NCBI RefSeq assembly: GCF_023115465.1
Contig: NZ_CP096034.1
Coordinates: forward strand, 806,001-870,000
DNA: 64,000 nucleotides
Origin: Gottfriedia acidiceleris
Lineage (GTDB): Bacteria > Bacillota > Bacilli > Bacillales > Bacillaceae_G
Direction of reading: 5' to 3'
Positions 1-64,000 of the stretch are shown in pieces. Below the pieces are notes generated by a model. It was not told the DNA's origin and made no database searches. It saw nothing but the letters and a program-made list of their open reading frames with translations. A program made the position numbers and the translations under genes. Every line of letters begins with the position of its first letter. Position 1 is the stretch's first letter.

Positions 1-270
1 AGTATTGAAATCAGTCACCCATTGAGAGAGTTGATTTTGGTGGTTTGTAATGTGCTGATCTAAATCAGCAGAATACTTTCCAGACTGACTATAATAATAA
101 ACGTCATTTAACATGCTTTTTACATCATCTGTTATTTGGTCGTTCGTTAATAAGGATTGAACAAGTCTTTCTAATTGCTCACATTCTGATATAGTTCCAC
201 AACAGTCAGATTGGTGATTCATTAAAATATCTCGTAAAATTGTTAATTGATGTTCATGATTTAAAGGCAT
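1..270 (-). CDS. ytzH: YtzH-like protein, 3' end outside window
   Basis: The first 90 codons are visible; the stop lies beyond the left edge. The start is the ATG at 270, preceded on the minus strand by an AGGATG ribosome site. The translation begins MPLNHEHQLTILRDIL and contains a Cys pair in SDCCGTISECEQLERL, which I recognise as the small Bacillus protein YtzH (about 90 residues, function unknown). Its position divergent from trmB matches the Bacillus gene order ytzH-trmB-ytnP. No catalytic motif is apparent. Identity rests on sequence recall plus synteny. Confidence 0.8.
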   Translation of the reverse strand, partial: MPLNHEHQLTILRDILMNHQSDCCGTISECEQLERLVQSLLTNDQITDDVKSMLNDVYYYSQSGKYSADLDQHITNHQNQLSQWVTDFNT

Positions 271-420
271 AAATTCACATCCTTTTTTTATTAAGTACAC
301 TTGAAATAGTTTGTGTTACAAGAAATGATTTTATACTATACGTGAATAACCGAGTGCCATCGTGCTTGGTTTTTTCTTTGAGTAATTATAAATTGCAAAA
401 TCGAGAGGGAGTAAAATCTT

Positions 421-1062
421 ATGAGATTAAGACATAAGCCAGGTGCGGCAGATCAAGTTAAACAAAATGCTCATTATGTAATTCCAAATCCGTCAGAACA
501 AAAAGGGAAATGGAATGAAGTTTTCCAAAATGATCAACCAATTCATATCGAGGTTGGTACGGGTAGAGGTCGTTTTATGGTCGGTATGGCTAAAGCCAAT
601 CCTCATATTAACTATATTGGCATTGAGAAATATACAAGTGTAATTTCTGATGCATTAGATAAATTAATTGAAGCTGAAGTTCCAAACTTAAAGCTGTTAA
701 ATGTAGATGCTCAAAAATTAACGGATTTCTTTGAGGACGGAGAAATAGATCGAGTATATTTAAACTTTTCTGATCCATGGCCAAAGGTTCGTCATGAAAA
801 GCGTCGATTAACATATAAAACATTCTTAAAAATGTATCAACAAATCTTGAAAAATGATGGGGAAATTCATTTTAAAACAGATAATCAAGATTTATTCGAG
901 TTTTCAATCATGAGTATGGCGAACTACGGAATGACAATGCATTTCTTAAGCCTAGATCTTCATAATAGTGATTTTGAAGGAAATATTATGACTGAATACG
1001 AAGAGAAGTTTTCTTCAAAAGGTAACCGTATTTACCGAGTTGAAGCTGCTTATCGAAACTAA
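421..1062 (+). CDS. trmB: tRNA (guanine-N7-)-methyltransferase
   Basis: Makes m7G46 in the variable loop of tRNAs using S-adenosylmethionine, in the cytosol. The 213-residue length equals the usual bacillar TrmB. The SAM-binding motif [10 protein letters not shown] is at residues 43-52, the acidic IGIEKY follows, and the family signature SDPWPK occupies residues 117-122, followed by the HEKRRL stretch. The ATG is preceded by GAGGGAG about ten bases upstream. It stands alone between the divergent ytzH and a strong terminator, so it is probably monocistronic. Nothing is missing or odd. Confidence 0.97.
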
Positions 1063-1071
1063 TTTAACTAG

Positions 1072-1110
1072 AAGACTATCGTGATATATTTATCAGGATA
1101 GTCTTTTTTA
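1072..1110 (+). terminator. rho-independent terminator of trmB
   Basis: AAGACTATC (1072-1080) pairs with GATAGTCTT (1097-1105) and is followed by a T-run. Confidence 0.9.
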
Positions 1111-1286
1111 ATTTGCACAACACACAAGTTTTAATATGAATGTATATATTTAGGCAATCTAAAACAATTTTCATTTCGTATTCACTATTGTTCCCTTTCT
1201 TTTACCTATTCCTGCTCTTAAAATATTCAGTAAATTTGTAAAAGTGGTATAATATTTAAGGCAAGTAAATAAGAAGGGGGATAAGT

Positions 1287-2129
1287 ATGGAACAGTTGAA
1301 AATTGGGACTTGTACAATTCATTGGCTTACTGGAGGAAATACCCATTTAGATGGTGGAGCAATGTTTGGAGTTGTTCCAAAGGCGCTTTGGTCAAAAAAA
1401 TATATTGTTAATGACAAAAACCAAATTCCTTTACGTACTGACCCAGTATTTATTCAAACAAATGGTTTAAATATTATCATTGATAGTGGCATTGGTGTTA
1501 ATAAATTAAATGAGAAGCAAAAAAGAAATTTTGGCGTTACCGAGGATTCAGCGTTAGAAGAGTCATTAGCGATGCACGGATTAAAACTAGACGATATTAA
1601 TTATGTCATTATGACACATTTGCATTTTGATCATGCAAGTGGATTAACTAAATTTGAAAATGGTGAATTCAAACCTGTATTTTCGAATGCAAAAATTATT
1701 ACATCTCAAATTGAATGGGATGAAATGAGAAGTCCGAATATTCGTTCAAGTAATACATATTGGAAAGAAAATTGGGAAGCAATTCAGCACCAAGTAATTG
1801 CATTTGAAAAAGAATATTCTTTAACAGATGAAATAACAATTATTCACACAGGTGGACATAGCGATGGGCACAGTATTATAAAAATTGAAACTGAAGATGA
1901 GCTATTATTGCATATGGGGGATTTAATGCCTACACATGCACATCAGTCACCATTATGGGTTATGGCATATGATGATTACCCGATGACATCTATTTACGCA
2001 AAAGAAAAATGGGTTAATTTTGGTTTGCAAAAAATATCTTGGTTTACGTTTTATCATGACGATGTATTTAGGGCAATAAAATGGAGCGCTGAAGGACAAG
2101 TATTACAGTCGATCGAACGCTCCAAATAA
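1287..2129 (+). CDS. ytnP: YtnP-type metallo-beta-lactamase-fold quorum-quenching lactonase
   Basis: MBL-fold hydrolase of the YtnP type; Bacillus YtnP is described as a lactonase that interferes with Streptomyces signalling, and that function is carried over here by family only. The dinuclear metal motif HLHFDH is at residues 111-116; a later HTGGHSDGH and [11 protein letters not shown] supply further ligands. Length 280 matches YtnP. The ATG is preceded by AAGGGGG. An extended -10 (TGGTATAAT near 1243-1251) lies upstream. It converges with ytzB. No signal peptide, so cytosolic. Confidence 0.9.
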
Positions 2130-2143
2130 TTTGGCTATTGTTG

Positions 2144-2455
2144 TTAAACAATTTGAGCAGAAATTAGCTCACCATTTACAGCATTAATGATGAATGAATA
2201 GTTTGTAGTGTCATTATCTGATTCTACTACTGTAAAACCACCTTCATAAACATCACCTTCATAATCAGGTAAATCTGCCCACTTTGGTTCTGAATGAATC
2301 CAAGTTCCAGTTACATTACCATATGAAAGAAATACTGGTTTAATTGTTTTTAATGCTTTTTCTGCTGGAATATATTGTGAAGATAATTTTTTTTGTAAAT
2401 ATAGTCCACCAGCAACACCTAAACCTAAGCCAATTAAGACGCGTTTAAGTTTCAT
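2144..2455 (-). CDS. ytzB: PepSY-domain small protein YtzB
   Basis: A 103-residue protein with an N-terminal hydrophobic segment (VLIGLGLGVAGGLYL) followed by a PepSY/YPEB-like region ending in FIINAVNGELISAQIV. This suggests a membrane-anchored or exported inhibitor-like domain, function unknown. I chose the ATG at 2455 because AGAGGTGG sits just upstream; a GTG nine bases earlier overlaps that ribosome site and is unlikely. It lies between ytnP and ytoP as in Bacillus, divergent from ytoP. The assignment rests on synteny and the PepSY-like tail. Confidence 0.75.
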   Translation of the reverse strand: MKLKRVLIGLGLGVAGGLYLQKKLSSQYIPAEKALKTIKPVFLSYGNVTGTWIHSEPKWADLPDYEGDVYEGGFTVVESDNDTTNYSFIINAVNGELISAQIV

Positions 2456-2617
2456 TTGTACCACCTCTATTTATGTATTATGCGCTTGAAAAAATATTCT
2501 ACTACTTATCTTAGTCAAACCGGGGCAACATTTCAACGGTTAGCATTGGTATTATGTGTTATTTTTAGATAAAATAAAAAAAAGAAGATATGTTTTGTAC
2601 AGAGAGGAACTTTAATT

Positions 2618-3688
2618 ATGAACCAAGACACTCTACAGCTTTTTAAATTTTTAACAGAATTACAAGGTGCACCAGGATTTGAGCATGAAGTGCGTCACTT
2701 CATGAGAAAAGAACTTGAAAAATATACAAATGAGATTGTGCAAGATCGTTTAGGAAGTATTTTTGGAGTTAAACGTGGAACTGAAGATGGACCTACTGTA
2801 ATGGTGGCAGGTCATATGGATGAAGTTGGTTTCATGGTTACACAAATTACAGAAAACGGGATGTTAAGATTTCAACCACTTGGTGGGTGGTGGAACCAAG
2901 TATTGCTTGCTCAAAGAGTTCAAGTAATGACAGAACAAGGACCAGTTATTGGTGTGATCGGTTCAATTCCACCGCATTTATTAAGCGATGAGTTAAGAGC
3001 TAGACCAATGGATATAAAAAATATGCTAATCGATATTGGTGCAGATAACAAAGAAGATGCACTAAAAATTGGCGTTCGTCCTGGTCAACAAATTGTACCA
3101 GTATGTCCATTCACTCCTATGGCTAATGAGAAAAAAATCATGGCAAAAGCTTGGGATAACCGTTATGGTTGTGGACTTGCGATTGAATTATTAAAAGAAG
3201 TTCAAAACGAAACGTTACCAAATATTTTATATTCAGGTGCTACTGTTCAAGAAGAAGTTGGACTAAGAGGGGCACAAACAGCTGCAAATATGATTAAACC
3301 TGATATCTTTTACGCACTAGATGCAAGCCCAGCTAATGATATGTCAGGATCGAAATCCGAGTTTGGTCAATTAGGTAAAGGTGTTTTATTACGAATTTTA
3401 GACCGTACGATGGTTACTCATAAAGGAATTCGTGAATTTATTTTAGATACTGCAGAAACGAATAAAATTCCTTACCAATATTTTGTTTCACAAGGTGGAA
3501 CAGATGCTGGACGAGTACATGTTTCAAATGATGGCGTACCTTCTGCTGTAATTGGTATTTGCTCTCGTTATATTCACACTTCGGCATCAATTATTCATGT
3601 TGATGATTATTTAGCTGCAAAGGAATTACTTGTTAAGCTAGTTAAAGCGACTGATAAAACAACTGTTGAAACATTACGTAATTATTAA
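2618..3688 (+). CDS. ytoP: M42-family (glutamyl/deblocking) aminopeptidase YtoP
   Basis: Cytosolic M42 metallo-aminopeptidase that forms large tetrahedral assemblies in its family and trims peptides. 356 residues, full length. Metal and catalytic residues are visible: GHMDEVG (His66 and Asp68), AWDNRYG (Asp180), QEEVGLRG (Glu212/Glu213) and ALDASPAND, with the C-terminal SRYIHT His. The ATG follows AGAGAGGAAC. A short terminator follows directly. Product specificity is not readable from sequence. Confidence 0.93.
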
Positions 3689-3694
3689 GTTAGG

Positions 3695-3719
3695 GAGCCC
3701 TATAAAAGGGCTTCTTTTC
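3695..3719 (+). terminator. terminator after ytoP
   Basis: AGCCCT (3696-3701) pairs with AGGGCT (3707-3712), followed by TCTTTTCT. Confidence 0.8.
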
Positions 3720-3793
3720 TGTTTGAGTAATAAAACATTCGTAAAAAATAATGAAGTTAAATAGTTGAATTTCAAATGAACGGAGTAGTTGTA

Positions 3794-4309
3794 ATGAAAA
3801 TAACGATTGGTTCTCTTAATCCAACTAAGGTAGGAGCGGTGGAAAATGTATTTAAACATTTTTCAATTTTAGGGCTAAATGTTCCATCAAATGTTTCGAA
3901 TCAACCTTTGAGTGATCAAGAAACTATGCAAGGTGCTATAAATAGAGCGCAAAATGCTAGAGTCGCAGGTGAGTCAGAAATCGGTATTGGATTAGAAGGC
4001 GGGGTCATTGTAGAAAACGAACGGCTTTTTCTTTGTAACTGGGGAGCGCTTGTGTATGAAAACGAGGTAATACTAGCAAGTGGAGCAAAAATTTTATTAC
4101 CTAGCGAATTTATTAATGAGCTAAGAAATGGTACAGAGCTTTCAATATTAATGGAAAGATATACAAATGAAAAAGATATACGTAGTAAAGAAGGGGCAGT
4201 AGGGGTATTTACAAATGGGCGAATTAGTAGGACCGATATCTTTGAACATATTTGTGAATTACTATTTGGACAATATGAATTCAAGAAACGAAAAGAAGAA
4301 AACAATTGA
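3794..4309 (+). CDS. DUF84-family NTPase (YjjX/inosine-xanthosine triphosphatase-like)
   Basis: A 171-residue protein beginning MKITIGSLNPTKVGAVENVF, the hallmark of the DUF84/YjjX family. Members with known activity hydrolyse non-canonical purine NTPs such as ITP and XTP, or are ITPase-fold proteins of unknown substrate. GIGLEGGV in mid-protein is a conserved family segment. An upstream in-frame ATG at 3776 exists, but the one at 3794 has a CGGAG ribosome site. It precedes ytpP, probably with its own weak promoter. Substrate is inferred. Confidence 0.8.
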   Translation: MKITIGSLNPTKVGAVENVFKHFSILGLNVPSNVSNQPLSDQETMQGAINRAQNARVAGESEIGIGLEGGVIVENERLFLCNWGALVYENEVILASGAKILLPSEFINELRNGTELSILMERYTNEKDIRSKEGAVGVFTNGRISRTDIFEHICELLFGQYEFKKRKEENN

Positions 4310-4380
4310 GAGGCGTCCTTTTTGCATATCGATAAAAATAAGATAAAATAAAAGAAAATGAATTAAGCGAGGGAAAAAGA

Positions 4381-4698
4381 ATGGAAAAAATTACATCAGT
4401 TGAACAATTCGAACAAGCGAAACAAGGAGAAAAAATAGTTTTCCAATTTTCAGCAGATTGGTGCCCAGATTGCAGATTTTTAGATATGTTTTTTCAAGAA
4501 ATAATTGATGAAAATAAAGATTTTACGTTTTATTATGTAGATCGTGACCAATTTATTGAGTTATGCCAAAATCTAGATATCTTTGGTATACCAAGCTTTG
4601 TAGCGTTTAATAATGGTAAAGAAATTGGTCGTTATGTAAATAAGGATCGAAAAACAAAAGAACAAGTAGAAGAGTTTCTTGAAGGATTAAGAGGCTAA
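4381..4698 (+). CDS. ytpP: thioredoxin-like protein YtpP
   Basis: A 105-residue thioredoxin-fold protein with an active-site CxxC written WCPDC (Trp27, Cys28, Cys31) instead of the classical WCGPC, plus the cis-proline region FGIPSF. The redox potential would differ from TrxA. The ATG follows GCGAGGG. ytpP, ytpQ and ytpR are spaced by 17 and 14 bases and form an operon ending at the terminator near 6154. No signal peptide, so cytosolic. The client is unknown. Confidence 0.92.
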   Translation: MEKITSVEQFEQAKQGEKIVFQFSADWCPDCRFLDMFFQEIIDENKDFTFYYVDRDQFIELCQNLDIFGIPSFVAFNNGKEIGRYVNKDRKTKEQVEEFLEGLRG

Positions 4699-4715
4699 TA
4701 AGGTAGGTAAAACAA

Positions 4716-5513
4716 TTGGCTAAAAAAACAACACTAGACTTAAAAAAAATGATAGAAAACCGTCTTGGGAATGAAGATTGGCGTTTTATCTATGATCGTG
4801 AAAAAGAAGACCTTCGAATTGAAGGGATTGAAAGTAATAAAGGGATGAGTGTCTCTTTAAATAGTGCAGTAGCAAAGTATGAAGCTGAAGGTGAAGAGGC
4901 ATTTAATGAATTAATTTATTATATAAAAGAAGCACTTTCTGCTATGCACTCTGAAACTATATTTCTTGAAGAACAAATTCGTCCAGTTATTCGAGCTACA
5001 TCGTTTCCGTCTGAAAAGGAAGAAGGAAATTTATTTGTAACTGATGAGCATACTGCAGAAACTAGAATTTACTATGCTATTGATTCAGAAAAAACGTATC
5101 AACTTATCGATGAAAAATTATTAGTAAAGTCAGGGTATACAAAAGAACAACTCCATTCTATTGCTTTATTTAATTTAAGAAAAATGCCTGTTCAAGTAAA
5201 AGAAGATATTGTTGCAGATAATACTTTTTATTTTGTACGCACAAATGATGGATACGATGCGAGTAGAGTACTAAACAGTACTTTTATAAAAGAAATTCAA
5301 TCAAAAGTAAAAGGTGAATTATTAGTAGGAATTCCTCATGGAGATGTACTAATCCTTGCTGACATTCGAAATAACATAGGTTATGATATAATGGCGCAAA
5401 TGAATATGAGTTTCTTTGCAAGTGGGAAAATACCAATTACATCATTGTCATTTGCTTACGAAAATGAGAAGTTAATGCCAGTATTTATTTTAGGGAAACA
5501 AAAGAAGCAATAG
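4716..5513 (+). CDS. ytpQ: DUF1444 protein YtpQ
   Basis: A 265-residue cytosolic DUF1444 protein of unknown function, second gene of the ytpPQR operon. The reading frame opens with a TTG codon at 4716, with AGGTAGG eight bases upstream; no better ATG is near. It is rich in acidic residues and has no membrane segment or recognisable catalytic motif. The name rests on length, family resemblance and conserved order between ytpP and ytpR. Confidence 0.88.
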
Positions 5514-5527
5514 AGAGGAAGAAATCA

Positions 5528-6133
5528 GTGAATATTTTTTATAACAAAGAAGGAATCGGCGATACGCTATTAATTACATTAAAACAAATTCCATCAGAAG
5601 ATCGTAAAGTTGAACGAAAAGGGAATATTGCACGCGTATATAGTGCCGTTACGAATGAAACAGTTGCTATTAATGTGTTCGAGGCATCTACTTATGTAGA
5701 TGTTCAAGAAAATGGAATCGTTACGATTACTGAACACATTGTTAATACGGTTAATGAATTACTAGCAAAAGAAGGATTTGAAGATACATTAGTATTAGAC
5801 CTTTCACCTAAATTCGTTATTGGATATATACTCGAAAAAGAAAAACATCCAAATGCTGATAAATTAAATATTTGCAAAGTTGACGTTGGAACAGATACAT
5901 TACAAATCGTTTGTGGTGCTCCAAATGTTGAACAAGGACAAAAGGTTGTTGTTGCAAAAGTTGGTGCAGTAATGCCATCAGGATTAGTCATTAAGGATGC
6001 TAATTTACGTGGAGTGGATTCATTCGGTATGATTTGCTCTGCACGTGAACTTGATCTACCTGACGCTCCACAAGAAAAAGGAATCTTAGTTCTTGAAGCT
6101 GATGCAGAAGTTGGAAAAGCTTTTTTTAACTAA
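5528..6133 (+). CDS. ytpR: tRNA-binding-domain protein YtpR
   Basis: 201 residues starting at a GTG (5528) behind AGAGAGGAAG. The C-terminal half (from about residue 93) is an EMAP/PheT-N-like OB-fold tRNA-binding domain, seen in VGYILEKE-like and [13 protein letters not shown] segments, the IVCGAPNV stretch and [12 protein letters not shown] near the end. Related to the N-terminal domain of the PheRS beta chain; the cellular role of free-standing YtpR is unknown. Last gene of ytpPQR, followed by a strong terminator. Confidence 0.92.
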
Positions 6134-6153
6134 ATAATATATATTTTCTTATA

Positions 6154-6187
6154 AATACTAGGCCATTAATTGGTCTAGTATTTTTTC
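6154..6187 (+). terminator. terminator of ytpPQR
   Basis: TACTAGGCCA (6156-6165) pairs with TGGTCTAGTA (6171-6180, one G-T), then a T6 run. Confidence 0.95.
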
Positions 6188-6353
6188 TGTTTTTCAATAA
6201 AAGAATTATTATTTTAATATTAATTTGATTAAATTATATATTTGATATCGAAATATGATTGAACTAGCGCAATTTGTAATAATAATGTGTTTTTTGTCAT
6301 TATGTCACATGGTAAAATAAAAGGTATGAAAAGAAATAGAGAGAGTGAGAAAA

Positions 6354-9300
6354 ATGAAAAAATGGTTAAAAAGCCTTTTTAAGGCGAATAGCCTTAATGA
6401 GATTGAAGAAGAGTTTGAAGAAGGTTTTGAAGAAAAGCCTGTTGAGGAGAAAGTATATCAATCACACTCTATCGAAAAAAAGAGAAACGCTTTACATGAG
6501 CGTCCAAAATTTAGATTTCCAATTGAATTAGATGAAGAATTACCATCACCAAAGCCAATAAAGGAAACAAAAATTGAATCAGTTTTTAAACAAGAAAAAA
6601 ATAATGATATTTGGAATAAGTCACCAAACAATTTAAATAAAGAATATAAACCTACATATAACCAGAGTAATAACTTTGTAAGAAATAGTTTTCAAAGTAA
6701 TCAATTCGATAAAAGTAATTTATCTAGTCGGCTTGAAAAAAATCAGGTCTCAAAAAGTGAGGAAGAACCAGTAAAAGTAGAAAAAGAAGAAAAGGTCGAT
6801 ATTGTATTTCGTCCCAAACGAAAAACACCATTTCGACCAAGTGAATATATTTCACCAATTTATGGTTATCAAAAGCCTCCGATAAAAGAAGAAAATGATA
6901 CTGATTCTGTTCTTTCTTCTACAAAAGAAGAAATGAGAGTTGAAGCTTCTAATATTAATAATGTATTTGAAAATGTTGAAATGAACACTTTCGAAAAAGG
7001 AAGTTTCGGCAATCAAAATCATGAAGTGTTAAATCTAGTAGAAAATGCAGACATTCAAACTGCAGCTAATCAAGTTGAAAATGAGGATTTACAAACTGAA
7101 GTTCATCATAATGAAATTAAACTTGCATTAAAAGATGAAGAAGTACAACTTGAAACTCAAGAAATTGAAGCTGAAGAGACGAATGAAGAATTAGAAGCTG
7201 AAGTTCTTCAATTCGAAGCTGAGGTGGAAGAGTCGGATGAAGTTGTAGAGCATGGTGCCTATCAAATTGAAACAGAAGTAGAAGCGATAGTTGAAGAAGT
7301 ACAATTTGAAACTCAAGAAATTGAAGCTGAAGAGACGTATGAAGAATTAGAAGCTGAAGTACTTCAATTCGAAACTGAGGTAGAAGAGACGAATGAAGTT
7401 GTAAAGCATGATGCCCATCAAATTAAAACAGAAGTAGAAGTGAAAGATGTAGATGAACAGCTCGAAGCCCTTAAAATCGAAACAGTGGCTGAAGTTCAGA
7501 TTGAAGAAGCACAGCCTGAAGTATATTTTCATGAGTCAAATGATCACAAAGTTGAGACTTTGGTCCAAATTAATGAAAACGAAGACAAAGGTTTTGATCT
7601 CGTTAAAAATAATGAAGAGAATGATGTTAAGTCGGAGTTAACAGGCGAGTCAGATGTGAATCTAAAAGGGATTAAGGAAGAAGCCGTACAGCATGAAAAT
7701 TCAACTGTAAAATCTAATGTAGAAGAATCCGTCGAAATTAATCAACATTCTGTTACCAATTCTAACGAACAGATCAAGACTGAAAATGAAGCTAATAAAG
7801 AAGAATCTGAACCTAAACCAATCGAGAAACGTCAGAAAAAACGCCATTTTCCTTTTAATGTAATGATGCTTCGAAGTGATGTTGAGGCTTCAAGAAAAGC
7901 AAATATAATGAGACAACTTCGTGAATTACAAAATGAATCTGCTGCAACAGTAGAAAAGGTAAATGAAGAAGTCGAGATAAAACAAAATGAAGAGTTGAGT
8001 GAGGATGCTAGTTTATCTGAACAAAGTGAAACGCTATCTATAGGGAGAGTTCAACAAAGTGAAATAATTGCTGAATCAATCACACATGAAATGACTCCAG
8101 AAGGAATTCAAGATCAGACAGTTCTTGAAACTGAAAAAAGTAAAACAGAAATAAACTTAACGATAGAGACTAAAAATCAGATTGATCAGGCTGATGAACC
8201 TCAAAGTTTAGAAGGACAACCACCAGTACTTTATGAATTACCAGAATTAGACTTATTAGTTGAACCCCCAATTGAACAATTTAATGATGGGGATTGGGTT
8301 GAAGATCGAAAGCAACTACTACAAGAAACATTACATAATTTTAATGTAGGTGCTAAAGTAATTGCCGCAACTCAAGGTCCAACAGTAACTCGTTTTGAAG
8401 TTCAGCCTGACCCTGGCGTGAAAGTAAATAAAATAACGAACTTACAAGATGATATTAAATTGAGCTTAGCAGCTAGAGATATTCGAATTGAAGCCCCGAT
8501 TCCAGGTAGAAGTGCCATTGGTATAGAAGTACCAAATAAAGAGAGTAAGCCTGTCTACTTAAGAGAATTAGTTAGCCAGGAGAAATTTATGCAAAGTGAA
8601 TCACCTTTGACTGTTGCTCTTGGACTAGATATAGCTGGAGAGCCTGTCTATGCAGATATCTCAAAAATGCCACACGGGTTAATTGCTGGGGCAACAGGAT
8701 CTGGAAAAAGTGTATGTATTAATTCAATTTTAGTTAGCATTTTATATAAAGCGAAACCTCATGAAGTGAAATTAATTTTAATTGATCCTAAGATGGTTGA
8801 GCTAGCTCCGTATAATCATATTCCACATCTTATTTCACCAGTTATTACTGACGCTAGAGCCGCGACTGCTGCTTTAAAGTGGGCATGTGAAGAGATGGAT
8901 CGACGTTATGATTTATTTGCTCATGCTGGGGCAAGAGATATTAAGCGTTTCAATGATTTAGCGAAGAAAAAAGGTGCTTATAATGATGAGTTACCATACT
9001 TAGTCATTATTATTGATGAATTAGCGGATTTAATGATGGTATCTCCTGGGGATGTAGAAACTTATATTTGTCGTATTGCCCAAAAAGCGAGAGCATGCGG
9101 AATCCATTTATTAGTTGCAACTCAAAGGCCTTCAGTTGATGTCATTACCGGTATTATTAAATCAAATATACCGACGCGAATTGCGTTTACAGTGTCTTCA
9201 CAAGTAGATTCTAGAACAATTATCGATATTGGCGGAGCTGAAAAGTTACTTGGACGAGGAGATATGTTATTCTTAGATAATGGAAAATCTCAAGCAATTC

Positions 9301-9638
9301 GATTACAAGGCGTTTATGTTTCGGATGATGAAATCGAACATGTTGTAGAGATTGTTAAAGACCAACAAAAACCGAATTACTTATTTAACCAAGAGGAACT
9401 TGTAGCAAAAGCGGATGCACAGGATGTTGATGATGAACTTTTTGAAGAAGCGGTAGAGTTTGTCATTGATCAAAAAGGTGCTTCTGTTTCAATGCTTCAA
9501 AGACGTTTTCGAATTGGATACAACCGTGCAGCTAGATTAATTGACCTAATGTTTGATCACGGGATCGTATCAAATCAAAATGGAAGTAAACCTCGTGATG
9601 TACTGATTACATCATTTGAGGAGTTTCGTTCTGAGTGA
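6354..9638 (+). CDS. sftA: septum-associated DNA translocase SftA (FtsK/SpoIIIE family)
   Basis: Soluble FtsK-family ATPase that in Bacillus helps move chromosomal DNA away from the closing septum. 1094 residues from the ATG at 6354 (GAGAGTGAG just upstream; a GTG at 6345 lies inside that site). No membrane segments, which separates it from SpoIIIE. Residues 1 to about 620 are a low-complexity acidic, Glu-rich linker, clearly longer than I would expect for B. subtilis SftA. The motor follows: Walker A GATGSGKS from residue 779, Walker B VIIIDELADL, and a gamma-like winged helix at the C-terminus (SMLQRRFRIGYNRAARLID). The linker contains a 52-codon tandem duplication (7137-7448). It is preceded by a terminator, so it has its own promoter. 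Confidence 0.93.
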   Translation: MKKWLKSLFKANSLNEIEEEFEEGFEEKPVEEKVYQSHSIEKKRNALHERPKFRFPIELDEELPSPKPIKETKIESVFKQEKNNDIWNKSPNNLNKEYKPTYNQSNNFVRNSFQSNQFDKSNLSSRLEKNQVSKSEEEPVKVEKEEKVDIVFRPKRKTPFRPSEYISPIYGYQKPPIKEENDTDSVLSSTKEEMRVEASNINNVFENVEMNTFEKGSFGNQNHEVLNLVENADIQTAANQVENEDLQTEVHHNEIKLALKDEEVQLETQEIEAEETNEELEAEVLQFEAEVEESDEVVEHGAYQIETEVEAIVEEVQFETQEIEAEETYEELEAEVLQFETEVEETNEVVKHDAHQIKTEVEVKDVDEQLEALKIETVAEVQIEEAQPEVYFHESNDHKVETLVQINENEDKGFDLVKNNEENDVKSELTGESDVNLKGIKEEAVQHENSTVKSNVEESVEINQHSVTNSNEQIKTENEANKEESEPKPIEKRQKKRHFPFNVMMLRSDVEASRKANIMRQLRELQNESAATVEKVNEEVEIKQNEELSEDASLSEQSETLSIGRVQQSEIIAESITHEMTPEGIQDQTVLETEKSKTEINLTIETKNQIDQADEPQSLEGQPPVLYELPELDLLVEPPIEQFNDGDWVEDRKQLLQETLHNFNVGAKVIAATQGPTVTRFEVQPDPGVKVNKITNLQDDIKLSLAARDIRIEAPIPGRSAIGIEVPNKESKPVYLRELVSQEKFMQSESPLTVALGLDIAGEPVYADISKMPHGLIAGATGSGKSVCINSILVSILYKAKPHEVKLILIDPKMVELAPYNHIPHLISPVITDARAATAALKWACEEMDRRYDLFAHAGARDIKRFNDLAKKKGAYNDELPYLVIIIDELADLMMVSPGDVETYICRIAQKARACGIHLLVATQRPSVDVITGIIKSNIPTRIAFTVSSQVDSRTIIDIGGAEKLLGRGDMLFLDNGKSQAIRLQGVYVSDDEIEHVVEIVKDQQKPNYLFNQEELVAKADAQDVDDELFEEAVEFVIDQKGASVSMLQRRFRIGYNRAARLIDLMFDHGIVSNQNGSKPRDVLITSFEEFRSE
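7137..7448 (+). repeat. tandem 156-bp duplication inside sftA linker
   Basis: Two direct copies (7137-7292 and 7293-7448) of a 52-codon unit beginning EEVQ(L/F)ETQEIEAEET. They differ at scattered positions, so the duplication is not brand new. Length is a multiple of three, so the frame is kept. It extends the acidic linker between the N-terminus and the motor. Confidence 0.9.
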
Positions 9639-9735
9639 TAAATTAAAAATTCGATAAAAATTAAGTAACGAATGTTAAAGTTTTTTTAACCCATACTAGA
9701 AAAAAAGAACGATACTTTTCAGCAGGTGAAGATTC

Positions 9736-10851
9736 ATGGAAAAAGAATTAGATTTAAAATTAAAAGGTAAAATAAGCCGATTAACGAACCAAACATTTAA
9801 ATTTGATGAGAGAATCGGAGAAGGCTGGTTTTCAGCTGTATATTTTTTAAAAACTAGAGAAATCATTCGAAAAAAGAAGCCAGATACTGAAGTAACAATG
9901 CAATTTTTCCAAAGAGAAAGTGCAGTATTATGTGGAACGGATGAAGCAATTGCTATTTTACAAACTTTTGCCGATCATCCAGAAAATCTTATTGTTCATT
10001 CATTAAAGGATGGAGATATGATTGAACCATTTGAAACTGTCCTAACAATTAAAGGTAAATATGCTGATTTTGGCTACCTAGAAGGAATTATTGATGGTAT
10101 TTTAGCTAGACGTACGTCTGTTGCTACAAATGTATATAATGTAAAACATTCTGCAAAATCCGCAGGCATTAAAAAGCCTGTTATTTTCATGGGAGATCGT
10201 GATGATCATTTCACAACTCAAGCAGGTGACGGCTATGCTGCATTTATTGGTGGTGCAACGGCACAAGCAACTCATGCAATGAATGAGTGGTGGGGTAATG
10301 AAGGTATGGGTACAATGCCTCATGCACTAATTCAAATGTATAATGGTGATGTTGTAGAAGCTGCACGTGCATATACAGAAGTTTATCCACAAGATGATTT
10401 AATTGTCTTAGTAGATTATAATAATGATGTCATTACCGACGCGCTAAAGGTTGCACGAGAATACGGTAGTAAATTAAAGGCTGTACGTGTAGATACATCA
10501 AAAACAATGATTGATCAGTACTTTATTGGGAATCCAGAATTATTAGGAAGTTTTGACCCTAGGGGTGTAAATCCTCCATTAATTTTTGCTTTACGAAATG
10601 CACTAGATCAAGAAGGATATCAGCATGTGCAAATTGTAGTAAGCGGTGGATTTACTGTAGAAAGAATTTTAGCTTTTGAGAAACAAGGTGTACCAGTAGA
10701 TTTATATGGTGTAGGCGGAAGTTTATTAAAAGTTAATATAGGCTTTACAGGTGATAATGTCGAGTTAAATGGTGTGCAACAAGCGAAAGCTGGAAGAAAG
10801 CTTCGTGAAAATCCTCGATTAGAAAGAGTAGAAATGAGCCCTAGACTATAA
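9736..10851 (+). CDS. nicotinate phosphoribosyltransferase-like protein
   Basis: 371 residues of the type II PRTase (NAPRTase/quinolinate PRTase) fold: N-terminal SRLTNQTF and WFSAVYFLKT, then GYLEGIIDGILARRTS, a central HATHAMNEWWGN region, and the phosphate-binding VSGGFTVERI followed by YGVGGSLL. Family members convert nicotinate plus PRPP to NaMN in NAD salvage. It is shorter than typical PncB (about 490), resembling the second, shorter bacillar paralogue. The ATG follows CAGGTGAAG. It lies 97 bases after sftA and may be co-transcribed. Substrate is inferred. Confidence 0.85.
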   Translation: MEKELDLKLKGKISRLTNQTFKFDERIGEGWFSAVYFLKTREIIRKKKPDTEVTMQFFQRESAVLCGTDEAIAILQTFADHPENLIVHSLKDGDMIEPFETVLTIKGKYADFGYLEGIIDGILARRTSVATNVYNVKHSAKSAGIKKPVIFMGDRDDHFTTQAGDGYAAFIGGATAQATHAMNEWWGNEGMGTMPHALIQMYNGDVVEAARAYTEVYPQDDLIVLVDYNNDVITDALKVAREYGSKLKAVRVDTSKTMIDQYFIGNPELLGSFDPRGVNPPLIFALRNALDQEGYQHVQIVVSGGFTVERILAFEKQGVPVDLYGVGGSLLKVNIGFTGDNVELNGVQQAKAGRKLRENPRLERVEMSPRL

Positions 10852-10968
10852 AGGGACTAAATATCAATTTAAGATTGATAGTATTTTAATATAAGCAGAT
10901 AACTTAAAGTATTTACTTTTCCATCTATTTCCTCATAGTGCGATTTAAAATAAATAGTCCTATGGGAG

Positions 10969-11075
10969 TTTAAGTGATATAATACTAATTGCGTAAAAAT
11001 TTAAGTTAGTTATCATTAAAAAAATAACTAGACTCGGCAAAGTAACAATGCATCAAATTTATAAAATATTGATGC
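10969..11075 (+). promoter_or_regulatory. putative promoter and structured leader upstream of murC
   Basis: The 301-base gap before murC holds a TATAAT near 10977-10983. Two hairpins follow: TAGTTAT/ATAACTA around 11007-11032, and GCATCAA (11050-11056) with TTGATGC (11069-11075) before a T-rich stretch. The second could act as an attenuator or terminate a short transcript. An additional weak hairpin (ATCAAT/ATTGAT) follows the upstream gene at about 10862-10878. No known riboswitch fold was recognised. Confidence 0.35.
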
Positions 11076-11152
11076 CATTTCTTTTATTTACACATATACT
11101 GTCTAAGAGATAGGCCGTTGTATTAGTGATCGATTTTGGAGGTTCTTTTAAT

Positions 11153-12445
11153 ATGACAGTTTACCATTTTGTAGGGATTAAAGGTACTGGAATGAGTGCT
11201 TTGGCACAAATTTTACATGATTCTGGTTTGACCGTTCAGGGATCAGATTATGAAAAGCACTTTTTCACTGAAAATGAATTACGAAAAAAAAATATTACGA
11301 TTTTACCATTTGATAAAGCAAATATTAAAGAAGGCCAATTCGTTATAGCAGGTAATGCATTTCCTGATAATCATGAAGAAATTGCAGCTGCTATTGAAAA
11401 AGGAATTCCGATGGCACGCTATCATAAATTCCTAGGGGAATATATGAATAAATTTACTAGCGTTGCAATTACTGGAGCACATGGTAAAACCTCTACGACA
11501 GGTTTATTAGCCCATGTAGTTTCTGGTGCGCGTCCAACTTCTTTTCTAATTGGAGATGGTACTGGGAAAGGTGAAAAAGACAGCGAGTATTTCGTGTTTG
11601 AAGCTTGTGAATACCGTCGTCATTTTCTTTCATACTTTCCAGACTATTGCATCATGACTAATATTGATTTTGATCATCCGGATTATTATAAGAGTGTAGA
11701 TGATGTATTCGATGCTTTCCAACAAATGGCTGATCAAGTAAAGAAAGGTATTATTGCATGTGGAGATGATGAACATCTTCAACGAATTTATGCAAAAGTA
11801 CCTGTAATGTATTATGGATTTAACGAGGACAATGATTTCCAAGCTCGTAATATCGAAAAACATACAAATGGTACAACATTTGATGTATTCGTCCGTAATA
11901 CGTATTACGCTACTTTTGATATTACTGGATATGGTGATCATAGTATTTTAAATGCTTTAGCAGTAATTGCGCTTTGCCATTATGAAGAAATCGATGTTGA
12001 TATTATTAAAGCTAGATTATTAACATACGGTGGCGTAAAGCGTCGTTTCAGTGAAAAACGCTTCGGAGATCAAATGTTAATTGATGACTATGCTCATCAT
12101 CCAACTGAGATCCAAGCGACGATTCAAGCAGCACGTCAAAAATACCCTGACCGTGAAATCGTAGCAGTGTTCCAACCGCATACATTTACACGCACAAGTA
12201 AATTTTTAGATGAATTTGCTGGTACATTAGAAAAAGCAGATAAAGTTTACTTATGTGATATTTTTGGTTCTGCACGAGAAGATAAAGGTACTTTAACAAT
12301 TGAAGACCTTTCTTGTAAAATTGCAGGTGCTGAACTATTGACTGATGATAATATCAGCAATTTACAAAACCATAAAAATAGCGTATTAATTTTTATGGGC
12401 GCTGGAGATATTCAAAAATACCAAGCAGCATACGAAAAACTATAA
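11153..12445 (+). CDS. murC: UDP-N-acetylmuramate--L-alanine ligase
   Basis: Cytosolic ATP-dependent ligase adding L-Ala to UDP-MurNAc, first step of the peptidoglycan stem peptide. 430 residues, usual length for Bacillus. The start at 11153 gives [19 protein letters not shown] with GGAGGT nine bases upstream; an in-frame GTG at 11126 has no ribosome site. Visible motifs: nucleotide-binding GIKGTGMS, the Mur ligase P-loop [10 protein letters not shown], and [10 protein letters not shown]. Position downstream of sftA is conserved in Bacillus. It ends with a strong terminator. Confidence 0.97.
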
Positions 12446-12453
12446 AAACTATT

Positions 12454-12488
12454 AAACCCGTTTATGTATGATCATAAACGGGTTTTTT
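12454..12488 (+). terminator. terminator of murC
   Basis: AAACCCGTTTATG (12454-12466) pairs with CATAAACGGGTTT (12473-12485), followed by T-run. Confidence 0.96.
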
Positions 12489-12592
12489 GTTATTTTGAAA
12501 AAGCTTGTTTTACAAAAAATGCTTAATAAGAAGGTAAATTGTAAAAACAAAAAGAATATGTCATACGAATGAAAGGGTAAGGAGTGAAAAGA

Positions 12593-12835
12593 TTGAATAA
12601 TCACTATGATCTAATTATTGTTGGAGCAGGCGCTATGGGAATGGCAACAGGATATTATATATCAAAAGGAAATCAGAAAATATTATTAATAGATTCTTTT
12701 GATCCACCACATAGCTTTGGTAGCCATCACGGCGATACTAGAATCATTCGTCATGCATATGGAGAAAGTAGAGAATATGTACCTTTAGCATTACGGGCAC
12801 AAAAATTATGGGAAGAATGCATGTCGATTAAATGA
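12593..12835 (+). pseudogene. N-terminal remnant of sarcosine/N-methyl-amino-acid oxidase (FAD)
   Basis: 80 residues from a TTG (12593) with AAGGAG eight bases upstream; an in-frame GTG lies at 12584. The fragment has the FAD Rossmann motif [14 protein letters not shown] and the family stretch [17 protein letters not shown] of monomeric sarcosine oxidases (normally about 370-390 residues). It stops right after KLWEEC, where a full protein would continue, so the catalytic and substrate parts are gone. The break abuts an AraC-regulator remnant, indicating an internal deletion that removed both genes' facing parts. Confidence 0.85.
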
Positions 12836-13394
12836 AGACGTATTTAAGACTGAGGTAGTCGATTTAATTATGTTAATTTCTAGGGTTGTAGTAGAGTCAG
12901 GCGTGAATGCAACACTCATCATGTCAAAAAATGCTCAAATGATCCAGGAATTATATCACATTATTCGCTATGATAAATTTGTAAAAAAGGTTTGCGAATA
13001 TGCTTACTGGCTAACGATTCAAATAGCCAATTCATTTAATAATCAGATGTCTCCTATGATTCGTAAAGCAACTAAATATATACGAGAAAATCATCAATCT
13101 ACTATAACATTGGAAGAAATTGCTCAATATTGTTGCGTAAGTAAATATCATTTCAGTCACCTATTCAAAAAAGAAATTGGCACAAGTGCGATCGATTTTT
13201 TAAATAGAATAAGGATTGAAAAATCAATGTTTTATTTAGAAATGACTGATTTAAGTATGCAAGAAATTGCTATACGAGTTGGTTTTCAAGATTCAAATTA
13301 TTTTAGTCGTATATTTAAAAAATACATAAAAAGTAGCCCTTCTGAATATAGGGCTACTAAATATCCACATTTAAATTTAGTGTTAGAAAATTAA
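12825..13394 (+). pseudogene. C-terminal remnant of AraC-family regulator
   Basis: The frame is open upstream of the first ATG (12870): it runs in from about 12825 reading [20 protein letters not shown], which resembles the end of a sensor domain, so the natural N-terminus is missing. The C-terminal half is an intact two-helix AraC DNA-binding domain (TLEEIAQYCCVSKYHFSHLF and MQEIAIRVGFQDSNYFSRIF). Translation from 12870 (174 residues) is possible, but the ribosome site is poor. It could still be expressed as a DNA-binding fragment. Best read as the downstream half of a deletion scar. Confidence 0.75.
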
Positions 13395-13449
13395 AATTAG
13401 GATGCAGTGTTTAAGGTTAAGGTGAAGATTGTAAAGACGCTTCTTACCC

Positions 13450-14223
13450 TTAATCCTGCCTTTCTAATCTTGTTGCATAAGGATAAAGTGGATCTAATAA
13501 TTGGAATTCATAGGTAATTCCATCGACTTTTCCAACCACCTTTTCACTGTCATAAAGCTCCAACATGAAACCGGCCATTTCTTTTGCCGTATGATATTTT
13601 GGTAGGACGCCTTCGAATTTAATGTTTTCTTCTAAATCATAGGATACTTTTGCAAATTCTGTTTCAGTTGCAGCTGGTGCTAATACTTTAGCTTTCATTT
13701 TTGCACCTTTTTCTTTTAATTCATGAGCTAGCCCTTCTGTAAAGGCACTAACATAGAATTTAGTCGCACAATATGTGATGGCATTACCAATAATTGTATA
13801 CCCTCCACCAGATGAAACATTGATAACTTGTGTACCTTCGACTGATGAATAATCGCGTACGTATAGTGAAGTTAAAATCGTTAAAGCTTCAATATTCAAA
13901 TTAAGCATACTTTCAATTTTTGCTAAATTTTGTTCACCAACAGAAGCGAAATTACCAAAACCTGCATTATTAATCCAAGTCTCAATATTATATTCTTTAA
14001 GTTCTTCATATAAATCATAAGCATTTTTAACAACAGATAAGTCAGCCGTTTTTATAATCACATCAAGATCAGAATTCAAATTAGTGATTTCTGATTTTAA
14101 TTTTTCAAGTTCTTCCGTTCTGCGAGCAACAATGATTAGGTTTTTTCCACGTGTGGCAAACGCAAGAGCTGTTTCATAACCAATTCCTGAACTAGCACCT
14201 GTAATGACAGTATATTTTTTCAT
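13450..14223 (-). CDS. short-chain dehydrogenase/reductase
   Basis: Classical SDR, 257 residues, cytosolic NAD(P)-dependent oxidoreductase of unknown substrate. Cofactor motif TGASSGIG at residues 8-15, NNAG at 85-88, catalytic Ser137/138, Tyr151 and Lys155 (YCATK). VARRTEEL after the second strand (Arg34-Arg35) suggests NADPH preference. It is divergent from a MerR regulator with a MerR-type promoter between them (14289-14319), so it is very likely induced by that regulator, probably under electrophile or redox stress. ATG preceded by AGGAGG. Confidence 0.9.
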   Translation of the reverse strand: MKKYTVITGASSGIGYETALAFATRGKNLIIVARRTEELEKLKSEITNLNSDLDVIIKTADLSVVKNAYDLYEELKEYNIETWINNAGFGNFASVGEQNLAKIESMLNLNIEALTILTSLYVRDYSSVEGTQVINVSSGGGYTIIGNAITYCATKFYVSAFTEGLAHELKEKGAKMKAKVLAPAATETEFAKVSYDLEENIKFEGVLPKYHTAKEMAGFMLELYDSEKVVGKVDGITYEFQLLDPLYPYATRLERQD

Positions 14224-14288
14224 CTAAATTCCTCCTAATAATTTGGTTTATACTAAAATTAAATTAATTGTGTATCAGTTACGGATTC

Positions 14289-14319
14289 ATTATACTGGTT
14301 AGAGTAAACTCTAAGTCAA
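14289..14319 (-). promoter_or_regulatory. MerR-type promoter/operator driving the SDR gene
   Basis: On the minus strand, -35 TTGACT (14319-14314) and -10 TATAAT (14294-14289) are separated by 19 bp, the over-long spacing typical of MerR-activated promoters. The spacer contains most of the dyad TTAGAGT-AA-ACTCTAA (14299-14314), close to the operator consensus of AdhR/NmlR-type regulators. Confidence 0.88.
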
Positions 14320-14352
14320 ACTGTTTTTATTCTATTCAAACTGGAGGTACTT

Positions 14353-14727
14353 ATGTATTCAATTGGTGAAGTCGCTCAGATGTTAGGAATAAGCACACAT
14401 ACATTACGTTATTATGAAAAAGAACAGATCATTCTTCCTGATCGAAATGCAAATGGTGAGAGGTTGTATTCTGAATCACACATTCAGTGGTTAAAATTTG
14501 TCCTTAAGTTAAAAGAAACGCAAATGCCAGTTAATAAGATTAAAGAGTATGCACATTTATATACAGAAGGTGAGCACACTTCTTTGGCTAGGTTGGGTCT
14601 ATTAGTTGAGCATAAAGAGTCTATTGAACATCAGCTTAAAACATTAGAAGAAACAAATAAAATGTTAGAGCAAAAAATCAATTTTTATAAAGAGGTAATT
14701 CATAATAAAAACATAGTCCATAAATAA
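14353..14727 (+). CDS. MerR-family transcriptional regulator
   Basis: 124 residues. N-terminal winged helix YSIGEVAQMLGISTHTLRYY, then a coiled-coil dimer helix (residues about 80-118). No conserved cysteine is present anywhere, so thiol or metal sensing of the CueR/NmlR kind is not obvious. The ATG follows CTGGAGGTAC. It is divergent from the SDR gene; the dyad between them lies within the SDR promoter spacer, the standard MerR activation geometry. Autoregulation is plausible because the site lies upstream of both genes. Confidence 0.9.
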   Translation: MYSIGEVAQMLGISTHTLRYYEKEQIILPDRNANGERLYSESHIQWLKFVLKLKETQMPVNKIKEYAHLYTEGEHTSLARLGLLVEHKESIEHQLKTLEETNKMLEQKINFYKEVIHNKNIVHK

Positions 14728-14764
14728 AACCTTATTGGAGAAAGCCCCAATAAGGTTATTTTTT
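14727..14764. terminator. bidirectional terminator
   Basis: AACCTTATTGG (14728-14738) pairs with CCAATAAGGTT (14747-14757) with T-rich flanks on both strands; it serves merR (+) and the 14764-15222 gene (-). Confidence 0.92.
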
Positions 14765-15222
14765 TATTCGACTCTTTCTTTTTTTCGAAGTCCCGCAAAT
14801 CCTAATAATCCAAGAAGTCCAAGCCATCCGTAATTGAAATGATTATTATCGTTATTGTCAGTTGTATTTAGTGTGTTAGTAACAGGGGTAGGCGTTACAT
14901 TTACATTTCGTCGATAGTAATTCCCATCATTACTTACCGTATTATTCACTCCATTGTTATTGTTATTTAACATGTCATTTGTAGTATTTTTTATATTATT
15001 TTTAGTATTATAATATCCTTCTTTAACCGTATTTTTCGTGTCATTTACAACGTGGTTTGGATCATTAAAATCATTGTTAAAATCTCTTTTTATATGTTTA
15101 CCATTATGGTCATAGTTTGGTTCTAATTGTGTAGCGTCAGGTCCGGTAGAAGCAGCATGAACATTGGCAGAAATGATAAATGATAATGATACTGTGCATA
15201 ATGTTAGACAAATTTTATTCAT
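14764..15222 (-). CDS. exported Asn-rich protein with WGxxGxxG-type C-terminus
   Basis: 152 residues from the ATG at 15222 (GGAGGG upstream). A signal peptide (MNKICLTLCTVSLSFIISA, cleavage after VHA) is followed by a hydrophilic, Asn/Thr-rich middle (several NNN runs, YNTKNNIKNTTND) and a C-terminal WLGLLGLLGFAGLRKKE: a short hydrophobic segment plus basic tail, as in the WGxxGxxG small-protein family. It probably sits in the membrane facing outside. Function unknown. An upstream extension to 15285 has no ribosome site. Confidence 0.75.
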   Translation of the reverse strand: MNKICLTLCTVSLSFIISANVHAASTGPDATQLEPNYDHNGKHIKRDFNNDFNDPNHVVNDTKNTVKEGYYNTKNNIKNTTNDMLNNNNNGVNNTVSNDGNYYRRNVNVTPTPVTNTLNTTDNNDNNHFNYGWLGLLGLLGFAGLRKKERVE

Positions 15223-15294
15223 CTTTAACCCTCCTTCTTTATGCATTATTATTTTGTACATCTTTAGAAGGAATATATGTGGCAAAAAAGTCCA

Positions 15295-16062
15295 TTAAAA
15301 AATAGCACTTGTTTTATTCGAATTGGCTGAAAGATACCAAAAATAACAAAGCGCCAAAATCAATAACAAATCAACAAAGTCCCCTCCATAATACATTAAG
15401 ACTGCACCATTTTGAACGTCATTAAAACTGAAACTGTCTAATGGATTTGAAAAAAGAAACTTCGATAAAATATCATGACCTGCTAGTGCAAGTATCATAA
15501 TTAATGAACGAAATAAAAAACTGAATTTATGAGAGAGAGGTTCAATACCAATGATTGAAATTGTAAAGAGATATCCTGAAAAAAACAAATGAATATGAAC
15601 AAAAATTAACCAAAAGGTACTCTCATGAATTAAGTTAAACACTGTGGAGTTATACAATACCCAAAGTCCCCCGATATTTAAAATCATTGTCGTTATAGGA
15701 TGAGTTAATAGTCGAACAGGAGCACTTCTTAAAAGACGTGTCACACGCCTTGCATGTTGAGTTTTTAATGATGTTAACAATAATGTAATCGGTCTAGATA
15801 AAGCGATAAAAAATGGAGCGAGCATTCCTAGTAATAAATGCATAACCATATGGAAAACAAAAAGGTGATGACTTAGTTTTGCTATTGGTCCAATAACCGA
15901 AACGAATATACAAACAAACCCAGTTACCCATAATATAGAGCGAGATTTTGGCCATGGCTTTTTTTTATGTTTTTTCGCAGCAACCAAATAGCCAACAATA
16001 AAAAGTAAAATGAATAAAATAATGGGTAGATCAAACGAATAATTATCCCTCAAATTGACCAC
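15295..16062 (-). CDS. CtaG-like cytochrome c oxidase assembly membrane protein
   Basis: About 250 residues with six to seven membrane helices and conserved His residues (LSHHLFVFHMVMHLLLGM, FVHIHLFFSGYLF) of the caa3-type CtaG family, which helps build cytochrome caa3 oxidase. The longest frame starts at a GTG (16062) that overlaps the upstream DUF2243 gene by 20 bases; a TTG at 16053 has a better-placed AGGTGG, and either start implies translational coupling. No oxidase genes are in view, so this may be a paralogue with another role. Paired with DUF2243, a pairing I recall from other bacilli. Confidence 0.82.
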   Translation of the reverse strand: MVNLRDNYSFDLPIILFILLFIVGYLVAAKKHKKKPWPKSRSILWVTGFVCIFVSVIGPIAKLSHHLFVFHMVMHLLLGMLAPFFIALSRPITLLLTSLKTQHARRVTRLLRSAPVRLLTHPITTMILNIGGLWVLYNSTVFNLIHESTFWLIFVHIHLFFSGYLFTISIIGIEPLSHKFSFLFRSLIMILALAGHDILSKFLFSNPLDSFSFNDVQNGAVLMYYGGDFVDLLLILALCYFWYLSANSNKTSAIF

Positions 16063-16513
16063 CTTTATTTCGAGTTTTAAAAATTAGAATGCAACCTATT
16101 AGTGTCATAATAGAAGCAGTAATATTCCAAGTTAAATCATAAGGCATAATATCGACGTTATATCTAATTTGATGAAGCTTCATCCATTTATGCTGAACTG
16201 TTCCATCATAAAGTTGAAATAAACCTGCTCCGAGTAAAACTCCGCCAATCCATCTTTTAATATAGAGTGATTTTTTTCTCCTTAAATTCGCAAACATAAA
16301 TAAGGAGCCAATCGTTGCGAACCAACTAAAGGCATGAAAAAGACCATCAGAGATAAGTCCCAAAGCTGTTGTAGACTTATCGTAAAAATGATGCCAATGA
16401 AGAAGCTGATGAAAAACTGCTTCGTCAAAAAATGCCACTAATCCAAGGCCAAATAAAAATCCAGACCATAAATTTAAATGTAAATAATTAGTTGAATTTT
16501 CTAGAGTAGTCAT
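16043..16513 (-). CDS. DUF2243 membrane protein
   Basis: 156 residues, four membrane helices, His-rich first loop (FHQLLHWHHFYDK) and FQLYDGTVQHKWMKLHQIRY, which match DUF2243. The function is unknown; several His could bind metal or heme, which would fit the CtaG-like partner that overlaps its 3' end. ATG preceded by GGTGGAG on the minus strand. It is divergent from the MFS gene; a GTAATT/AATTAC inverted repeat (16576-16593) lies in the shared upstream region and could be an operator. Confidence 0.82.
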   Translation of the reverse strand: MTTLENSTNYLHLNLWSGFLFGLGLVAFFDEAVFHQLLHWHHFYDKSTTALGLISDGLFHAFSWFATIGSLFMFANLRRKKSLYIKRWIGGVLLGAGLFQLYDGTVQHKWMKLHQIRYNVDIMPYDLTWNITASIMTLIGCILIFKTRNKGGQFEG

Positions 16514-16667
16514 AGAGACTCCACCTTTCGAAATGGTATATTATTCATTTTGCCCCCAATTTTACCGAACAAATCGTAATTAGTAAAAATTACAATTCAA
16601 CCAAAAATGATACTTGGGAAGGATAAGGTTTGTGATTGTTTCTAGTTACACAAAAGGCGGAGGTAAT

Positions 16668-17903
16668 ATGGATAAAAAACAAAAGGGCAGTTTATGGGCG
16701 CTTTCTACAGTACCTCTTGTAATGACTTTAGGTAATTCAATGTTGATTCCCGTACTTCCCAAATTAGAACAACAATTAAATATATCTGGCCTTAAAGTTT
16801 CAATGATTATAACTGTTTATTCAGTTTTTGCAATCATTCTTATCCCTATTGCCGGTTATTTGTCGGATTTATTTGGAAGAAAAAAAGTAATTATTCCAAG
16901 TTTAATTATTGCGGGAATAGGAGGGGCCTTAGCTGGCTTTGTTTGTTGGAAATTAGAAAATCCATACATGTGGTTAATTGTTGGGAGAATCATTCAAGGG
17001 ATTGGTTCTGCTGGGGCAATGCCTGTTGTTATTCCGTGTGTGGGGGATATGTTTAAAGATGAAAATGAAGTTAGTAAAGGATTAGGCTTAGTGGAGACAT
17101 CGAATACATTTGGAAAAGTTCTAAGTCCGATACTTGGTTCTGCATTAGCAGCAGTAGTTTGGTATTTACCATTTTTATCAATACCATTCCTTTGCTTACT
17201 CTCAATTATATTAATATTAATTTTTGTCAAACCTCCAAAACAACCTATGAGATCAAAAAGAAAAGATAAAAGAAAGAAAAAGTTTAAAATGTTTATCAGA
17301 TCAATTCGAAAAATATTTCGAAATAATGGTAAATGGCTTTATACCATATTTATACTAGGTGCCATTATCATGTTCATATTATTTGGTATGCTTTTTTATT
17401 TATCAAAAATATTAGAAAAGCGCTATCACATAATTGGAATATGGAAAGGATGTGTGTTAGCGGTCCCGCTAGCTGCTTTATCCTACACATCTTATAAGAC
17501 AGGTAAAAAAATTGGAAATAAAAAAGGTGCAATGAAAAAATGCATTGTGATTGGATTTATCTTAATAAGTATTTCTTTTGTCATACCGATTTTCAACAAA
17601 GATATTTATATGATTATCATGAGTTTATTAATTAGTGGGATTGGAATTGGAATGTCGTTACCAAGCTTAGATGCATTAATAACCGAAGGAATTGAGAAGG
17701 AACAAAGAGGGACTATTACATCTCTTTATAGTTCTTTACGATTTGTGGGGGTAGCTGCAGGACCTCCTGCTTTTGCCTATTTGATGAGTAAACCTGATAA
17801 TTATATGTTGTATTGTTCCATAATTTTAGCAGTGCTTGGACTTGTTTTGTCCATCAAATATATTAAGCCTAACCAAGGTACAGTTACCGCTAAATCTAAT
17901 TAA
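16668..17903 (+). CDS. MFS transporter (multidrug-efflux type)
   Basis: 411 residues, 12 helices predicted by eye, with MFS motif A GYLSDLFGRKKV after the second helix, a long strongly basic central loop (KRKDKRKKKFK region), and motif-C-like glycine-rich fifth helix. Probable proton-coupled drug exporter; substrate unknown. The ATG at 16668 follows GGCGGAGG. The next gene (Mn catalase) starts 28 bases after its stop, so the two are probably one transcript. Confidence 0.87.
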   Translation: MDKKQKGSLWALSTVPLVMTLGNSMLIPVLPKLEQQLNISGLKVSMIITVYSVFAIILIPIAGYLSDLFGRKKVIIPSLIIAGIGGALAGFVCWKLENPYMWLIVGRIIQGIGSAGAMPVVIPCVGDMFKDENEVSKGLGLVETSNTFGKVLSPILGSALAAVVWYLPFLSIPFLCLLSIILILIFVKPPKQPMRSKRKDKRKKKFKMFIRSIRKIFRNNGKWLYTIFILGAIIMFILFGMLFYLSKILEKRYHIIGIWKGCVLAVPLAALSYTSYKTGKKIGNKKGAMKKCIVIGFILISISFVIPIFNKDIYMIIMSLLISGIGIGMSLPSLDALITEGIEKEQRGTITSLYSSLRFVGVAAGPPAFAYLMSKPDNYMLYCSIILAVLGLVLSIKYIKPNQGTVTAKSN

Positions 17904-17930
17904 AACAAATCCATAGAATAGGGGAATATT

Positions 17931-18785
17931 ATGTATTATTACAAAGAAGAATTAATCAATATGATAAAGCCAGATAAACCAGATCCGGCAGCTGCAAAAG
18001 TTTTACAAGAAGCGTTAGGTGGACAATTTGGGGAAATGCGAACAATGATGCAATATTTTTTCCAAAGCTCAAATTTTCGAGGAAAAGCTAAACAATACAA
18101 AGATTTAATTCGAGGAGTTTTTCTAGAGGAAATTAGTCATGTAGAGCTTGTTCAAAATACAATTAACCAGTTGTTAAATGATTCGGGTGCACCTGGTGTC
18201 GGTAATTTTGGTACTGATGGCGCACCATTAGATGAAGCAATAAAACATGCCAACCCTCATCACTATATAATGGGGGCACAAGCATCTCTTCCAGTTGATG
18301 CAGGAGGTAATCCATGGAATGGTTCTTGGGTTTATAGCCATGGGAATTTAGTCGCTGATTTACTAAATAATTTAATACTTGAATCAACAGGAGTTCTACA
18401 AAAAACAAGAATTTATGAAATGAGTTCAAATCAAACATTAAGAGAGACATTAGGATTCTTAATTGTACGTGACAATGCTCATCAAAATGCTTTTGCAAAG
18501 GCATTGGAAACTTTAGGCGTAAATTGGGGTAAATTATTCCCGGTTCCGAATTACGATATAAATAAATACCCTGAATGTAGAAAATTTGTAGATATGGGAT
18601 ATCATAATGCTCAATTCAATTTTAGACTTGATGAGACACTTATGGGAGAAATATTCAAAGGTAAAACACCAAGTAGAAATGGTGGAGACTTAAACGTTAC
18701 GGAACCTCCAAAAGGTTTTCCAGTTCCTGAATTTCCTGATATGCCGAATGAACATAGCCCAGGTTTATATGATTTAAATAATTAA
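17931..18785 (+). CDS. manganese catalase
   Basis: 284 residues of the dimanganese catalase family (YdbD/CotJC relatives), decomposing hydrogen peroxide without heme. Metal-site residues visible: Glu35 in GQFGEMRTMM, Glu67 and His70 in EEISHVEL, and a second half-site with ESTGVLQKTRIYE and IVRDNAHQN. CotJC is about 190 residues, so the length fits the YdbD-type rather than the spore-coat form. The ATG has AGGGGAA upstream. It follows the MFS gene closely and ends at a terminator. Confidence 0.93.
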   Translation: MYYYKEELINMIKPDKPDPAAAKVLQEALGGQFGEMRTMMQYFFQSSNFRGKAKQYKDLIRGVFLEEISHVELVQNTINQLLNDSGAPGVGNFGTDGAPLDEAIKHANPHHYIMGAQASLPVDAGGNPWNGSWVYSHGNLVADLLNNLILESTGVLQKTRIYEMSSNQTLRETLGFLIVRDNAHQNAFAKALETLGVNWGKLFPVPNYDINKYPECRKFVDMGYHNAQFNFRLDETLMGEIFKGKTPSRNGGDLNVTEPPKGFPVPEFPDMPNEHSPGLYDLNN

Positions 18786-18790
18786 ATTTA

Positions 18791-18820
18791 AAAACTCCTT
18801 ACAAAAGTAGGGAGTTTTAA
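18791..18820 (+). terminator. terminator of Mn catalase
   Basis: AAAACTCC (18791-18798) pairs with GGAGTTTT (18811-18818). Confidence 0.8.
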
Positions 18821-18859
18821 TTTTACCTATAATTTTTGCTGATTAAGCAAAGCAAAATT

Positions 18860-19714
18860 TTAAATATATCGACCATAATCAGGTTTGGCGATTGAGTTGA
18901 AGTTTTTAACTAAGTAGTCTAATTGTTCATTTAACTCGTCTTCTAGCAATGGAAAGCCGTGACCTGTTATTGCTCTTTTAGGGTGTAAAGCTTGTAGTTT
19001 TTTAACAGAATTAAATGCTGCCTCCCAATCTGTTGTCAAATATCTAGGAGGACCATTTATTTCTTTTTGTTGAGTTAGAACGGAATAAATAGAGTCTTGT
19101 TTAACATTAACAAAGGCGTCTCCCGCAATCAGTAATTGATCATCATCTCTAAAAAGTGAAATATGTCCAGGTGAATGACCCGGTGTATGAATCCATTGCC
19201 AATTTGGCATTTCGGGTACAGAACCATTTGCAGGAAGAACATGGATATATTCTCCTAAATTAATTCCTTCGTTTGGGAACAATGGGGATAACTTTGCTAT
19301 TAATCCACCTTCAACTGTTCCATCTGGCTCTGGGTAATTCTTTTCTCCTGTTAAATAAGGTAACTCCTTTTCATGCGCATAAACAGGTATATTGAATTCT
19401 TTTATTAAGTCAAAGATTGCACCGATATGATCAAAATGTCCATGAGTAAGTATAATTGCTTTTAATTTGTGTTTTTCACCGAATCGTTTTTCAGCTAACT
19501 CCATAATATTATCAAATGATTTTGGCATACCGGCATCAATTAATACCCACTCACTTGTTAAATTAGGATTACCGTATAAGCAAAAATTCACAATTTGGTT
19601 AGTTTCATAAAATAAATCATTCGCTAATTCAAACCCATTCCCACTCGATTTAGAAGTAATAGGCATATAATGAAATTCCTTATTCTTTTTTTGTAGATCA
19701 ATTGAATTATTCAT
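18860..19714 (-). CDS. MBL-fold metallo-hydrolase
   Basis: 284 residues with the dizinc motif THGHFDHIGA and later HTPGHSPGHI, AGDAF and GHGFPLL ligand segments, a complete metallo-beta-lactamase-fold hydrolase. Glyoxalase-II-like or lactonase-like chemistry is possible; substrate unknown. Start ATG at 19714 chosen because GGAGG lies just upstream; an in-frame ATG at 19726 is inside/before that site. No signal peptide. It converges with the Mn catalase gene. Confidence 0.9.
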   Translation of the reverse strand: MNNSIDLQKKNKEFHYMPITSKSSGNGFELANDLFYETNQIVNFCLYGNPNLTSEWVLIDAGMPKSFDNIMELAEKRFGEKHKLKAIILTHGHFDHIGAIFDLIKEFNIPVYAHEKELPYLTGEKNYPEPDGTVEGGLIAKLSPLFPNEGINLGEYIHVLPANGSVPEMPNWQWIHTPGHSPGHISLFRDDDQLLIAGDAFVNVKQDSIYSVLTQQKEINGPPRYLTTDWEAAFNSVKKLQALHPKRAITGHGFPLLEDELNEQLDYLVKNFNSIAKPDYGRYI

Positions 19715-19859
19715 AATATCCTCCATTAAGTGTTGATTAACTTTTTTAGTCTTCTTTTATAAGTGTTTTTTATTCTAATAGAGATAACTAAATGCAAATT
19801 GAATTAAACACTTTCATTTAACAAAAGCTAATCATAAAAATAAAAAAGGTAGTGAATAT

Positions 19860-20696
19860 ATGCATACAGTTTGGAAAGGTACAATCAGTATGGGACTAGT
19901 TACAATCCCAGTAAAGTTGTTTTCAGCAGTTGAGGATAAGGATATTAAATTTCGTCAATATCATAAAGATTGTAAAACACCTATCTCCTATAAAAAGGTT
20001 GCTAGTTGTGACGATGAAGTTACTCCCGAAGAAATTATTAAAGTATTTGAAACACCAAATGGTAGAGTTGTGGAAATTACAGAAGAGGAAATGAATAAAT
20101 TAAAAGAAGAATTTGAACTAAAAACTGTATCAATCATTGATTTTGTCAAACTAGCAGAAATTGATCCAGTGTATTTTGATCGAACTTATTATATTGGTCC
20201 GGATTCTGGTGGAACAAAGGCATATGCTTTACTTTCCGAAATATTGAAGAAAAGTAAGAAAATCGGTCTTGCAAAAATTACAATTCGTAGCAAACAGCGT
20301 TTAGCTGCTATTCGGCCATATAAAAACGCAATTATTCTTGAAACATTGCATTTTCCAGATGAGATTAGAGCAATTGAAAATCTGCCAGGTGGTGTTCCTG
20401 AAAAGGCAGGATTAGCGGAGCGTGAATTACAGGCTGGTATGATGCTAGTTGAACAATTAACGACAACGTTTAATCCAGAAAACTATACCGATACATATCG
20501 TACAGCATTAGAGCAATTAATTTCGGATAAAGTTAATAAAAATGATTATATCGCGACAGGGCAGGAGAAACCGGCAGAACAAAAAAATGTTGTTGATTTA
20601 ATGTCTGCATTACAAGCGAGTATCGATCGAACAAAAGGACAAGCAACACCTCCGAAAAAGCCTAAAACTAAAGCGCCTAAAAAAGCAACGAGTTAA
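19860..20696 (+). CDS. ku: non-homologous end-joining protein Ku
   Basis: 278 residues starting MHTVWKGTISMGLVTIPVKL, the unmistakable bacterial Ku N-terminus. It forms a homodimeric ring on DNA ends and recruits LigD. The C-terminus is lysine-rich (PKKPKTKAPKKATS), as in Ku proteins with DNA-binding tails. AAAGGTAG precedes the ATG. The ligase gene follows 13 bases after the stop, and the polymerase gene 12 bases further, forming a three-gene NHEJ operon. I could not identify a sporulation sigma promoter upstream with confidence. Confidence 0.97.
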   Translation: MHTVWKGTISMGLVTIPVKLFSAVEDKDIKFRQYHKDCKTPISYKKVASCDDEVTPEEIIKVFETPNGRVVEITEEEMNKLKEEFELKTVSIIDFVKLAEIDPVYFDRTYYIGPDSGGTKAYALLSEILKKSKKIGLAKITIRSKQRLAAIRPYKNAIILETLHFPDEIRAIENLPGGVPEKAGLAERELQAGMMLVEQLTTTFNPENYTDTYRTALEQLISDKVNKNDYIATGQEKPAEQKNVVDLMSALQASIDRTKGQATPPKKPKTKAPKKATS

Positions 20697-20709
20697 ATAG
20701 GAGGTAGTA

Positions 20710-21654
20710 ATGGAGCTAGATCCAATTTTTCCTTTTGAGCCTATTTCTTCAGATATTGTACCAAATGGTCCTGAGTGGATTTCGCAAATTAAATGGGACG
20801 GTGTTAGAATCCTAACCTATTTTGATGGGAAAGAAGTGAAATTATTTAACCGTAAATTAAATGATCGTACAAATATTTTTCCAGAGCTAACGGATATAAA
20901 ATCCTATTCGACTGCACACTCAATCATTTTAGACGGGGAGGTCATCGCTCTCGATCAAAACGGTAATCCATCGTTTCATGAAGTAATGCGAAGGGATGGA
21001 ATTAGACGCATGGATCGAATTGATTCAGCTATAGAAGCTGTACCTATTTACTATATGATTTTTGATATTCTTTTTTACAATGGAGAATGGGTTACGCAAT
21101 TATCTCTCCAAGAGAGACAAAATTTATTATTAGAATCAATTCAACCTAATAAGCAAATTCAGTTAGTTCCAAATAATACTGATGGTGTTGCCTTATTTGA
21201 AGTTGCGAAACAACATAATTTAGAAGGTATCGTATGTAAAAATTTAAATAGTAAATACTTGATCAATGGTAAGCACAATGCGTGGCAAAAAGTAAAAAAT
21301 TATAAGGACGTTATTGCTGTAATCGGTGGGGTAACGTATCGTTCTGGAATTGTTAATTCTATTTTAGTAGGACTTTATAACGAAAATAATCAACTTGTTT
21401 TTATAGGGCATGTTGGAACAGGAAAATTAACGAAATCAGAATGGAAAGACCTTACTACAGTCATTAATACGATTAAAATAGAAAACAATCCATTTAGTAG
21501 CCAACCAAAAAGAATAAAGGAAATTCAATGGATTCAGCCATTGCTAACTGTTAAAGTTCAATTCATTGAATGGACTGAAGGTCATTCATTAAGACAACCA
21601 AGTATCCAAGCTTTTATCGAAAAAGATCCGAAAGAATGTACACTTACAGATTAG
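20710..21654 (+). CDS. ligD: LigD-type ATP-dependent DNA ligase (ligase domain only)
   Basis: 314 residues. Adenylation domain with the catalytic lysine Lys28 in QIKWDGVRI, LDGEVIAL (motif III), GIVCKN (motif IV) and WQKVKN (motif V), followed by an OB-fold domain (about residues 205-305, GHVGTGKL and VQFIEWTEGHSLRQPS). It seals ends bridged by Ku. In B. subtilis LigD, ligase and polymerase are one chain of about 610 residues; here they are separate genes. AGGAGG precedes the ATG. Second gene of the NHEJ operon. Confidence 0.93.
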   Translation: MELDPIFPFEPISSDIVPNGPEWISQIKWDGVRILTYFDGKEVKLFNRKLNDRTNIFPELTDIKSYSTAHSIILDGEVIALDQNGNPSFHEVMRRDGIRRMDRIDSAIEAVPIYYMIFDILFYNGEWVTQLSLQERQNLLLESIQPNKQIQLVPNNTDGVALFEVAKQHNLEGIVCKNLNSKYLINGKHNAWQKVKNYKDVIAVIGGVTYRSGIVNSILVGLYNENNQLVFIGHVGTGKLTKSEWKDLTTVINTIKIENNPFSSQPKRIKEIQWIQPLLTVKVQFIEWTEGHSLRQPSIQAFIEKDPKECTLTD

Positions 21655-21666
21655 GGGAAGTAAGAT

Positions 21667-22911
21667 ATGAATCATTACTTTTTTCAAAAACGTAATAAAA
21701 TTTATACAGGCATTTTCTTTATTTTAGGATTCAATATAAAAGATGAAAGCTTTTTAGTAGGACTGAAAAAAGAAAATGATATTTTGCAAATGGGGACCTT
21801 TTCAAATGGTCTTAGCGAAGAAGAGAAGGGTATATTGATTAAAGCAATTGAAGCAAATAAAAAAAGCAAAAAAGGTAATATAAAATATGTTGAACCTGGG
21901 ATTTGTATTGAACTTGAGTTTCAAAGTATAGAAAACAACCAATTAACAAATGCAAAATTTATATCCTTTCAATTAAAGCATGCATGGAATGAATGTACTT
22001 GGGATGGCTTACTATTGGGTAATCTTAATTTGGAGGAAGAATTAACACTTACCAGTCCTGAAAAAGTAATATGGAAGGATCCATATATAAATAAAGAGAG
22101 CTTTGTTTCGTATTTAGCTCAAATATCCAGTTATATGCTTCCATTTCTAAAAAATCGTTTATTAACATCGATTCGTTTTCCGAATGGAATAGACGGTGAA
22201 TCTTTTTTTCAAAAAAACTGTCCAGATTATGCTCCGGGTTTTATTAAAACTGAAGAACATGAGGGGAATAATTTTATTATTTGTAATGATTTATCAACTT
22301 TGCTGTGGTTAGGAAATCAATTAGCAATCGAATACCATATACCTTTTCAAACATATAGAGCCAATAATCCGATTGAAATCGTATTCGATTTAGATCCACC
22401 TAATGCAGATGCATTTCCTTTAGCAATAAAAGCCGCATTGGAAATGAAATTAATCTTTGATTCTTTTCAAATAAAAAGCTACCCAAAGGTATCTGGAAGT
22501 AAAGGAATTCAAATTCATATTCCAATTAAAGAAAATTCTCTTACCTATGATGAAACAAGAGTATTTACATCTTTTATTGCACATTATTTAATTGAAAAAT
22601 TTCCAGATGATTTTACGATTGAAAGATTTAAAAAAAATCGAGGGAAACGTCTCTATATTGATTATGTTCAGCACGCAAAAGGAAAAACCATTATTTCCCC
22701 ATACTCAACAAGGGGAAAAGAAAAACCAACTGTTGCAACTCCTCTATTTTGGGATGAGGTAAATAATCAATTAAAAATCGAAACTTTTACAATCCCGTTT
22801 GTACTAAATCGGTTAGAAAATAGTTCTTGTCCAATGGATGATTATTTTGATCAAGAAAATAATTCTTTAATTGACTTAATTTCAAAAATTAAAGAAAACG
22901 AATCAAAGTAA
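21667..22911 (+). CDS. LigD-type DNA polymerase/primase with N-terminal OB-like domain
   Basis: 414 residues. Residues about 135-414 are the archaeo-eukaryotic-primase-like polymerase of LigD: metal-binding FDLDPP (Asp241, Asp243), SGSKGIQIHIPI, third acid Asp332 in YIDYVQHAKGKT, and SPYSTRGKEKPTVATPL. Residues 1 to about 125 look like another ligase-type OB fold (LVGLKKENDIL and VEPGICIELEF), although the ligase ORF upstream already ends with its own OB fold. It would fill gaps at Ku-bound ends. AGGGGAAG precedes the ATG. Last gene of the operon, followed by a terminator. Confidence 0.88.
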   Translation: MNHYFFQKRNKIYTGIFFILGFNIKDESFLVGLKKENDILQMGTFSNGLSEEEKGILIKAIEANKKSKKGNIKYVEPGICIELEFQSIENNQLTNAKFISFQLKHAWNECTWDGLLLGNLNLEEELTLTSPEKVIWKDPYINKESFVSYLAQISSYMLPFLKNRLLTSIRFPNGIDGESFFQKNCPDYAPGFIKTEEHEGNNFIICNDLSTLLWLGNQLAIEYHIPFQTYRANNPIEIVFDLDPPNADAFPLAIKAALEMKLIFDSFQIKSYPKVSGSKGIQIHIPIKENSLTYDETRVFTSFIAHYLIEKFPDDFTIERFKKNRGKRLYIDYVQHAKGKTIISPYSTRGKEKPTVATPLFWDEVNNQLKIETFTIPFVLNRLENSSCPMDDYFDQENNSLIDLISKIKENESK

Positions 22912-22946
22912 AAACTCCCTAATTAGATTAAATAGGGAGTTTTTTT
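22910..22946 (+). terminator. terminator of ku-ligD operon
   Basis: AAAAACTCCCTA (22910-22921) pairs with TAGGGAGTTTTT (22933-22944); the symmetric A/T flanks also allow use by the opposing RNase J gene. Confidence 0.92.
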
Positions 22947-22958
22947 ATTTCTATATTT

Positions 22959-24632
22959 CTATATTTCAATGATTATTGGTAAAATCATTGGTTTTCTCTT
23001 TGTTTTCGTAAATAAAAATTGTCCAAGAGACCTTTTAATATTTTGCTTCATAACTCCCCATTGGAGTTTGTTTTCATCAAGTAATTCGTTTATGGATGAT
23101 GTGACGATTTGATTTACTTCCTTCAATAAACTTTCTGAATCACGCGCATAGACAAATCCTCTTGAAATGGTATCAGGACCTGAGATAATTTTTCTTTCCA
23201 TTTTATTAATGGTGATGACGATTACAAGCATTCCATCTTCAGCAAGCTGTTTTCGATCTCTAAGGACAATGTTACCAACATCTCCTATGCCCATTCCATC
23301 AACATAAATATTTCCTGCTGGAATTCTTCGGCTTTGAATTGCTTCTGATTCTAGAATATCGACAACATCACCATTTTTAATAATAAAAATATTATTTCGT
23401 TTGACACCAACAGATTCAGCAAGAGAACGATGATGGTGGAGCATTCTGTATTCACCATGAATTGGAATAAAATATTTTGGCTTCATTAATGTAAGCATGA
23501 GCTTAAGCTCCTCTTGATAAGCATGACCAGAAACATGCATTCCAGTTGAGCTTCCTGAACCATATATAACATTTGCTCCGAGATTGTAAAAATTATCGAT
23601 AATTTTAGAAACGCCGCGTTCATTACCAGGAATTGGTGAAGCAGCTAAAATCACAGTATCACCAGGATAAATGTCAACCCCTCTAAAGCTGGAGCTAGCT
23701 AGACGAGCAAGAGCTGCAAGCGGTTCACCTTGACTACCTGTACATAAAATTGTAATGGCTTCTGGTGCGAAATTATTAATTTCTTCTGTATCAATCAACA
23801 TACCTTCAGGGATTGATAAATAGCCTTGCTCCATCGCGACTTGAACAACATTTACCATGCTTCTACCAAGTAGAGCTAACTTCCGATTAGTGATAATTGA
23901 TGCATCAACTATTTGTTGCACGCGATGTACATTTGAAGCAAATGTTGAAATAATGACTCTCTGTTTTGCCTTCATAAAAGCATCTACTATATGCTCTCCA
24001 ACAATCCGTTCGGATGGTGTTGAACCTGGCCGTTCAGCGTTTGTGCTCTCTGATAAAAGTAATAAAACACCTTTGCTACCTATTTCGGCCATTTTATGAA
24101 TATCTGGATATTGATTGTTAACAGGAGTTAAATCAAATTTAAAATCGCCAGTATGTACAACAGTGCCTTCAGGTGTTTCAAATACGATACCTAAACAATC
24201 AGGTATACTATGATTTGTTTTAAAAAATGAAATCGAAAAATGCTCAAATTTAATAACTGAATCAGAATCGATTAAAATTAGTTCAGTTTCTCCTAATAAT
24301 CCATGCTCTTTTAATTTAAGCTCAATTAATCCAAGCGTTAATCTCGTTGCATAGACTGGAATATTCAATTGCTTCAAAAGATAAGGGATTCCACCAATAT
24401 GGTCTTCATGACCATGTGTAACAAATAAGCCTTTAATCTTTTCTTGGTTTTCCTTTAGATACGTAATATCTGGAATGATTAAATCAACACCTAATAAACT
24501 CTCGTCAGGAAACTTAGAACCGCAGTCTATTAAAATAATCTCTTTTAAGTATTGAATAGCATACATATTTTTTCCAATTTCATTAATTCCACCTAAAGCA
24601 AAAACCGATAGCATACTTTTTGTTGGACTCAA
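22959..24632 (-). CDS. ribonuclease J family protein (RNase J1-like paralogue)
   Basis: 557 residues, full-length RNase J: MBL core with zinc ligands in THGHEDHIGG (His73, His75, Asp77, His78), beta-CASP segment with LLLSESTNAERPGS and IISTFASNVHR, PIHGEYRM, and the C-terminal domain ending KPMILPIIIEI as RNase J1 does. RNase J degrades and matures RNA by 5'-3' exo and endo cleavage. The chromosomal context is not that of rnjA or rnjB in B. subtilis, so this may be an additional copy. ATG follows AGGAGG. It converges on the NHEJ operon. Confidence 0.88.
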   Translation of the reverse strand: MSPTKSMLSVFALGGINEIGKNMYAIQYLKEIILIDCGSKFPDESLLGVDLIIPDITYLKENQEKIKGLFVTHGHEDHIGGIPYLLKQLNIPVYATRLTLGLIELKLKEHGLLGETELILIDSDSVIKFEHFSISFFKTNHSIPDCLGIVFETPEGTVVHTGDFKFDLTPVNNQYPDIHKMAEIGSKGVLLLLSESTNAERPGSTPSERIVGEHIVDAFMKAKQRVIISTFASNVHRVQQIVDASIITNRKLALLGRSMVNVVQVAMEQGYLSIPEGMLIDTEEINNFAPEAITILCTGSQGEPLAALARLASSSFRGVDIYPGDTVILAASPIPGNERGVSKIIDNFYNLGANVIYGSGSSTGMHVSGHAYQEELKLMLTLMKPKYFIPIHGEYRMLHHHRSLAESVGVKRNNIFIIKNGDVVDILESEAIQSRRIPAGNIYVDGMGIGDVGNIVLRDRKQLAEDGMLVIVITINKMERKIISGPDTISRGFVYARDSESLLKEVNQIVTSSINELLDENKLQWGVMKQNIKRSLGQFLFTKTKRKPMILPIIIEI

Positions 24633-24743
24633 AATCCTATTCCTCCTAGTACATTGAAAAGTTTAAACATTTTCCTTAAAGAAATTGACATATATTTCTT
24701 AGTATGTGCGTATACGTAAAAATCATTCAATTGTGGGTCTGTA

Positions 24744-24775
24744 TAAAAAAATGAGCCGGCATAGACCGAGCTCAA
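24744..24775 (-). terminator. terminator of the 68-residue gene
   Basis: Minus strand: GAGC-T-CGG pairs with CCG-GCTC (24752-24772, one bulged T), then a T-run to 24744. Confidence 0.85.
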
Positions 24776-24782
24776 TTTTGAA

Positions 24783-24989
24783 TCACTCTTCGAAATAATT
24801 TTTAAATGGTTTTTTAGGTGTATGTGTTGCATTACGATAATAAGGATTATCCACAGTAGAATCTTTAGGATCCAAATTTGTTTTAATAACTAATGACGGT
24901 CCCGTTGTACCATGTTCAGCAATAATCCGATCGTTTAATTCATTAAAATCAGGAAGTTTTTTATTCCCTGGTTGTAATGGTTCAGACAT
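24783..24989 (-). CDS. small hydrophilic protein, unknown
   Basis: 68 residues from the ATG at 24989, which has CAGGAGGTGG directly upstream; the longer frame to 25100 has no ribosome site. Sequence begins MSEPLQPGNKKLPDFNELND and ends HTPKKPFKNYFEE; polar, proline-rich, no membrane segment or cysteine. I do not recognise the family. Its own terminator follows, so it is a free-standing unit between RNase J and the first protease. Confidence 0.7.
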   Translation of the reverse strand: MSEPLQPGNKKLPDFNELNDRIIAEHGTTGPSLVIKTNLDPKDSTVDNPYYRNATHTPKKPFKNYFEE

Positions 24990-25317
24990 ATAACCACCTC
25001 CTGACAATAGGATGGTTTCTCTAAGGAAAATTATGTATTTGAGTAAGTAAAAAGAAGAACATAAATAAGGATCAAAGGATATGTACTTGCTTTTTGCCAT
25101 TTACATACTGATTTAAAGAGTTAAGCTATCTAAAATAAAAAATCAACTGTTATAAAAATCGATAGGATTGCTGATTTTATTTTTGTTTCTCTATCTTTTT
25201 TTGTTGAAAATGTTGGAATTATAAAAAAATTTGTAGTTGATAAAATTTATGAAATCTAAAATTCTGTCAAATTTCAATATAATAAAACTATCAAAAGAGA
25301 GAGGAAGATGGGGGAAA
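24990..25317 (+). other. intergenic region before first subtilase
   Basis: 328 bases without a gene. It holds an AT-rich hairpin, AAAATAAAAAATCA (25133-25146) against TGATTTTATTTTT (25172-25184), which resembles a terminator but follows no plus-strand gene. The protease ribosome site is GATGGGGG just before 25318. No promoter stands out. Confidence 0.5.
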
Positions 25318-28300
25318 ATGAAAAAGAGAATCAAAAAAAATGTTACGACCCTAGCTGTAACAACAGGGCTTGTAACTAGCGTATTTAATCCGATTTCTAT
25401 TCAACACAGTGTTCATGCACAATCAACGTCAAAAGTTGAACAAGTTTTATCAGCTCTTACACCAGAACAACGTGAGGCGATTAAACAATTAAAAATCAGT
25501 GATCAAGAAGGACTTCAAGTATCTCCTGATTTAGATCTAACAAGTGATTCGCCAACTTCTGTCATTGTTGAATTTAAGGACAAGCCAGCAAAAACAGCAG
25601 TAACCGTAGCAGAAACTGAAGGAACAACTCTTTCTGAAGCAGATGCACAAGCAAAAGTAGATGCTTCACACGAATCGTTTGATCAAGATTTAAAAACGAT
25701 TTTTAGTAAAGAGTTAAATGAAAAGAAAAATCCATATAAAATTAAACGCTCTTACAAAAAAGCATTTAATGGGGTTTCAATGACACTCCCTGCTAATAAA
25801 ATTAAATCATTACTTAAATCGAATGCTGTTCAGGCAGTTTGGAGTGATTTACAAGTTCAATTAGATGATCCAACTGTTAAAGAACAAGCGTCTGGACAAC
25901 AAGGTCCAACTCATAATATGGTAACGTTCCCTGGCGTTGAAAAACTTCATGAAGAAGGTTATACAGGAAAAGGTGTAAGAATCGGTATTCTTGATACAGG
26001 AATCGATTACAATCACCCGGATTTAAAAGGTGCATTTAAAGGTGGATACGACTTCGTCGATAATGACAATGATCCGATGGAGACAACCTATGCGGATTGG
26101 CAGAAATCGGGACAACCTGAAACAAGTGGTGGTGAAGCCTACTATACTGAGCATGGAACGCATGTAGCCGGAATTATTGCTGGACAAGGTAAAAATAATG
26201 CGGACTTTTCTGTGACTGGTGTTGCACCAGACGCTGATATTTACTCTTATCGTGTTCTAGGAGCATACGGATCTGGGCAAACTTCAGCAATATTGGCAGG
26301 TATTGATAAAGCAGTTTCAGACGGAATGGATATCATTAGTATGTCATTAGGAGCAAGCTACAATGACCCGTTATTCCCTACGGCAATTGCAGTTAATAAT
26401 GCCGTCCTTTCAGGGGTTACAGCAGTAGTGGCAGCAGGAAATTCTGGAAATAAGATGTATTCGCTAGGTTCTCCAGGAAATTCACCTTTGGCAATTACGG
26501 TTGGAGCAAGTGATACGTCTGTTACCATACCACAATTTTCAGCAACTGCTCATCCGTCAACAGGTGATACGCCAGTGGATATGAAGTTAGCTGCACAAGG
26601 GTATTCTGATAATGTAGCAGATTTACAAGGTCAAACATTTAAATTGGTAAATGTAGGATTTGGTAAAGATACTTCATACTATAAACGTGATTCGAATGGT
26701 AATTTGATACCAAGAGATGTTGATGGAAAAATTGTTGTTGCAACACGTGGTAGCGTAAGTATAGCAGATATCGTCTCTATTGCTAAAAAGCATGGAGCAA
26801 AGGCTGTTATATTAAGCAATGCAGATAATGATCCATTTCAAGATGTATATTTAGGAAATACATTTGGATATATCCCAACATTTTTAATAAACAGTAAACA
26901 AGGTCATGCTATTACAGGTGATTTACCGCTAACAAACGCAAAGTTAGATGCTTCGATCGACTTTACATTTGGTAATATGAGTCAAACTGTCACACAAGGT
27001 AATAAATTAGCAGACTTTAGTTCTAGAGGTCCATCTCGTGTGTTATATGATATTAAACCAGAAGTAACAGCACCTGGTGTATCTGTATTCTCGACTGTAC
27101 CTGCTTATATGCATAAGGATGATAATGGCAATGCACTAACTGATTATCAAAATGCGTATGAACGTTTATCCGGAACATCGATGGCTACACCAAATGTTTC
27201 TGGGGTAGCAGCTTTATTAAAACAAGCTCATCCTGACATGACGCCAGCCGATATTAAGGCAACATTAATGAATACAGCTGATCCATTAAATGATAAATAT
27301 AGCGTATACGAAGTAGGTGCTGGTCTAGTTAATCCGTATAAAGCTGTTCATACACAAACAGAAATTCAAGTGAAAGACAAGACGAAAACGTTAAGCAGTA
27401 ATGCGAAAGATTCGAGTGATACTACTCTAGCAAGTAAAGGAATTAAAACAATTAAAAATATTACAGGTGCATTAAGCTTTGGGGAGCAAGCAGTTAATGG
27501 TAAAGATCTGACTGATCAACGTTCCATCACTTTATTTAATAAAGGCTCTGAAGATAAAACGTATGATGTAAAGGTTCAATTCCAGACATTGGATGGCCGA
27601 TTTACAAATGACTCTAGAGCGGATCAAGATGCTGTAGCTAATGGCGTTACGCTAGATGTGAAATCATCTGTAAAAGTAAAACGATATAGCAGTGCGAATA
27701 TGGATGCCACAATCAATGTGCCTAAAACTGCTAAACTTGGAACGTATGAAGGATATGTTGTTTACACAAATCAAAAGAATCCTGATGAAACGTATAAAAT
27801 TCCATTTGCAATTCATACAGTTGAAGAAGGAATTGATTATGTAAAAGGTGAACCATCTGCTTTCACAATACCTTACGAAGCAGCTAGCACTGCAACAAGA
27901 TGGTCAGTGGGCTTGGACTTCAAACTGAAATCTCATATGCGTACATTTGACTTCTTCCTTGTTGATCCAAAAACAAACGAAGAAATTGGATATCTTGGTA
28001 CAGCGGACGGAATGGGAGCGGATGAGAATATTGAATATTATTTCAAAGGTATATTGAACCAAGGACAATATTATCCATTAACAGGAAACCCTGATAACCC
28101 AATTACATTTGATTATAAGGAAGTTGACCCTGGATTATGGAAAATACGAATGGTTGGTACTAATGATAAAGGTGTAACCTTTACGAATGACGCTCCAATT
28201 TTTTATGGAGAGAAAGAGCCAAAGGTTACAATGAACTATGAAGCAGGTCAAATCGTTGAAACAGCGAATGCAACTGACAAAACTGTTGCCGTAACAGGTA

Positions 28301-29607
28301 ATGCGTTTGATAAAGATATAGCTGAAATGAAGGCAGCAGGTATTGATGCTTCACAAGGTGATAATAAAATGTATTATTATAATCCAAACAATTCTAGTGA
28401 AATTAACTTGCCTGTAGACCAAAATGGAAACTTTAATTCAACAATTCCTTTAGCTACAGCTGGTCCAATTACATTGCCTATTACTGAGTATGATTTCTAT
28501 GACCGAAATAAATCAACAGTTGAAAATTACGGAAGTGTGAGAGACGTTTACTTTGTGAAAAAAGGAACTGCATATTCTACAGCAATTTCTGATAAACAAC
28601 GAATCAACATGGGAGATTCAACAACAGTAACGTTCTCAACAAAAAATATGGCAACGAAAGTGAAAAAAGCTGAATACTCATTCTTGTATCCTAAGCAGTA
28701 CTTAGATATTGTGAGTGTTAAGCCACATGGAACATATAATGGAAATCTAGACGTTCAATATACAACTACTTCATTTAACAGCTCTTACGATAAAATGACA
28801 ATTACAGCAACAGCACTTGGAGATCTTGCGACTACAGGCATTACTGGAGATACTTCTTTAGTAGACTTAACGTTTAAAGCAAAAGATAAATACTACAAAG
28901 GTCCAATGCAGTTTGAAGATCCGAATGGTTCAACTAGATTCTTTAAAGCAGTCTATACAAATGTGGATAATAGTACCTTAACAACACAAGGTATTCAACC
29001 TTACTTCTATATTACTCCTACTTATTCTCTAATGAGAGGGACTGCTTACCCTGAAGGATTAATTAACGGAATCGACACTACAGGCCAACCTACTATGAAA
29101 AAACTTGACTATAATATAACTGGTACAAAAATTAGTGTGAAAGATTCGGATGGAAAAGAATACGGAGTGACTGATCCATTTGGATATAGTTCAATTTCCG
29201 TAACTGCTTTTACTACTAGATTACCGGTTACAGACAAAACATTTACACTATCAATCGATGTACCAGGTCATTTCACATTTAAGAAAGATTTCACAATTGG
29301 TTTGAAGGAAGACGGTAAAGTTACCGCTGGATCTAAACCAGTTGATTATCCTTATATCCCTGGTGGAGATGTCAATAAAGATAATGTCATTGATGTGAAT
29401 GATGCGTTATACATCCAAACAAATTGGGGTACAAATAATCGTGATGCTGATATTAACTATGATGGTGTAGTAAATGAGCAAGATATGCAATATGTAATTA
29501 ATAACTACTTAATGCAAAATCCTTGGGATGACAATGCTGGCAAGCCTGTTAAGAAGTTTAAAGGTAAAACTTTAGATGATGTTTTAACGGATCTTGGATT
29601 AGAGTAA
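25318..29607 (+). CDS. large secreted S8 subtilase with cohesin-like and dockerin domains
   Basis: 1429 residues from the ATG at 25318 (GGGGG upstream; signal peptide to about HAQS). Order: inhibitor-I9-like propeptide, subtilisin domain with Asp226 (LDTGIDYNHPDL), His279 (HGTHVAG) and Ser621 (GTSMATP), interrupted by a PA-type insert (KKHGAKAVILSNADND), then beta-sandwich domains. A cohesin-like domain follows (about residues 1085-1220, MGDSTTVTFSTKN and SLVDLTFKAKD), and a C-terminal dockerin at about 1349-1402 with two Ca-loop repeats (DVNKDNVIDVNDALY and DINYDGVVNEQDMQY). An exoprotease feeding on protein, possibly scaffold-assembled. No cell-wall anchor is visible. Confidence 0.9.
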   Translation: MKKRIKKNVTTLAVTTGLVTSVFNPISIQHSVHAQSTSKVEQVLSALTPEQREAIKQLKISDQEGLQVSPDLDLTSDSPTSVIVEFKDKPAKTAVTVAETEGTTLSEADAQAKVDASHESFDQDLKTIFSKELNEKKNPYKIKRSYKKAFNGVSMTLPANKIKSLLKSNAVQAVWSDLQVQLDDPTVKEQASGQQGPTHNMVTFPGVEKLHEEGYTGKGVRIGILDTGIDYNHPDLKGAFKGGYDFVDNDNDPMETTYADWQKSGQPETSGGEAYYTEHGTHVAGIIAGQGKNNADFSVTGVAPDADIYSYRVLGAYGSGQTSAILAGIDKAVSDGMDIISMSLGASYNDPLFPTAIAVNNAVLSGVTAVVAAGNSGNKMYSLGSPGNSPLAITVGASDTSVTIPQFSATAHPSTGDTPVDMKLAAQGYSDNVADLQGQTFKLVNVGFGKDTSYYKRDSNGNLIPRDVDGKIVVATRGSVSIADIVSIAKKHGAKAVILSNADNDPFQDVYLGNTFGYIPTFLINSKQGHAITGDLPLTNAKLDASIDFTFGNMSQTVTQGNKLADFSSRGPSRVLYDIKPEVTAPGVSVFSTVPAYMHKDDNGNALTDYQNAYERLSGTSMATPNVSGVAALLKQAHPDMTPADIKATLMNTADPLNDKYSVYEVGAGLVNPYKAVHTQTEIQVKDKTKTLSSNAKDSSDTTLASKGIKTIKNITGALSFGEQAVNGKDLTDQRSITLFNKGSEDKTYDVKVQFQTLDGRFTNDSRADQDAVANGVTLDVKSSVKVKRYSSANMDATINVPKTAKLGTYEGYVVYTNQKNPDETYKIPFAIHTVEEGIDYVKGEPSAFTIPYEAASTATRWSVGLDFKLKSHMRTFDFFLVDPKTNEEIGYLGTADGMGADENIEYYFKGILNQGQYYPLTGNPDNPITFDYKEVDPGLWKIRMVGTNDKGVTFTNDAPIFYGEKEPKVTMNYEAGQIVETANATDKTVAVTGNAFDKDIAEMKAAGIDASQGDNKMYYYNPNNSSEINLPVDQNGNFNSTIPLATAGPITLPITEYDFYDRNKSTVENYGSVRDVYFVKKGTAYSTAISDKQRINMGDSTTVTFSTKNMATKVKKAEYSFLYPKQYLDIVSVKPHGTYNGNLDVQYTTTSFNSSYDKMTITATALGDLATTGITGDTSLVDLTFKAKDKYYKGPMQFEDPNGSTRFFKAVYTNVDNSTLTTQGIQPYFYITPTYSLMRGTAYPEGLINGIDTTGQPTMKKLDYNITGTKISVKDSDGKEYGVTDPFGYSSISVTAFTTRLPVTDKTFTLSIDVPGHFTFKKDFTIGLKEDGKVTAGSKPVDYPYIPGGDVNKDNVIDVNDALYIQTNWGTNNRDADINYDGVVNEQDMQYVINNYLMQNPWDDNAGKPVKKFKGKTLDDVLTDLGLE

Positions 29608-29627
29608 TTGAATAATAGTTTTATAGT

Positions 29628-29666
29628 AAAATCGGTGATGATGCAATGTCGTTGCCGATTTTTTTA
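29628..29666 (+). terminator. terminator of first subtilase
   Basis: AAAATCGG (29628-29635) pairs with CCGATTTT (29655-29662), then Ts. Confidence 0.88.
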
Positions 29667-29810
29667 GATGATCGAGTATTAAGTCAATTAAGTATCTAGC
29701 CTATGATTATATGTTTTTAAGAAGGATCTTATATTTAATAAATAAGCACACAATCGTAAATTGGTTCATATTACTACGATAAGGTTTCTTTTAGTAGGCT
29801 GGTGGTTGAA

Positions 29811-30428
29811 ATGGGAGGCGAGTCTAAAGCAATAGTAGGATCTGTAATCGTATCAATTGGAACAATAACAGCTGCAATTGGTTCTACACCATCCAGCTAC
29901 ATAAAAAGTAGTGTTCGTGATGACTTAACTCTAATAGGAAATGTTTTGCAGGCTACAGGAAATGGTATTGATGCTGAAGCAGAAGGGACTGTACTTAGGG
30001 CAGTTGGAAAAGAAATAACAGCAAGTGGAAATATTACTGTTACTTCAGGACTTGTATTTGACATTCGAAAAGAAGCAACCTACAAATTATTCATTGCAGG
30101 TAACTTGTTACAAGCTTTAGGATTAGGTGTTAATGTTGGAGAAGCAATTGAGCTTGATCCATTTCCCGGTCAATCTGAAAATATTGTAGGAAGCATAACA
30201 CAAATCATAGGAAACACCTTACAAGCATTTGGATGGTCAGAGGCACTATTTGAAATTAAAGTGGAAGAAAATAAACAAAAAAATAAAGGCTATTATGAGG
30301 ACTATATTAAAAAAAGTAATGGACCATCCGAATCAGAATCGTTGGTAGCTACGGGGAGCTGGATCCAAGCAATTGGTTCTGTCATTTCTGTAATTGGAGC
30401 AATAAAAGAAGTAACCGAATCTAATTAA
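29811..30428 (+). CDS. DUF6944-like repetitive small-residue protein
   Basis: 205 residues from the ATG at 29811 (GGTGG just upstream; an in-frame GTG at 29802 overlaps that site). Rich in Gly/Ala/Ile/Ser with a repeated pattern: GxxxxIxGxxLQAxG recurs (LIGNVLQATGNG, IAGNLLQALGLG, IIGNTLQAFGWS, ATGSWIQAIGSV), about four amphipathic repeat units. This resembles the repetitive DUF6944 family; function unknown. No signal peptide. Stands between protease and sigma factor on its own. Confidence 0.7.
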   Translation: MGGESKAIVGSVIVSIGTITAAIGSTPSSYIKSSVRDDLTLIGNVLQATGNGIDAEAEGTVLRAVGKEITASGNITVTSGLVFDIRKEATYKLFIAGNLLQALGLGVNVGEAIELDPFPGQSENIVGSITQIIGNTLQAFGWSEALFEIKVEENKQKNKGYYEDYIKKSNGPSESESLVATGSWIQAIGSVISVIGAIKEVTESN

Positions 30429-30736
30429 GTGGAAAAAGATTTACACTTTTTTATTGATCGAAGCTTCCAATTATCTAATGCTTAATCATTGAAAATTAAT
30501 AATAATGTGTAGGTTAAATTTAACAGAAGCGGGAATAAATAGTTCACGCTTTTTTGTATTGTTAGATTTTTTTCTAATTATGTTAAAATGCATTAAAAGA
30601 AGCAAACAAAGGATAATTTTAGAAGAGTTTTTATATAAATTACATAAATTAAATAAAAAAACTTTTTGACCCCGTATCTTTTTATACTTTTTGAACGTTT
30701 ATAGGGTAGAGAGTGTTGAAAAAGGAGTGAACAGAA
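30429..30736 (+). other. intergenic region upstream of sigma-factor gene
   Basis: 308 bases. Contains a weak terminator for the upstream gene (AAGTG/CACTT, about 30426-30457), a second GC-poor hairpin AAGCG (30527-30531) with CGCTT (30547-30551) followed by T6, and a palindrome GTTAAATTTAAC (30512-30523). No gene is supported here; the minus-strand reading frame across it looks like a shadow. Confidence 0.5.
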
Positions 30737-31456
30737 ATGTTTAGTAAGTATAATCTGCACAGTATAGAAAAGGAAAATCAGGATGAAAAGTCTGATGAAT
30801 TCTATTGGAAGGAGTACTATCCTAAATTGCAACGCTATTGTCGTTTTCTAGCCCAAAATGAATGGGACGGTGACGATATCGCTCAGGAAGCCTTTTTTAA
30901 AGCAGTAAAATATTATAATAATGAAAAAATGAATTCTGCTTTATTAAATAAGATTGCTTACAATCATTGGATTGATACTTTACGAAAAAGAAAAGAAGAA
31001 ACAGCAATTCCTGATTTTGAACTTTCTCGATTTGCAGCTAATCATTCAGTTGATCATAAAATCAATAGTGTGGAACTCTTACTGAAGCATTTTACTCCAA
31101 AACAAGCAGTCATCTTTTTTCTAAAAGAAGCATTTCAATATAAATCTAAGGAAATTGCCGACATCTTGGGTACAACAGAAATCGCCATAAAATCTAGTCT
31201 GCATCGTGCTAAAAAACGTCTTGAAAAAACGAACAAAGAAGAGGACTCCCTTTCTGTTGAATATTTTTGGAGTGAGGAAGAACCCGAGAAGCTTGAAGAA
31301 CTTTTTCATATAGCTTTGGAAGTCCAAGACCCTACAGTCCTAATCCATGCAATTCCTTCCTTAAAAAATATTGTGGAAAGCCCAAAAATGTTTTTCTGTA
31401 ATTTCCAGTCATCTCGAACTCAATCTCCTTCAAGCACTCTCTATATGGCTGCATAG
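30737..31456 (+). CDS. sigma-70 family (ECF-like) RNA polymerase sigma factor
   Basis: 239 residues. Region 2 around residues 22-90 (LQRYCRFLAQ, DGDDIAQEAFFKA, YNHWIDTLRKRKEE) and region 4 around 110-170 (FTPKQAVIFFLKEAF, EIADILGTTEIAIKSSLHRAKKRL). A C-terminal extension of about 65 residues (PEKLEELFHIALEVQDPTVL onward) is unusual for a minimal ECF factor and might carry regulation in place of an anti-sigma factor; no anti-sigma gene is adjacent. AAAGGAG precedes the ATG. The clpP paralogue begins 30 bases downstream and is probably co-transcribed. Confidence 0.87.
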   Translation: MFSKYNLHSIEKENQDEKSDEFYWKEYYPKLQRYCRFLAQNEWDGDDIAQEAFFKAVKYYNNEKMNSALLNKIAYNHWIDTLRKRKEETAIPDFELSRFAANHSVDHKINSVELLLKHFTPKQAVIFFLKEAFQYKSKEIADILGTTEIAIKSSLHRAKKRLEKTNKEEDSLSVEYFWSEEEPEKLEELFHIALEVQDPTVLIHAIPSLKNIVESPKMFFCNFQSSRTQSPSSTLYMAA

Positions 31457-31486
31457 CCAATTAACGCTTTCAAGGAGGATTCTTAA

Positions 31487-32071
31487 ATGACGACAGTTCC
31501 TTATGTAATTGAACAATCTAATCGTGGTGAACGTTCATATGATATTTATTCCCGTTTGTTAAAAGATCGGATCATTATTATCGGTGACGAAATTAATGAT
31601 CATGTAGCAAATAGTGTAGTTGCACAATTGTTATTTTTAGCTGCAGATGCACCTGATAAAGAAATTTCACTTTATATAAATAGCCCTGGTGGGTCGACTT
31701 CAGCAGGATTTGCGATATACGATACGATGCAATATATAAAGCCTGATGTTAGAACAATTTGTACTGGAATGGCAGCATCCTTTGGTGCAATGCTTTTGCT
31801 GGCGGGAACAAAAGGGAAACGTTTTGCCCTTCCGAACAGTGAAATCATGATCCATCAACCATTAGGTGGGGCAAGAGGCCAGGCAACAGAAATCGAAATA
31901 TCTGCTCGCCGAATCTTAAAATTACGTGAGCATATTAATCAAATAATTTCTGACCGAACAGGTCAGTCAGTTGAAAAGGTTGCAAAGGATACTGATCGAG
32001 ATTATTTTATGAGTGCAGAAGAAGCAAAAGAATATGGAATCATTGATGAGATTCTCTATTCTAATAATTAA
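31487..32071 (+). CDS. clpP: ATP-dependent Clp protease proteolytic subunit (ClpP paralogue)
   Basis: 194 residues with complete triad Ser98 (GMAASFGA), His123 (MIHQPLGG) and Asp172 ([11 protein letters not shown]). Forms tetradecameric barrels fed by Clp ATPases. Genomic position next to a sigma factor is not that of the canonical bacillar clpP, so this is probably a second copy (ClpP2-like). The IGF/L-type ATPase-docking contacts cannot be judged by eye. AAGGAGGA precedes the ATG; a strong terminator follows. Confidence 0.93.
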
Positions 32072-32085
32072 CTTTATAATCTAAT

Positions 32086-32118
32086 GAAAAAGGTTAGCGG
32101 TGCTAGCCTTTTTTTTTG
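32086..32118 (+). terminator. terminator of sigma-clpP unit
   Basis: AAGGTTAGC (32090-32098) pairs with GCTAGCCTT (32102-32110, one G-T), then T-run. Confidence 0.93.
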
Positions 32119-32214
32119 ATTGCTTAACCAAGTTTAGAATAGAAGACTATGCTCTCATTGGAATCTTATGTATTCTTAAAATAAATGGTTTTATTTAGGA
32201 AAGAGGATTCGATA

Positions 32215-32937
32215 ATGAATGATTTAAATAAGCTAAATCCAATTGAAGCAGCACACCACTTTGTAAATAAATATTTTCCAAATTGTCAGGGAGCATTATT
32301 AGCAGGTAGCGTAGTCCGCAACGAGGCAACAGAAACATCAGATCTTGATATCGTTATTTTTGATAAAAGCATTAGTTCTTCATATAGAGAGTCATTAAAA
32401 GAACTTGATTGGGATATAGAGGTTTTTGTACACAACTTAACATCTTATAAACAATTTTTTGAAAGTGATTATGAGAGAGCTAGACCATCACTGCCAAGGA
32501 TGGTTTCAGAAGGAATCATCTTAAAGGATGATGGAGTAATTGAAGTGATAAAAAAAGAAGCAAATGATTTATTAGATAAAGGTCCAGAAAAATGGTCAGA
32601 GGAAACAATCAAAATAAAGCGATATTTTATTACAGATGCACTAAATGATTTTATAGGTTCCTCTAATAGAGCGGAAGAATTATTTATAGCTAATACACTA
32701 GCTGGACTAGTAAGCGAATTCGTTTTAAGAACAAATCGTAAATGGATTGGTTCTTCGAAATGGATTGTACGTTCAATGGAACAATATAACGAAGACTTTG
32801 CAAACCGTTTTGTAGAAGCTTTTGATGCGTTTTATAAGACTGGTGAAAAGAAACGCATAATCGAATTAGTTGATGAAGTTTTGCGACCATTTGGAGGACA
32901 ATTGTTTGAAGGTTTTTCTTTAGGAAAAAAAATGTAG
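32215..32937 (+). CDS. nucleotidyltransferase-domain protein
   Basis: 240 residues from the ATG at 32215 (AAAGAGGA upstream; longer frame from 32185 lacks a site). N-terminal polymerase-beta-like nucleotidyltransferase: Gly31-Ser32 in LLAGSVVRNE and metal-binding Asp43/Asp45 in SDLDIVIF, with a third acidic strand IEVFVH. The C-terminal half is helical, as in aminoglycoside-modifying or MNT-type enzymes. Could modify an antibiotic or small molecule; no HEPN partner is next to it, so a toxin-antitoxin role is not supported. Substrate unknown. Confidence 0.8.
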   Translation: MNDLNKLNPIEAAHHFVNKYFPNCQGALLAGSVVRNEATETSDLDIVIFDKSISSSYRESLKELDWDIEVFVHNLTSYKQFFESDYERARPSLPRMVSEGIILKDDGVIEVIKKEANDLLDKGPEKWSEETIKIKRYFITDALNDFIGSSNRAEELFIANTLAGLVSEFVLRTNRKWIGSSKWIVRSMEQYNEDFANRFVEAFDAFYKTGEKKRIIELVDEVLRPFGGQLFEGFSLGKKM

Positions 32938-32972
32938 ATTCTTAATTAAAGCATCAGATTCTTAAGGAAAAG

Positions 32973-32998
32973 GAGTCATATTTGTGGCTCTTTTTTAT
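32973..32998 (+). terminator. terminator of nucleotidyltransferase gene
   Basis: GAGTCA (32973-32978) pairs with TGGCTC (32985-32990, one wobble), then T6. Confidence 0.85.
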
Positions 32999-33276
32999 TT
33001 TGGAAAGATTTAAAGCGAAAGAAAGTGCTCTTAAGTATTGAAATTTTCTAATAATATAACAAACGTTCAGCGAAATTCATAATTTTTAGGTATTTCTGAT
33101 GCGATTAGATAGGATATTTTTCCTATTTATTCGTCAAGGTTATAGAATTTCAGATAAAAAATATCTTATTTCGTTTGAATTTACCCAATTTTCAGGTTAT
33201 TTTTTTAAACAAAAAAATAAAAATTCCGACAAAAAGATGTATTTTTTTCCATGATATAACATATTTTTTTATATAT

Positions 33277-33305
33277 TTGACAGTGTTTCTTACGGATTTT
33301 ATAAA
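33277..33305 (+). promoter_or_regulatory. sigma-A promoter of second subtilase
   Basis: TTGACA (33277-33282), 17-bp spacer, TATAAA (33300-33305). The remaining part of the 535-base gap (32938-33472) is very AT-rich; I see no gene in it. The leader from this promoter to the ATG is about 160 bases with no recognised switch. Confidence 0.75.
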
Positions 33306-33472
33306 AAGTTTGTTAATAAATAATGTAGAATTTCCCCCAATACACGTTAACTTGCGTGGGATGTAAAATTTGAATGTATTTAATTAATAGCCTTAAGTAC
33401 CAGAATAGTAAAACTTTATTCGATATTTAACTATTAATCTATTAAAAAATAAGTATATATAGGAGAGTTGTT

Positions 33473-36400
33473 ATGAAGAACGGAAAAATGAAAGCGTTTA
33501 AAGTTATGTCTACAGCTGCATTAACATCATTACTTTTTACATCCTTAACGGCATTTGCTGATAATGATAACATTACATCTCAATCTGACTCAACTGATGA
33601 TATTGTTGAACAAGCGTCACTTTTTGCCAAGGACAATTTTGATAATTCGCAAGAAGATTCAATGTATAAAGACAACCAAAAAGAATCTATGCAATCATTT
33701 AAACCAGATGAGGAAGTTCATTTAATCGTTGAAGTGGAACAGCCAACAGATAGTGAACAAGCAACTCCTGAGAGTAAAAATGCAATGTTTAAAGAAAAGC
33801 AAGACAATGTAATTGAGCAAATTTCAAAAGAAAAAAAATCAAAAGTTGATTTTAAAGTTAAACATCGATATTTTGAAGGTTTTAATGGATTTAGTGTTGA
33901 AACTCAGTATAAAAATTTAGATGAAATTAAATCGATCCCTGGAGTTAAACATGTTTCTGTTGCTAGAACATTCCAAGAAAATATGGCAGCAAGTAAAGAA
34001 TTAGTACAAGCTCAAAAAGTATGGGAGCAATATGGCTATAAAGGGGAAGGCTTATTAGTAGGTGTTGTAGATTCTGGTATTGATTGGACTCATAAAGATA
34101 TGACACTATCAGATGCAGCTAAAGCAAAAGAAAAATGGACTAAGGATAAATTTCAAAAGTTTGCAGATACAACAGCTGTAAATGAAACTTGGTATTCAGA
34201 TAAAGTACCATCTGGTTATGACTGGGCAGACAACGATACTGATGTCATTCCTGGACCAAAAGGTAGCTTACATGGAACACACGTAGCTGGAACGATCGGA
34301 GCAAATGGTGATGATGCTAAGGGTGGAGTCGCTGGTATTGCACCAGGCGTACAGCTGTTAGCAGAAAAAGTATTCTCTGATAATGGTGGCGGTGCTTATG
34401 AGGATGATATTATCGCTGGGATTGAGCATGCGGTTACAATGGGCGCAGATGTAATCAACATGAGCTTAGGTACTGATGCAGGCTATGTAGACGAAAACTA
34501 TGATCCGATTCAAAAAGCAATCAGAAATGCAACAGATAAAGGTACCCTAGTTGTAGTAGCAGCAGGAAATTCTGCATACAGTTCGGAAGCTTTGCTAACA
34601 CCTGCAACAATAAAACCATTTGCTGAAAATCCTGATATTGGAACGGTTGGCTCACCTGGTGTAAGTCCGTTTGCTATATCAGTTGCTTCTTATGAAAATT
34701 CTAAAATTCATATGAACGCAATTTCAGATGGAAGCTTAGCTGTACCATTCAAAGACCATTCTCAATATGGACAAGCTTTCAATGTATCTAATAATCTATT
34801 ACCTAATACAAACTATGATTTGGTATACGTGAATGAAGGTAAAAAGGCTACTGATTTTCCAAAAGGTAAAACGAATTATATTGCGGTTGTAAAACTTTTA
34901 AATTCATATAGTTCTGTTTCGAGTATTCAATTTACTGCAAAAACTGCAGGAGCGAAGGCTATTATTATGATACCACCTTCAAACTGGCCTGATTATGTAA
35001 CCCTACCAGTTTCTGGATCTGCAACACCGACTGCTTCAACAAGTAAATCAATCGGTCAAGCATTATTAGATAAAATGAGTACTATGCCTACTGGTCAATA
35101 TTTAAGTATGAAAAATATCGGCGATTATTGGGTAGATAATCCTGATAAAGATACGATGTCATATTTTTCATCAATGGGCACAACTCCAACATTAGATTTT
35201 AAACCTGAAATTTCGGCTCCGGGCGGAAACATTTATTCAACAATTCCTGGAAACAAATATCAAGTATTGAGTGGAACATCAATGGCTACACCACATGTTG
35301 CAGGTGGCTCAGCATTAGTATTACAGTCACTTTATGAAAAAGGATTAAATCACTCAGAAGATACAGTTTTAAAAGCAAAAATTGCATTAATGAATACATC
35401 TAAAGTTATTATGGATCCAAGAACAAACAGTGAAGTTCCATATTCACCACGTATTCAAGGGTCTGGTTTAATGCAAATTCAAAATGCGATTAATACGCCA
35501 GTTATTGTGACAAATCGAAACGCACCTTTAGAACAAGCTGGTTCGGTAGCATTAAAGGAAATTGGACAAAATACAAGCTTTAAATTAAATGTAGCAGCTT
35601 TTGATGCACCTAAAGGGAAAAATAATAGTGCTGATATTGAATACAATGTATATGTTGATTTATTAAAAGATAAGACAGAAACAAAGCAATTTGATTTTGA
35701 TCATGATGGACAATTAGATTCAAAAGATTATTTAACTTTATCAAGTGAACAAATTAAGGGTGCAACAGTCACTGTAAATGATAATATCGTATCAGAAAAA
35801 TCAGGATCTACATTGAAAATTAAACCAGGTCAAACAAAAATGTTAACGGTTAATGTATCATTACCAGATTCATTAAAGAAAAATAGTTTTGTAGAAGGAT
35901 ATGTTCGTCTTGTACCAGTGGCAAAAGACCAAGATAAAGCAGTACCGCTTACTGTTCCTTATATGGGCTTTTATGGAAAATGGGATGAGCCACGTAATAT
36001 CGATGCTCCAGCGTGGGAAAAAGATTCTTTTGCAGGCCGTACAGCACTTTGGAATGATTCTACAGAGGGGGAAGCGCCATTAGGATACAATGGAGTAGGC
36101 TTTGATTTAAACCATATTGCTTTCTCTTCAAACTATTTTGATAAGGGAATTGCTGGTGGAATGGGCGTTTTACGTAATTTAGAAAAAGCTGAGATCTCTA
36201 TTGAAGATTCTGCTGGAAAACAGCTTAGATATTTAGGTGACTTCAGTGAATATACTGGCACTGGAGAACCTTGGAAGTTTAGAAAGAACATAATGTTTAA
36301 CAGAGATTATGGCTATAATTTATACCAATGGGATATGAAAGACGAATCAGGAAATTTTGTTCCTGATGGTACGTATTATTACGTAATTAAAACAACTTTA

Positions 36401-36997
36401 GCATATGCAAACGCTAGACCTCAAACTGTTAAAATGCCAATGATCGTAGATACGGTTTTACCAACAGTTTCCGACATTAAGGTAACTCCAAAAGACGGAA
36501 AATATGTCATTACATTTAATGCGCAAGATAATGCAACGGACTTTCACTCAGCTACTGTCTTTGTAAATGGTAAAATTAATCAATTACAGCCTGGACAGAA
36601 AACTCTAACAGTAAGTACAGAGCCAAAAGGTATGGTTATTCTAGCGAATGATTACGCAGGAAACATTTCTTGGACTAGATGGGGAGATCAAAGCTATAAT
36701 ATACAAGGAATGGGAATGCAAACATGGTCTGTTTCTCCATCTACAGGTGTTAACGAATCTAAACCTGCAAAAATTACTATTTTTGGTTATAACAGAGCAG
36801 ACTGGACGATTAATGTTAAAGATGCTAATGGAAAACTTGTAGATTCAGCTACGTTTGAAAATGAACATACATTAAGAACGCCATGGGCACCAGATAAGGA
36901 TCTTCCAAATGGCACATATACGATTACAGTAGATGTTGTAACAAAAGACGGTTTTAAACTAACATCATCACCTAAGACTGTGACAGTTATTCAATAA
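33473..36997 (+). CDS. large secreted S8 subtilase (lactocepin-like architecture)
   Basis: 1174 residues. Signal peptide (FKVMSTAALTSLLFTSLTAF, cleavage after AFA), I9-type propeptide to about residue 160, subtilisin domain with Asp200 (VVDSGIDWTHKDM), His267 (LHGTHVAGTIG) and Ser603 (LSGTSMATPHVAG), PA insert (AKTAGAKAIIMIPP), then Fn3/A-domain-like beta-sandwiches to the end, including a DFDHDGQLDSKDYL Ca-loop-like stretch. Secreted endoprotease for protein digestion; no LPXTG or S-layer anchor. AGGAGAG precedes the ATG. Second of three giant subtilases in 21 kb. Confidence 0.92.
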   Translation: MKNGKMKAFKVMSTAALTSLLFTSLTAFADNDNITSQSDSTDDIVEQASLFAKDNFDNSQEDSMYKDNQKESMQSFKPDEEVHLIVEVEQPTDSEQATPESKNAMFKEKQDNVIEQISKEKKSKVDFKVKHRYFEGFNGFSVETQYKNLDEIKSIPGVKHVSVARTFQENMAASKELVQAQKVWEQYGYKGEGLLVGVVDSGIDWTHKDMTLSDAAKAKEKWTKDKFQKFADTTAVNETWYSDKVPSGYDWADNDTDVIPGPKGSLHGTHVAGTIGANGDDAKGGVAGIAPGVQLLAEKVFSDNGGGAYEDDIIAGIEHAVTMGADVINMSLGTDAGYVDENYDPIQKAIRNATDKGTLVVVAAGNSAYSSEALLTPATIKPFAENPDIGTVGSPGVSPFAISVASYENSKIHMNAISDGSLAVPFKDHSQYGQAFNVSNNLLPNTNYDLVYVNEGKKATDFPKGKTNYIAVVKLLNSYSSVSSIQFTAKTAGAKAIIMIPPSNWPDYVTLPVSGSATPTASTSKSIGQALLDKMSTMPTGQYLSMKNIGDYWVDNPDKDTMSYFSSMGTTPTLDFKPEISAPGGNIYSTIPGNKYQVLSGTSMATPHVAGGSALVLQSLYEKGLNHSEDTVLKAKIALMNTSKVIMDPRTNSEVPYSPRIQGSGLMQIQNAINTPVIVTNRNAPLEQAGSVALKEIGQNTSFKLNVAAFDAPKGKNNSADIEYNVYVDLLKDKTETKQFDFDHDGQLDSKDYLTLSSEQIKGATVTVNDNIVSEKSGSTLKIKPGQTKMLTVNVSLPDSLKKNSFVEGYVRLVPVAKDQDKAVPLTVPYMGFYGKWDEPRNIDAPAWEKDSFAGRTALWNDSTEGEAPLGYNGVGFDLNHIAFSSNYFDKGIAGGMGVLRNLEKAEISIEDSAGKQLRYLGDFSEYTGTGEPWKFRKNIMFNRDYGYNLYQWDMKDESGNFVPDGTYYYVIKTTLAYANARPQTVKMPMIVDTVLPTVSDIKVTPKDGKYVITFNAQDNATDFHSATVFVNGKINQLQPGQKTLTVSTEPKGMVILANDYAGNISWTRWGDQSYNIQGMGMQTWSVSPSTGVNESKPAKITIFGYNRADWTINVKDANGKLVDSATFENEHTLRTPWAPDKDLPNGTYTITVDVVTKDGFKLTSSPKTVTVIQ

Positions 36998-37022
36998 CTT
37001 AGAAGTTTTTTAGTGAAACAAG

Positions 37023-37054
37023 AAAAAGGCTCTAGTGAAAACTAGAGTCTTTTT
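37023..37054 (+). terminator. terminator of second subtilase
   Basis: AAAAAGGCTCTAGT (37023-37036) pairs with ACTAGAGTCTTTTT (37041-37054). Confidence 0.95.
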
Positions 37055-37113
37055 CTATTCCCTTTTAGCTAGTTGAAAAATTAATTACCACTTCTAATAA
37101 TCTAGAAAGCATT

Positions 37114-38232
37114 TTATTTACCATAATTCAAGTCTTTATTACTTTTTAGTTTCCCTTGAATTAAAAGAACTAGTAATAAACTAAACGGAATAATTATTTG
37201 AAGTGGAATGTGAAGTAAATACGGTACTATATGGATCCCTTCTAAATGGTGCTCTAGAAAACTCGAAGCTACCCATAAGGAACTAACAACTGTAATAATG
37301 CCAATAGGATAGACTAGCTGGTCACTTTTCTTTACATTAAATAAATCTGCAGCCCCAGATACCGCACAATAAAAGTATATTGTAATTTTTACAAAGGCAT
37401 TGCATACTGCAATTACAACTATGAAAGTATCTAATCTTTGGATGAAATCGGCAATATTAATATAGCTAACTGATGTTAGAAGTGGGTAGGTTGTTCTTTC
37501 AATAACGGACGGGCCTAATATTGCAGTATTTAAAACTGCAAATAAAGTTAATATAAGTCCCGAAAATAATAAGGCTGGTATTCCTACTTTTATTGCTAAA
37601 TCTTGTTTTTTTAAATGTGGCATAATCATTGTAAATGTCAAAATCTCACCAAATGGTATTGTTAAAGAAATAGGAAAAGCTTTAAATATTGGTTTCCACC
37701 CGTTTTCTAAAACCGGTCTTAAATTATCAATTTTTATTAATTTAGAAATGATTTCAAACCCTATAAATATTACAGTTAGAAACATGATCATGATAAATAT
37801 AAATTCACATGAACGAGCGAACGTTTCTAGTCCTTTAGATATTGCATACATAATTAATAACATCATAATTAATCCTATAGAAATTAGAGAAGAAGCATTA
37901 TATAAAGTGATTGTTAATAAATCCTCAAAATCACGTAATGCACGTGCAGCGATGTAAAGAAAATATAAGATATATATTAATGCAAACATTTTTCCTACAT
38001 ATTTCCCTAAAATGATTTGAATATAATTTGTTAAGGGAAGTTCAGGAAATAATGAATATAACTTAATATAAACAGCAAAGATTAAACAAGCTGCAATGAG
38101 TCCGATCAATAAACTAATCCATCCATCTTGTTTAGCTCTAGCAAATATTTCGACTGGTGGGGAAGCACCGACCCCAAACATAAAAATCATGCAAAAGAAT
38201 TGAAAACCACTTATATTTAATTTACGATTCAT
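37114..38232 (-). CDS. GerAB-family spore germination permease
   Basis: 372 residues, about ten membrane helices, of the GerAB/APC-related endospore germination family: N-terminal ISGFQFFCMIFMFGVGASPP, LYSLFPELPLTNYIQIILGK and KIDNLRPVLENGWKPI (the NLRPVL motif is family-typical). GerAB subunits bind germinants in the spore inner membrane together with GerAA and GerAC; neither partner is adjacent, so this is an orphan. Very AT-rich (one sampled 60-base block has 15 G/C). AAGGAATTC precedes the ATG. Confidence 0.87.
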   Translation of the reverse strand: MNRKLNISGFQFFCMIFMFGVGASPPVEIFARAKQDGWISLLIGLIAACLIFAVYIKLYSLFPELPLTNYIQIILGKYVGKMFALIYILYFLYIAARALRDFEDLLTITLYNASSLISIGLIMMLLIMYAISKGLETFARSCEFIFIMIMFLTVIFIGFEIISKLIKIDNLRPVLENGWKPIFKAFPISLTIPFGEILTFTMIMPHLKKQDLAIKVGIPALLFSGLILTLFAVLNTAILGPSVIERTTYPLLTSVSYINIADFIQRLDTFIVVIAVCNAFVKITIYFYCAVSGAADLFNVKKSDQLVYPIGIITVVSSLWVASSFLEHHLEGIHIVPYLLHIPLQIIIPFSLLLVLLIQGKLKSNKDLNYGK

Positions 38233-38409
38233 TTGAATTCCTTCTTTTGACTTCTAATTTTTCTTCTAGATTATTTATTTTTTCCATAAAATTCTATTTT
38301 ATTTAAGAGTTAATTAAGTAATTTTTTTTGACTAAAAAACTAGCTAGAAGTTTATCAAAATTTAGTATAATAATAGCAATCATAAAAAAAGGAATGAGGT
38401 GGTCATTAC

Positions 38410-38865
38410 GTGGATATTAAGATTGATGATTTAACGGGAACTGAAGTTGCTATGTTGATTAGTGAGCATCTACAAGGTATGACACAGCATTCTCCACTTG
38501 AAAGCATACATGCTATAAATCTTGAAGGATTAAAGAAACCGGAAATTACGTTTTGGAGTGTATGGGAACAAAATGAATTAGTTGGATGTGGAGCTCTAAA
38601 AGAACTTGACCCTTTACATGGGGAAGTAAAATCAATGAGAACATCTTCAGCTCATTTAAGAAAAGGTGTGGCAAGACATATGCTTCAACACATCATCGAA
38701 GAGGCGAAACGTAGAGGCTACAAGAGAATAAGTTTAGAAACAGGTTCAATGGAAGCATTCGATCCAGCAAAAAAACTATATGAACTCTTTGGTTTTAAGT
38801 ATTGTAAGCCCTTTGCTGATTATAAAGAAGACCCTAATAGTGTTTTTATGACACTAGAATTGTAA
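38410..38865 (+). CDS. GNAT-family N-acetyltransferase
   Basis: 151 residues from a GTG at 38410 with GAGGTGG upstream. Acetyl-CoA-binding motif A region is LRKGVARHMLQHIIEEA followed by RGYKRISLETG and a tail LYELFGFKYCKPF, as in the YsnE/PhnO-like GNATs. Substrate unknown. Ends at a perfect 12-bp hairpin. Confidence 0.88.
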   Translation: MDIKIDDLTGTEVAMLISEHLQGMTQHSPLESIHAINLEGLKKPEITFWSVWEQNELVGCGALKELDPLHGEVKSMRTSSAHLRKGVARHMLQHIIEEAKRRGYKRISLETGSMEAFDPAKKLYELFGFKYCKPFADYKEDPNSVFMTLEL

Positions 38866-38873
38866 ATTCTTAA

Positions 38874-38906
38874 AATAAAGTTGCTGTTGTAGCAACTTTA
38901 TTTAGT
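38874..38906 (+). terminator. hairpin terminator after GNAT gene
   Basis: AATAAAGTTGCT (38874-38885) pairs perfectly with AGCAACTTTATT (38891-38902). Confidence 0.85.
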
Positions 38907-39023
38907 TTAATCTCCCCTAAATCAAAAAAATGAAAAAATTTTAAAATAAAATTAGTACCTAGTATTAATATCTGGTGATATAATATTGGGAAGATATTAA
39001 AAAATATGACTGAGGTGACCATA

Positions 39024-40007
39024 ATGCAAAATTCGAAAGCACGTATCACTGCAATAGGTTCATATGTACCAGAAAAAGTATTAACAAATAAGGATTTAGA
39101 AAAAATAGTTGAAACAAATGATGAATGGATTGTTAAGCGAACAGGGATTAAAGAAAGAAGAATTGCAAATGAAAATGAATATACAAGTGACTTAAGTTTT
39201 ATGGCAATTAAAGACTTAATGGAAAAATACAATAAGTCTGTTGAAGATGTTGATATGATTATCGTTTGTACGTTAACGCCAGATTTCAAAACGCCAAGTG
39301 TTGCTTCGATTATTCAGGCAAAGCTTGGGATAAAAAATGCTGGGGCAATTGATTTAAATGCTGCTTGCGCAGGTTTTACTTACGGTTTGTATATGGCAAA
39401 TGGATTAGTTACATCCGGATTAAATCGAAAAATTTTAGTAGTTGGAGCAGAAACCTTGTCTAAAATAACTGATTATGAAGATCGCACTACTTGCATTTTA
39501 TTTGGTGATGGCGCTGGTGCGGCTTTAGTAGAGTATGACGAAGAACAACCTAGCTTCATTTCCTCATACCTAGGATCAGAAGGCGAAAAAGGAAAACATT
39601 TATATTGTTCAAATTTATCAAATCAAATATTCGGTGAAGAAATAATTAATAACAATAATATCATTCAAAATGGACGCGAAGTATATAAATGGGCAGTTAC
39701 GACAGTACCAAAGGGAATGCAAGCTGTACTAAACAATGGATCCACTTTATTAAATGAAGTCGATTGGTTTGTTCCACATAGTGCAAATTTAAGAATGATT
39801 GAATCAATCTGCGAAAGAAGTGAATTCCCAATCGAAAAAACATTAAATAGCTTAGTAGATTGCGGAAATACATCCTCAGCCACGATTCCATTATCTTTAG
39901 TTAAGGGAGTAAAGGAAGGAAAACTTAAATATGGAGATAAGGTATTACTGTATGGATTTGGTGGTGGATTAACTCATGCAGGATTACTTATTAATTGGAC
40001 TTTGTAA
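39024..40007 (+). CDS. fabH: beta-ketoacyl-ACP synthase III (FabHB-like paralogue)
   Basis: 327 residues. Condenses acyl-CoA primers with malonyl-ACP to start fatty-acid synthesis. Triad Cys115 (NAACAGFTYG), His252 (FVPHSANLRMI) and Asn282 (CGNTSSA). The WFVPHSANLRMIESICE stretch matches B. subtilis FabHB (YhfB) closely. It is not next to fabF, so it is a second, stand-alone copy. The ATG at 39024 has GAGGTGA upstream; an in-frame ATG at 39006 lies before that site. Confidence 0.93.
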   Translation: MQNSKARITAIGSYVPEKVLTNKDLEKIVETNDEWIVKRTGIKERRIANENEYTSDLSFMAIKDLMEKYNKSVEDVDMIIVCTLTPDFKTPSVASIIQAKLGIKNAGAIDLNAACAGFTYGLYMANGLVTSGLNRKILVVGAETLSKITDYEDRTTCILFGDGAGAALVEYDEEQPSFISSYLGSEGEKGKHLYCSNLSNQIFGEEIINNNNIIQNGREVYKWAVTTVPKGMQAVLNNGSTLLNEVDWFVPHSANLRMIESICERSEFPIEKTLNSLVDCGNTSSATIPLSLVKGVKEGKLKYGDKVLLYGFGGGLTHAGLLINWTL

Positions 40008-40142
40008 AATAGCATTAGGTTACCCATGAGGGGTTCAAGAGGAAGTAATAAAGCAAAAAGAAAAAAAGGTTACTCATAACAGGCTTCAGTAACAACCGAC
40101 TTATTAAGAGCCTAATTGACAAACACATTTTTCAGCAATCCG

Positions 40143-40188
40143 AAGAAGTCTAATAGGTTACCTAATTAGACTTCTTGTTTGTTTTTTT
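40143..40188 (+). terminator. terminator of fabH paralogue
   Basis: AAGAAGTCTAAT (40143-40154) pairs perfectly with ATTAGACTTCTT (40165-40176), then T-rich tail; the loop holds AGGTTACCT. Confidence 0.92.
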
Positions 40189-40235
40189 GTTTAGTCCAGT
40201 TACTCGATAATAAATTTTGGAAGGAAGAGTAATGA

Positions 40236-41198
40236 ATGAATGTATCTGTCTTAGGCTGCGGTAGATGGGGAACTTTTTTAGCCTGGTACGCTAATCGAGT
40301 TGGCCACGATGTAATTTTATGGGGAAGAGAAAGCTCTAGAAATTTTAATGGCTTAAAACAGACAAGAAAAAATGACTATTTAAGCTTACCAGATGGAATT
40401 GAATTAACGAGCTCTTTAGAAGGTGCATTATTATTTGCAGAAGTCATTATTATATCTATTAGTGCCCAAGAGCTAAGAACATTTACAAACCGCTTAAGTC
40501 AATATAATGAAATACAAGGTAAAACTTTTATCCTCTGTATGAAGGGCATAGAATCTACTACTGGAAAAAGACTCACACAAGTCTTTCGTGAAGAGGTTGG
40601 GAAAAATAGCAATGTAGCGGTTTGGGTAGGACCTGGCCATGTACAGGATTTTGTAAGAAATATACCAAATTGCATGGTCATTGGTTCGGAGAATATTGAA
40701 GTAACAAAACAAATTGCTAAAGCATTTAACAGCGAGTTAATCCGATTTTATTACGGCCAAGATTTAATTGGTAATGAAATTGGAGCTGCAACAAAAAATG
40801 TGATGGGGATAGCTGCAGGAATGCTAGATGGATTGAAATATAGTAGTTTAAAAGGCACATTGATGGCTAGAGGCACTAGAGAAATTTCTCGTTTAATAAG
40901 AGCGATGGGTGGAAATGATTTAACAATTTCCGGTTTAAGTCATTTAGGAGACTACGAGGCAACACTCTTTTCAATGCATAGTCATAATCGAAAGTTTGGA
41001 CAGGCATTTGTTGAAGAAAAACCTTTTGATAAATTAGCCGAAGGGGTTTCTACAGTTAAGGCTTTAAAGGAACTTTCTGACCAGTATGATGTTGAACTAC
41101 CGATTTGTAACGCATTGTTTGAAATTATTTATGAACATAAAAATGCGCAAGACACATTAGAGGAATTATTTTTAAGACCAATAAAATTTGAATTCTAA
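40236..41198 (+). CDS. glycerol-3-phosphate dehydrogenase-like protein (GpsA paralogue)
   Basis: 320 residues with the NAD(P)-binding N-terminus NVSVLGCGRWGTFLAWYANR and GpsA motifs: WVGPGHVQDFVRNIPN (family has GPSFAxEV), IGAATKNVMGIAAGMLDG with the catalytic lysine, and LGDYEATLFSMHSHNRKFG (family GLGDL...RN). Several motif positions differ from housekeeping GpsA (GPGH for GPSF/GPSH, GDYEATLFS), so it is a divergent paralogue whose substrate may not be dihydroxyacetone phosphate. GGAAGGAAG precedes the ATG. It follows the fabH paralogue; both are lipid-precursor enzymes. Confidence 0.82.
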   Translation: MNVSVLGCGRWGTFLAWYANRVGHDVILWGRESSRNFNGLKQTRKNDYLSLPDGIELTSSLEGALLFAEVIIISISAQELRTFTNRLSQYNEIQGKTFILCMKGIESTTGKRLTQVFREEVGKNSNVAVWVGPGHVQDFVRNIPNCMVIGSENIEVTKQIAKAFNSELIRFYYGQDLIGNEIGAATKNVMGIAAGMLDGLKYSSLKGTLMARGTREISRLIRAMGGNDLTISGLSHLGDYEATLFSMHSHNRKFGQAFVEEKPFDKLAEGVSTVKALKELSDQYDVELPICNALFEIIYEHKNAQDTLEELFLRPIKFEF

Positions 41199-41328
41199 AA
41201 AATGAAATTTCATTTCGGTTATTTCTGAAAAAAACAAAAAACCATTGTTTTATACAAATTAAATTGAATGTTTTCTATAAAATACGAACATTATTGTTAT
41301 TTTAAATAAAAAAAGTTCAGGTTTTATA

Positions 41329-41357
41329 TTGAAAATATATTTCAAGTTTGATATATT
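41329..41357 (+). promoter_or_regulatory. sigma-A promoter upstream of purine riboswitch
   Basis: TTGAAA (41329-41334), 17-bp spacer, TATATT (41352-41357), placed about 25 bases before the aptamer. Confidence 0.7.
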
Positions 41358-41382
41358 AGCAGTGTAATCATTCATAAACATT

Positions 41383-41577
41383 ACTCGTATATGCTCAGTA
41401 ATATGGTCTGAGCGTTTCTACCTGGTTCCCAACGAAAGAACTAGACTACGGGTTAAAGTATAATTGGTTTATTTTTTGTAACCAATAATAATGATTAGCA
41501 TTTATTGCTGATCTATACTTTAACTTTCGTAGGTCTAGAAGGTAGAAATATTCTACTTTTTCTAGACCATTTTTTTT
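41383..41577 (+). promoter_or_regulatory. guanine-class purine riboswitch with intrinsic terminator
   Basis: Aptamer: P1 ACTCGTA (41383-41389) with TACGGGT (41447-41453); P2 GCTCAG (41393-41398) with CTGAGC (41408-41413), loop containing ATATGG; J2/3 GTTTCTACC (41414-41422); P3 TGGTTC (41423-41428) with GAACTA (41438-41443); J3/1 GAC. The base just before the 3' P1 strand is C41446, the guanine-selecting position (U in adenine switches). Expression platform: GTTAAAGTATA (41452-41462) can pair with TATACTTTAAC (41514-41524), extended by AGAC-TACG with CGTA-GTCT, forming an antiterminator that competes with P1 and with the terminator stem (41532-41568, T-run to 41577). This predicts OFF regulation by guanine or hypoxanthine. 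Confidence 0.95.
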
Positions 41578-41620
41578 GACTAAAACATCGAGTGTGATCA
41601 TCATCAAGGGGGAAAAGACA

Positions 41621-42490
41621 TTGTTAAAAAAATACGGTTTATTAGGAATCATTTCGGCACTATTAATTTCTGTATCTGTAGGTTATAACTTTAAATCGAA
41701 CACTGCAGAAGCAAAAACTAAACATCTTAAGCCAATTATAATTGAGGGACCAATGCCAATTGAGGCTGAAAAGTTTGCAAGTCAGCTAAAAAATGTAAAA
41801 ATTGAAAAATCAGGTAGTTTCGTATTTTACAAAGGTACTTTAGATCATTATCCAGTTATTGTAGCAAAAACAGGTAAAGGTATGGAAAACACTGCTGCTG
41901 CTACAGCGATTGCAATTGAAAAATATAAACCAATCGCAATTATTAACCAAGGTACATCTGGTGGTCATGATGCAAATTTAAATGTTTTTGATATCGTATT
42001 AGGTAAAAATACAACTAATATTGGTTCTTTAAAAACAGAAACGAAGGACGAAAACCAAGGTATTGATGCTACTCAATGGAAACCAATGGACTTAATGGCT
42101 TCAGAAGGCAGTGCAGGTGAAGATCCAAATGCTGAAAAACCACGTTTTTACGAAGGGAATAAAGATTTATTAGCAGCTGCAAATGCTGTGAAAAACAAAT
42201 ACACAAAAGGTAAGGTTGTAGAAGGTACAATCGGATCTGCAGACGTTTGGAACAATGAAGTTGATCGCATTAAATGGTTCCATACTAAATACGGAACTTC
42301 AGTAGAAGAAATGGAAGGCGCAGCTGCAGCTCAAATCTCTCAAGCATATAATGTAGCTTTCTTAGGAATTCGCGTATTATCAAACAATAAAACAAACGGC
42401 GGTAAATATAATCCTACTACAGCTGATGCTTGTCAGGAGTATGTAATGGAAGTAGTTAAGAAATATATTTCTACAAATCCAAGTAAATAA
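41621..42490 (+). CDS. secreted MTA/SAH (purine) nucleosidase-like protein
   Basis: 289 residues from a TTG at 41621 with AAGGGGG upstream; the longer frame would start inside the riboswitch terminator. N-terminal signal peptide (LLGIISALLISVSVGYN) then a nucleoside-phosphorylase/MTA-SAH-nucleosidase fold: AKTGKGMENTAAATAIAIE, INQGTSGGHD and the ribose-binding EEMEGAAAA. Enzymes of this family cleave purine nucleosides to free base. Export plus a guanine riboswitch implies extracellular purine scavenging when internal guanine is low. Own terminator follows. Confidence 0.9.
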   Translation: MLKKYGLLGIISALLISVSVGYNFKSNTAEAKTKHLKPIIIEGPMPIEAEKFASQLKNVKIEKSGSFVFYKGTLDHYPVIVAKTGKGMENTAAATAIAIEKYKPIAIINQGTSGGHDANLNVFDIVLGKNTTNIGSLKTETKDENQGIDATQWKPMDLMASEGSAGEDPNAEKPRFYEGNKDLLAAANAVKNKYTKGKVVEGTIGSADVWNNEVDRIKWFHTKYGTSVEEMEGAAAAQISQAYNVAFLGIRVLSNNKTNGGKYNPTTADACQEYVMEVVKKYISTNPSK

Positions 42491-42500
42491 TAAATATTGA

Positions 42501-42550
42501 AAAAGCACCTCGCGCTATCACCGATATATGATGTGACGAGGTGCTTTTTT
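42501..42550 (+). terminator. terminator of nucleosidase
   Basis: AAAAGCACCTCG (42501-42512) pairs with CGAGGTGCTTTT (42537-42548), then Ts. Confidence 0.95.
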
Positions 42551-42573
42551 GTTTATTGTTCAACGCATAAAAA

Positions 42574-42620
42574 GATAAAAAAGAAGATGAACATCTACAA
42601 AAGATAGAGTTCATCTTCTT
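42574..42620 (-). terminator. terminator of third subtilase
   Basis: AAGAAGATGAAC (42581-42592) pairs with GTTCATCTTCTT (42609-42620); the T-run is on the minus strand. Confidence 0.9.
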
Positions 42621-42658
42621 TCATGAGCAAATAACACGAATTTCAAAATAGCTGATTT

Positions 42659-45600
42659 TTAATCTTGAATTGGTGGATATCTGTCCGGTGTTTTTAGTGA
42701 ATAAGCTCGAAGAATTGTCTGCTCTACTTGGTTGCCTGCAGAGTCAGATGCTTTCAAGCGAATTGATACATACCCTGAGTCAGGATGATTCACAGTAATA
42801 TTGAATTTATTCTCGTTCCGTTTGTTAACTATAGCAGGAATCCATGTAGTACCATCATCAATTGAAGTCCACATTTCCGTTTGAACAATGTCATGAACAT
42901 CTGCTCCAGGTTGAGTAACTATAGAAACGTTAAATTTATTAGGTCTTCCTCCAGAAATTGAATTCCCTAGGTCAACCCCTAAGTCATATTTAGGCCACAG
43001 TAATGGTAATACTGAACGTCCACTAGTTGGCTTAGCTGATTGGAATATCCAGTTTGTACTGATCGATGTAGCCCATGGGAACCAACCTGTACCGTTATGG
43101 GTACCGTTTACCTTTAGTTGATAGGTTGCCGCTTTTTCGTCAACAGTGATTGGACCATATTGCGTAATGTTTTTACTATTATAGATTTCTTTACCATCTG
43201 CTAAAAGCGTCGCAGAACTAGTCTCTCCGTTCCTGTTGAACCAACCATAATGTGAACCGTCTGAATCACCAATATTAGGAATGTGTAGTGTCATTAGATT
43301 ATCATCTCGGTAGGCTTTAGATGATTCCATTCCAGGTCCTTGCGCTGACTCAAACCAGTTCTCTGTAATTCGTGTGTTAGGAGTAAAATATTTATCCCAT
43401 GGACCGCTCAACGCATAGGAGATATTTTTGTTGTTTGGAAATACATTATGCAAAAAACGAACCTGATCCATCGCTGGATATTCTGAACCAGTACTATACC
43501 ACTCTTCCCGTTGGAATTGAGAAGGGAAGTAGTCAACTGTGTCGACTGTAATATCCTGCCAAGGGCGTAACACAGGGTTTGTGTCACCAATAATACCTTC
43601 TTTACCAAAGTAGTTGTTTGTCACGATTTTCGAATTCTTCTTCGTGAAATTGATAACTGGCTTGGAAGGCAACTCCCCTTTAACATATAACGAACCATTG
43701 TAAGCATAAGGACTGTTTGCAATGCCATCAAGTTTTATCATAACTTTTTCCTCGGTAGCTCGCTTAATCAATACTTTACCTTCGTCTTGGTCAAGTGACC
43801 AAGCAGGAATTGCAGATCCCGCAAAATTTGGAAGGATGCTTGTGAATAATCCAGGTCGATCATTCACAATAATGACTCCTTGTGCGCCAGCCGTTGCAAG
43901 TTCCGCAATTTGGTCGGCATATTTCATACTGATATCACGCTTAATAATCGCGAGCTTTCCGGAGATATCTACCTTAGCGATTTCGTCAGCATGTGCAGAT
44001 CCTACATTAATTGCTTGTAGTGTTTTTTGTCCGTCCAATCTTTGCGCATAAATGACTGGGTGAAGCGGAATCGCAGTTTGGGCAGAATCTACATAGGATG
44101 CGCGAATAACTGGAGCATAACGCCTCGTGTCATACATGAACTCAAGTTTGCCCACATCCACTTTTTTGCTTGGGATTACATATGCATGGAAGATAAAAGA
44201 ATTGGTACCACTCCAAAAATATGCTGTAGGCATTTTAGTAATATCTTGACCTTGACGGAAAAATCCAATCTTGTATCCATGAGCTTCTGACTCATTAGGG
44301 GTAAGAACATCAATCTCTTTACCTAATCGAGCGTCTACTGTCATATTGGTGTTTTTCGTAACTTCAATATTAGGATTTCCACCTAATGTAACAGACTCTC
44401 CAAAAGTATTATACTTATCTGTTGTTACGACTCTAGCCATAACCGAGTAGTTACCAGGATTTACCTCGATATTTGCGGTTCCTTTTTGGTCAGCCTTCGG
44501 AATAACTTCGTAAACTCGTCCTGTATCCAGATTATAAGCTACCACAGTCGTTGCGGTGCCACCTGGGTTTCCATTTCGGTCAATTGTCGAAACGGTTAAA
44601 TTGACTAATGGTTCTGTCTTCGTTGCACCGATTGTAGTGTTAAATTTTTTTCCGTCGTCTCCAGTAGCTGTGACAACTGCTTTATAATCCCCAGCAGTAC
44701 CAAAAGATGGATTAAAAGTAACCTTTACTTCGCTACTACCATGAGCTGGTACAGTAACCCCTGATTTATTGAGTGTAAACATACCAGAAGGTGCTACAAC
44801 CCCAGTCTCTCCTCTAGGGATCATACTAAGCGATAATGTGACATCACTATTGGATGGGTTGACATATTTAAAGGATTTTTCGATCGGTTGGCCTTCTGCC
44901 ATTGCACTTCCTAGACTAACTACTGCAGGGCTACTATAAACATTAGCGTTAAGAGCATTAGCGATATCTACTCGTCCTCCACCTTGTTGGTAAGCAGAAT
45001 AAGTTGTTTGCGGTTTTGCTGTTCCAACTAATACTTGCTTGACTTGGTCAGCTGACCAGTCAGGGTATTTTTGACGTAGAATCGCTGCAGCACCAGCAAC
45101 ATGTGGTGTAGCCATTGAAGTACCATTGAGAGACGTGTAATAGTCATCTACAACTGTACCTATAGCAGTTCCAGCAGCACGAGCAGCCACGATTCCGACT
45201 CCCGGCGCTGTAATTTCAGGTTTAACTCTGTAATTCTCAATGATCGGTCCACGGCTGGAGAAGCTGGCCAAAAGGTCATTCTTATCAACTGCACCAACTG
45301 TTAATGCTTTTTCAGCAGCACCTGGTGCCCCTATAGTTTTTTTACCTGGCCCTGCATTACCTGCAGCGATGATAAATAGAGTGTTACTAGATTCACTTAA
45401 TTGATTGACTGCTTGGCTCATTGGATCCGTACCATCGCTCGCCTCAGTACTTCCCAAGCTCATGCTCACGATATCAGCGCCTTCCTTAACAGCCCATTCC
45501 ATCCCAGCAATAATCCAAGATTCTTCACCGGAACCACTAGTGTTGAGTACCTTTCCAATCAAAAGGTCTGCACCTGGTGCAACACCTTTTAACCGTCCAC

Positions 45601-46474
45601 CAGAGGCGGAGCCAGATCCAGCTATAGTCGAGGCTACATGAGTACCATGACCGTGGTGATCAATAAAATCGGCCTCATCGGTAAAATTCTTCGCCTCTTT
45701 TATAGAGGCTTTAACGTCAGGGTGGTTCGAGTCTATACCCGTATCTAAAACAGCGACCTTTATGCCTCTTCCGTCATATCCAGAGGCCCAAGCCACAGGC
45801 GCACCAATCTGTGGAACACTCTTATCAAGTACAACTTTTACTGGCTTGTCTAACCAAATCTTTTCAATACCTTCAGTTAACTCAACTTGAGACGATTTTA
45901 CGTTTGCCTCTCCATCAACTGCATCCCAGAATTTAGCAGTCTGCTTTTTGTCAGTATTTACTGCAACAGCATTTACACTAGGGAGATTTAACTGTCGTGT
46001 AGCCCCAGTCGAGACGGCTTTGTTAGTTGACTGAGAAACATTTTTAGATTCCTTCGTTACAATTAAAGGTACGCTTGAGCGATGAGCATCATCATACTTA
46101 TACTCAATCAATTTTGTAATATTAAATAGCTCCTCATCTAATTGGCCAGAAGCTAGGAAAGCTACGGCTTTATCAGGAATTAAATAGTAGTCTCCATTAA
46201 CTAGTTTGGTAGTATACGAAATTGGCATACCATCCTCTTTAGGCTGCAGGGTACCAGCTAATTTTCCATCAGAGTAGCGATTAAGGATTACTACGTCACC
46301 AGTAATTAAAGTTATTGTGTTAGTAGAAACGATATGTGATGGAGAAGAGGTTTGTTGGTTTAACTTAGCTTCTGAAGTTGCAGTATCTGGACTTGCTGTC
46401 GCCGTTGACTGGGAAATACCAAAGATAAGTGAAGTAGCAGCTAACACATTTAAAACTTTGAAACTATTTTTCAT
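42659..46474 (-). CDS. large secreted S8 subtilase of actinobacterial-like type
   Basis: 1271 residues. Signal peptide (VLNVLAATSLIFGISQS...TASP), prodomain, then a compact subtilisin domain with Asp244 (VLDTGIDSNHPDV), His276 (HGTHVASTIAGSG) and Ser453 (NGTSMATPHVAGA), without a PA insert between His and Ser. Long beta-sandwich C-terminus, with a PA-like segment much later (TAGAQGVIIVNDR). The order and wording (DHHGHGTHVASTIAG, KGVAPGADLLIGKVL) recall Streptomyces subtilases. Two sampled 60-base blocks contain 27 and 25 G/C, higher than the neighbours. GGGAGG precedes the ATG. No anchor motif is seen. Confidence 0.92.
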   Translation of the reverse strand: MKNSFKVLNVLAATSLIFGISQSTATASPDTATSEAKLNQQTSSPSHIVSTNTITLITGDVVILNRYSDGKLAGTLQPKEDGMPISYTTKLVNGDYYLIPDKAVAFLASGQLDEELFNITKLIEYKYDDAHRSSVPLIVTKESKNVSQSTNKAVSTGATRQLNLPSVNAVAVNTDKKQTAKFWDAVDGEANVKSSQVELTEGIEKIWLDKPVKVVLDKSVPQIGAPVAWASGYDGRGIKVAVLDTGIDSNHPDVKASIKEAKNFTDEADFIDHHGHGTHVASTIAGSGSASGGRLKGVAPGADLLIGKVLNTSGSGEESWIIAGMEWAVKEGADIVSMSLGSTEASDGTDPMSQAVNQLSESSNTLFIIAAGNAGPGKKTIGAPGAAEKALTVGAVDKNDLLASFSSRGPIIENYRVKPEITAPGVGIVAARAAGTAIGTVVDDYYTSLNGTSMATPHVAGAAAILRQKYPDWSADQVKQVLVGTAKPQTTYSAYQQGGGRVDIANALNANVYSSPAVVSLGSAMAEGQPIEKSFKYVNPSNSDVTLSLSMIPRGETGVVAPSGMFTLNKSGVTVPAHGSSEVKVTFNPSFGTAGDYKAVVTATGDDGKKFNTTIGATKTEPLVNLTVSTIDRNGNPGGTATTVVAYNLDTGRVYEVIPKADQKGTANIEVNPGNYSVMARVVTTDKYNTFGESVTLGGNPNIEVTKNTNMTVDARLGKEIDVLTPNESEAHGYKIGFFRQGQDITKMPTAYFWSGTNSFIFHAYVIPSKKVDVGKLEFMYDTRRYAPVIRASYVDSAQTAIPLHPVIYAQRLDGQKTLQAINVGSAHADEIAKVDISGKLAIIKRDISMKYADQIAELATAGAQGVIIVNDRPGLFTSILPNFAGSAIPAWSLDQDEGKVLIKRATEEKVMIKLDGIANSPYAYNGSLYVKGELPSKPVINFTKKNSKIVTNNYFGKEGIIGDTNPVLRPWQDITVDTVDYFPSQFQREEWYSTGSEYPAMDQVRFLHNVFPNNKNISYALSGPWDKYFTPNTRITENWFESAQGPGMESSKAYRDDNLMTLHIPNIGDSDGSHYGWFNRNGETSSATLLADGKEIYNSKNITQYGPITVDEKAATYQLKVNGTHNGTGWFPWATSISTNWIFQSAKPTSGRSVLPLLWPKYDLGVDLGNSISGGRPNKFNVSIVTQPGADVHDIVQTEMWTSIDDGTTWIPAIVNKRNENKFNITVNHPDSGYVSIRLKASDSAGNQVEQTILRAYSLKTPDRYPPIQD

Positions 46475-46956
46475 TGTATTCCTCCCTTTAGAATCATTAG
46501 AAATATCCTTTCTGTTACTAAAAACGAGTTAATCCCCCTTTATTTTTCATTTTGTATCCTAGTGTGTGTATACAATCTTTACTTAATAGAATGACCGAAT
46601 TTCGCCAGACTAGAATAAACTCGATCTACAAAAGATCTTGCCTTATTTAAACTTTTCTAAGAGTCTATGAATCAAGTGGAATTTGCGCAACTCTATATCA
46701 AAGCGAAAGTATATTAATTCTTTCATTCTTGTTTATAGCAAATATTGTAACTTGCAAGCTGGATACATAACTCACAAGTTAATTTTAAAGGGAGTTTATG
46801 GGATATTTTGTTTATGAAAAATTCATCAAGTTTCCATTTTAAATAAAAAAAGTGTTCTTAGAAGGAGGAACTTACAAATGATACTTCCTTCAGGGAACAC
46901 TTTTTAATATTATTTAATCGTCATTAATTGAGCTTATTAAGATGAGAAATTCCGTT
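46475..46956 (-). other. intergenic region between third subtilase and arsR
   Basis: 482 bases without a supported gene. It holds the arsR terminator on the minus strand (AAAAAGTGTTC/GAACACTTTTT, about 46846-46905) and an AACTTG...CAAGTT inverted repeat near 46748-46780 that could be an operator for the protease. No clear protease promoter could be picked out. Confidence 0.5.
46846..46905 (-). terminator. terminator of ArsR-family gene
   Basis: Outer stem GTGTTC (46852-46857) with GAACAC (46895-46900) flanked by A/T runs, inner GAAGGA/CTTCCTTC-type pairing; T-run on the minus strand. Confidence 0.85.
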
Positions 46957-47535
46957 TTATTTCAACCACCATAATTCAACTGGATTTAATTCATACTGAT
47001 TATTTTCGCGATACATATATTGACACATAATGAGCTCTCGTCTCAAAGTAGCGTAATCTTCATGAAATTCCTTTAAATATTCATTGATTTCTTTTTCTTG
47101 ATAAACTTTACCAAATTCTAAACCTTTAATCATATGCGCTAAAACGACAAGCTTTTTCTTTCGCTGAGCAGGATAGATTTTAAGTTTGCCTTCCTTAGTA
47201 AAGAAATTATTGATAATGCTTGAGCGTTCACTTTCAGTAACTGACATTTCCATATTGGAATCTCCTCCTGTTCCTACTGTAAAAATAGCTTTCGCATTCA
47301 TTTCTAAAATTTTTGTATTTAGAGAGAAGTAGATTGTATTTTTATCTCGGCGCTCCTTAATTAGACCAACTTCTCTAAGCTTTGACATATGATGGGTAAT
47401 TGTTGGGGGTTTAAGACTTAATTTACTGGCAATTTCTTGCCCACTTAAATGACCTTGCTGAAGTAAAGCAATAATGCGTACACGAGTAAGATCACCTAAA
47501 GCTTTATGGAAATCTACAATTTTACTTAATTGCAC
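46957..47535 (-). CDS. ArsR-family regulator with DUF2087 domain
   Basis: 192 residues. N-terminal winged helix (FHKALGDLTRVRIIALLQ, LSGQEIASKLSLKPPTITHHMSKL) and C-terminal DUF2087 (KEGKLKIYPAQRKKKLVVL ... EVNEYL-like, ATLRRELI). No metal-binding cysteine motif in the recognition helix (ELCVCDL is absent), so it is probably not a metal sensor. It is divergent from an MFS gene with duplicated operator-like sites next to its start, suggesting autoregulation and control of the pump. Confidence 0.9.
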   Translation of the reverse strand: MQLSKIVDFHKALGDLTRVRIIALLQQGHLSGQEIASKLSLKPPTITHHMSKLREVGLIKERRDKNTIYFSLNTKILEMNAKAIFTVGTGGDSNMEMSVTESERSSIINNFFTKEGKLKIYPAQRKKKLVVLAHMIKGLEFGKVYQEKEINEYLKEFHEDYATLRRELIMCQYMYRENNQYELNPVELWWLK

Positions 47536-47560
47536 TTAATATACACCTGCTTTTATATTC

Positions 47561-47589
47561 GTCTAATTAGATAATAGTCTAATTAGATA
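47561..47589. promoter_or_regulatory. duplicated ArsR-type operator
   Basis: GTCTAATTAGATA occurs twice (47561-47573 and 47577-47589), start-to-start 16 bp; each contains the palindrome TCTAATTAGA. A further partial match (AAATTAGATA) lies near 47655. Confidence 0.8.
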
Positions 47590-48010
47590 TTCATTTCAAT
47601 ATGTAGTATTCAGAATACGTAAATTTAGTTATTTTTTACTAAAAATGTTATTTAAATTAGATATTTTGTTGGGCAGTAAGTGAAAGAATCAGGAATTTTA
47701 CATCGAAGGCACTAATGTAAAGAAATGTGGTGAAAATAGTGAGGCTGCTATCTTTTATGAACTTGGAGCAATACAAAACAATCCTCATTCAGGTTTGAAA
47801 CAAGTCAAATTAGTTTACTTTCGGCATTCCAATTTTTCTCATTTATATAGGGAAAAAGTATTAGGGTTGCATATTGGCATAATCGGAAATAACTGCTATG
47901 CTAATTAAGTGAAAAATTTAAAAAGGGGGAATTTTCATGCAAATAATCAGTCAATCTAGTACTAATTTAAAACGTTGGGGATTCAATAGTTAAAGAGAGG
48001 TTGAAAGAGT
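47590..48010 (+). other. intergenic region upstream of MFS gene
   Basis: 421 bases. From about 47694 to 47908 one frame stays open for roughly 70 codons with no start codon near its beginning (EFYIEGTNVKKCGENSEAAI is its first part), possibly a decayed gene. A short leader frame with a good ribosome site (47937-47993) follows. Confidence 0.4.
47937..47993 (+). CDS. possible 18-residue leader peptide upstream of MFS gene
   Basis: ATG at 47937 with AAAAAGGGGGAA six bases upstream, encoding MQIISQSSTNLKRWGFNS then stop, 17 bases before the TTG start of the transporter. The ribosome site is stronger than that of the transporter itself. It could be a translational leader or a chance frame; no run of one amino acid is present to suggest an attenuation control codon. 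Confidence 0.4.
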   Translation: MQIISQSSTNLKRWGFNS

Positions 48011-49288
48011 TTGGGGATACTTAATTTTCATAAAAATATAAAAATTCGATTGCTCGAATCGTTTTTAAGTTCGTCAATTGGAAGTATGGTTTTTCCATTT
48101 ATGGCGATTTATTTATCAAAGCATTTTGGGGTAAAACAAGCAGGATTACTTTTGCTTGTAAATGTATTTGTCGGCATTATTATGAACTTTTTTGGTGGAT
48201 ATTTCTCAGATCAGTTTGGCCGAAAAAAGACGATGGTGTTTGCCGAAACAATTCGGTTACTTGCGTTTATTACGATGATGCTTTGTAATTCACCTTGGTT
48301 TACATCACCTCTTATTACATTCTTTATGATGACTTTAAATAGTATTTGTTGGGGACTAGCAGGGCCAGCTAACCAGGCAATGTTAATAGATGTGAGTAAG
48401 CCAGAGGAACGAAAGCTTATGTACTCAATCATGTACTGGTCGAACAATTTATCAATTGCGATTGGTGGCATGCTTGGAGGATTTTTATTTAAATCATATT
48501 TATTTGAATTATTATTAGCTCTGTCAGTTGCTTCACTTGTTACATGGGTCTTAATTACCTTCTTTGTTGAAGAAAGCTTAATTACTGAAAAGACGGAAAC
48601 AAAGACAATTGCTCATCATGCTCAAAAAATGATTTCTAATTATCGTGATGTTTTTCAAGATAAGCTCTTTATTCTTTATGTACTAGCAGGTTTGCTAGTG
48701 CTTTCAATGGAATTCCAATTAACAAATTATATAAGTATTCGATTAGCGAATGATTTCCACACACAACATTTATTGAACTGGACATTTGGTGGAATCGAGA
48801 TGAATGGTTTTCTGCGTACAGAAAATACGATACTAGTAGTTGTCATGGCACTTTTCGCTTCTAAAATAGTAGGGAAATTGGATGATCGAAAAACATTAAT
48901 TTGGAGTTGTATTGCATTTGTTGGTGGATATGCTGTGATTTCATATAGTAACTCTATTTGGCTATTATTTATAGCAATGTTCATCGCAACAGTTGCGGAA
49001 GTATTAAGAGTACCAGTTCAACAAAACTATATGGCTAACTTACCAGCTGACGAAACAAGGAGCTCCTATATGGCGGTTGCAGGTTTAACATTTAATTTAG
49101 CGATGTTTATTTGCTCAATAACCGTTTCACTTAGTGCATACTTATCGAATTTCGCGACATCTTTCTTTTTAACAAGTTTAGGTGTAATCGGTATTCTTAT
49201 ATTTGTACGAATTACTCCTGCATTAGAAAGAAGAATTAAGGGAGAAATATTGCAGGAGCAGGGACAGACTGCTGGAATAAATTCTTAA
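48011..49288 (+). CDS. MFS transporter
   Basis: 425 residues starting at a TTG (48011) with GAGAGG about ten bases upstream. Twelve membrane helices by eye, motif A GGYFSDQFGRKKTMV, and an MdtH/YttB-like layout. Probable drug or metabolite exporter; substrate unknown. Divergent from the ArsR-DUF2087 regulator with the duplicated operator between, so expression is probably repressed by that protein. Terminator follows at 49295. Confidence 0.87.
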   Translation: MGILNFHKNIKIRLLESFLSSSIGSMVFPFMAIYLSKHFGVKQAGLLLLVNVFVGIIMNFFGGYFSDQFGRKKTMVFAETIRLLAFITMMLCNSPWFTSPLITFFMMTLNSICWGLAGPANQAMLIDVSKPEERKLMYSIMYWSNNLSIAIGGMLGGFLFKSYLFELLLALSVASLVTWVLITFFVEESLITEKTETKTIAHHAQKMISNYRDVFQDKLFILYVLAGLLVLSMEFQLTNYISIRLANDFHTQHLLNWTFGGIEMNGFLRTENTILVVVMALFASKIVGKLDDRKTLIWSCIAFVGGYAVISYSNSIWLLFIAMFIATVAEVLRVPVQQNYMANLPADETRSSYMAVAGLTFNLAMFICSITVSLSAYLSNFATSFFLTSLGVIGILIFVRITPALERRIKGEILQEQGQTAGINS

Positions 49289-49294
49289 GTTACA

Positions 49295-49326
49295 GGGAGT
49301 TGCCTTTTGCAGCTCTCTTTTTTTGT
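49295..49326 (+). terminator. terminator of MFS gene
   Basis: GAGTTGC (49297-49303) pairs with GCAGCTC (49309-49315, one G-T), then T-run. Confidence 0.88.
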
Positions 49327-49408
49327 GGAGAAGGTGAATAGGCAAATCCTTTTGCTTGAGGTTATATTTTCCATATTAGGACAACTTAATGGTAAAGGTG
49401 GTGTTTTT

Positions 49409-50110
49409 ATGAAACGACGTTTAATCGTTGTTTTAATCAGTACTTTTACATTTTTTACTTGTTCTTCCGTAAGTGCGCGACAAGCTGAACGAGTGGTTAT
49501 GAATGGGATTCCAAGTGATGTGTGGCAGGAAAATATCTATTTAATCGCTGATCGAATTGATCAGAAAGAATACCGAAATTTTGATGTTCAAATTGGAAAT
49601 GAAGGTTTTTTATATCACTTCCCAACATGGAAAAGTGGGAAGTATGGTACGAAAATATTTAGTGAGGATTTAAATAAAGATAAACAAAATGAAGTTATTA
49701 TCGTATTGGATAATTTTAATGATCCGATTCATTTATTGCAAATTAGTACGAACGATGACCAAAGCGAAGAATATAAGGAAGTTCCAATTGAATCGGTGCC
49801 TGAGGCCGTTAAACGTCTTGTGGAAATGGAGAAAAAAGGAGATATAGTAACGATCACAACTAAACAAAAAACTTATAAAGTTAATTTGAAATCGTTAGGG
49901 TTTAAAGATACGTCTTCTGACGATAGTGTATATACCCACGTGCCAGTGGACTATATTGTTGAGAAGAAAAAACTAGTTGCCGATGCTGTCGTAATGATTT
50001 CAACCGACGGTGGCGGAGCAATTGGAAATTTGAAGCTTTTATATGATTGGAACGGAAAGAAATATGAGGTTCAGACGATTATTTTTGAGAAGTATAATCG
50101 GAAAAGATAG
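49409..50110 (+). CDS. secreted protein of unknown function
   Basis: 233 residues from the ATG at 49409 (AAAGGTGG upstream). Signal peptide RLIVVLISTFTFFTCSSVSA. The mature part has alternating short strands, with FSEDLNKDKQNEVIIVLDN resembling an FG-GAP/VCBS-type Ca-binding loop, and YDWNGKKYEVQTIIFEKY at the end; I do not recognise a named family. The upstream extension to 49307 lacks a ribosome site and overlaps the previous terminator. Confidence 0.75.
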   Translation: MKRRLIVVLISTFTFFTCSSVSARQAERVVMNGIPSDVWQENIYLIADRIDQKEYRNFDVQIGNEGFLYHFPTWKSGKYGTKIFSEDLNKDKQNEVIIVLDNFNDPIHLLQISTNDDQSEEYKEVPIESVPEAVKRLVEMEKKGDIVTITTKQKTYKVNLKSLGFKDTSSDDSVYTHVPVDYIVEKKKLVADAVVMISTDGGGAIGNLKLLYDWNGKKYEVQTIIFEKYNRKR

Positions 50111-50113
50111 TAA

Positions 50114-50139
50114 GAGCACCTGTGGAGGTGCTTTTTTTT
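50114..50139 (+). terminator. terminator of secreted-protein gene
   Basis: AGCACCT (50115-50121) pairs with AGGTGCT (50126-50132), then T8. Confidence 0.95.
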
Positions 50140-50277
50140 GTTAGGCAATTTGTATTCAGCTAACGAACGCTTAAAATAATTAATTACAAATTTTTTATAA
50201 ACATTTTCTAGTTTTTTTGAAAAAATTGAACCATATTCTAAAGAACTAACAGTAAGACTAAAAGAAACCATACTTTG

Positions 50278-51381
50278 TTATGATTTTACTTTATACATCC
50301 TCTTTTTCAATTTTAAGACAAGCAGAAGTAGCGGCGGTTGTATACCAAATAAAAAAAACGCAACATTGCCCATCGTATCCCCAAGTTTAAATAGGTCATT
50401 CGTATTTTTCGGGGTCATGGAAATGATATAAATAACCGAAAGCAAGCCAAACATAAATGGATGAATGTTTTTTTTAAAGAGTTGGGCAAGCCCCAAAGAA
50501 GCAGCATAATGACTAACGTTAAAGCAAGTAAACATTTGCATAATCCATATTACAAGCAACAAAGACTCAAACCGTTCAAATAGCAAACCAGGCATTTCAA
50601 AACCTCGCATGAGATCAATCGTTGGCCAAGTTTTGGTTACCACACCATCGACGGATAGTGCACCGATGACCATTACGATAGTTATCACGTAAAAGATCAG
50701 TGGGATGAAAATTCCAACTAAAACAGCTTTTACTGCTTGGTTTGGCTGTTTCATAAACGCCATTATAATCAACAGGCTTTCAAAACCTATATATGAGAGA
50801 GCCGTTGTTTTGATTCCTTTTAGTACGGGCATGATCCCCAACCCCAGTACCGGGCGCAGATTATCCACTTCAAATATTTTAAAACTCATAAAAGCAACCA
50901 CCAAAAAAACGCCGACCGTAATGGGGAAAATAATTTCAAACAGACGGGCAATCGGATTTATGCCGCCCATAATTAAATAGAGACCTGTCCACATAAATGG
51001 CATCGCGATGGCCCAAGATGGGGTACCTTTCAACAAAAATAAACTTGTTACTTCTACTAATGCACGGATATGAAATCCACCCATCATTACAAAATAACAT
51101 ACAAGGATTAGACTTAGTAACTTACCCATCCATTTCCCTACAATTTCTTGGCTGTATTGATAAAAGGTTTTTCCTGGAAACCGTTGTCCTAATTTGACCA
51201 TAATAACTCCTGCCACCATCGCAATCAGCCCGCCTAAAATTACAGTTAACCAGGTATCTGGTGTTTTCACTTTCTCTGTAGCTGTTCGTGGCAAGGTCAG
51301 AATTCCCGTTCCAAGTATATAATTGATAATGATAACAACTACTTGAATTGTTGTAATACGGTCTTTGGGGCTAGTAATCAT
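50278..51381 (-). CDS. GerAB-family spore germination permease (second)
   Basis: 367 residues, about ten helices. Family features: ITTIQVVVIIINYILGTGIL, LGQRFPGKTFYQYSQEIVG and FEVDNLRPVLGLGIMPVL. Like the copy at 37114 it has no GerAA or GerAC neighbour. Its base composition is unlike that copy: two of three sampled 60-base blocks contain 27-28 G/C (the third 21) against 15 in the block I sampled from the first GerAB. That suggests separate origin. AAGGAGAT precedes the ATG. Confidence 0.88.
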   Translation of the reverse strand: MITSPKDRITTIQVVVIIINYILGTGILTLPRTATEKVKTPDTWLTVILGGLIAMVAGVIMVKLGQRFPGKTFYQYSQEIVGKWMGKLLSLILVCYFVMMGGFHIRALVEVTSLFLLKGTPSWAIAMPFMWTGLYLIMGGINPIARLFEIIFPITVGVFLVVAFMSFKIFEVDNLRPVLGLGIMPVLKGIKTTALSYIGFESLLIIMAFMKQPNQAVKAVLVGIFIPLIFYVITIVMVIGALSVDGVVTKTWPTIDLMRGFEMPGLLFERFESLLLVIWIMQMFTCFNVSHYAASLGLAQLFKKNIHPFMFGLLSVIYIISMTPKNTNDLFKLGDTMGNVAFFLFGIQPPLLLLVLKLKKRMYKVKS

Positions 51382-51564
51382 CGCAGGTCATCTCCTTATT
51401 CACCAATTCAGGATTACTACTTTCTGAATGCTCATTACTTCATTTTTCCACATTTCTTCTTATAAATGGTACAATTTTACATTTCCAAAAAAGAATAAAA
51501 ATTATGCATATTGTATTCATGTGAAGTTAACATAATAGCAAGCCTTCCAAGAGCATTACTTATT

Positions 51565-51780
51565 TTATTTCCCGTCTTTTTTTGTATAAAACTTGTATAA
51601 AATTAAAAAGAAATTCTCTTTTAGGAATTTGAATGTTTCAACTAATTTCTGAAAATACTCCTTCTTTACGCTTGTTGCAACTGGACAGTAATCCCTAATT
51701 TCAGAACTAGTAAACCGTTCTTCTATATGTATTTCATAATAATCTTCTAAATTAAAGTTCGGTTTCTTCATGTCTCTCAT
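51565..51780 (-). CDS. small protein, unknown
   Basis: 71 residues at most (ATG 51780) or 68 from the second ATG at 51771, where GAGAG lies very close upstream. Charged N-terminal half (NFNLEDYYEIHIEERFTSSE) with a CPVATSVKKEYF stretch, then a hydrophobic patch LKENFFLILYKFYT. No family recognised. The ribosome site is weak, but the frame is isolated and not a shadow of another gene, so it may be real. Confidence 0.45.
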   Translation of the reverse strand: MRDMKKPNFNLEDYYEIHIEERFTSSEIRDYCPVATSVKKEYFQKLVETFKFLKENFFLILYKFYTKKDGK

Positions 51781-51862
51781 GTAAATTTATAATTTTTTTA
51801 TATGATTGTGTTGTGTTATGTTATTCTCCCTTATACATTGTTACAACTAATCATAATTAAAA

Positions 51863-51909
51863 AAGATAAAAAAGCTACCAACATTTAAATAAGAATTGTT
51901 GGTAGCTTT
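51863..51909 (-). terminator. terminator of GNAT gene 51986-52471
   Basis: AAAGCTACCAACA (51871-51883) pairs perfectly with TGTTGGTAGCTTT (51897-51909); T-run on the minus strand. Confidence 0.95.
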
Positions 51910-51985
51910 CATTTATTTTTCCGCTAATTATTTATGAGTTCTGGTTTATCAAATAGCCCACGATAAAACTGTAATAAGGCTCTTA

Positions 51986-52471
51986 TTATAGTTTTTTTAT
52001 CATGTTATACCATTTTACTCCACCATGTGTTGAGCTAGAAATCCCGTTATTGATGAAGCCATGTTTCTCGTAAAAATGAATTAAGTTTTCTTTACATGTA
52101 AGAGTTATTGAATCACGTTTATTTTCTTTTGAAACTTTTTCAATATGAGAAAGCAATTTTGATGCGATCCCTTTATTTTGGTTTTGTGGTGCAACTGCTA
52201 TGCCTAAGATACTTTGATGGCCACCAGTAGATGGATTTTTTTTAATTTCGCTAAATAAATCATCTGTAATAAAAGTCTCATTTATAACAGGACCGTTTAT
52301 TAAACCAACTATTTTACCATTTTCCTCAGCTACAAAAAAACTATCGGGAATTATGTTAATGCGTTTTTCGAATGCCTGTTTTGTTGCTGCCTCTTCTTTT
52401 AAAAAACAAAGATTCTCAATTTCTACTAGTTCAGTCAAATCTTCCAATCTTACATTTCGTATGTTTAGCAT
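51986..52471 (-). CDS. GNAT-family N-acetyltransferase
   Basis: 161 residues from the ATG at 52471 (GGAGGG upstream); the frame continues to 52495 without a site. AANAT-like layout: IRNVRLEDLTELVEIENLCF, SFFVAEENGKIVGLINGPV, and acetyl-CoA motif A ILGIAVAPQNQNKGIASKLL, ending GFINNGISSSTHGG. Substrate unknown; the family acylates amines such as polyamines or arylalkylamines. It is divergent from the T-box/permease unit. Confidence 0.88.
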   Translation of the reverse strand: MLNIRNVRLEDLTELVEIENLCFLKEEAATKQAFEKRINIIPDSFFVAEENGKIVGLINGPVINETFITDDLFSEIKKNPSTGGHQSILGIAVAPQNQNKGIASKLLSHIEKVSKENKRDSITLTCKENLIHFYEKHGFINNGISSSTHGGVKWYNMIKKL

Positions 52472-52572
52472 GATTTTAATCCCTCCATTTTTCATAATTA
52501 TATTATATTAGCTTACAAACTATTTAAACTAGCATTTTGTATAGTGGTTGAACAAAATGAAATAAAAAGATG

Positions 52573-52602
52573 TTGACAGAGTTATGACATAACCCCTATA
52601 AT
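52573..52602 (+). promoter_or_regulatory. sigma-A promoter for T-box leader
   Basis: TTGACA (52573-52578), 18-bp spacer, TATAAT (52597-52602), both perfect hexamers. Confidence 0.88.
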
Positions 52603-52656
52603 ACAAAACATATTAAAAAAGAAACAAGCTACTAATGGTAGATTAATATAGTTTTA

Positions 52657-52907
52657 AGCAATGAAGGGAATTTAAGTAGTACTTATCTCAATGTAATAGA
52701 GAGCTGATGGTTGGTGGAAATCAGTACAAAGATAAGGATGAATTTCGGTCCTGGAGCTATTTTTTTCGAAGTAAGGTTTATCTTTACTGAGGGGAAAACG
52801 GTCAAATTTGATCGTTATCAAATTCTTAAGAGGCAGAATATTTCTGCAACTAGGGTGGTACCGCGAATAATTCGTCCCTACTGATACAATCAGTAGGGAC
52901 TTTTTTA
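52657..52907 (+). promoter_or_regulatory. T-box riboswitch 1, specifier best read as TTC (Phe)
   Basis: Stem I with AG-bulge region AGAGAGCTGATGG, upper stem CTTATCT/AGATAAG, loop-E GAA (52740-52742), then T and TTC (52744-52746) followed by a purine. The T-box core AGGGTGGTACCGCG is at 52852-52865 (UGGU pairs an ACCA tRNA end), and the terminator is GTCCCTACTGA (52874-52884) with TCAGTAGGGAC (52890-52900) plus T-run. Reading the frame one base earlier gives TTT, also Phe. Uncharged tRNA would stabilise the antiterminator. Confidence 0.93.
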
Positions 52908-52931
52908 TTAGTTTAAAACTGAATATAGAAA

Positions 52932-53180
52932 ATGCAATGAAGGGAATACAGTAATGTTTGTTTCACTGTTTAAGAGAGCTGGTGGATGGTGTGAATCAGT
53001 ACAAAAATAAGCATGAATTACAATCCTGGAGCTTCTTTTTCGAAGTAAAGGTCGACATTTACTTTGAAAAAGACGGTCATCGATCGTTAAATAAAACAAG
53101 TGGCAGATTTAATTCTGCAATTAGGGTGGTACCACGGTGAAAATCGTCCCTGTCGTTAGTGGCAGGGGCGATTTTTTTTT
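52932..53180 (+). promoter_or_regulatory. T-box riboswitch 2, specifier best read as TAC (Tyr)
   Basis: Second complete leader directly after the first. Stem I with GAGAGCTGGTGGATGG, loop-E GAA at 53015-53017, T, then TAC (53019-53021) followed by A. Core AGGGTGGTACCACGG begins at 53123, terminator AAATCGTCCCTGTC (53141-53154) with GCAGGGGCGATTT (53162-53174) and T-run to 53180. The one-base-earlier reading would be TTA (Leu), less usual because specifiers nearly always end in C. In series with T-box 1, both tRNAs must be uncharged for read-through. Confidence 0.92.
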
Positions 53181-53214
53181 AATAAAATTAAAAACTAGAA
53201 AGAGGAGATAGAAA

Positions 53215-54543
53215 ATGGAATTACAAAAAAATTTACTACCAAGACATATCCGTTTCATGGCACTCGGTGGAGCAATTGGCACTGGTATTTTTAAAGGAAC
53301 ATCAGAAACTGTATCGATTGCAGGACCTGCAGTTATTTTTTCATATTTGTTTGCTGGATTATTACTTCTTGTTGTGATGAGTGCGATTGCGGAAATGGCT
53401 ATTGCGTTTCCAGGTTTGAATATGAAAGGATTTATACGTAAAGCGTTTGGTACAAGAGTGTCTTTCGTAATTGGTTGGTTGTACTGCTTTATGTGGTTAG
53501 TTGTTTGTGTTATTGAAGTAATCGCAGCCGGCAGTTTTCTACAATACTGGTTTCCTTCAATGTCGTTATGGTCTTTAAGTTTTATTAGTGCTATTTTTAT
53601 TGTGGCTGTTAATTTTATGAATGTGAAACGATATGGTGAAATAGAATTCTGGTTTGCAGGAATTAAAATAACAATGATTGTTTTATTTATTGCGTTAGGC
53701 GCAGGAATTTTATTTGGAATTATTCCAAGTGATCATAGTGGTTATGTTCATAATTATGTTCAGCATAAAGGATTTTCCCCACATGGCTGGTCAGGAGTAT
53801 TTTCTGCTTTATTAATCGTCATTTTTTCTTACGGTGGTTCAGAACTAATTGGATTGACTTTAACAGAAACAAAAGATGCTGAAAAAGTAATACCAAAAGT
53901 TATAAAAGGGGTTATTTGGAGAATTGTTTTATTCTACACACTTCCAATTCTGATTATTTGTGGATTAATTCCATGGAATGAAATTGGTAATCAGGAAAGT
54001 CCATTTGTTCAAGTTTTATCAACAGTAGGTTTTCAAGGTTCAGCTCATATTATGAACTTTGTATTGATTACGGCGGTATTATCTGCTGCAAATTCAGGTA
54101 TTTATGGCTGTACTCGTATGATGTATTCGTTAGCAACTGAGGGAGAAGCGCCAAAGGTTTTTGCAAAAATTTCTAAAAATGGTGTACCGATTTATACTGT
54201 TATTGTAAGTGCAATTATTTTGATTGGGGGCACTTTTGTAGCTTATTTTTCTCCAGATCGCGTATTCGGTTATTTAATGGCAATCCCAGGATTTACAGTT
54301 TCTTTAGTATGGATCAGCATTTGTTTAGCACAATTAAAGCTTCGTAAAACTTATACTAAGATGCCACACTTTAAAGTATGGGGATTTCCGTACGTAACAT
54401 CATTTACAGTAATTGCATTAGGTATGAGCTGTATAGCATTTGCATTCAATGAACAGAATAGATTAAGTATTTTTGTATGTTTAGGAATGTTAGTTGTATT
54501 AATTTTATGTTCATTTATAAAGGGCAAAAAACAAACTCAATAA
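53215..54543 (+). CDS. amino-acid permease (APC/AAT family, YvbW-like)
   Basis: 442 residues, twelve helices; the N-terminus LLPRHIRFMALGGAIGTGIF is the AAT-family signature, with SYGGSELIGLTLTET and AANSGIYGCTRMMYSLA further on. Resembles B. subtilis YvbW, which I recall as T-box-controlled. Imports amino acids by proton symport. Its two T-box leaders point to an aromatic amino acid (Phe/Tyr) substrate, an inference from the specifiers only. AGAGGAG precedes the ATG. Confidence 0.9.
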   Translation: MELQKNLLPRHIRFMALGGAIGTGIFKGTSETVSIAGPAVIFSYLFAGLLLLVVMSAIAEMAIAFPGLNMKGFIRKAFGTRVSFVIGWLYCFMWLVVCVIEVIAAGSFLQYWFPSMSLWSLSFISAIFIVAVNFMNVKRYGEIEFWFAGIKITMIVLFIALGAGILFGIIPSDHSGYVHNYVQHKGFSPHGWSGVFSALLIVIFSYGGSELIGLTLTETKDAEKVIPKVIKGVIWRIVLFYTLPILIICGLIPWNEIGNQESPFVQVLSTVGFQGSAHIMNFVLITAVLSAANSGIYGCTRMMYSLATEGEAPKVFAKISKNGVPIYTVIVSAIILIGGTFVAYFSPDRVFGYLMAIPGFTVSLVWISICLAQLKLRKTYTKMPHFKVWGFPYVTSFTVIALGMSCIAFAFNEQNRLSIFVCLGMLVVLILCSFIKGKKQTQ

Positions 54544-54545
54544 AC

Positions 54546-54572
54546 AAAAAAGGGCACCTTATTTGGTGCCCA
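54546..54572 (-). terminator. terminator of MBL gene 54589-55329
   Basis: GGGCACC (54552-54558) pairs with GGTGCCC (54565-54571); the T-run is on the minus strand (A-run 54546-54551 on plus). It can serve the permease weakly. Confidence 0.88.
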
Positions 54573-54588
54573 AACTTATTACAGTATA

Positions 54589-55329
54589 TTATTGATTGTT
54601 AGCCAATGCTAAAAGCTGTTCATTTACATTTTCATTTACAACTCCGCCATGGTAACAAATGATTGTTTCAATATCATATTTTGTTAATTGTTTAATGGAT
54701 AAAAGAGCCGTTTCCATATCAGGTGTAGCATTTGGATTTGGCCCCATAATTAGGCCATCAGCCGCGACAACAGCATCACCTGCGATTAATGTTTTGCTTT
54801 GTTGATGATATAAACAAATGTGACCAGGAGTATGGCCAGGTGTAAAGATCACAGTGATTCCACCAGCATACGGTAAAACTTCTTCGTCAGATAAAGTTGT
54901 ATTAACTTTAGCATTTAGTGGTGTATCATAGATTGCTTTTATTTTTTTTCCAATTTCTTCAGGAACAGATTCAATCATTTTTGCAATTCGTTCTGGATTT
55001 ACTTTCATTAAAGCTTTATCGCCTTCAATATATGGCTTGTCTTCTTTATGTGCTAGTACTTCAATTTCTTGATCAGCAGTTTTTAAAAGCTCAGCAAGGC
55101 TCCCGATATGATCAATATCTTGATGTGTAAGAATAATTTTAGACAGCTTGTTAAATGCCAATCCCGCTTTTTCTATCGCTTCACGAATTTCTCCAGATTG
55201 CCCTGGTATTCCTGTATCTACTAAGATCACTTCTTGTTCATCCCAAAGTAACGTTGGGTGAATAATATTTACCTGTCCTGTAAAGTTCATTTCTAATTCG
55301 ATTGTTTCAATATCTTTAGCTATTTTCAT
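54589..55329 (-). CDS. MBL-fold metallo-hydrolase
   Basis: 246 residues. Metal motif is THQDIDHIGS (His69, Asp71, Asp73, His74): the usual second His of HxHxDH is Asp71, a variant seen in one MBL subfamily. Later FTPGHTPGHICLY, AGDAVVAADG and CYHGGVVN complete the site. Cytosolic; substrate unknown. The ATG at 55329 has no good ribosome site within ten bases; GGGAGGTG lies about 30 bases upstream in front of a short stop-ended frame, so translation may be unusual. Confidence 0.87.
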   Translation of the reverse strand: MKIAKDIETIELEMNFTGQVNIIHPTLLWDEQEVILVDTGIPGQSGEIREAIEKAGLAFNKLSKIILTHQDIDHIGSLAELLKTADQEIEVLAHKEDKPYIEGDKALMKVNPERIAKMIESVPEEIGKKIKAIYDTPLNAKVNTTLSDEEVLPYAGGITVIFTPGHTPGHICLYHQQSKTLIAGDAVVAADGLIMGPNPNATPDMETALLSIKQLTKYDIETIICYHGGVVNENVNEQLLALANNQ

Positions 55330-55380
55330 TTGAATGGTAAAAGCATTAAATGGCCTTTACCACACCTCCCTTTGTTAGAT

Positions 55381-55439
55381 GTGAGCACTAAACTAGACAA
55401 TCTAAGGAAAGTTGCCTAGTTTAGTGTTCACTTTTTTTT
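55381..55439. other. long inverted repeat, possible operator/terminator
   Basis: GTGAGCACTAAACTAG (55381-55396) pairs with CTAGTTTAGTGTTCAC (55416-55431), followed by T8 on the plus strand, where no gene precedes it. TAGTTTAGTGTT (55418-55429) recurs at 56224-56235 beside the TetR operator, so this may be a second binding region near the MBL promoter. Confidence 0.55.
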
Positions 55440-55451
55440 GCTAGAAACTTA

Positions 55452-56021
55452 TTACTTTTCCGTTTTTGAAACAGAAGAAATAAAGTCATCAATCATAACG
55501 TCAAAGCTGTCATCTACATTTACAGGATGTTGGAAATATCCAAGGAAATTCATCGAGACAAATCCGTGTAAAATGCTTCTTAATGCTCGACCTTGATGAA
55601 TTAATAAAGTAGGGTCTGTAATATAAAACTTTAGAATTTGATGAATAATACTTGTTGTTTCCTTAGCAAGTCGTTTAACATCATCATTTTCCGTACTCGG
55701 GATATTCATAAAAAGTCCATAACCAGTTCTATTATCAAATGCAAAATCACGGTATACATAAGCAATTTCTCTAATCGCTTGTTCACCACTTTTTCCGACT
55801 AATCTTTGCATTAAAGTCGAATTTAATTTATTTAAAAGTGAAATCGTCATTTTCAATTTTAAATCGTCCATATTTGCAAAATGGTTATATAAAGATGGAT
55901 ATTTTATATCTAGCTTCTCTGCAATTTTTGGAAAAGTAACTTGATTCAGTCCGATTTCATTAGCCAATGAAAAAGCCACTTCAATAATTTTTTTTTTTGT
56001 TAAATTTCTTTTTTGAACCAT
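55452..56021 (-). CDS. TetR/AcrR-family regulator
   Basis: 189 residues. N-terminal TetR helix-turn-helix (IIEVAFSLANEIGLNQVTFP, AEKLDIKYPSLYNHFANM) and a C-terminal WHG-type ligand domain (ALRSILHGFVSMNFLGYF). Divergent from an MFS pump with AAACTATA/TATAGTTT operator in between, the usual repressor-pump layout. The ribosome site on the minus strand is GGGAGC. The ligand is unknown. Confidence 0.9.
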   Translation of the reverse strand: MVQKRNLTKKKIIEVAFSLANEIGLNQVTFPKIAEKLDIKYPSLYNHFANMDDLKLKMTISLLNKLNSTLMQRLVGKSGEQAIREIAYVYRDFAFDNRTGYGLFMNIPSTENDDVKRLAKETTSIIHQILKFYITDPTLLIHQGRALRSILHGFVSMNFLGYFQHPVNVDDSFDVMIDDFISSVSKTEK

Positions 56022-56210
56022 TTTTTTGCTCCCGTCTCATGTTTAGGTAAATTGTTTTTTAAGAATATTTAGGCTGATTTTCCACTGCAATCAACTTTTG
56101 TCCTTAAAGATACAATACCTAAATACAAAGTATTTTTAAAGAGAGACTATATTACTGAAAATAGTTTAACACTTCTGATGATAATTATTAAACTATATAA
56201 TATAATTTAC

Positions 56211-56229
56211 AAACTATAAAATATAGTTT
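56211..56229. promoter_or_regulatory. TetR-type operator
   Basis: Perfect dyad AAACTATA-AAA-TATAGTTT. Half-sites recur nearby (TAGTTTAA at 56162-56169 and TTAAACTATA at 56188-56197), giving a multi-site control region between tetR and the MFS gene. Confidence 0.75.
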
Positions 56230-56326
56230 AGTGTTATGTGTATATAGAAATTTATTGTTATTTTTTATTTGTCTCATTCTCGAGACTTTTTTTGTTTTAA
56301 TTTTTATCAAAAAGGAGGGGGAAATC

Positions 56327-57538
56327 ATGTTATTGTGGAAAAGAAATTTAATTGTTTGTTGGTTTGGAATGTTTGTAACGAGTATTGGATTGAGCCAACT
56401 TGGTCCGGTATTACCCCTATATATTGATAAACTTGGTGTTCATAATTCGGCATTAATTAGTCAATTTTCAGGGATTGCTTTTGGGGTAACTTTTATTATT
56501 TCAGCCATTTTTTCTCCTATTTGGGGTTTGGCAGCCGATAAGTTTGGACGAAAACCAATGCTGCTAAGAGCAAGTCTTGGTATGTCTATTATTATTTTTT
56601 GTATGGGTTTCGCACATAATGTTTATGTTTTAATTGGTTTAAGACTTTTACAAGGTGTCATTACAGGTTACGGAACAGCTTGTACAACTTTAATCGCAAC
56701 ACAAACAGATAAAGAGCATGCGGGATCAGCATTAGGTACTCTTTCAACTGCAAGTATAGCAGGTTCATTACTTGGTCCGATGATTGGAGGTTATATTGGA
56801 GAGACTATAGGCTTACAAAATGTGTTTTTTGTAACAGGTGGACTCATGATGGTTGCGTTTGTTACAACAGCATTATTTGTAAAAGAATCATTTACTCGTC
56901 AAGATAAAAAAGTGCTTAAGTTTAAGGAAATATGGAGTATTATTCCAGATAAGAGTTTAATGATCACAATGTTCATTACTTTTTTTGTTTTAACAATAGC
57001 GCTTTATTCGATTGAACCAGTAATTACTGTCTACATTTCTCAGCTATCTGCAAATTCTACACATGTAGCATTGTTAGCGGGTATGGCATTTTCAGCATCA
57101 GGCTTGGCAAGCATTATTGCTGCTCCGAGATTAGGTAAGATTTCAGATCGAATTGGTCCACATAAAGTTATATTCGTTGCACTGATTGTTTCAGGTCTGA
57201 TGGTTATTCCCCAAGCATTTGTAAAAAACGCTTGGGAATTGATGGGACTACGATTTATTTTAGGTTTGGCAACGGCGGGCTTAACTCCGTCTGTTAATAC
57301 ATTAGTTAAACGAATTACACCTGATGCTATTACCGGTCGAGTATTTGGATTTAATATGTCAGCTGGATATTTAGGGGTATTTGTCGGTTCCATTTTAGGT
57401 GGGCAAATTGGAGCATATTTAGGTGTGCAATACGTATTTTTTGTTACAAGTGCATTATTGCTTCTTAATGCAATCTTGGTTTATGTTAAAGTTAATCGAA
57501 AATTAAATGTAAAGGAAGATTTTAAATTATCGATGTAA
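56327..57538 (+). CDS. MFS multidrug-efflux-type transporter
   Basis: 403 residues from the ATG at 56327 (AAGGAGGGGG upstream; the frame to 56231 has no site). Twelve helices, motif A GLAADKFGRKPMLL repeated in the second half as GKISDRIGPHKVIF, motif C region GSLLGPMIGGYIGETIG, typical of drug:proton antiporters. Controlled by the divergent TetR through the dyad at 56211. Substrate unknown. Confidence 0.9.
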   Translation: MLLWKRNLIVCWFGMFVTSIGLSQLGPVLPLYIDKLGVHNSALISQFSGIAFGVTFIISAIFSPIWGLAADKFGRKPMLLRASLGMSIIIFCMGFAHNVYVLIGLRLLQGVITGYGTACTTLIATQTDKEHAGSALGTLSTASIAGSLLGPMIGGYIGETIGLQNVFFVTGGLMMVAFVTTALFVKESFTRQDKKVLKFKEIWSIIPDKSLMITMFITFFVLTIALYSIEPVITVYISQLSANSTHVALLAGMAFSASGLASIIAAPRLGKISDRIGPHKVIFVALIVSGLMVIPQAFVKNAWELMGLRFILGLATAGLTPSVNTLVKRITPDAITGRVFGFNMSAGYLGVFVGSILGGQIGAYLGVQYVFFVTSALLLLNAILVYVKVNRKLNVKEDFKLSM

Positions 57539-57553
57539 ACAGTTAAAAATTTT

Positions 57554-57585
57554 GGGAGCTACTTAATGTGGCTCCCTTTAATAAT
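57554..57585 (+). terminator. terminator of MFS gene
   Basis: GGGAGCTAC (57554-57562) pairs with GTGGCTCCC (57568-57576, one wobble), then T/A-rich tail. Confidence 0.82.
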
Positions 57586-57665
57586 AGTATCCTACATAAC
57601 TTAGCAAGAAATGTCGGATTGGTTAATTTCGTTCCTGTTATTCTATTGATGAAGGAGGTTATAAA

Positions 57666-58538
57666 ATGGATTTGTTAAAGAATATGAATGATGCTCTAGT
57701 ATATATTGAAGAAAATCTGACAAGTGAGATTGACTATAAAGAGCTTTCTAGACGGGCTTTTTGTTCCGAGTATCACTTTAAAAGAATGTTTTCGTTTCTT
57801 GCTGGAATATCTCTTTCAGAGTATATCCGTCGTCGCCGTCTTACCGTTGCAGCATTTGAACTGAAAGATCATCACAAGAAAATAATTGATATTGCTTTAA
57901 AATACGGATACAATTCTCCGGATTCCTTTACGAGAGCCTTTCAAAACTTACATGGAATTACTCCGTCAGAAGCTAGAAATAACGGCAATTCGCTCAAAGC
58001 ATTTCCACGAATGACCTTCCAATTATCAATTAAAGGGGGAAATGAAATGAATTATCGTATTGAAGAAAAAGAAGCATTTCGAATCGTAGGGATAAAAAAG
58101 AGAGTTCCGATTATTTTTAATGGAGTTAATCCGGAAATTGCATCCATGTGGAAAACTTTAACGATGGAAAAAATAACGAAACTAAAAGAACTCTCCAATA
58201 TTGAACCGAATGGCATAATCAGTGCATCAACAAATTTTTCTGAAGGTAGAATGGAAGAAAAAGGAGAGCTTGATCATTATATTGGTGTTGCCACTACAAA
58301 TAACTGTCCAAATGAGTTCATTGAACTTGAAGTTCCTGCATCTACATGGGCAGTATTCGAAGCAATTGGTAAATTTCCAGATGCATTGCAAGAAGTGTGG
58401 GGACGAATTTATTCAGAATGGTTTCCATCTTCTAATTACGATCAATTAGAAGGTCCAGAAATTTTATGGAATGAACAGAAAGACATCACATCACCAACTT
58501 TTAAGAGCGAAATATGGATACCAGTAGCTAAAAAATAA
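57666..58538 (+). CDS. AraC-family regulator with GyrI-like effector domain
   Basis: 290 residues. N-terminal AraC DNA-binding domain ([19 protein letters not shown] and [20 protein letters not shown]), then from about residue 120 a GyrI-like/Bacterial effector-binding domain ([46 protein letters not shown]). Such proteins bind small hydrophobic ligands and often control efflux or stress genes. GAAGGAGG precedes the ATG. Confidence 0.93.
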
Positions 58539-58562
58539 AAAAAGAAAGAGACATACGCTCTT

Positions 58563-58742
58563 TCAGGTTTCTGAATGATTGTGTTTTATGTGATCTAGTT
58601 TATCTGAAATATTTTTAAGAATTTGATTTTTCTCTTGTTGAATTTTTAGGAATTTTAAAAGAAACCAAATCATAAAAACAAAAGGTGCTATGTAAAACAA
58701 AATCGGTATGATTGAAAATAGAGGAAAAAACACATTATCCAT
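58563..58742 (-). CDS. 59-residue single-pass membrane protein
   Basis: Starts at ATG 58742 with AGGGGTG nine bases upstream on the minus strand. A hydrophobic N-terminal helix (FFPLFSIIPILFYIAPFVFM) is followed by a charged amphipathic coiled-coil-like tail (KIQQEKNQILKNISDKLDHI). Stop overlaps a minus-strand terminator hairpin (GAAAGAG 58544-58550 with CTCTTTC 58558-58564, T-run 58543-58532). The layout resembles small DUF-type bacillar membrane proteins; function unknown. Confidence 0.72.
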   Translation of the reverse strand: MDNVFFPLFSIIPILFYIAPFVFMIWFLLKFLKIQQEKNQILKNISDKLDHIKHNHSET

Positions 58743-58941
58743 ATCAATTTCACCCCTTTTGGAAGATTATACCATAATTATTAGATTAAAGCCTTCTTAG
58801 TATTGAAGGTTTTTTTATTTATAATTTATTCAGTTAGATTTTTGGTTAAGAATGATTTTAAAAGGAAAATAGCATTATTTAGAGAATGTACTATTAATTA
58901 AGAAATGCTATAAGTCGAATATAAAAGTAGGAGAAATAAAC

Positions 58942-59358
58942 ATGAAAATAGTAAAACAATGGGTACAAGAGGATAGTGATTTTATTAGACAAAAAGTAAT
59001 TGAATTTAATGCTAAAAAACTTACTGATGAGAGGAAAGCACCGTCTGAAAATATAAGCTTTGTCGTTAGAAATGATCAAGAGGAAATAATAGGTGGAATT
59101 ACTGGAAGGATGTATTGGCACCATTTATCTATAGACTTCTTATGGGTGTCAGAGGAATATAGACATGAAGGGTTTGGTAGTCAGCTAATCAATCAAATGG
59201 AAGAATTTGCTGTCGAAAATGGATGTCGTCTTATTAAAGTAGATACTTTTAGTTTTCAAGCTCCAAAATTTTATAAGAAGCACGGCTTTAAAGTGTTTGG
59301 ACTAATTGAGAATCATCCAAAAGGGTATAATCAATATTATTTTGAAAAAAGATTATAG
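58942..59358 (+). CDS. GNAT-family N-acetyltransferase
   Basis: 138 residues. Motif A region LWVSEEYRHEGFGSQLINQM and motif B FQAPKFYKKHGFKVFG, a complete small GNAT of the aminoglycoside/peptide-acetyltransferase-like type. Substrate unknown. AGTAGGAG precedes the ATG. Confidence 0.92.
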   Translation: MKIVKQWVQEDSDFIRQKVIEFNAKKLTDERKAPSENISFVVRNDQEEIIGGITGRMYWHHLSIDFLWVSEEYRHEGFGSQLINQMEEFAVENGCRLIKVDTFSFQAPKFYKKHGFKVFGLIENHPKGYNQYYFEKRL

Positions 59359-59377
59359 GAGACAATCTGATGGTATG

Positions 59378-59404
59378 AAGTTGCTTTTGCAGCTTATTTT
59401 TTTT
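59378..59404 (+). terminator. terminator after GNAT gene
   Basis: AAGTTGC (59378-59384) pairs with GCAGCTT (59389-59395), then ATTTTTTTT. Confidence 0.88.
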
Positions 59405-59464
59405 AGCTTATAAACTTAAATGGTATGATTAATTAAAAGTTTGATGAGACAGGAGGAAACGTTA

Positions 59465-60241
59465 ATGAGCGAGCTTAATTTATTGTTTCGAAAAAGGATT
59501 GGATTACATGATAATGAAGAGATTAACTTTCATAATTTAAATGACGTTCTTGAAAAAACGGCTAAAAATATACCTTTTGAAAATCTTTGTATTATAAGAA
59601 ATAAAACGAATGAGATCAACCGAGAAAATTTAATTAGTAAATTATTAGTAAAAAATGAAGGGGGTCTCTGTTATGAATTGAATTCATTACTTTATTTATT
59701 TCTTCTTGAAAATGGGTTAAACGTGAGGTTAGCAAGAGGAGTTGTTTATGACAATACAGCTCAAAGATATCCTACATTTGGAAGAACACATGTCACAATC
59801 CTATTAATTCAAAATGAAGAAACATACTTAATTGATACAGGATTTGGGGCGAATCTTCCTTTAAAAGCAGTTCCCTTATCCGGTGAGATGATTACGTCTA
59901 ATAATGGTGAGTTTCGAATTAAAAAAGAAGACACAGAATTCGGGGATTATGTATTGATGTTAAAACTAAAACATAAAGATCCTGATTGGAGAATTGGATA
60001 TGCATTTGATTCACGCGATTTCATATCGGATGTGTCCGAATTTAATGAGATTCAAACAATTATTGCTGAGCACGAGGAATCGCCATTTAATAAAAACCCT
60101 TTAATGACTCAACTGACAAATGAGGGGAATAAAACTTTAACGAATACATCTTTTACACAATGGATTAACGGTGTAGTTATGAAAGAGGATATTAATGAAA
60201 TGAGATATAAGGAATTAGCAAAGCAACATTTTGGGCTCTAA
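59465..60241 (+). CDS. arylamine N-acetyltransferase
   Basis: 258 residues from the ATG at 59465 (AGGAGG upstream; earlier in-frame ATGs at 59441 lack a site). Cys-His-Asp triad: Cys69 (EGGLCYELN), His109 (FGRTHVTIL) and Asp124 (YLIDTGFGAN). It transfers acetyl from acetyl-CoA to arylamines and hydrazines, detoxifying xenobiotics, in the cytosol. PFENL near the N-terminus is also family-typical. No operon partner. Confidence 0.95.
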   Translation: MSELNLLFRKRIGLHDNEEINFHNLNDVLEKTAKNIPFENLCIIRNKTNEINRENLISKLLVKNEGGLCYELNSLLYLFLLENGLNVRLARGVVYDNTAQRYPTFGRTHVTILLIQNEETYLIDTGFGANLPLKAVPLSGEMITSNNGEFRIKKEDTEFGDYVLMLKLKHKDPDWRIGYAFDSRDFISDVSEFNEIQTIIAEHEESPFNKNPLMTQLTNEGNKTLTNTSFTQWINGVVMKEDINEMRYKELAKQHFGL

Positions 60242-60397
60242 TTAAAAATGGATTAACTATTATTAGTAAACATCTAAATCATTATTGGTAAAAATTGTTA
60301 GTGATTTTCTTCTAACCATTGTATTGCCTATGAAAATTTAATGTTCTATCATTTGCTTATTAAGTAAACAACCAAGTAATTTTAGGAGTGAAAAGCA

Positions 60398-60835
60398 ATG
60401 AGTAGTGCAAACAGAGGTGTCAATATTGGTCCACCTCGTTTTAAAATAGCAGTTCATGCAATAGTTTGGTTGGCAAATAGTGGTGGAATGTTATCAAGCG
60501 CAATGATTGCAGAGCAAGTGGATTCTCATGCGACATTCATGCGAAGAGTAATGCAATCTTTATCCTCAGCGGGTATTGTAGAATCCAAAGGTGGCCGTGA
60601 AGGTGGTTATATTTTAAAAAAGGCGATGGATTCAATTACCTTAGGTGAAATCTATACTGCTGTTAATAAGGGTCCCATAGAACAAGAAATGTCAGTTGAC
60701 TGTGGTGAAGCTGAAGAACAGCTAGATTTAGAATTAGAAAGAATACTATTGGAAGCGGAACGCCAGGCTTTAGATTATTTAAAGCAATTTACAATTGAAG
60801 ATGTTATGAATCGAATTGATTTTTTTAAGGATTAA
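60398..60835 (+). CDS. Rrf2-family transcriptional regulator
   Basis: 145 residues. Winged helix RFKIAVHAIVWLANSGGML, MIAEQVDSHATFMRRVMQ, wing GGREGGYIL as in Rrf2/YwnA proteins. Only one Cys (VDCGEA), so an iron-sulfur cluster as in IscR or NsrR is unlikely; it fits the YwnA/CymR-like branch. TAGGAGTG precedes the ATG. Target genes are not evident nearby. Confidence 0.93.
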   Translation: MSSANRGVNIGPPRFKIAVHAIVWLANSGGMLSSAMIAEQVDSHATFMRRVMQSLSSAGIVESKGGREGGYILKKAMDSITLGEIYTAVNKGPIEQEMSVDCGEAEEQLDLELERILLEAERQALDYLKQFTIEDVMNRIDFFKD

Positions 60836-60882
60836 ACTTAATTTACTAGTTTGATAAAAAATTATAAGTACTAAATTAATAT

Positions 60883-60905
60883 AGCAGGTAACACTGCTTT
60901 TTTAT
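60883..60905 (+). terminator. terminator of Rrf2 gene
   Basis: AGCAG (60883-60887) pairs with CTGCT (60894-60898), then T-run. Confidence 0.82.
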
Positions 60906-61054
60906 TTTGCCTAAATTTGTGCTTTTAAAAAAAGTTTTTAAAAATAAGGCTCTGTTAGATTAATTTGTTGATTTTTGAACAAAAAATAAGACTACAGAAA
61001 TGAACTGCACCCCGATTGTTAGACACGGCTAACAATCGGAGGTGTAGTTTTTTT

Positions 61055-61564
61055 ATGGCTAAATTTACATTAGATCAAAAGATAACTGTTGTTAACGAGT
61101 ACTTAGAAGGTAAAGGATCACTAAGAAGTATTGGAAAAAAATATGGTATTTACCATAAGCATATTCAAAAATGGGTAGCTCTCTTTAATACGCATGGATT
61201 GGAGGGATTAAATTCTAGATATACAAACTACTCTGGCGAGTTTAAAATGAACGTATTAACGTATATGAACGAAACAGGGTCGTCAGTCTTAGAAACAGCT
61301 GCTGCTTTTAATATCCCAGCACCATCAACCATCTTTAAATGGCAATCCATTTTAGAGGAGAAAGGTGTGGACGCCCTTTATTCAAAAAAACGGGGGCGTC
61401 CAATTATGAAAAGAGAAACTAAGAAAAAACAAGTTGTAGAAGGATCACAAGAGGCATTATTAGCTGAAATTGAACGATTGAAAATGGAAAATGCATATTT
61501 AAAAAAGTTGAATGCCTTAGTTCAAGAGGAGAGAAAATTACAGAACGACAAAAAGCGAAAGTAA
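61055..61564 (+). CDS. IS150-type transposase OrfA (HTH protein)
   Basis: 169 residues from the ATG at 61055 (CGGAGGTG upstream). Two helix-turn-helix segments (SLRSIGKKYGIYHKHIQKW and SVLETAAAFNIPAPSTIFKW) and a C-terminal coiled coil (ALLAEIERLKMENAYLKKLN) for OrfA/OrfAB pairing. At 61501-61507 the zero-frame TTA-AAA-AAG is a canonical slippery heptamer for a -1 shift into orfB. Confidence 0.93.
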   Translation: MAKFTLDQKITVVNEYLEGKGSLRSIGKKYGIYHKHIQKWVALFNTHGLEGLNSRYTNYSGEFKMNVLTYMNETGSSVLETAAAFNIPAPSTIFKWQSILEEKGVDALYSKKRGRPIMKRETKKKQVVEGSQEALLAEIERLKMENAYLKKLNALVQEERKLQNDKKRK

Positions 61565-62403
61565 TCTATGAATTAAGGCACGAATACAAGGTAATTGATT
61601 TAGTAAAAATAGCTGAGATTCCACGTAGTACCTATTATTACTGGGTAAATAAAATTAAAACTCCTGATAAGTATGTTGAAGTAAAGGAATCTATCAAACA
61701 AATTTTCCATGAACATCTTGGGAGATATGGGTACCGTCGAATTACTTTAGAATTGCGTAATCAAGGTCTTTTAATTAACCATAAGACAGTTCGTCGATTA
61801 ATGCTTGAATTAGGATTAAAGAGCCTTGTAAGAGTTAAAAAGTACCGTTCTTATCGTGGAAACGTTGGTAGAATAGCTCCAAATCTACTTAATCGTGAGT
61901 TTAACGCATCAAAGCCTAATGAAAAGTGGGCTACTGATGTAACGGAATTTCATTTATTTGGTGAGAAGATATACTTTTCGCCTATCCTCGACCTATATAA
62001 CGGTGAGATCGTGGCTTATAATTTTGAAAAACGTCCTGTATTTCCATTAGTAACAAAAATGTTAGATAAAGCTTTTAAACGCCTTAATGATGGTGACTCC
62101 CCTATCCTACATTCAGATCAAGGATGGCATTACCAAATGAAAAAATATCAGCATCTACTCAAAGAAAACAAAATTATCCAAAGTATGTCCCGAAAAGGTA
62201 ACTGTTTAGATAATGCAGTTATGGAAAACTTCTTTGGTTTATTAAAGTCTGAATTATTTTATCTTCAGGAATTTAAGAGTATCGAAGATTTCATTTTAGA
62301 ATTAGAAAATTATATCCACTACTACAATCACAAACGAATTAAGACAAAATTAAAAGGATTGAGCCCTGTACAATACAGGGTCCAATCCTCACTAGTAGCA
62401 TAA
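61501..62403 (+). CDS. IS150-type transposase OrfB (DDE integrase), made by -1 frameshift
   Basis: The orfB frame is open from the slippery site at 61501, with no stop until TAA at 62401-62403, about 300 codons. It has no good independent start (an internal ATG at 61753 would lose the HTH_21 domain), so the enzyme is probably the OrfAB fusion. rve integrase core with catalytic acids in WATDVTEFH, LHSDQGWHY and DNAVMENFFG, and the C-terminal YYNHKRIKTKLKGLSPVQYR signature. No internal stop: probably active. Confidence 0.93.
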   Translation, partial: KKVECLSSRGEKITERQKAKVIYELRHEYKVIDLVKIAEIPRSTYYYWVNKIKTPDKYVEVKESIKQIFHEHLGRYGYRRITLELRNQGLLINHKTVRRLMLELGLKSLVRVKKYRSYRGNVGRIAPNLLNREFNASKPNEKWATDVTEFHLFGEKIYFSPILDLYNGEIVAYNFEKRPVFPLVTKMLDKAFKRLNDGDSPILHSDQGWHYQMKKYQHLLKENKIIQSMSRKGNCLDNAVMENFFGLLKSELFYLQEFKSIEDFILELENYIHYYNHKRIKTKLKGLSPVQYRVQSSLVA

Positions 62404-62463
62404 TTAAAATATGTGTCTAACTTTTTGGGTCCAGTTCAAAATTGTAGTCTTTTGTTTTTCTTA

Positions 62464-62492
62464 TGCAACTAATGCATTGCGTTAGTTCGTTA
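62464..62492. repeat. recurrent intergenic palindrome, copy C
   Basis: AACTAATGCATTGCGTTAGTT core, related to the palindromes at 62775-62799, 63321-63340 and 63675-63703; lies just after the 62482-62724 gene's stop region on the minus strand. Confidence 0.6.
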
Positions 62493-62724
62493 AGAAGAAG
62501 AAATCTACGAAACTCAACAAAACTACAAAAAAATGAATATAGCTTCTTTTTTTGTTTAATCGAAATTCTCTTATACCTGACTTCAAGAACATTAATCCTA
62601 AGAAAAGGAACATATAATGTAGCGCTAATCCCATCTTATTAGTTTTATAACCGTATATACCTAAAACTACGACGATTAAAGGTAATATGCTTATTCCTAA
62701 AATTGCTCCTAAAGATTTTAACAA
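62482..62724 (-). CDS. small membrane protein, DUF3953/YczI-like
   Basis: 80 residues from a TTG at 62724 with AGGTGGTG eight bases upstream (a GTG at 62736 overlaps that site). Three hydrophobic segments (LGAILGISILPLIVVVLGIY, ALHYMFLFLGLMFL, IHFFVVLLSFVDFFFL) with IREFRLNKKRS between the second and third. The pattern resembles DUF3953 (YczI) proteins; function unknown. Its terminator was split by the neighbouring insertion sequence. Confidence 0.65.
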   Translation of the reverse strand: MLKSLGAILGISILPLIVVVLGIYGYKTNKMGLALHYMFLFLGLMFLKSGIREFRLNKKRSYIHFFVVLLSFVDFFFLTN

Positions 62725-62774
62725 TATATTCACCACCTATTAAATACAAACCACTATCCAAACTTATTGATTTA

Positions 62775-62799
62775 GGATTAATGCATGCGTTAGCCATCC
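62775..62799. repeat. recurrent intergenic palindrome, copy D
   Basis: GGATTAATGCATGCGTTAGCC...; shares the TAATGCATGCGTTA core with the other copies and lies downstream (minus strand) of the frameshifted gene ending at 62898. Confidence 0.55.
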
Positions 62800-62897
62800 A
62801 TGAATCCTCAGATTCCCAACAGTGAATGGAAGTTTATATCGTACTCCCATGGTAGTTGAATAAGCAATTATTTTTTTCTTGGGCGATTTGTTTTTCT

Positions 62898-63150
62898 CTA
62901 TACAAATTGTATAAACAAAGGTACAGTCGCAACTACAAAACATAATACTCCGATAATCTTGAATTTTTTATCTCCATATATAAGATTCATTACTCCTAAT
63001 AAAATAAATGTACTCGTTTCAAGTAAATTTGAAATAAGTTCATTTAGGTTTGTGGGATTGTTAATATAATCAATTTTAAAAATTGTCAAAGCAATTATGT
63101 CTAATATAAATAAATAAATAAATAAATGGTTTAGGTATTCTTTTTTCCAT
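62898..63150 (-). pseudogene. small membrane-protein gene frameshifted by AAAT repeat
   Basis: ATG at 63150 has AAGGGG eight bases upstream and reads MEKRIPKPFIYLFIYIR, then hits a stop. A second frame, offset by one base, runs from the repeat to 62898 (LDIIALTIFKIDYINNPTNL and LLGVMNLIYGDKKFKIIGVL). The two meet at five copies of AAAT (63108-63127); removing one copy joins them into an 82-residue protein with three hydrophobic segments, the first being PFIYLFILDIIALTIF. So the gene is either switched off by slippage or recently broken. Confidence 0.8.
63108..63127. repeat. (AAAT)5 tetranucleotide tract inside gene
   Basis: Five perfect AAAT units on the plus strand, in codons 8-15 of the minus-strand gene. 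Each unit gained or lost moves the frame by one. Confidence 0.92.
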
Positions 63151-63247
63151 TTTGATTTACCCCTTCGATGTTAATTGCAGTTAATTATACATCGTAAATC
63201 TACTACTGTAACTTGGGGGAATTCAGACTTTTCCACATAATTTTCGG

Positions 63248-63345
63248 ATAATCCTTATTGTACTAAACAGCCAGTTTGTTGAATAAAAAAATCGACTAAA
63301 CAGCCAATCTTGTTGTTCAACTATTGCATGCTTTAGTTGAATAAG
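63248..63345. repeat. recurrent hairpin-terminator element, copy A
   Basis: Aligns with copy B (63608-63704): shared blocks include ATCCTT, ACTAAAC-GCC, AATAAAAAAATCGACT, CAGCC-ATC, TTGTTCAAC and TTAGTTGAA. On the minus strand it reads as a TTCAACTA...TAGTTGAA hairpin followed by a terminator-like ATTGGCT-GTTT-AGTCGAT plus T7. It lies just after the 63370-63555 gene. Confidence 0.8.
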
Positions 63346-63369
63346 AACTATGTACTTTTACATAAATTC

Positions 63370-63555
63370 CTATTTCTTAGTAGAAGTATTTTTTCTTAAT
63401 ATACAATAAAGAAAGAGTGCGACTCCTCCTCCAAAAGCGCCAGCAAAATGAGAACTTCTTAAAGTATCATTCATAAGATACGCTGTCACTAAAAAAGCTA
63501 ATACAAACGAAATACTCAATAAAAAGTTTGTTAAAATGTATTTTCTTGAAAGCAT
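63370..63555 (-). CDS. 61-residue membrane protein, unknown
   Basis: ATG at 63555 with GGAG eight bases upstream on the minus strand. Two hydrophobic segments (LTNFLLSISFVLAFLVTAYL and FAGAFGGGVALFLYCIL) and a basic tail RKNTSTKK: a hairpin-like two-pass membrane protein. No family recognised. It belongs to the row of small minus-strand genes between the insertion sequence and the Nudix gene, each followed by the recurrent hairpin element. Confidence 0.7.
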   Translation of the reverse strand: MLSRKYILTNFLLSISFVLAFLVTAYLMNDTLRSSHFAGAFGGGVALFLYCILRKNTSTKK

Positions 63556-63607
63556 GATTTACTCCAATCTTTTTTATTCTCTCTAAATAAATTCCATATA
63601 TTTACAG

Positions 63608-63704
63608 TAAATCCTTCTTCAACTAAACTGCCATTTAGCTCAATAAAAAAAATCGACTTTTCAGCCGATCGTATTGTTCAACATACGCATCAGTTAGTTG
63701 AACA
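63608..63704. repeat. recurrent hairpin-terminator element, copy B
   Basis: Second copy of the element, starting directly after the Nudix stop. Minus strand: TTCAACTAACTGATGCG...TTGAAC hairpin, then ATCGGCT-GAAA-AGTCGAT and T8, a credible intrinsic terminator. Confidence 0.8.
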
Positions 63705-63706
63705 GA

Positions 63707-64000
63707 TTATTTTATAATTGGATATCTATTTTCTTCTGCCCAATCCATTATAAATGGTTTTTGACGGGGATTTAAGTTAGCAGGAAGGTCTGTCTTTCTA
63801 AAAAATCGATGTTCTCTGCTTTCAATACCTTTTTGTTTTAACTCCCCTGTAAAATGTTTAGATTTGAAAATTATTTGAACACTGAAAGTCTGATCTCCAT
63901 TAGGATATTGAACAAAACATTTTTCTCCTGAATAAATACCAAACAACTCTAAATCAGTTATCGTTAGCCCTGTTTCTTCAAAAGATTCCCTTTTCGCTGT
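63707..64000 (-). CDS. Nudix hydrolase, 5' end outside window
   Basis: 97 codons visible. The frame enters from the right edge reading TAKRESFEETGLTITDLELF, the REx2EExGL core of the Nudix box, then GIYSGEKCFVQYPNGDQTFS and a C-terminal DLPANLNPRQKPFIMDWAEE. Such proteins hydrolyse nucleoside diphosphate derivatives with Mg; substrate unknown. Start lies beyond the window. Confidence 0.88.
   Translation of the reverse strand, partial: TAKRESFEETGLTITDLELFGIYSGEKCFVQYPNGDQTFSVQIIFKSKHFTGELKQKGIESREHRFFRKTDLPANLNPRQKPFIMDWAEENRYPIIK

Follow-up and report, generated by a model that had tools for sequence, protein, structure and literature searches.

What does it mean for an amino acid permease gene to be preceded by two complete T-box leaders that appear to call for two different tRNAs? 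Such a locus lies in the window, a stretch of 64,000 nucleotides of the Gottfriedia acidiceleris genome, which comprises 4.69 Mb in one contig. Tandem T-boxes are prominent in Bacillota according to a wide survey of these elements (PMC12452182). Homotypic tandem leaders, such as those of trpE and other genes of Bacillota, resemble the leader described here in that a single operon is preceded by two or three complete T-boxes. In the same genome, a trpE-type leader (L019/L020, with TGG twice, read by eye) and the phenylalanine hydroxylase leader (Tyr/Tyr) carry boxes for the same amino acid, whereas the permease leader reads Phe and then Tyr. The explanation favored here, which is held with good confidence, is that the serial Phe and Tyr T-boxes act in an AND-like manner, that box 2 was derived from a Phe/Phe tandem, and that the permease is probably an importer of both amino acids.

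All elements of the locus lie on the forward strand. A sigma-A type promoter at positions 52573–52602 (TTGACA-18-TATAAT) agrees with the consensus in 12 of 12 positions, and both hexamers are present in 12 of 12 Gottfriedia orthologs. A cmscan search with the Rfam model RF00230, whose gathering score is 93, places T-box leader 1 at 52652–52882 (143.9 bits, E 3.6e-32) and T-box leader 2 at 52928–53154 (157.4 bits, E 1.3e-35). Both matches cover model positions 1–219 of 219, and the two boxes are thus full-length members of this family, arranged serially behind one promoter as a tandem leader; they share 170 of 224 aligned bases. Antiterminator 1 (52852–52880, from a fold of 52851–52882) overlaps intrinsic terminator 1 (52874–52900), and antiterminator 2 (53122–53152, from a fold of 53121–53155) overlaps intrinsic terminator 2 (53139–53176). 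The terminators, located by hairpin scan and folding, are stable, with −19.8 kcal/mol (z −8.2) for the first and −24.4 kcal/mol (z −7.0) for the second. The overlaps make antiterminator and terminator mutually exclusive in both boxes, with the antiterminator hairpins alone (−7.2 and −8.1 kcal/mol) being no more stable than shuffled sequences, which were equally stable in 58/200 and 62/200 cases. The first-pass annotation had described two complete leaders in series behind one promoter, each with its own terminator, and the RF00230 matches, the 12/12 promoter and the two hairpins bear this out. The permease gene follows at 53215–54543 and encodes 442 amino acids. Elsewhere in the window, a purine riboswitch aptamer (RF00167, 78.5 bits) is located at 41365–41468.

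A different gate would result if an unrecognized promoter behind box 1 let box 2 also act alone, which would bring the permease closer to control by Tyr. The site that could be cited here is a weak 9-of-12 promoter-like sequence at 53159–53188, which overlaps terminator 2 and whose position would bypass both boxes. No promoter-like site was found between box 1 and box 2 at the threshold of the scan, and the scanned region holds 5 promoter-like sites, fewer than the shuffle mean of 9.7. Moreover, the spacer is poorly conserved, with 1.1 changes per column, compared with 0.33 and 0.49 in the boxes and 1.5 in the upstream flank, as counted on a single topology taken from a 29-locus tree. An internal promoter is thus regarded as very improbable, and a single transcript through both boxes remains the preferred picture.

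The next question is which codon each box presents. The specifier loops are GAA-T-TTC-G at 52740–52747 in box 1 and GAA-T-TAC-A at 53015–53022 in box 2. In the Rfam alignment, the codon comes after GAA and one spacer base, which gives TTC (Phe, followed by G) at 52744–52746 and TAC (Tyr, followed by A) at 53019–53021. Synthetase leaders of the same genome provide a control, in which the expected amino acid was read in six of six cases (serS TCC, pheS TTC, tyrS TAC, leuS CTC, valS GTC and asnS AAC); these leaders were picked from about 12 look-alikes and read by eye with zero or one spacer base. In orthologs of the permease leader, the spacer position ahead of the codon holds T, A or C, whereas every codon reads TTC or TAC. 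In the TBDB database, UUC represents 0.99 of Phe specifiers and UAC 0.99 of Tyr specifiers (PMC7778990).

A frame one base earlier would turn the pair into TTT (Phe) and TTA (Leu), and nothing beyond the ambiguity of the frame recommends it. Since the spacer base varies between T, A and C, this frame would give ATT or CTT in orthologs. It is also contradicted by the T_C pattern, which all 12 Gottfriedia orthologs keep unchanged, and by the rarity of UUU and UUA, each of which makes up 0.01 of the specifiers of its own amino acid in TBDB (PMC7778990). The TTT/TTA pair, which the first-pass annotation had named as an outcome that would refute its reading, is therefore scarcely credible. In effect, the Phe and Tyr specifiers proposed in the first-pass annotation are confirmed by the Rfam alignment, the synthetase leaders, the ortholog columns and TBDB, and the covariance-model search with specifier alignment that it had suggested as a check returned two full-length matches with the codons TTC and TAC.

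Both specifiers correspond to anticodons that exist in the genome, as tRNA-Phe (GAA) and tRNA-Tyr (GTA) genes are present. Two copies of each tRNA end in A-CCA (discriminator A), which matches the UGGU bulge found in the antiterminators of both boxes; the tRNA genes were sought by an anticodon-arm pattern, and further copies may exist. The leader in the window is thus a heterotypic tandem, in which the two boxes read different amino acids. A sequencing error behind the mixed specifiers was considered and rejected, since the mixed state occurs in 7 of 12 genus genomes.

On this basis, a mechanism can be proposed. One transcript, starting behind the promoter, would carry both transcriptional T-box riboswitches in series. 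Read-through at box 1 would require uncharged tRNA-Phe, paired at UUC and, by its NCCA end, at the UGGU bulge, and read-through at box 2 would likewise require uncharged tRNA-Tyr at UAC. Without the matching uncharged tRNA, each strong terminator would halt transcription. The T-box mechanism and the serial layout together imply that two terminators would have to be passed, each released by a different uncharged tRNA, and permease expression would approximate the product of the two read-throughs, which is AND-like in the ideal case. Such a gate is plausible from the anatomy of the leader and its serial terminators, and leaky termination at either hairpin may make it graded or dominated by one box.

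The genus Gottfriedia allows this arrangement to be followed among close relatives. All 13 genomes of the genus contain the permease or a 56%-identical relative, and 12 of them contain an ortholog (88–100% identity). Tandem T-boxes lie upstream of the permease in all 12 orthologs. The specifier pairs are Phe/Tyr in seven orthologs (window included), Phe/Phe in three and Tyr/Tyr in two; of the 24 individual boxes, 13 carry TTC, 11 carry TAC, and none carries anything else. In the stretch GAATT_C, six positions are invariant in 12/12 orthologs in both boxes, and variation occurs only at the middle base of the codon. Because the stretch is otherwise invariant and only TTC and TAC are seen, these alignments indicate that the specifier loop is under constraint, with change confined to the one base that distinguishes Phe from Tyr. 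A comparison with homologous loci had also been suggested as a check in the first-pass annotation, and its outcome is a tandem kept in 12 of 12 Gottfriedia orthologs and, over all orthologs read, a T_C that stays fixed while the preceding base varies.

The distribution of the specifiers over the ortholog tree requires at least two changes in box 1 and at least three in box 2, a result obtained in 1000 of 1000 bootstrap trees, the tree of 12 orthologs being poorly resolved inside the genus. Joining the two Tyr/Tyr species as one group is rejected (p 0.0002), and a group of L034 and L038 is rejected only at p 0.046. These repeated changes, together with the three Phe/Phe and two Tyr/Tyr species, lend weight to a different view, in which the tandem serves a steeper general response to a shortage of aromatic amino acids, the specifiers are nearly interchangeable because Phe and Tyr run short at the same time, and drift through an intermediate, rather than selection for an AND gate, accounts for the mixed state. 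A near-neutral intermediate is a serious rival because sister species are Phe/Phe or Tyr/Tyr, and cooperative action of double T-boxes, with a sharper response as its result, has been proposed (PMC9413887). In the group of eight species that includes the window, Phe stands first and Tyr second in seven, which speaks against free exchange, although the group itself has only moderate support (87/87, collapsed in the 12-ortholog tree). Metabolism is also relevant here. All 13 genomes of the genus contain a match to PF00351 (phenylalanine hydroxylase), and the genome of the window contains members of the prephenate dehydratase and prephenate dehydrogenase families, which suggests that it may make both Phe and Tyr. 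Such enzymes link the Phe and Tyr pools, a point in favor of near-interchangeable specifiers.

The leader of phenylalanine hydroxylase itself serves as a point of comparison within the same genomes. In the genome of the window it is a Tyr/Tyr tandem (L199, G000:C1:4324507-4325016), and the same pair recurs in all 12 genomes with a permease ortholog, which indicates that specifiers do not drift freely in every leader and argues against the interchangeable-specifier view. Taken with all of this evidence, that view is given nearly an even chance. The Phe/Phe and Tyr/Tyr orthologs do indicate that the mixed state is not essential. It is possible that a shortage of Tyr alone is met by the hydroxylase under its Tyr/Tyr control and that import is kept for joint shortage. 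The fullest form of the AND-gate reading, a natural two-tRNA gate for joint shortage with the hydroxylase answering Tyr shortage alone and with selection having rewired the inputs at least five times in the genus, is offered tentatively and may well go too far.

The 13th genome of the genus, G003, shows a different arrangement. Two neighboring paralogs of the permease (L043 and L044, G003:C8:70512-74616) lie on one strand with four T-boxes in about 4 kb, the upstream copy under Phe/Phe and the downstream copy under Tyr/Tyr, and these duplicated permeases are likely a case of divided input. In the same genome, the hydroxylase is preceded by a triple Tyr T-box array (L186, G003:C18:700-3300), and the leader of a second hydroxylase (L200) gave no T-box match. 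Other triple Tyr arrays were observed before an NhaC-like gene (L181, G018:C2; named by eye only) and before a permease relative (L240, G396:C11), the latter read as two overlapping pairs. Tandem leaders of the aroF type (DAHP synthase/chorismate mutase, named by eye from likeness to L007) are Phe/Phe in G015 and Tyr/Tyr in G014 and G017 (L182, L183 and L184), with the second box of L182 read by eye as GAA-TAC without a spacer. Given these aroF-type leaders, specifier exchange may reach beyond the permease.

The origin of the tandem can be approached through relatives outside the genus. Five tandem orthologs were found there (L055–L058 and L095), all of them Phe/Phe; L061 and L062, which are more distant members of the family (53–56% identity), are Tyr/Tyr, and L059 and L060 (59–60% identity) have no T-box over the gathering score. 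Among the best 80 of 260 relatives (named), two upstream T-boxes over the gathering score were found at 14 loci, one at 8 and none at 58; several of these loci evidently come from the same species as unnamed ones, and the two sets overlap accordingly. The single boxes among these 80 loci read TTC in 8 of 8 cases. The 16 fetched loci L063–L078 lie outside the set scanned for T-boxes. In the leader tree, the first boxes of Gottfriedia, L055 and L095 cluster together, as do their second boxes, with moderate support (84/61 and 91/76). Since both kinds of box cluster across genera, the duplication seems to be older than the genus Gottfriedia. From the outgroups, Phe/Phe would be the ancestral state of the tandem; a Phe/Phe pair predating the genus could then have given rise to the mixed leader by one middle-base change, after which box 2 would read Tyr. 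In the same tree, the first boxes of Ectobacillus lie on the side of the second boxes, which counts against the favored explanation.

The leader tree also bears on whether both boxes matter. Six single boxes (L088, L091–L094 and L104; two named Neobacillus) group with the first boxes, and the single-box state looks like a loss of box 2. In principle, one box alone could be effective in the window as well, the other being a relic with a weak terminator, so that control would effectively depend on one amino acid. The relatives outside the genus with a single box of the first kind, or with none over the gathering score (L089 and L090), are what this idea can draw upon; in the window itself, both boxes are full length, conserved and equipped with stable terminators, and control by one box is judged unlikely. 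In L089 and L090, from Neobacillus-like genomes, no T-box was found upstream of the permease. Inspection by eye revealed, some 100 bases ahead of the permease start, a promoter directly followed by a hairpin that resembles a terminator and has a run of T, which is perhaps a relic of the leader. Both loci were kept in the 29-locus tree, from which the other T-box-less loci, named duplicates, L145 and L155 were left out.

A pattern survey across the order, covering 397 genomes, places the mixed leader in a broader context. The pattern was GAA-N-T(A/T)C-purine with a gap of 240–270, a form that other arrangements escape, and in 33 genomes it identified 47 tandem places of the Phe/Tyr type, two triple arrays being counted twice each. 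Five places are mixed, all of them this permease in Gottfriedia, and 42 are homotypic. The same pattern read backwards gave zero matches over the 397 genomes. The survey missed two known pairs, that of L042 and the mixed one of G002, and the likewise mixed G008 lay outside the sample. Of 19 further tandem arrays read among the matches listed and the hydroxylase leaders, none is mixed. The idea that mixed Phe/Tyr tandems are common was rejected, as 5 of 47 places are of this kind.

The permease itself belongs to the APC superfamily of amino acid permeases, with a PF00324 match of 326.4 bits against a cut-off of 24.6. None of the 25 NCBIfam families listed is matched above its cut-off, and the permease falls outside the AroP and PheP equivalogs, scoring 278.7 of 848 bits and 302.5 of 851 bits, respectively. 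The nearest PDB match is LysP (9eyd, E 3.8e-65), and neither the NCBIfam nor the PDB comparison fixes the substrate. Among the best 80 of 260 relatives, the named ones closest to the permease include those of Gottfriedia luciferensis (98% protein identity) and G. acidiceleris (96–97%). Judging from the T-boxes, the permease probably imports Phe and Tyr.

YvbW of B. subtilis is, like the permease of the window, under T-box control, and it differs in having a Leu T-box instead of a Phe/Tyr pair (PMC2494555). The first-pass annotation had taken YvbW as the closest relative and had suggested that its leucine specificity was switched in the present locus. This part finds no support, since a separate, 40%-identical paralog in the same genome (L022 and L045, G000:C1:573482-575087) has a single T-box of the Leu type, reading GAACTTG, which means Leu as either CTT or TTG. 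The same Leu-type GAACTTG was found in four of four scanned paralogs (10 were fetched; L048–L052 and L054 lie outside the scanned set). By its specifier, this paralog is a better candidate for the YvbW counterpart than the permease with the tandem. The switching actually seen, as read from the ortholog leaders, is between Phe and Tyr.

Several known systems share features with this leader. A mixed T-box pair is not new in kind, as the homoserine dehydrogenase gene of C. difficile (CD1580) is reported to have two distinct T-boxes that presumably bind two different tRNAs (PMC11477304). That case concerns a biosynthetic gene in another organism, and the account of it leaves the tRNAs unnamed and presents no ortholog series (PMC11477304). 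The tandem riboswitch composed of a T box and a ppGpp sensor has been described or predicted as an AND gate in which one leader combines two ON switches (PMC5912903, PMC9481103); its second input is ppGpp, whereas in the window it would be a second tRNA. The exchange of specifiers likewise has precedents. In the tyrS leader of B. subtilis, a UAC to UUC mutation switched the response from Tyr to Phe (PMC7430163), and this is the same base that varies among the orthologs. The tyrS mutant is a laboratory change in a single T-box, whereas the changes in Gottfriedia are natural, recurrent and located in tandem leaders. A one-base change that turns T-box specificity is also described in PMC2494555, where a Phe T-box before an NSS transporter of the B. 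cereus group is derived from a Tyr T-box. It is a natural, transporter-linked change, which differs from the present case in involving another transporter family and one inferred event. No paper joining Gottfriedia and T-boxes was found, and wording about mixed specificity was also unmatched, in a literature search that excludes the surveys of Vitreschak 2008 and Gutierrez-Preciado 2009, which may list mixed tandem T-boxes. As far as this search goes, two elements are new, namely a Phe/Tyr pair in front of a permease and inputs that were exchanged repeatedly between close orthologs.

In Gottfriedia, nature thus provides closely related leaders of the same permease with three sets of inputs, Phe/Phe, Phe/Tyr and Tyr/Tyr. 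This series allows one to ask whether tandem boxes multiply, cooperate or form an AND gate, and whether selection maintains the mixed gate. It represents a natural counterpart of the single-base change by which the specificity of tyrS was switched in the laboratory. A group of APC permeases without an assigned substrate would also become tied to Phe and Tyr. If the proposed gate is real, single-base changes within one genus would have rewired its inputs among the Phe/Phe, Phe/Tyr and Tyr/Tyr states.
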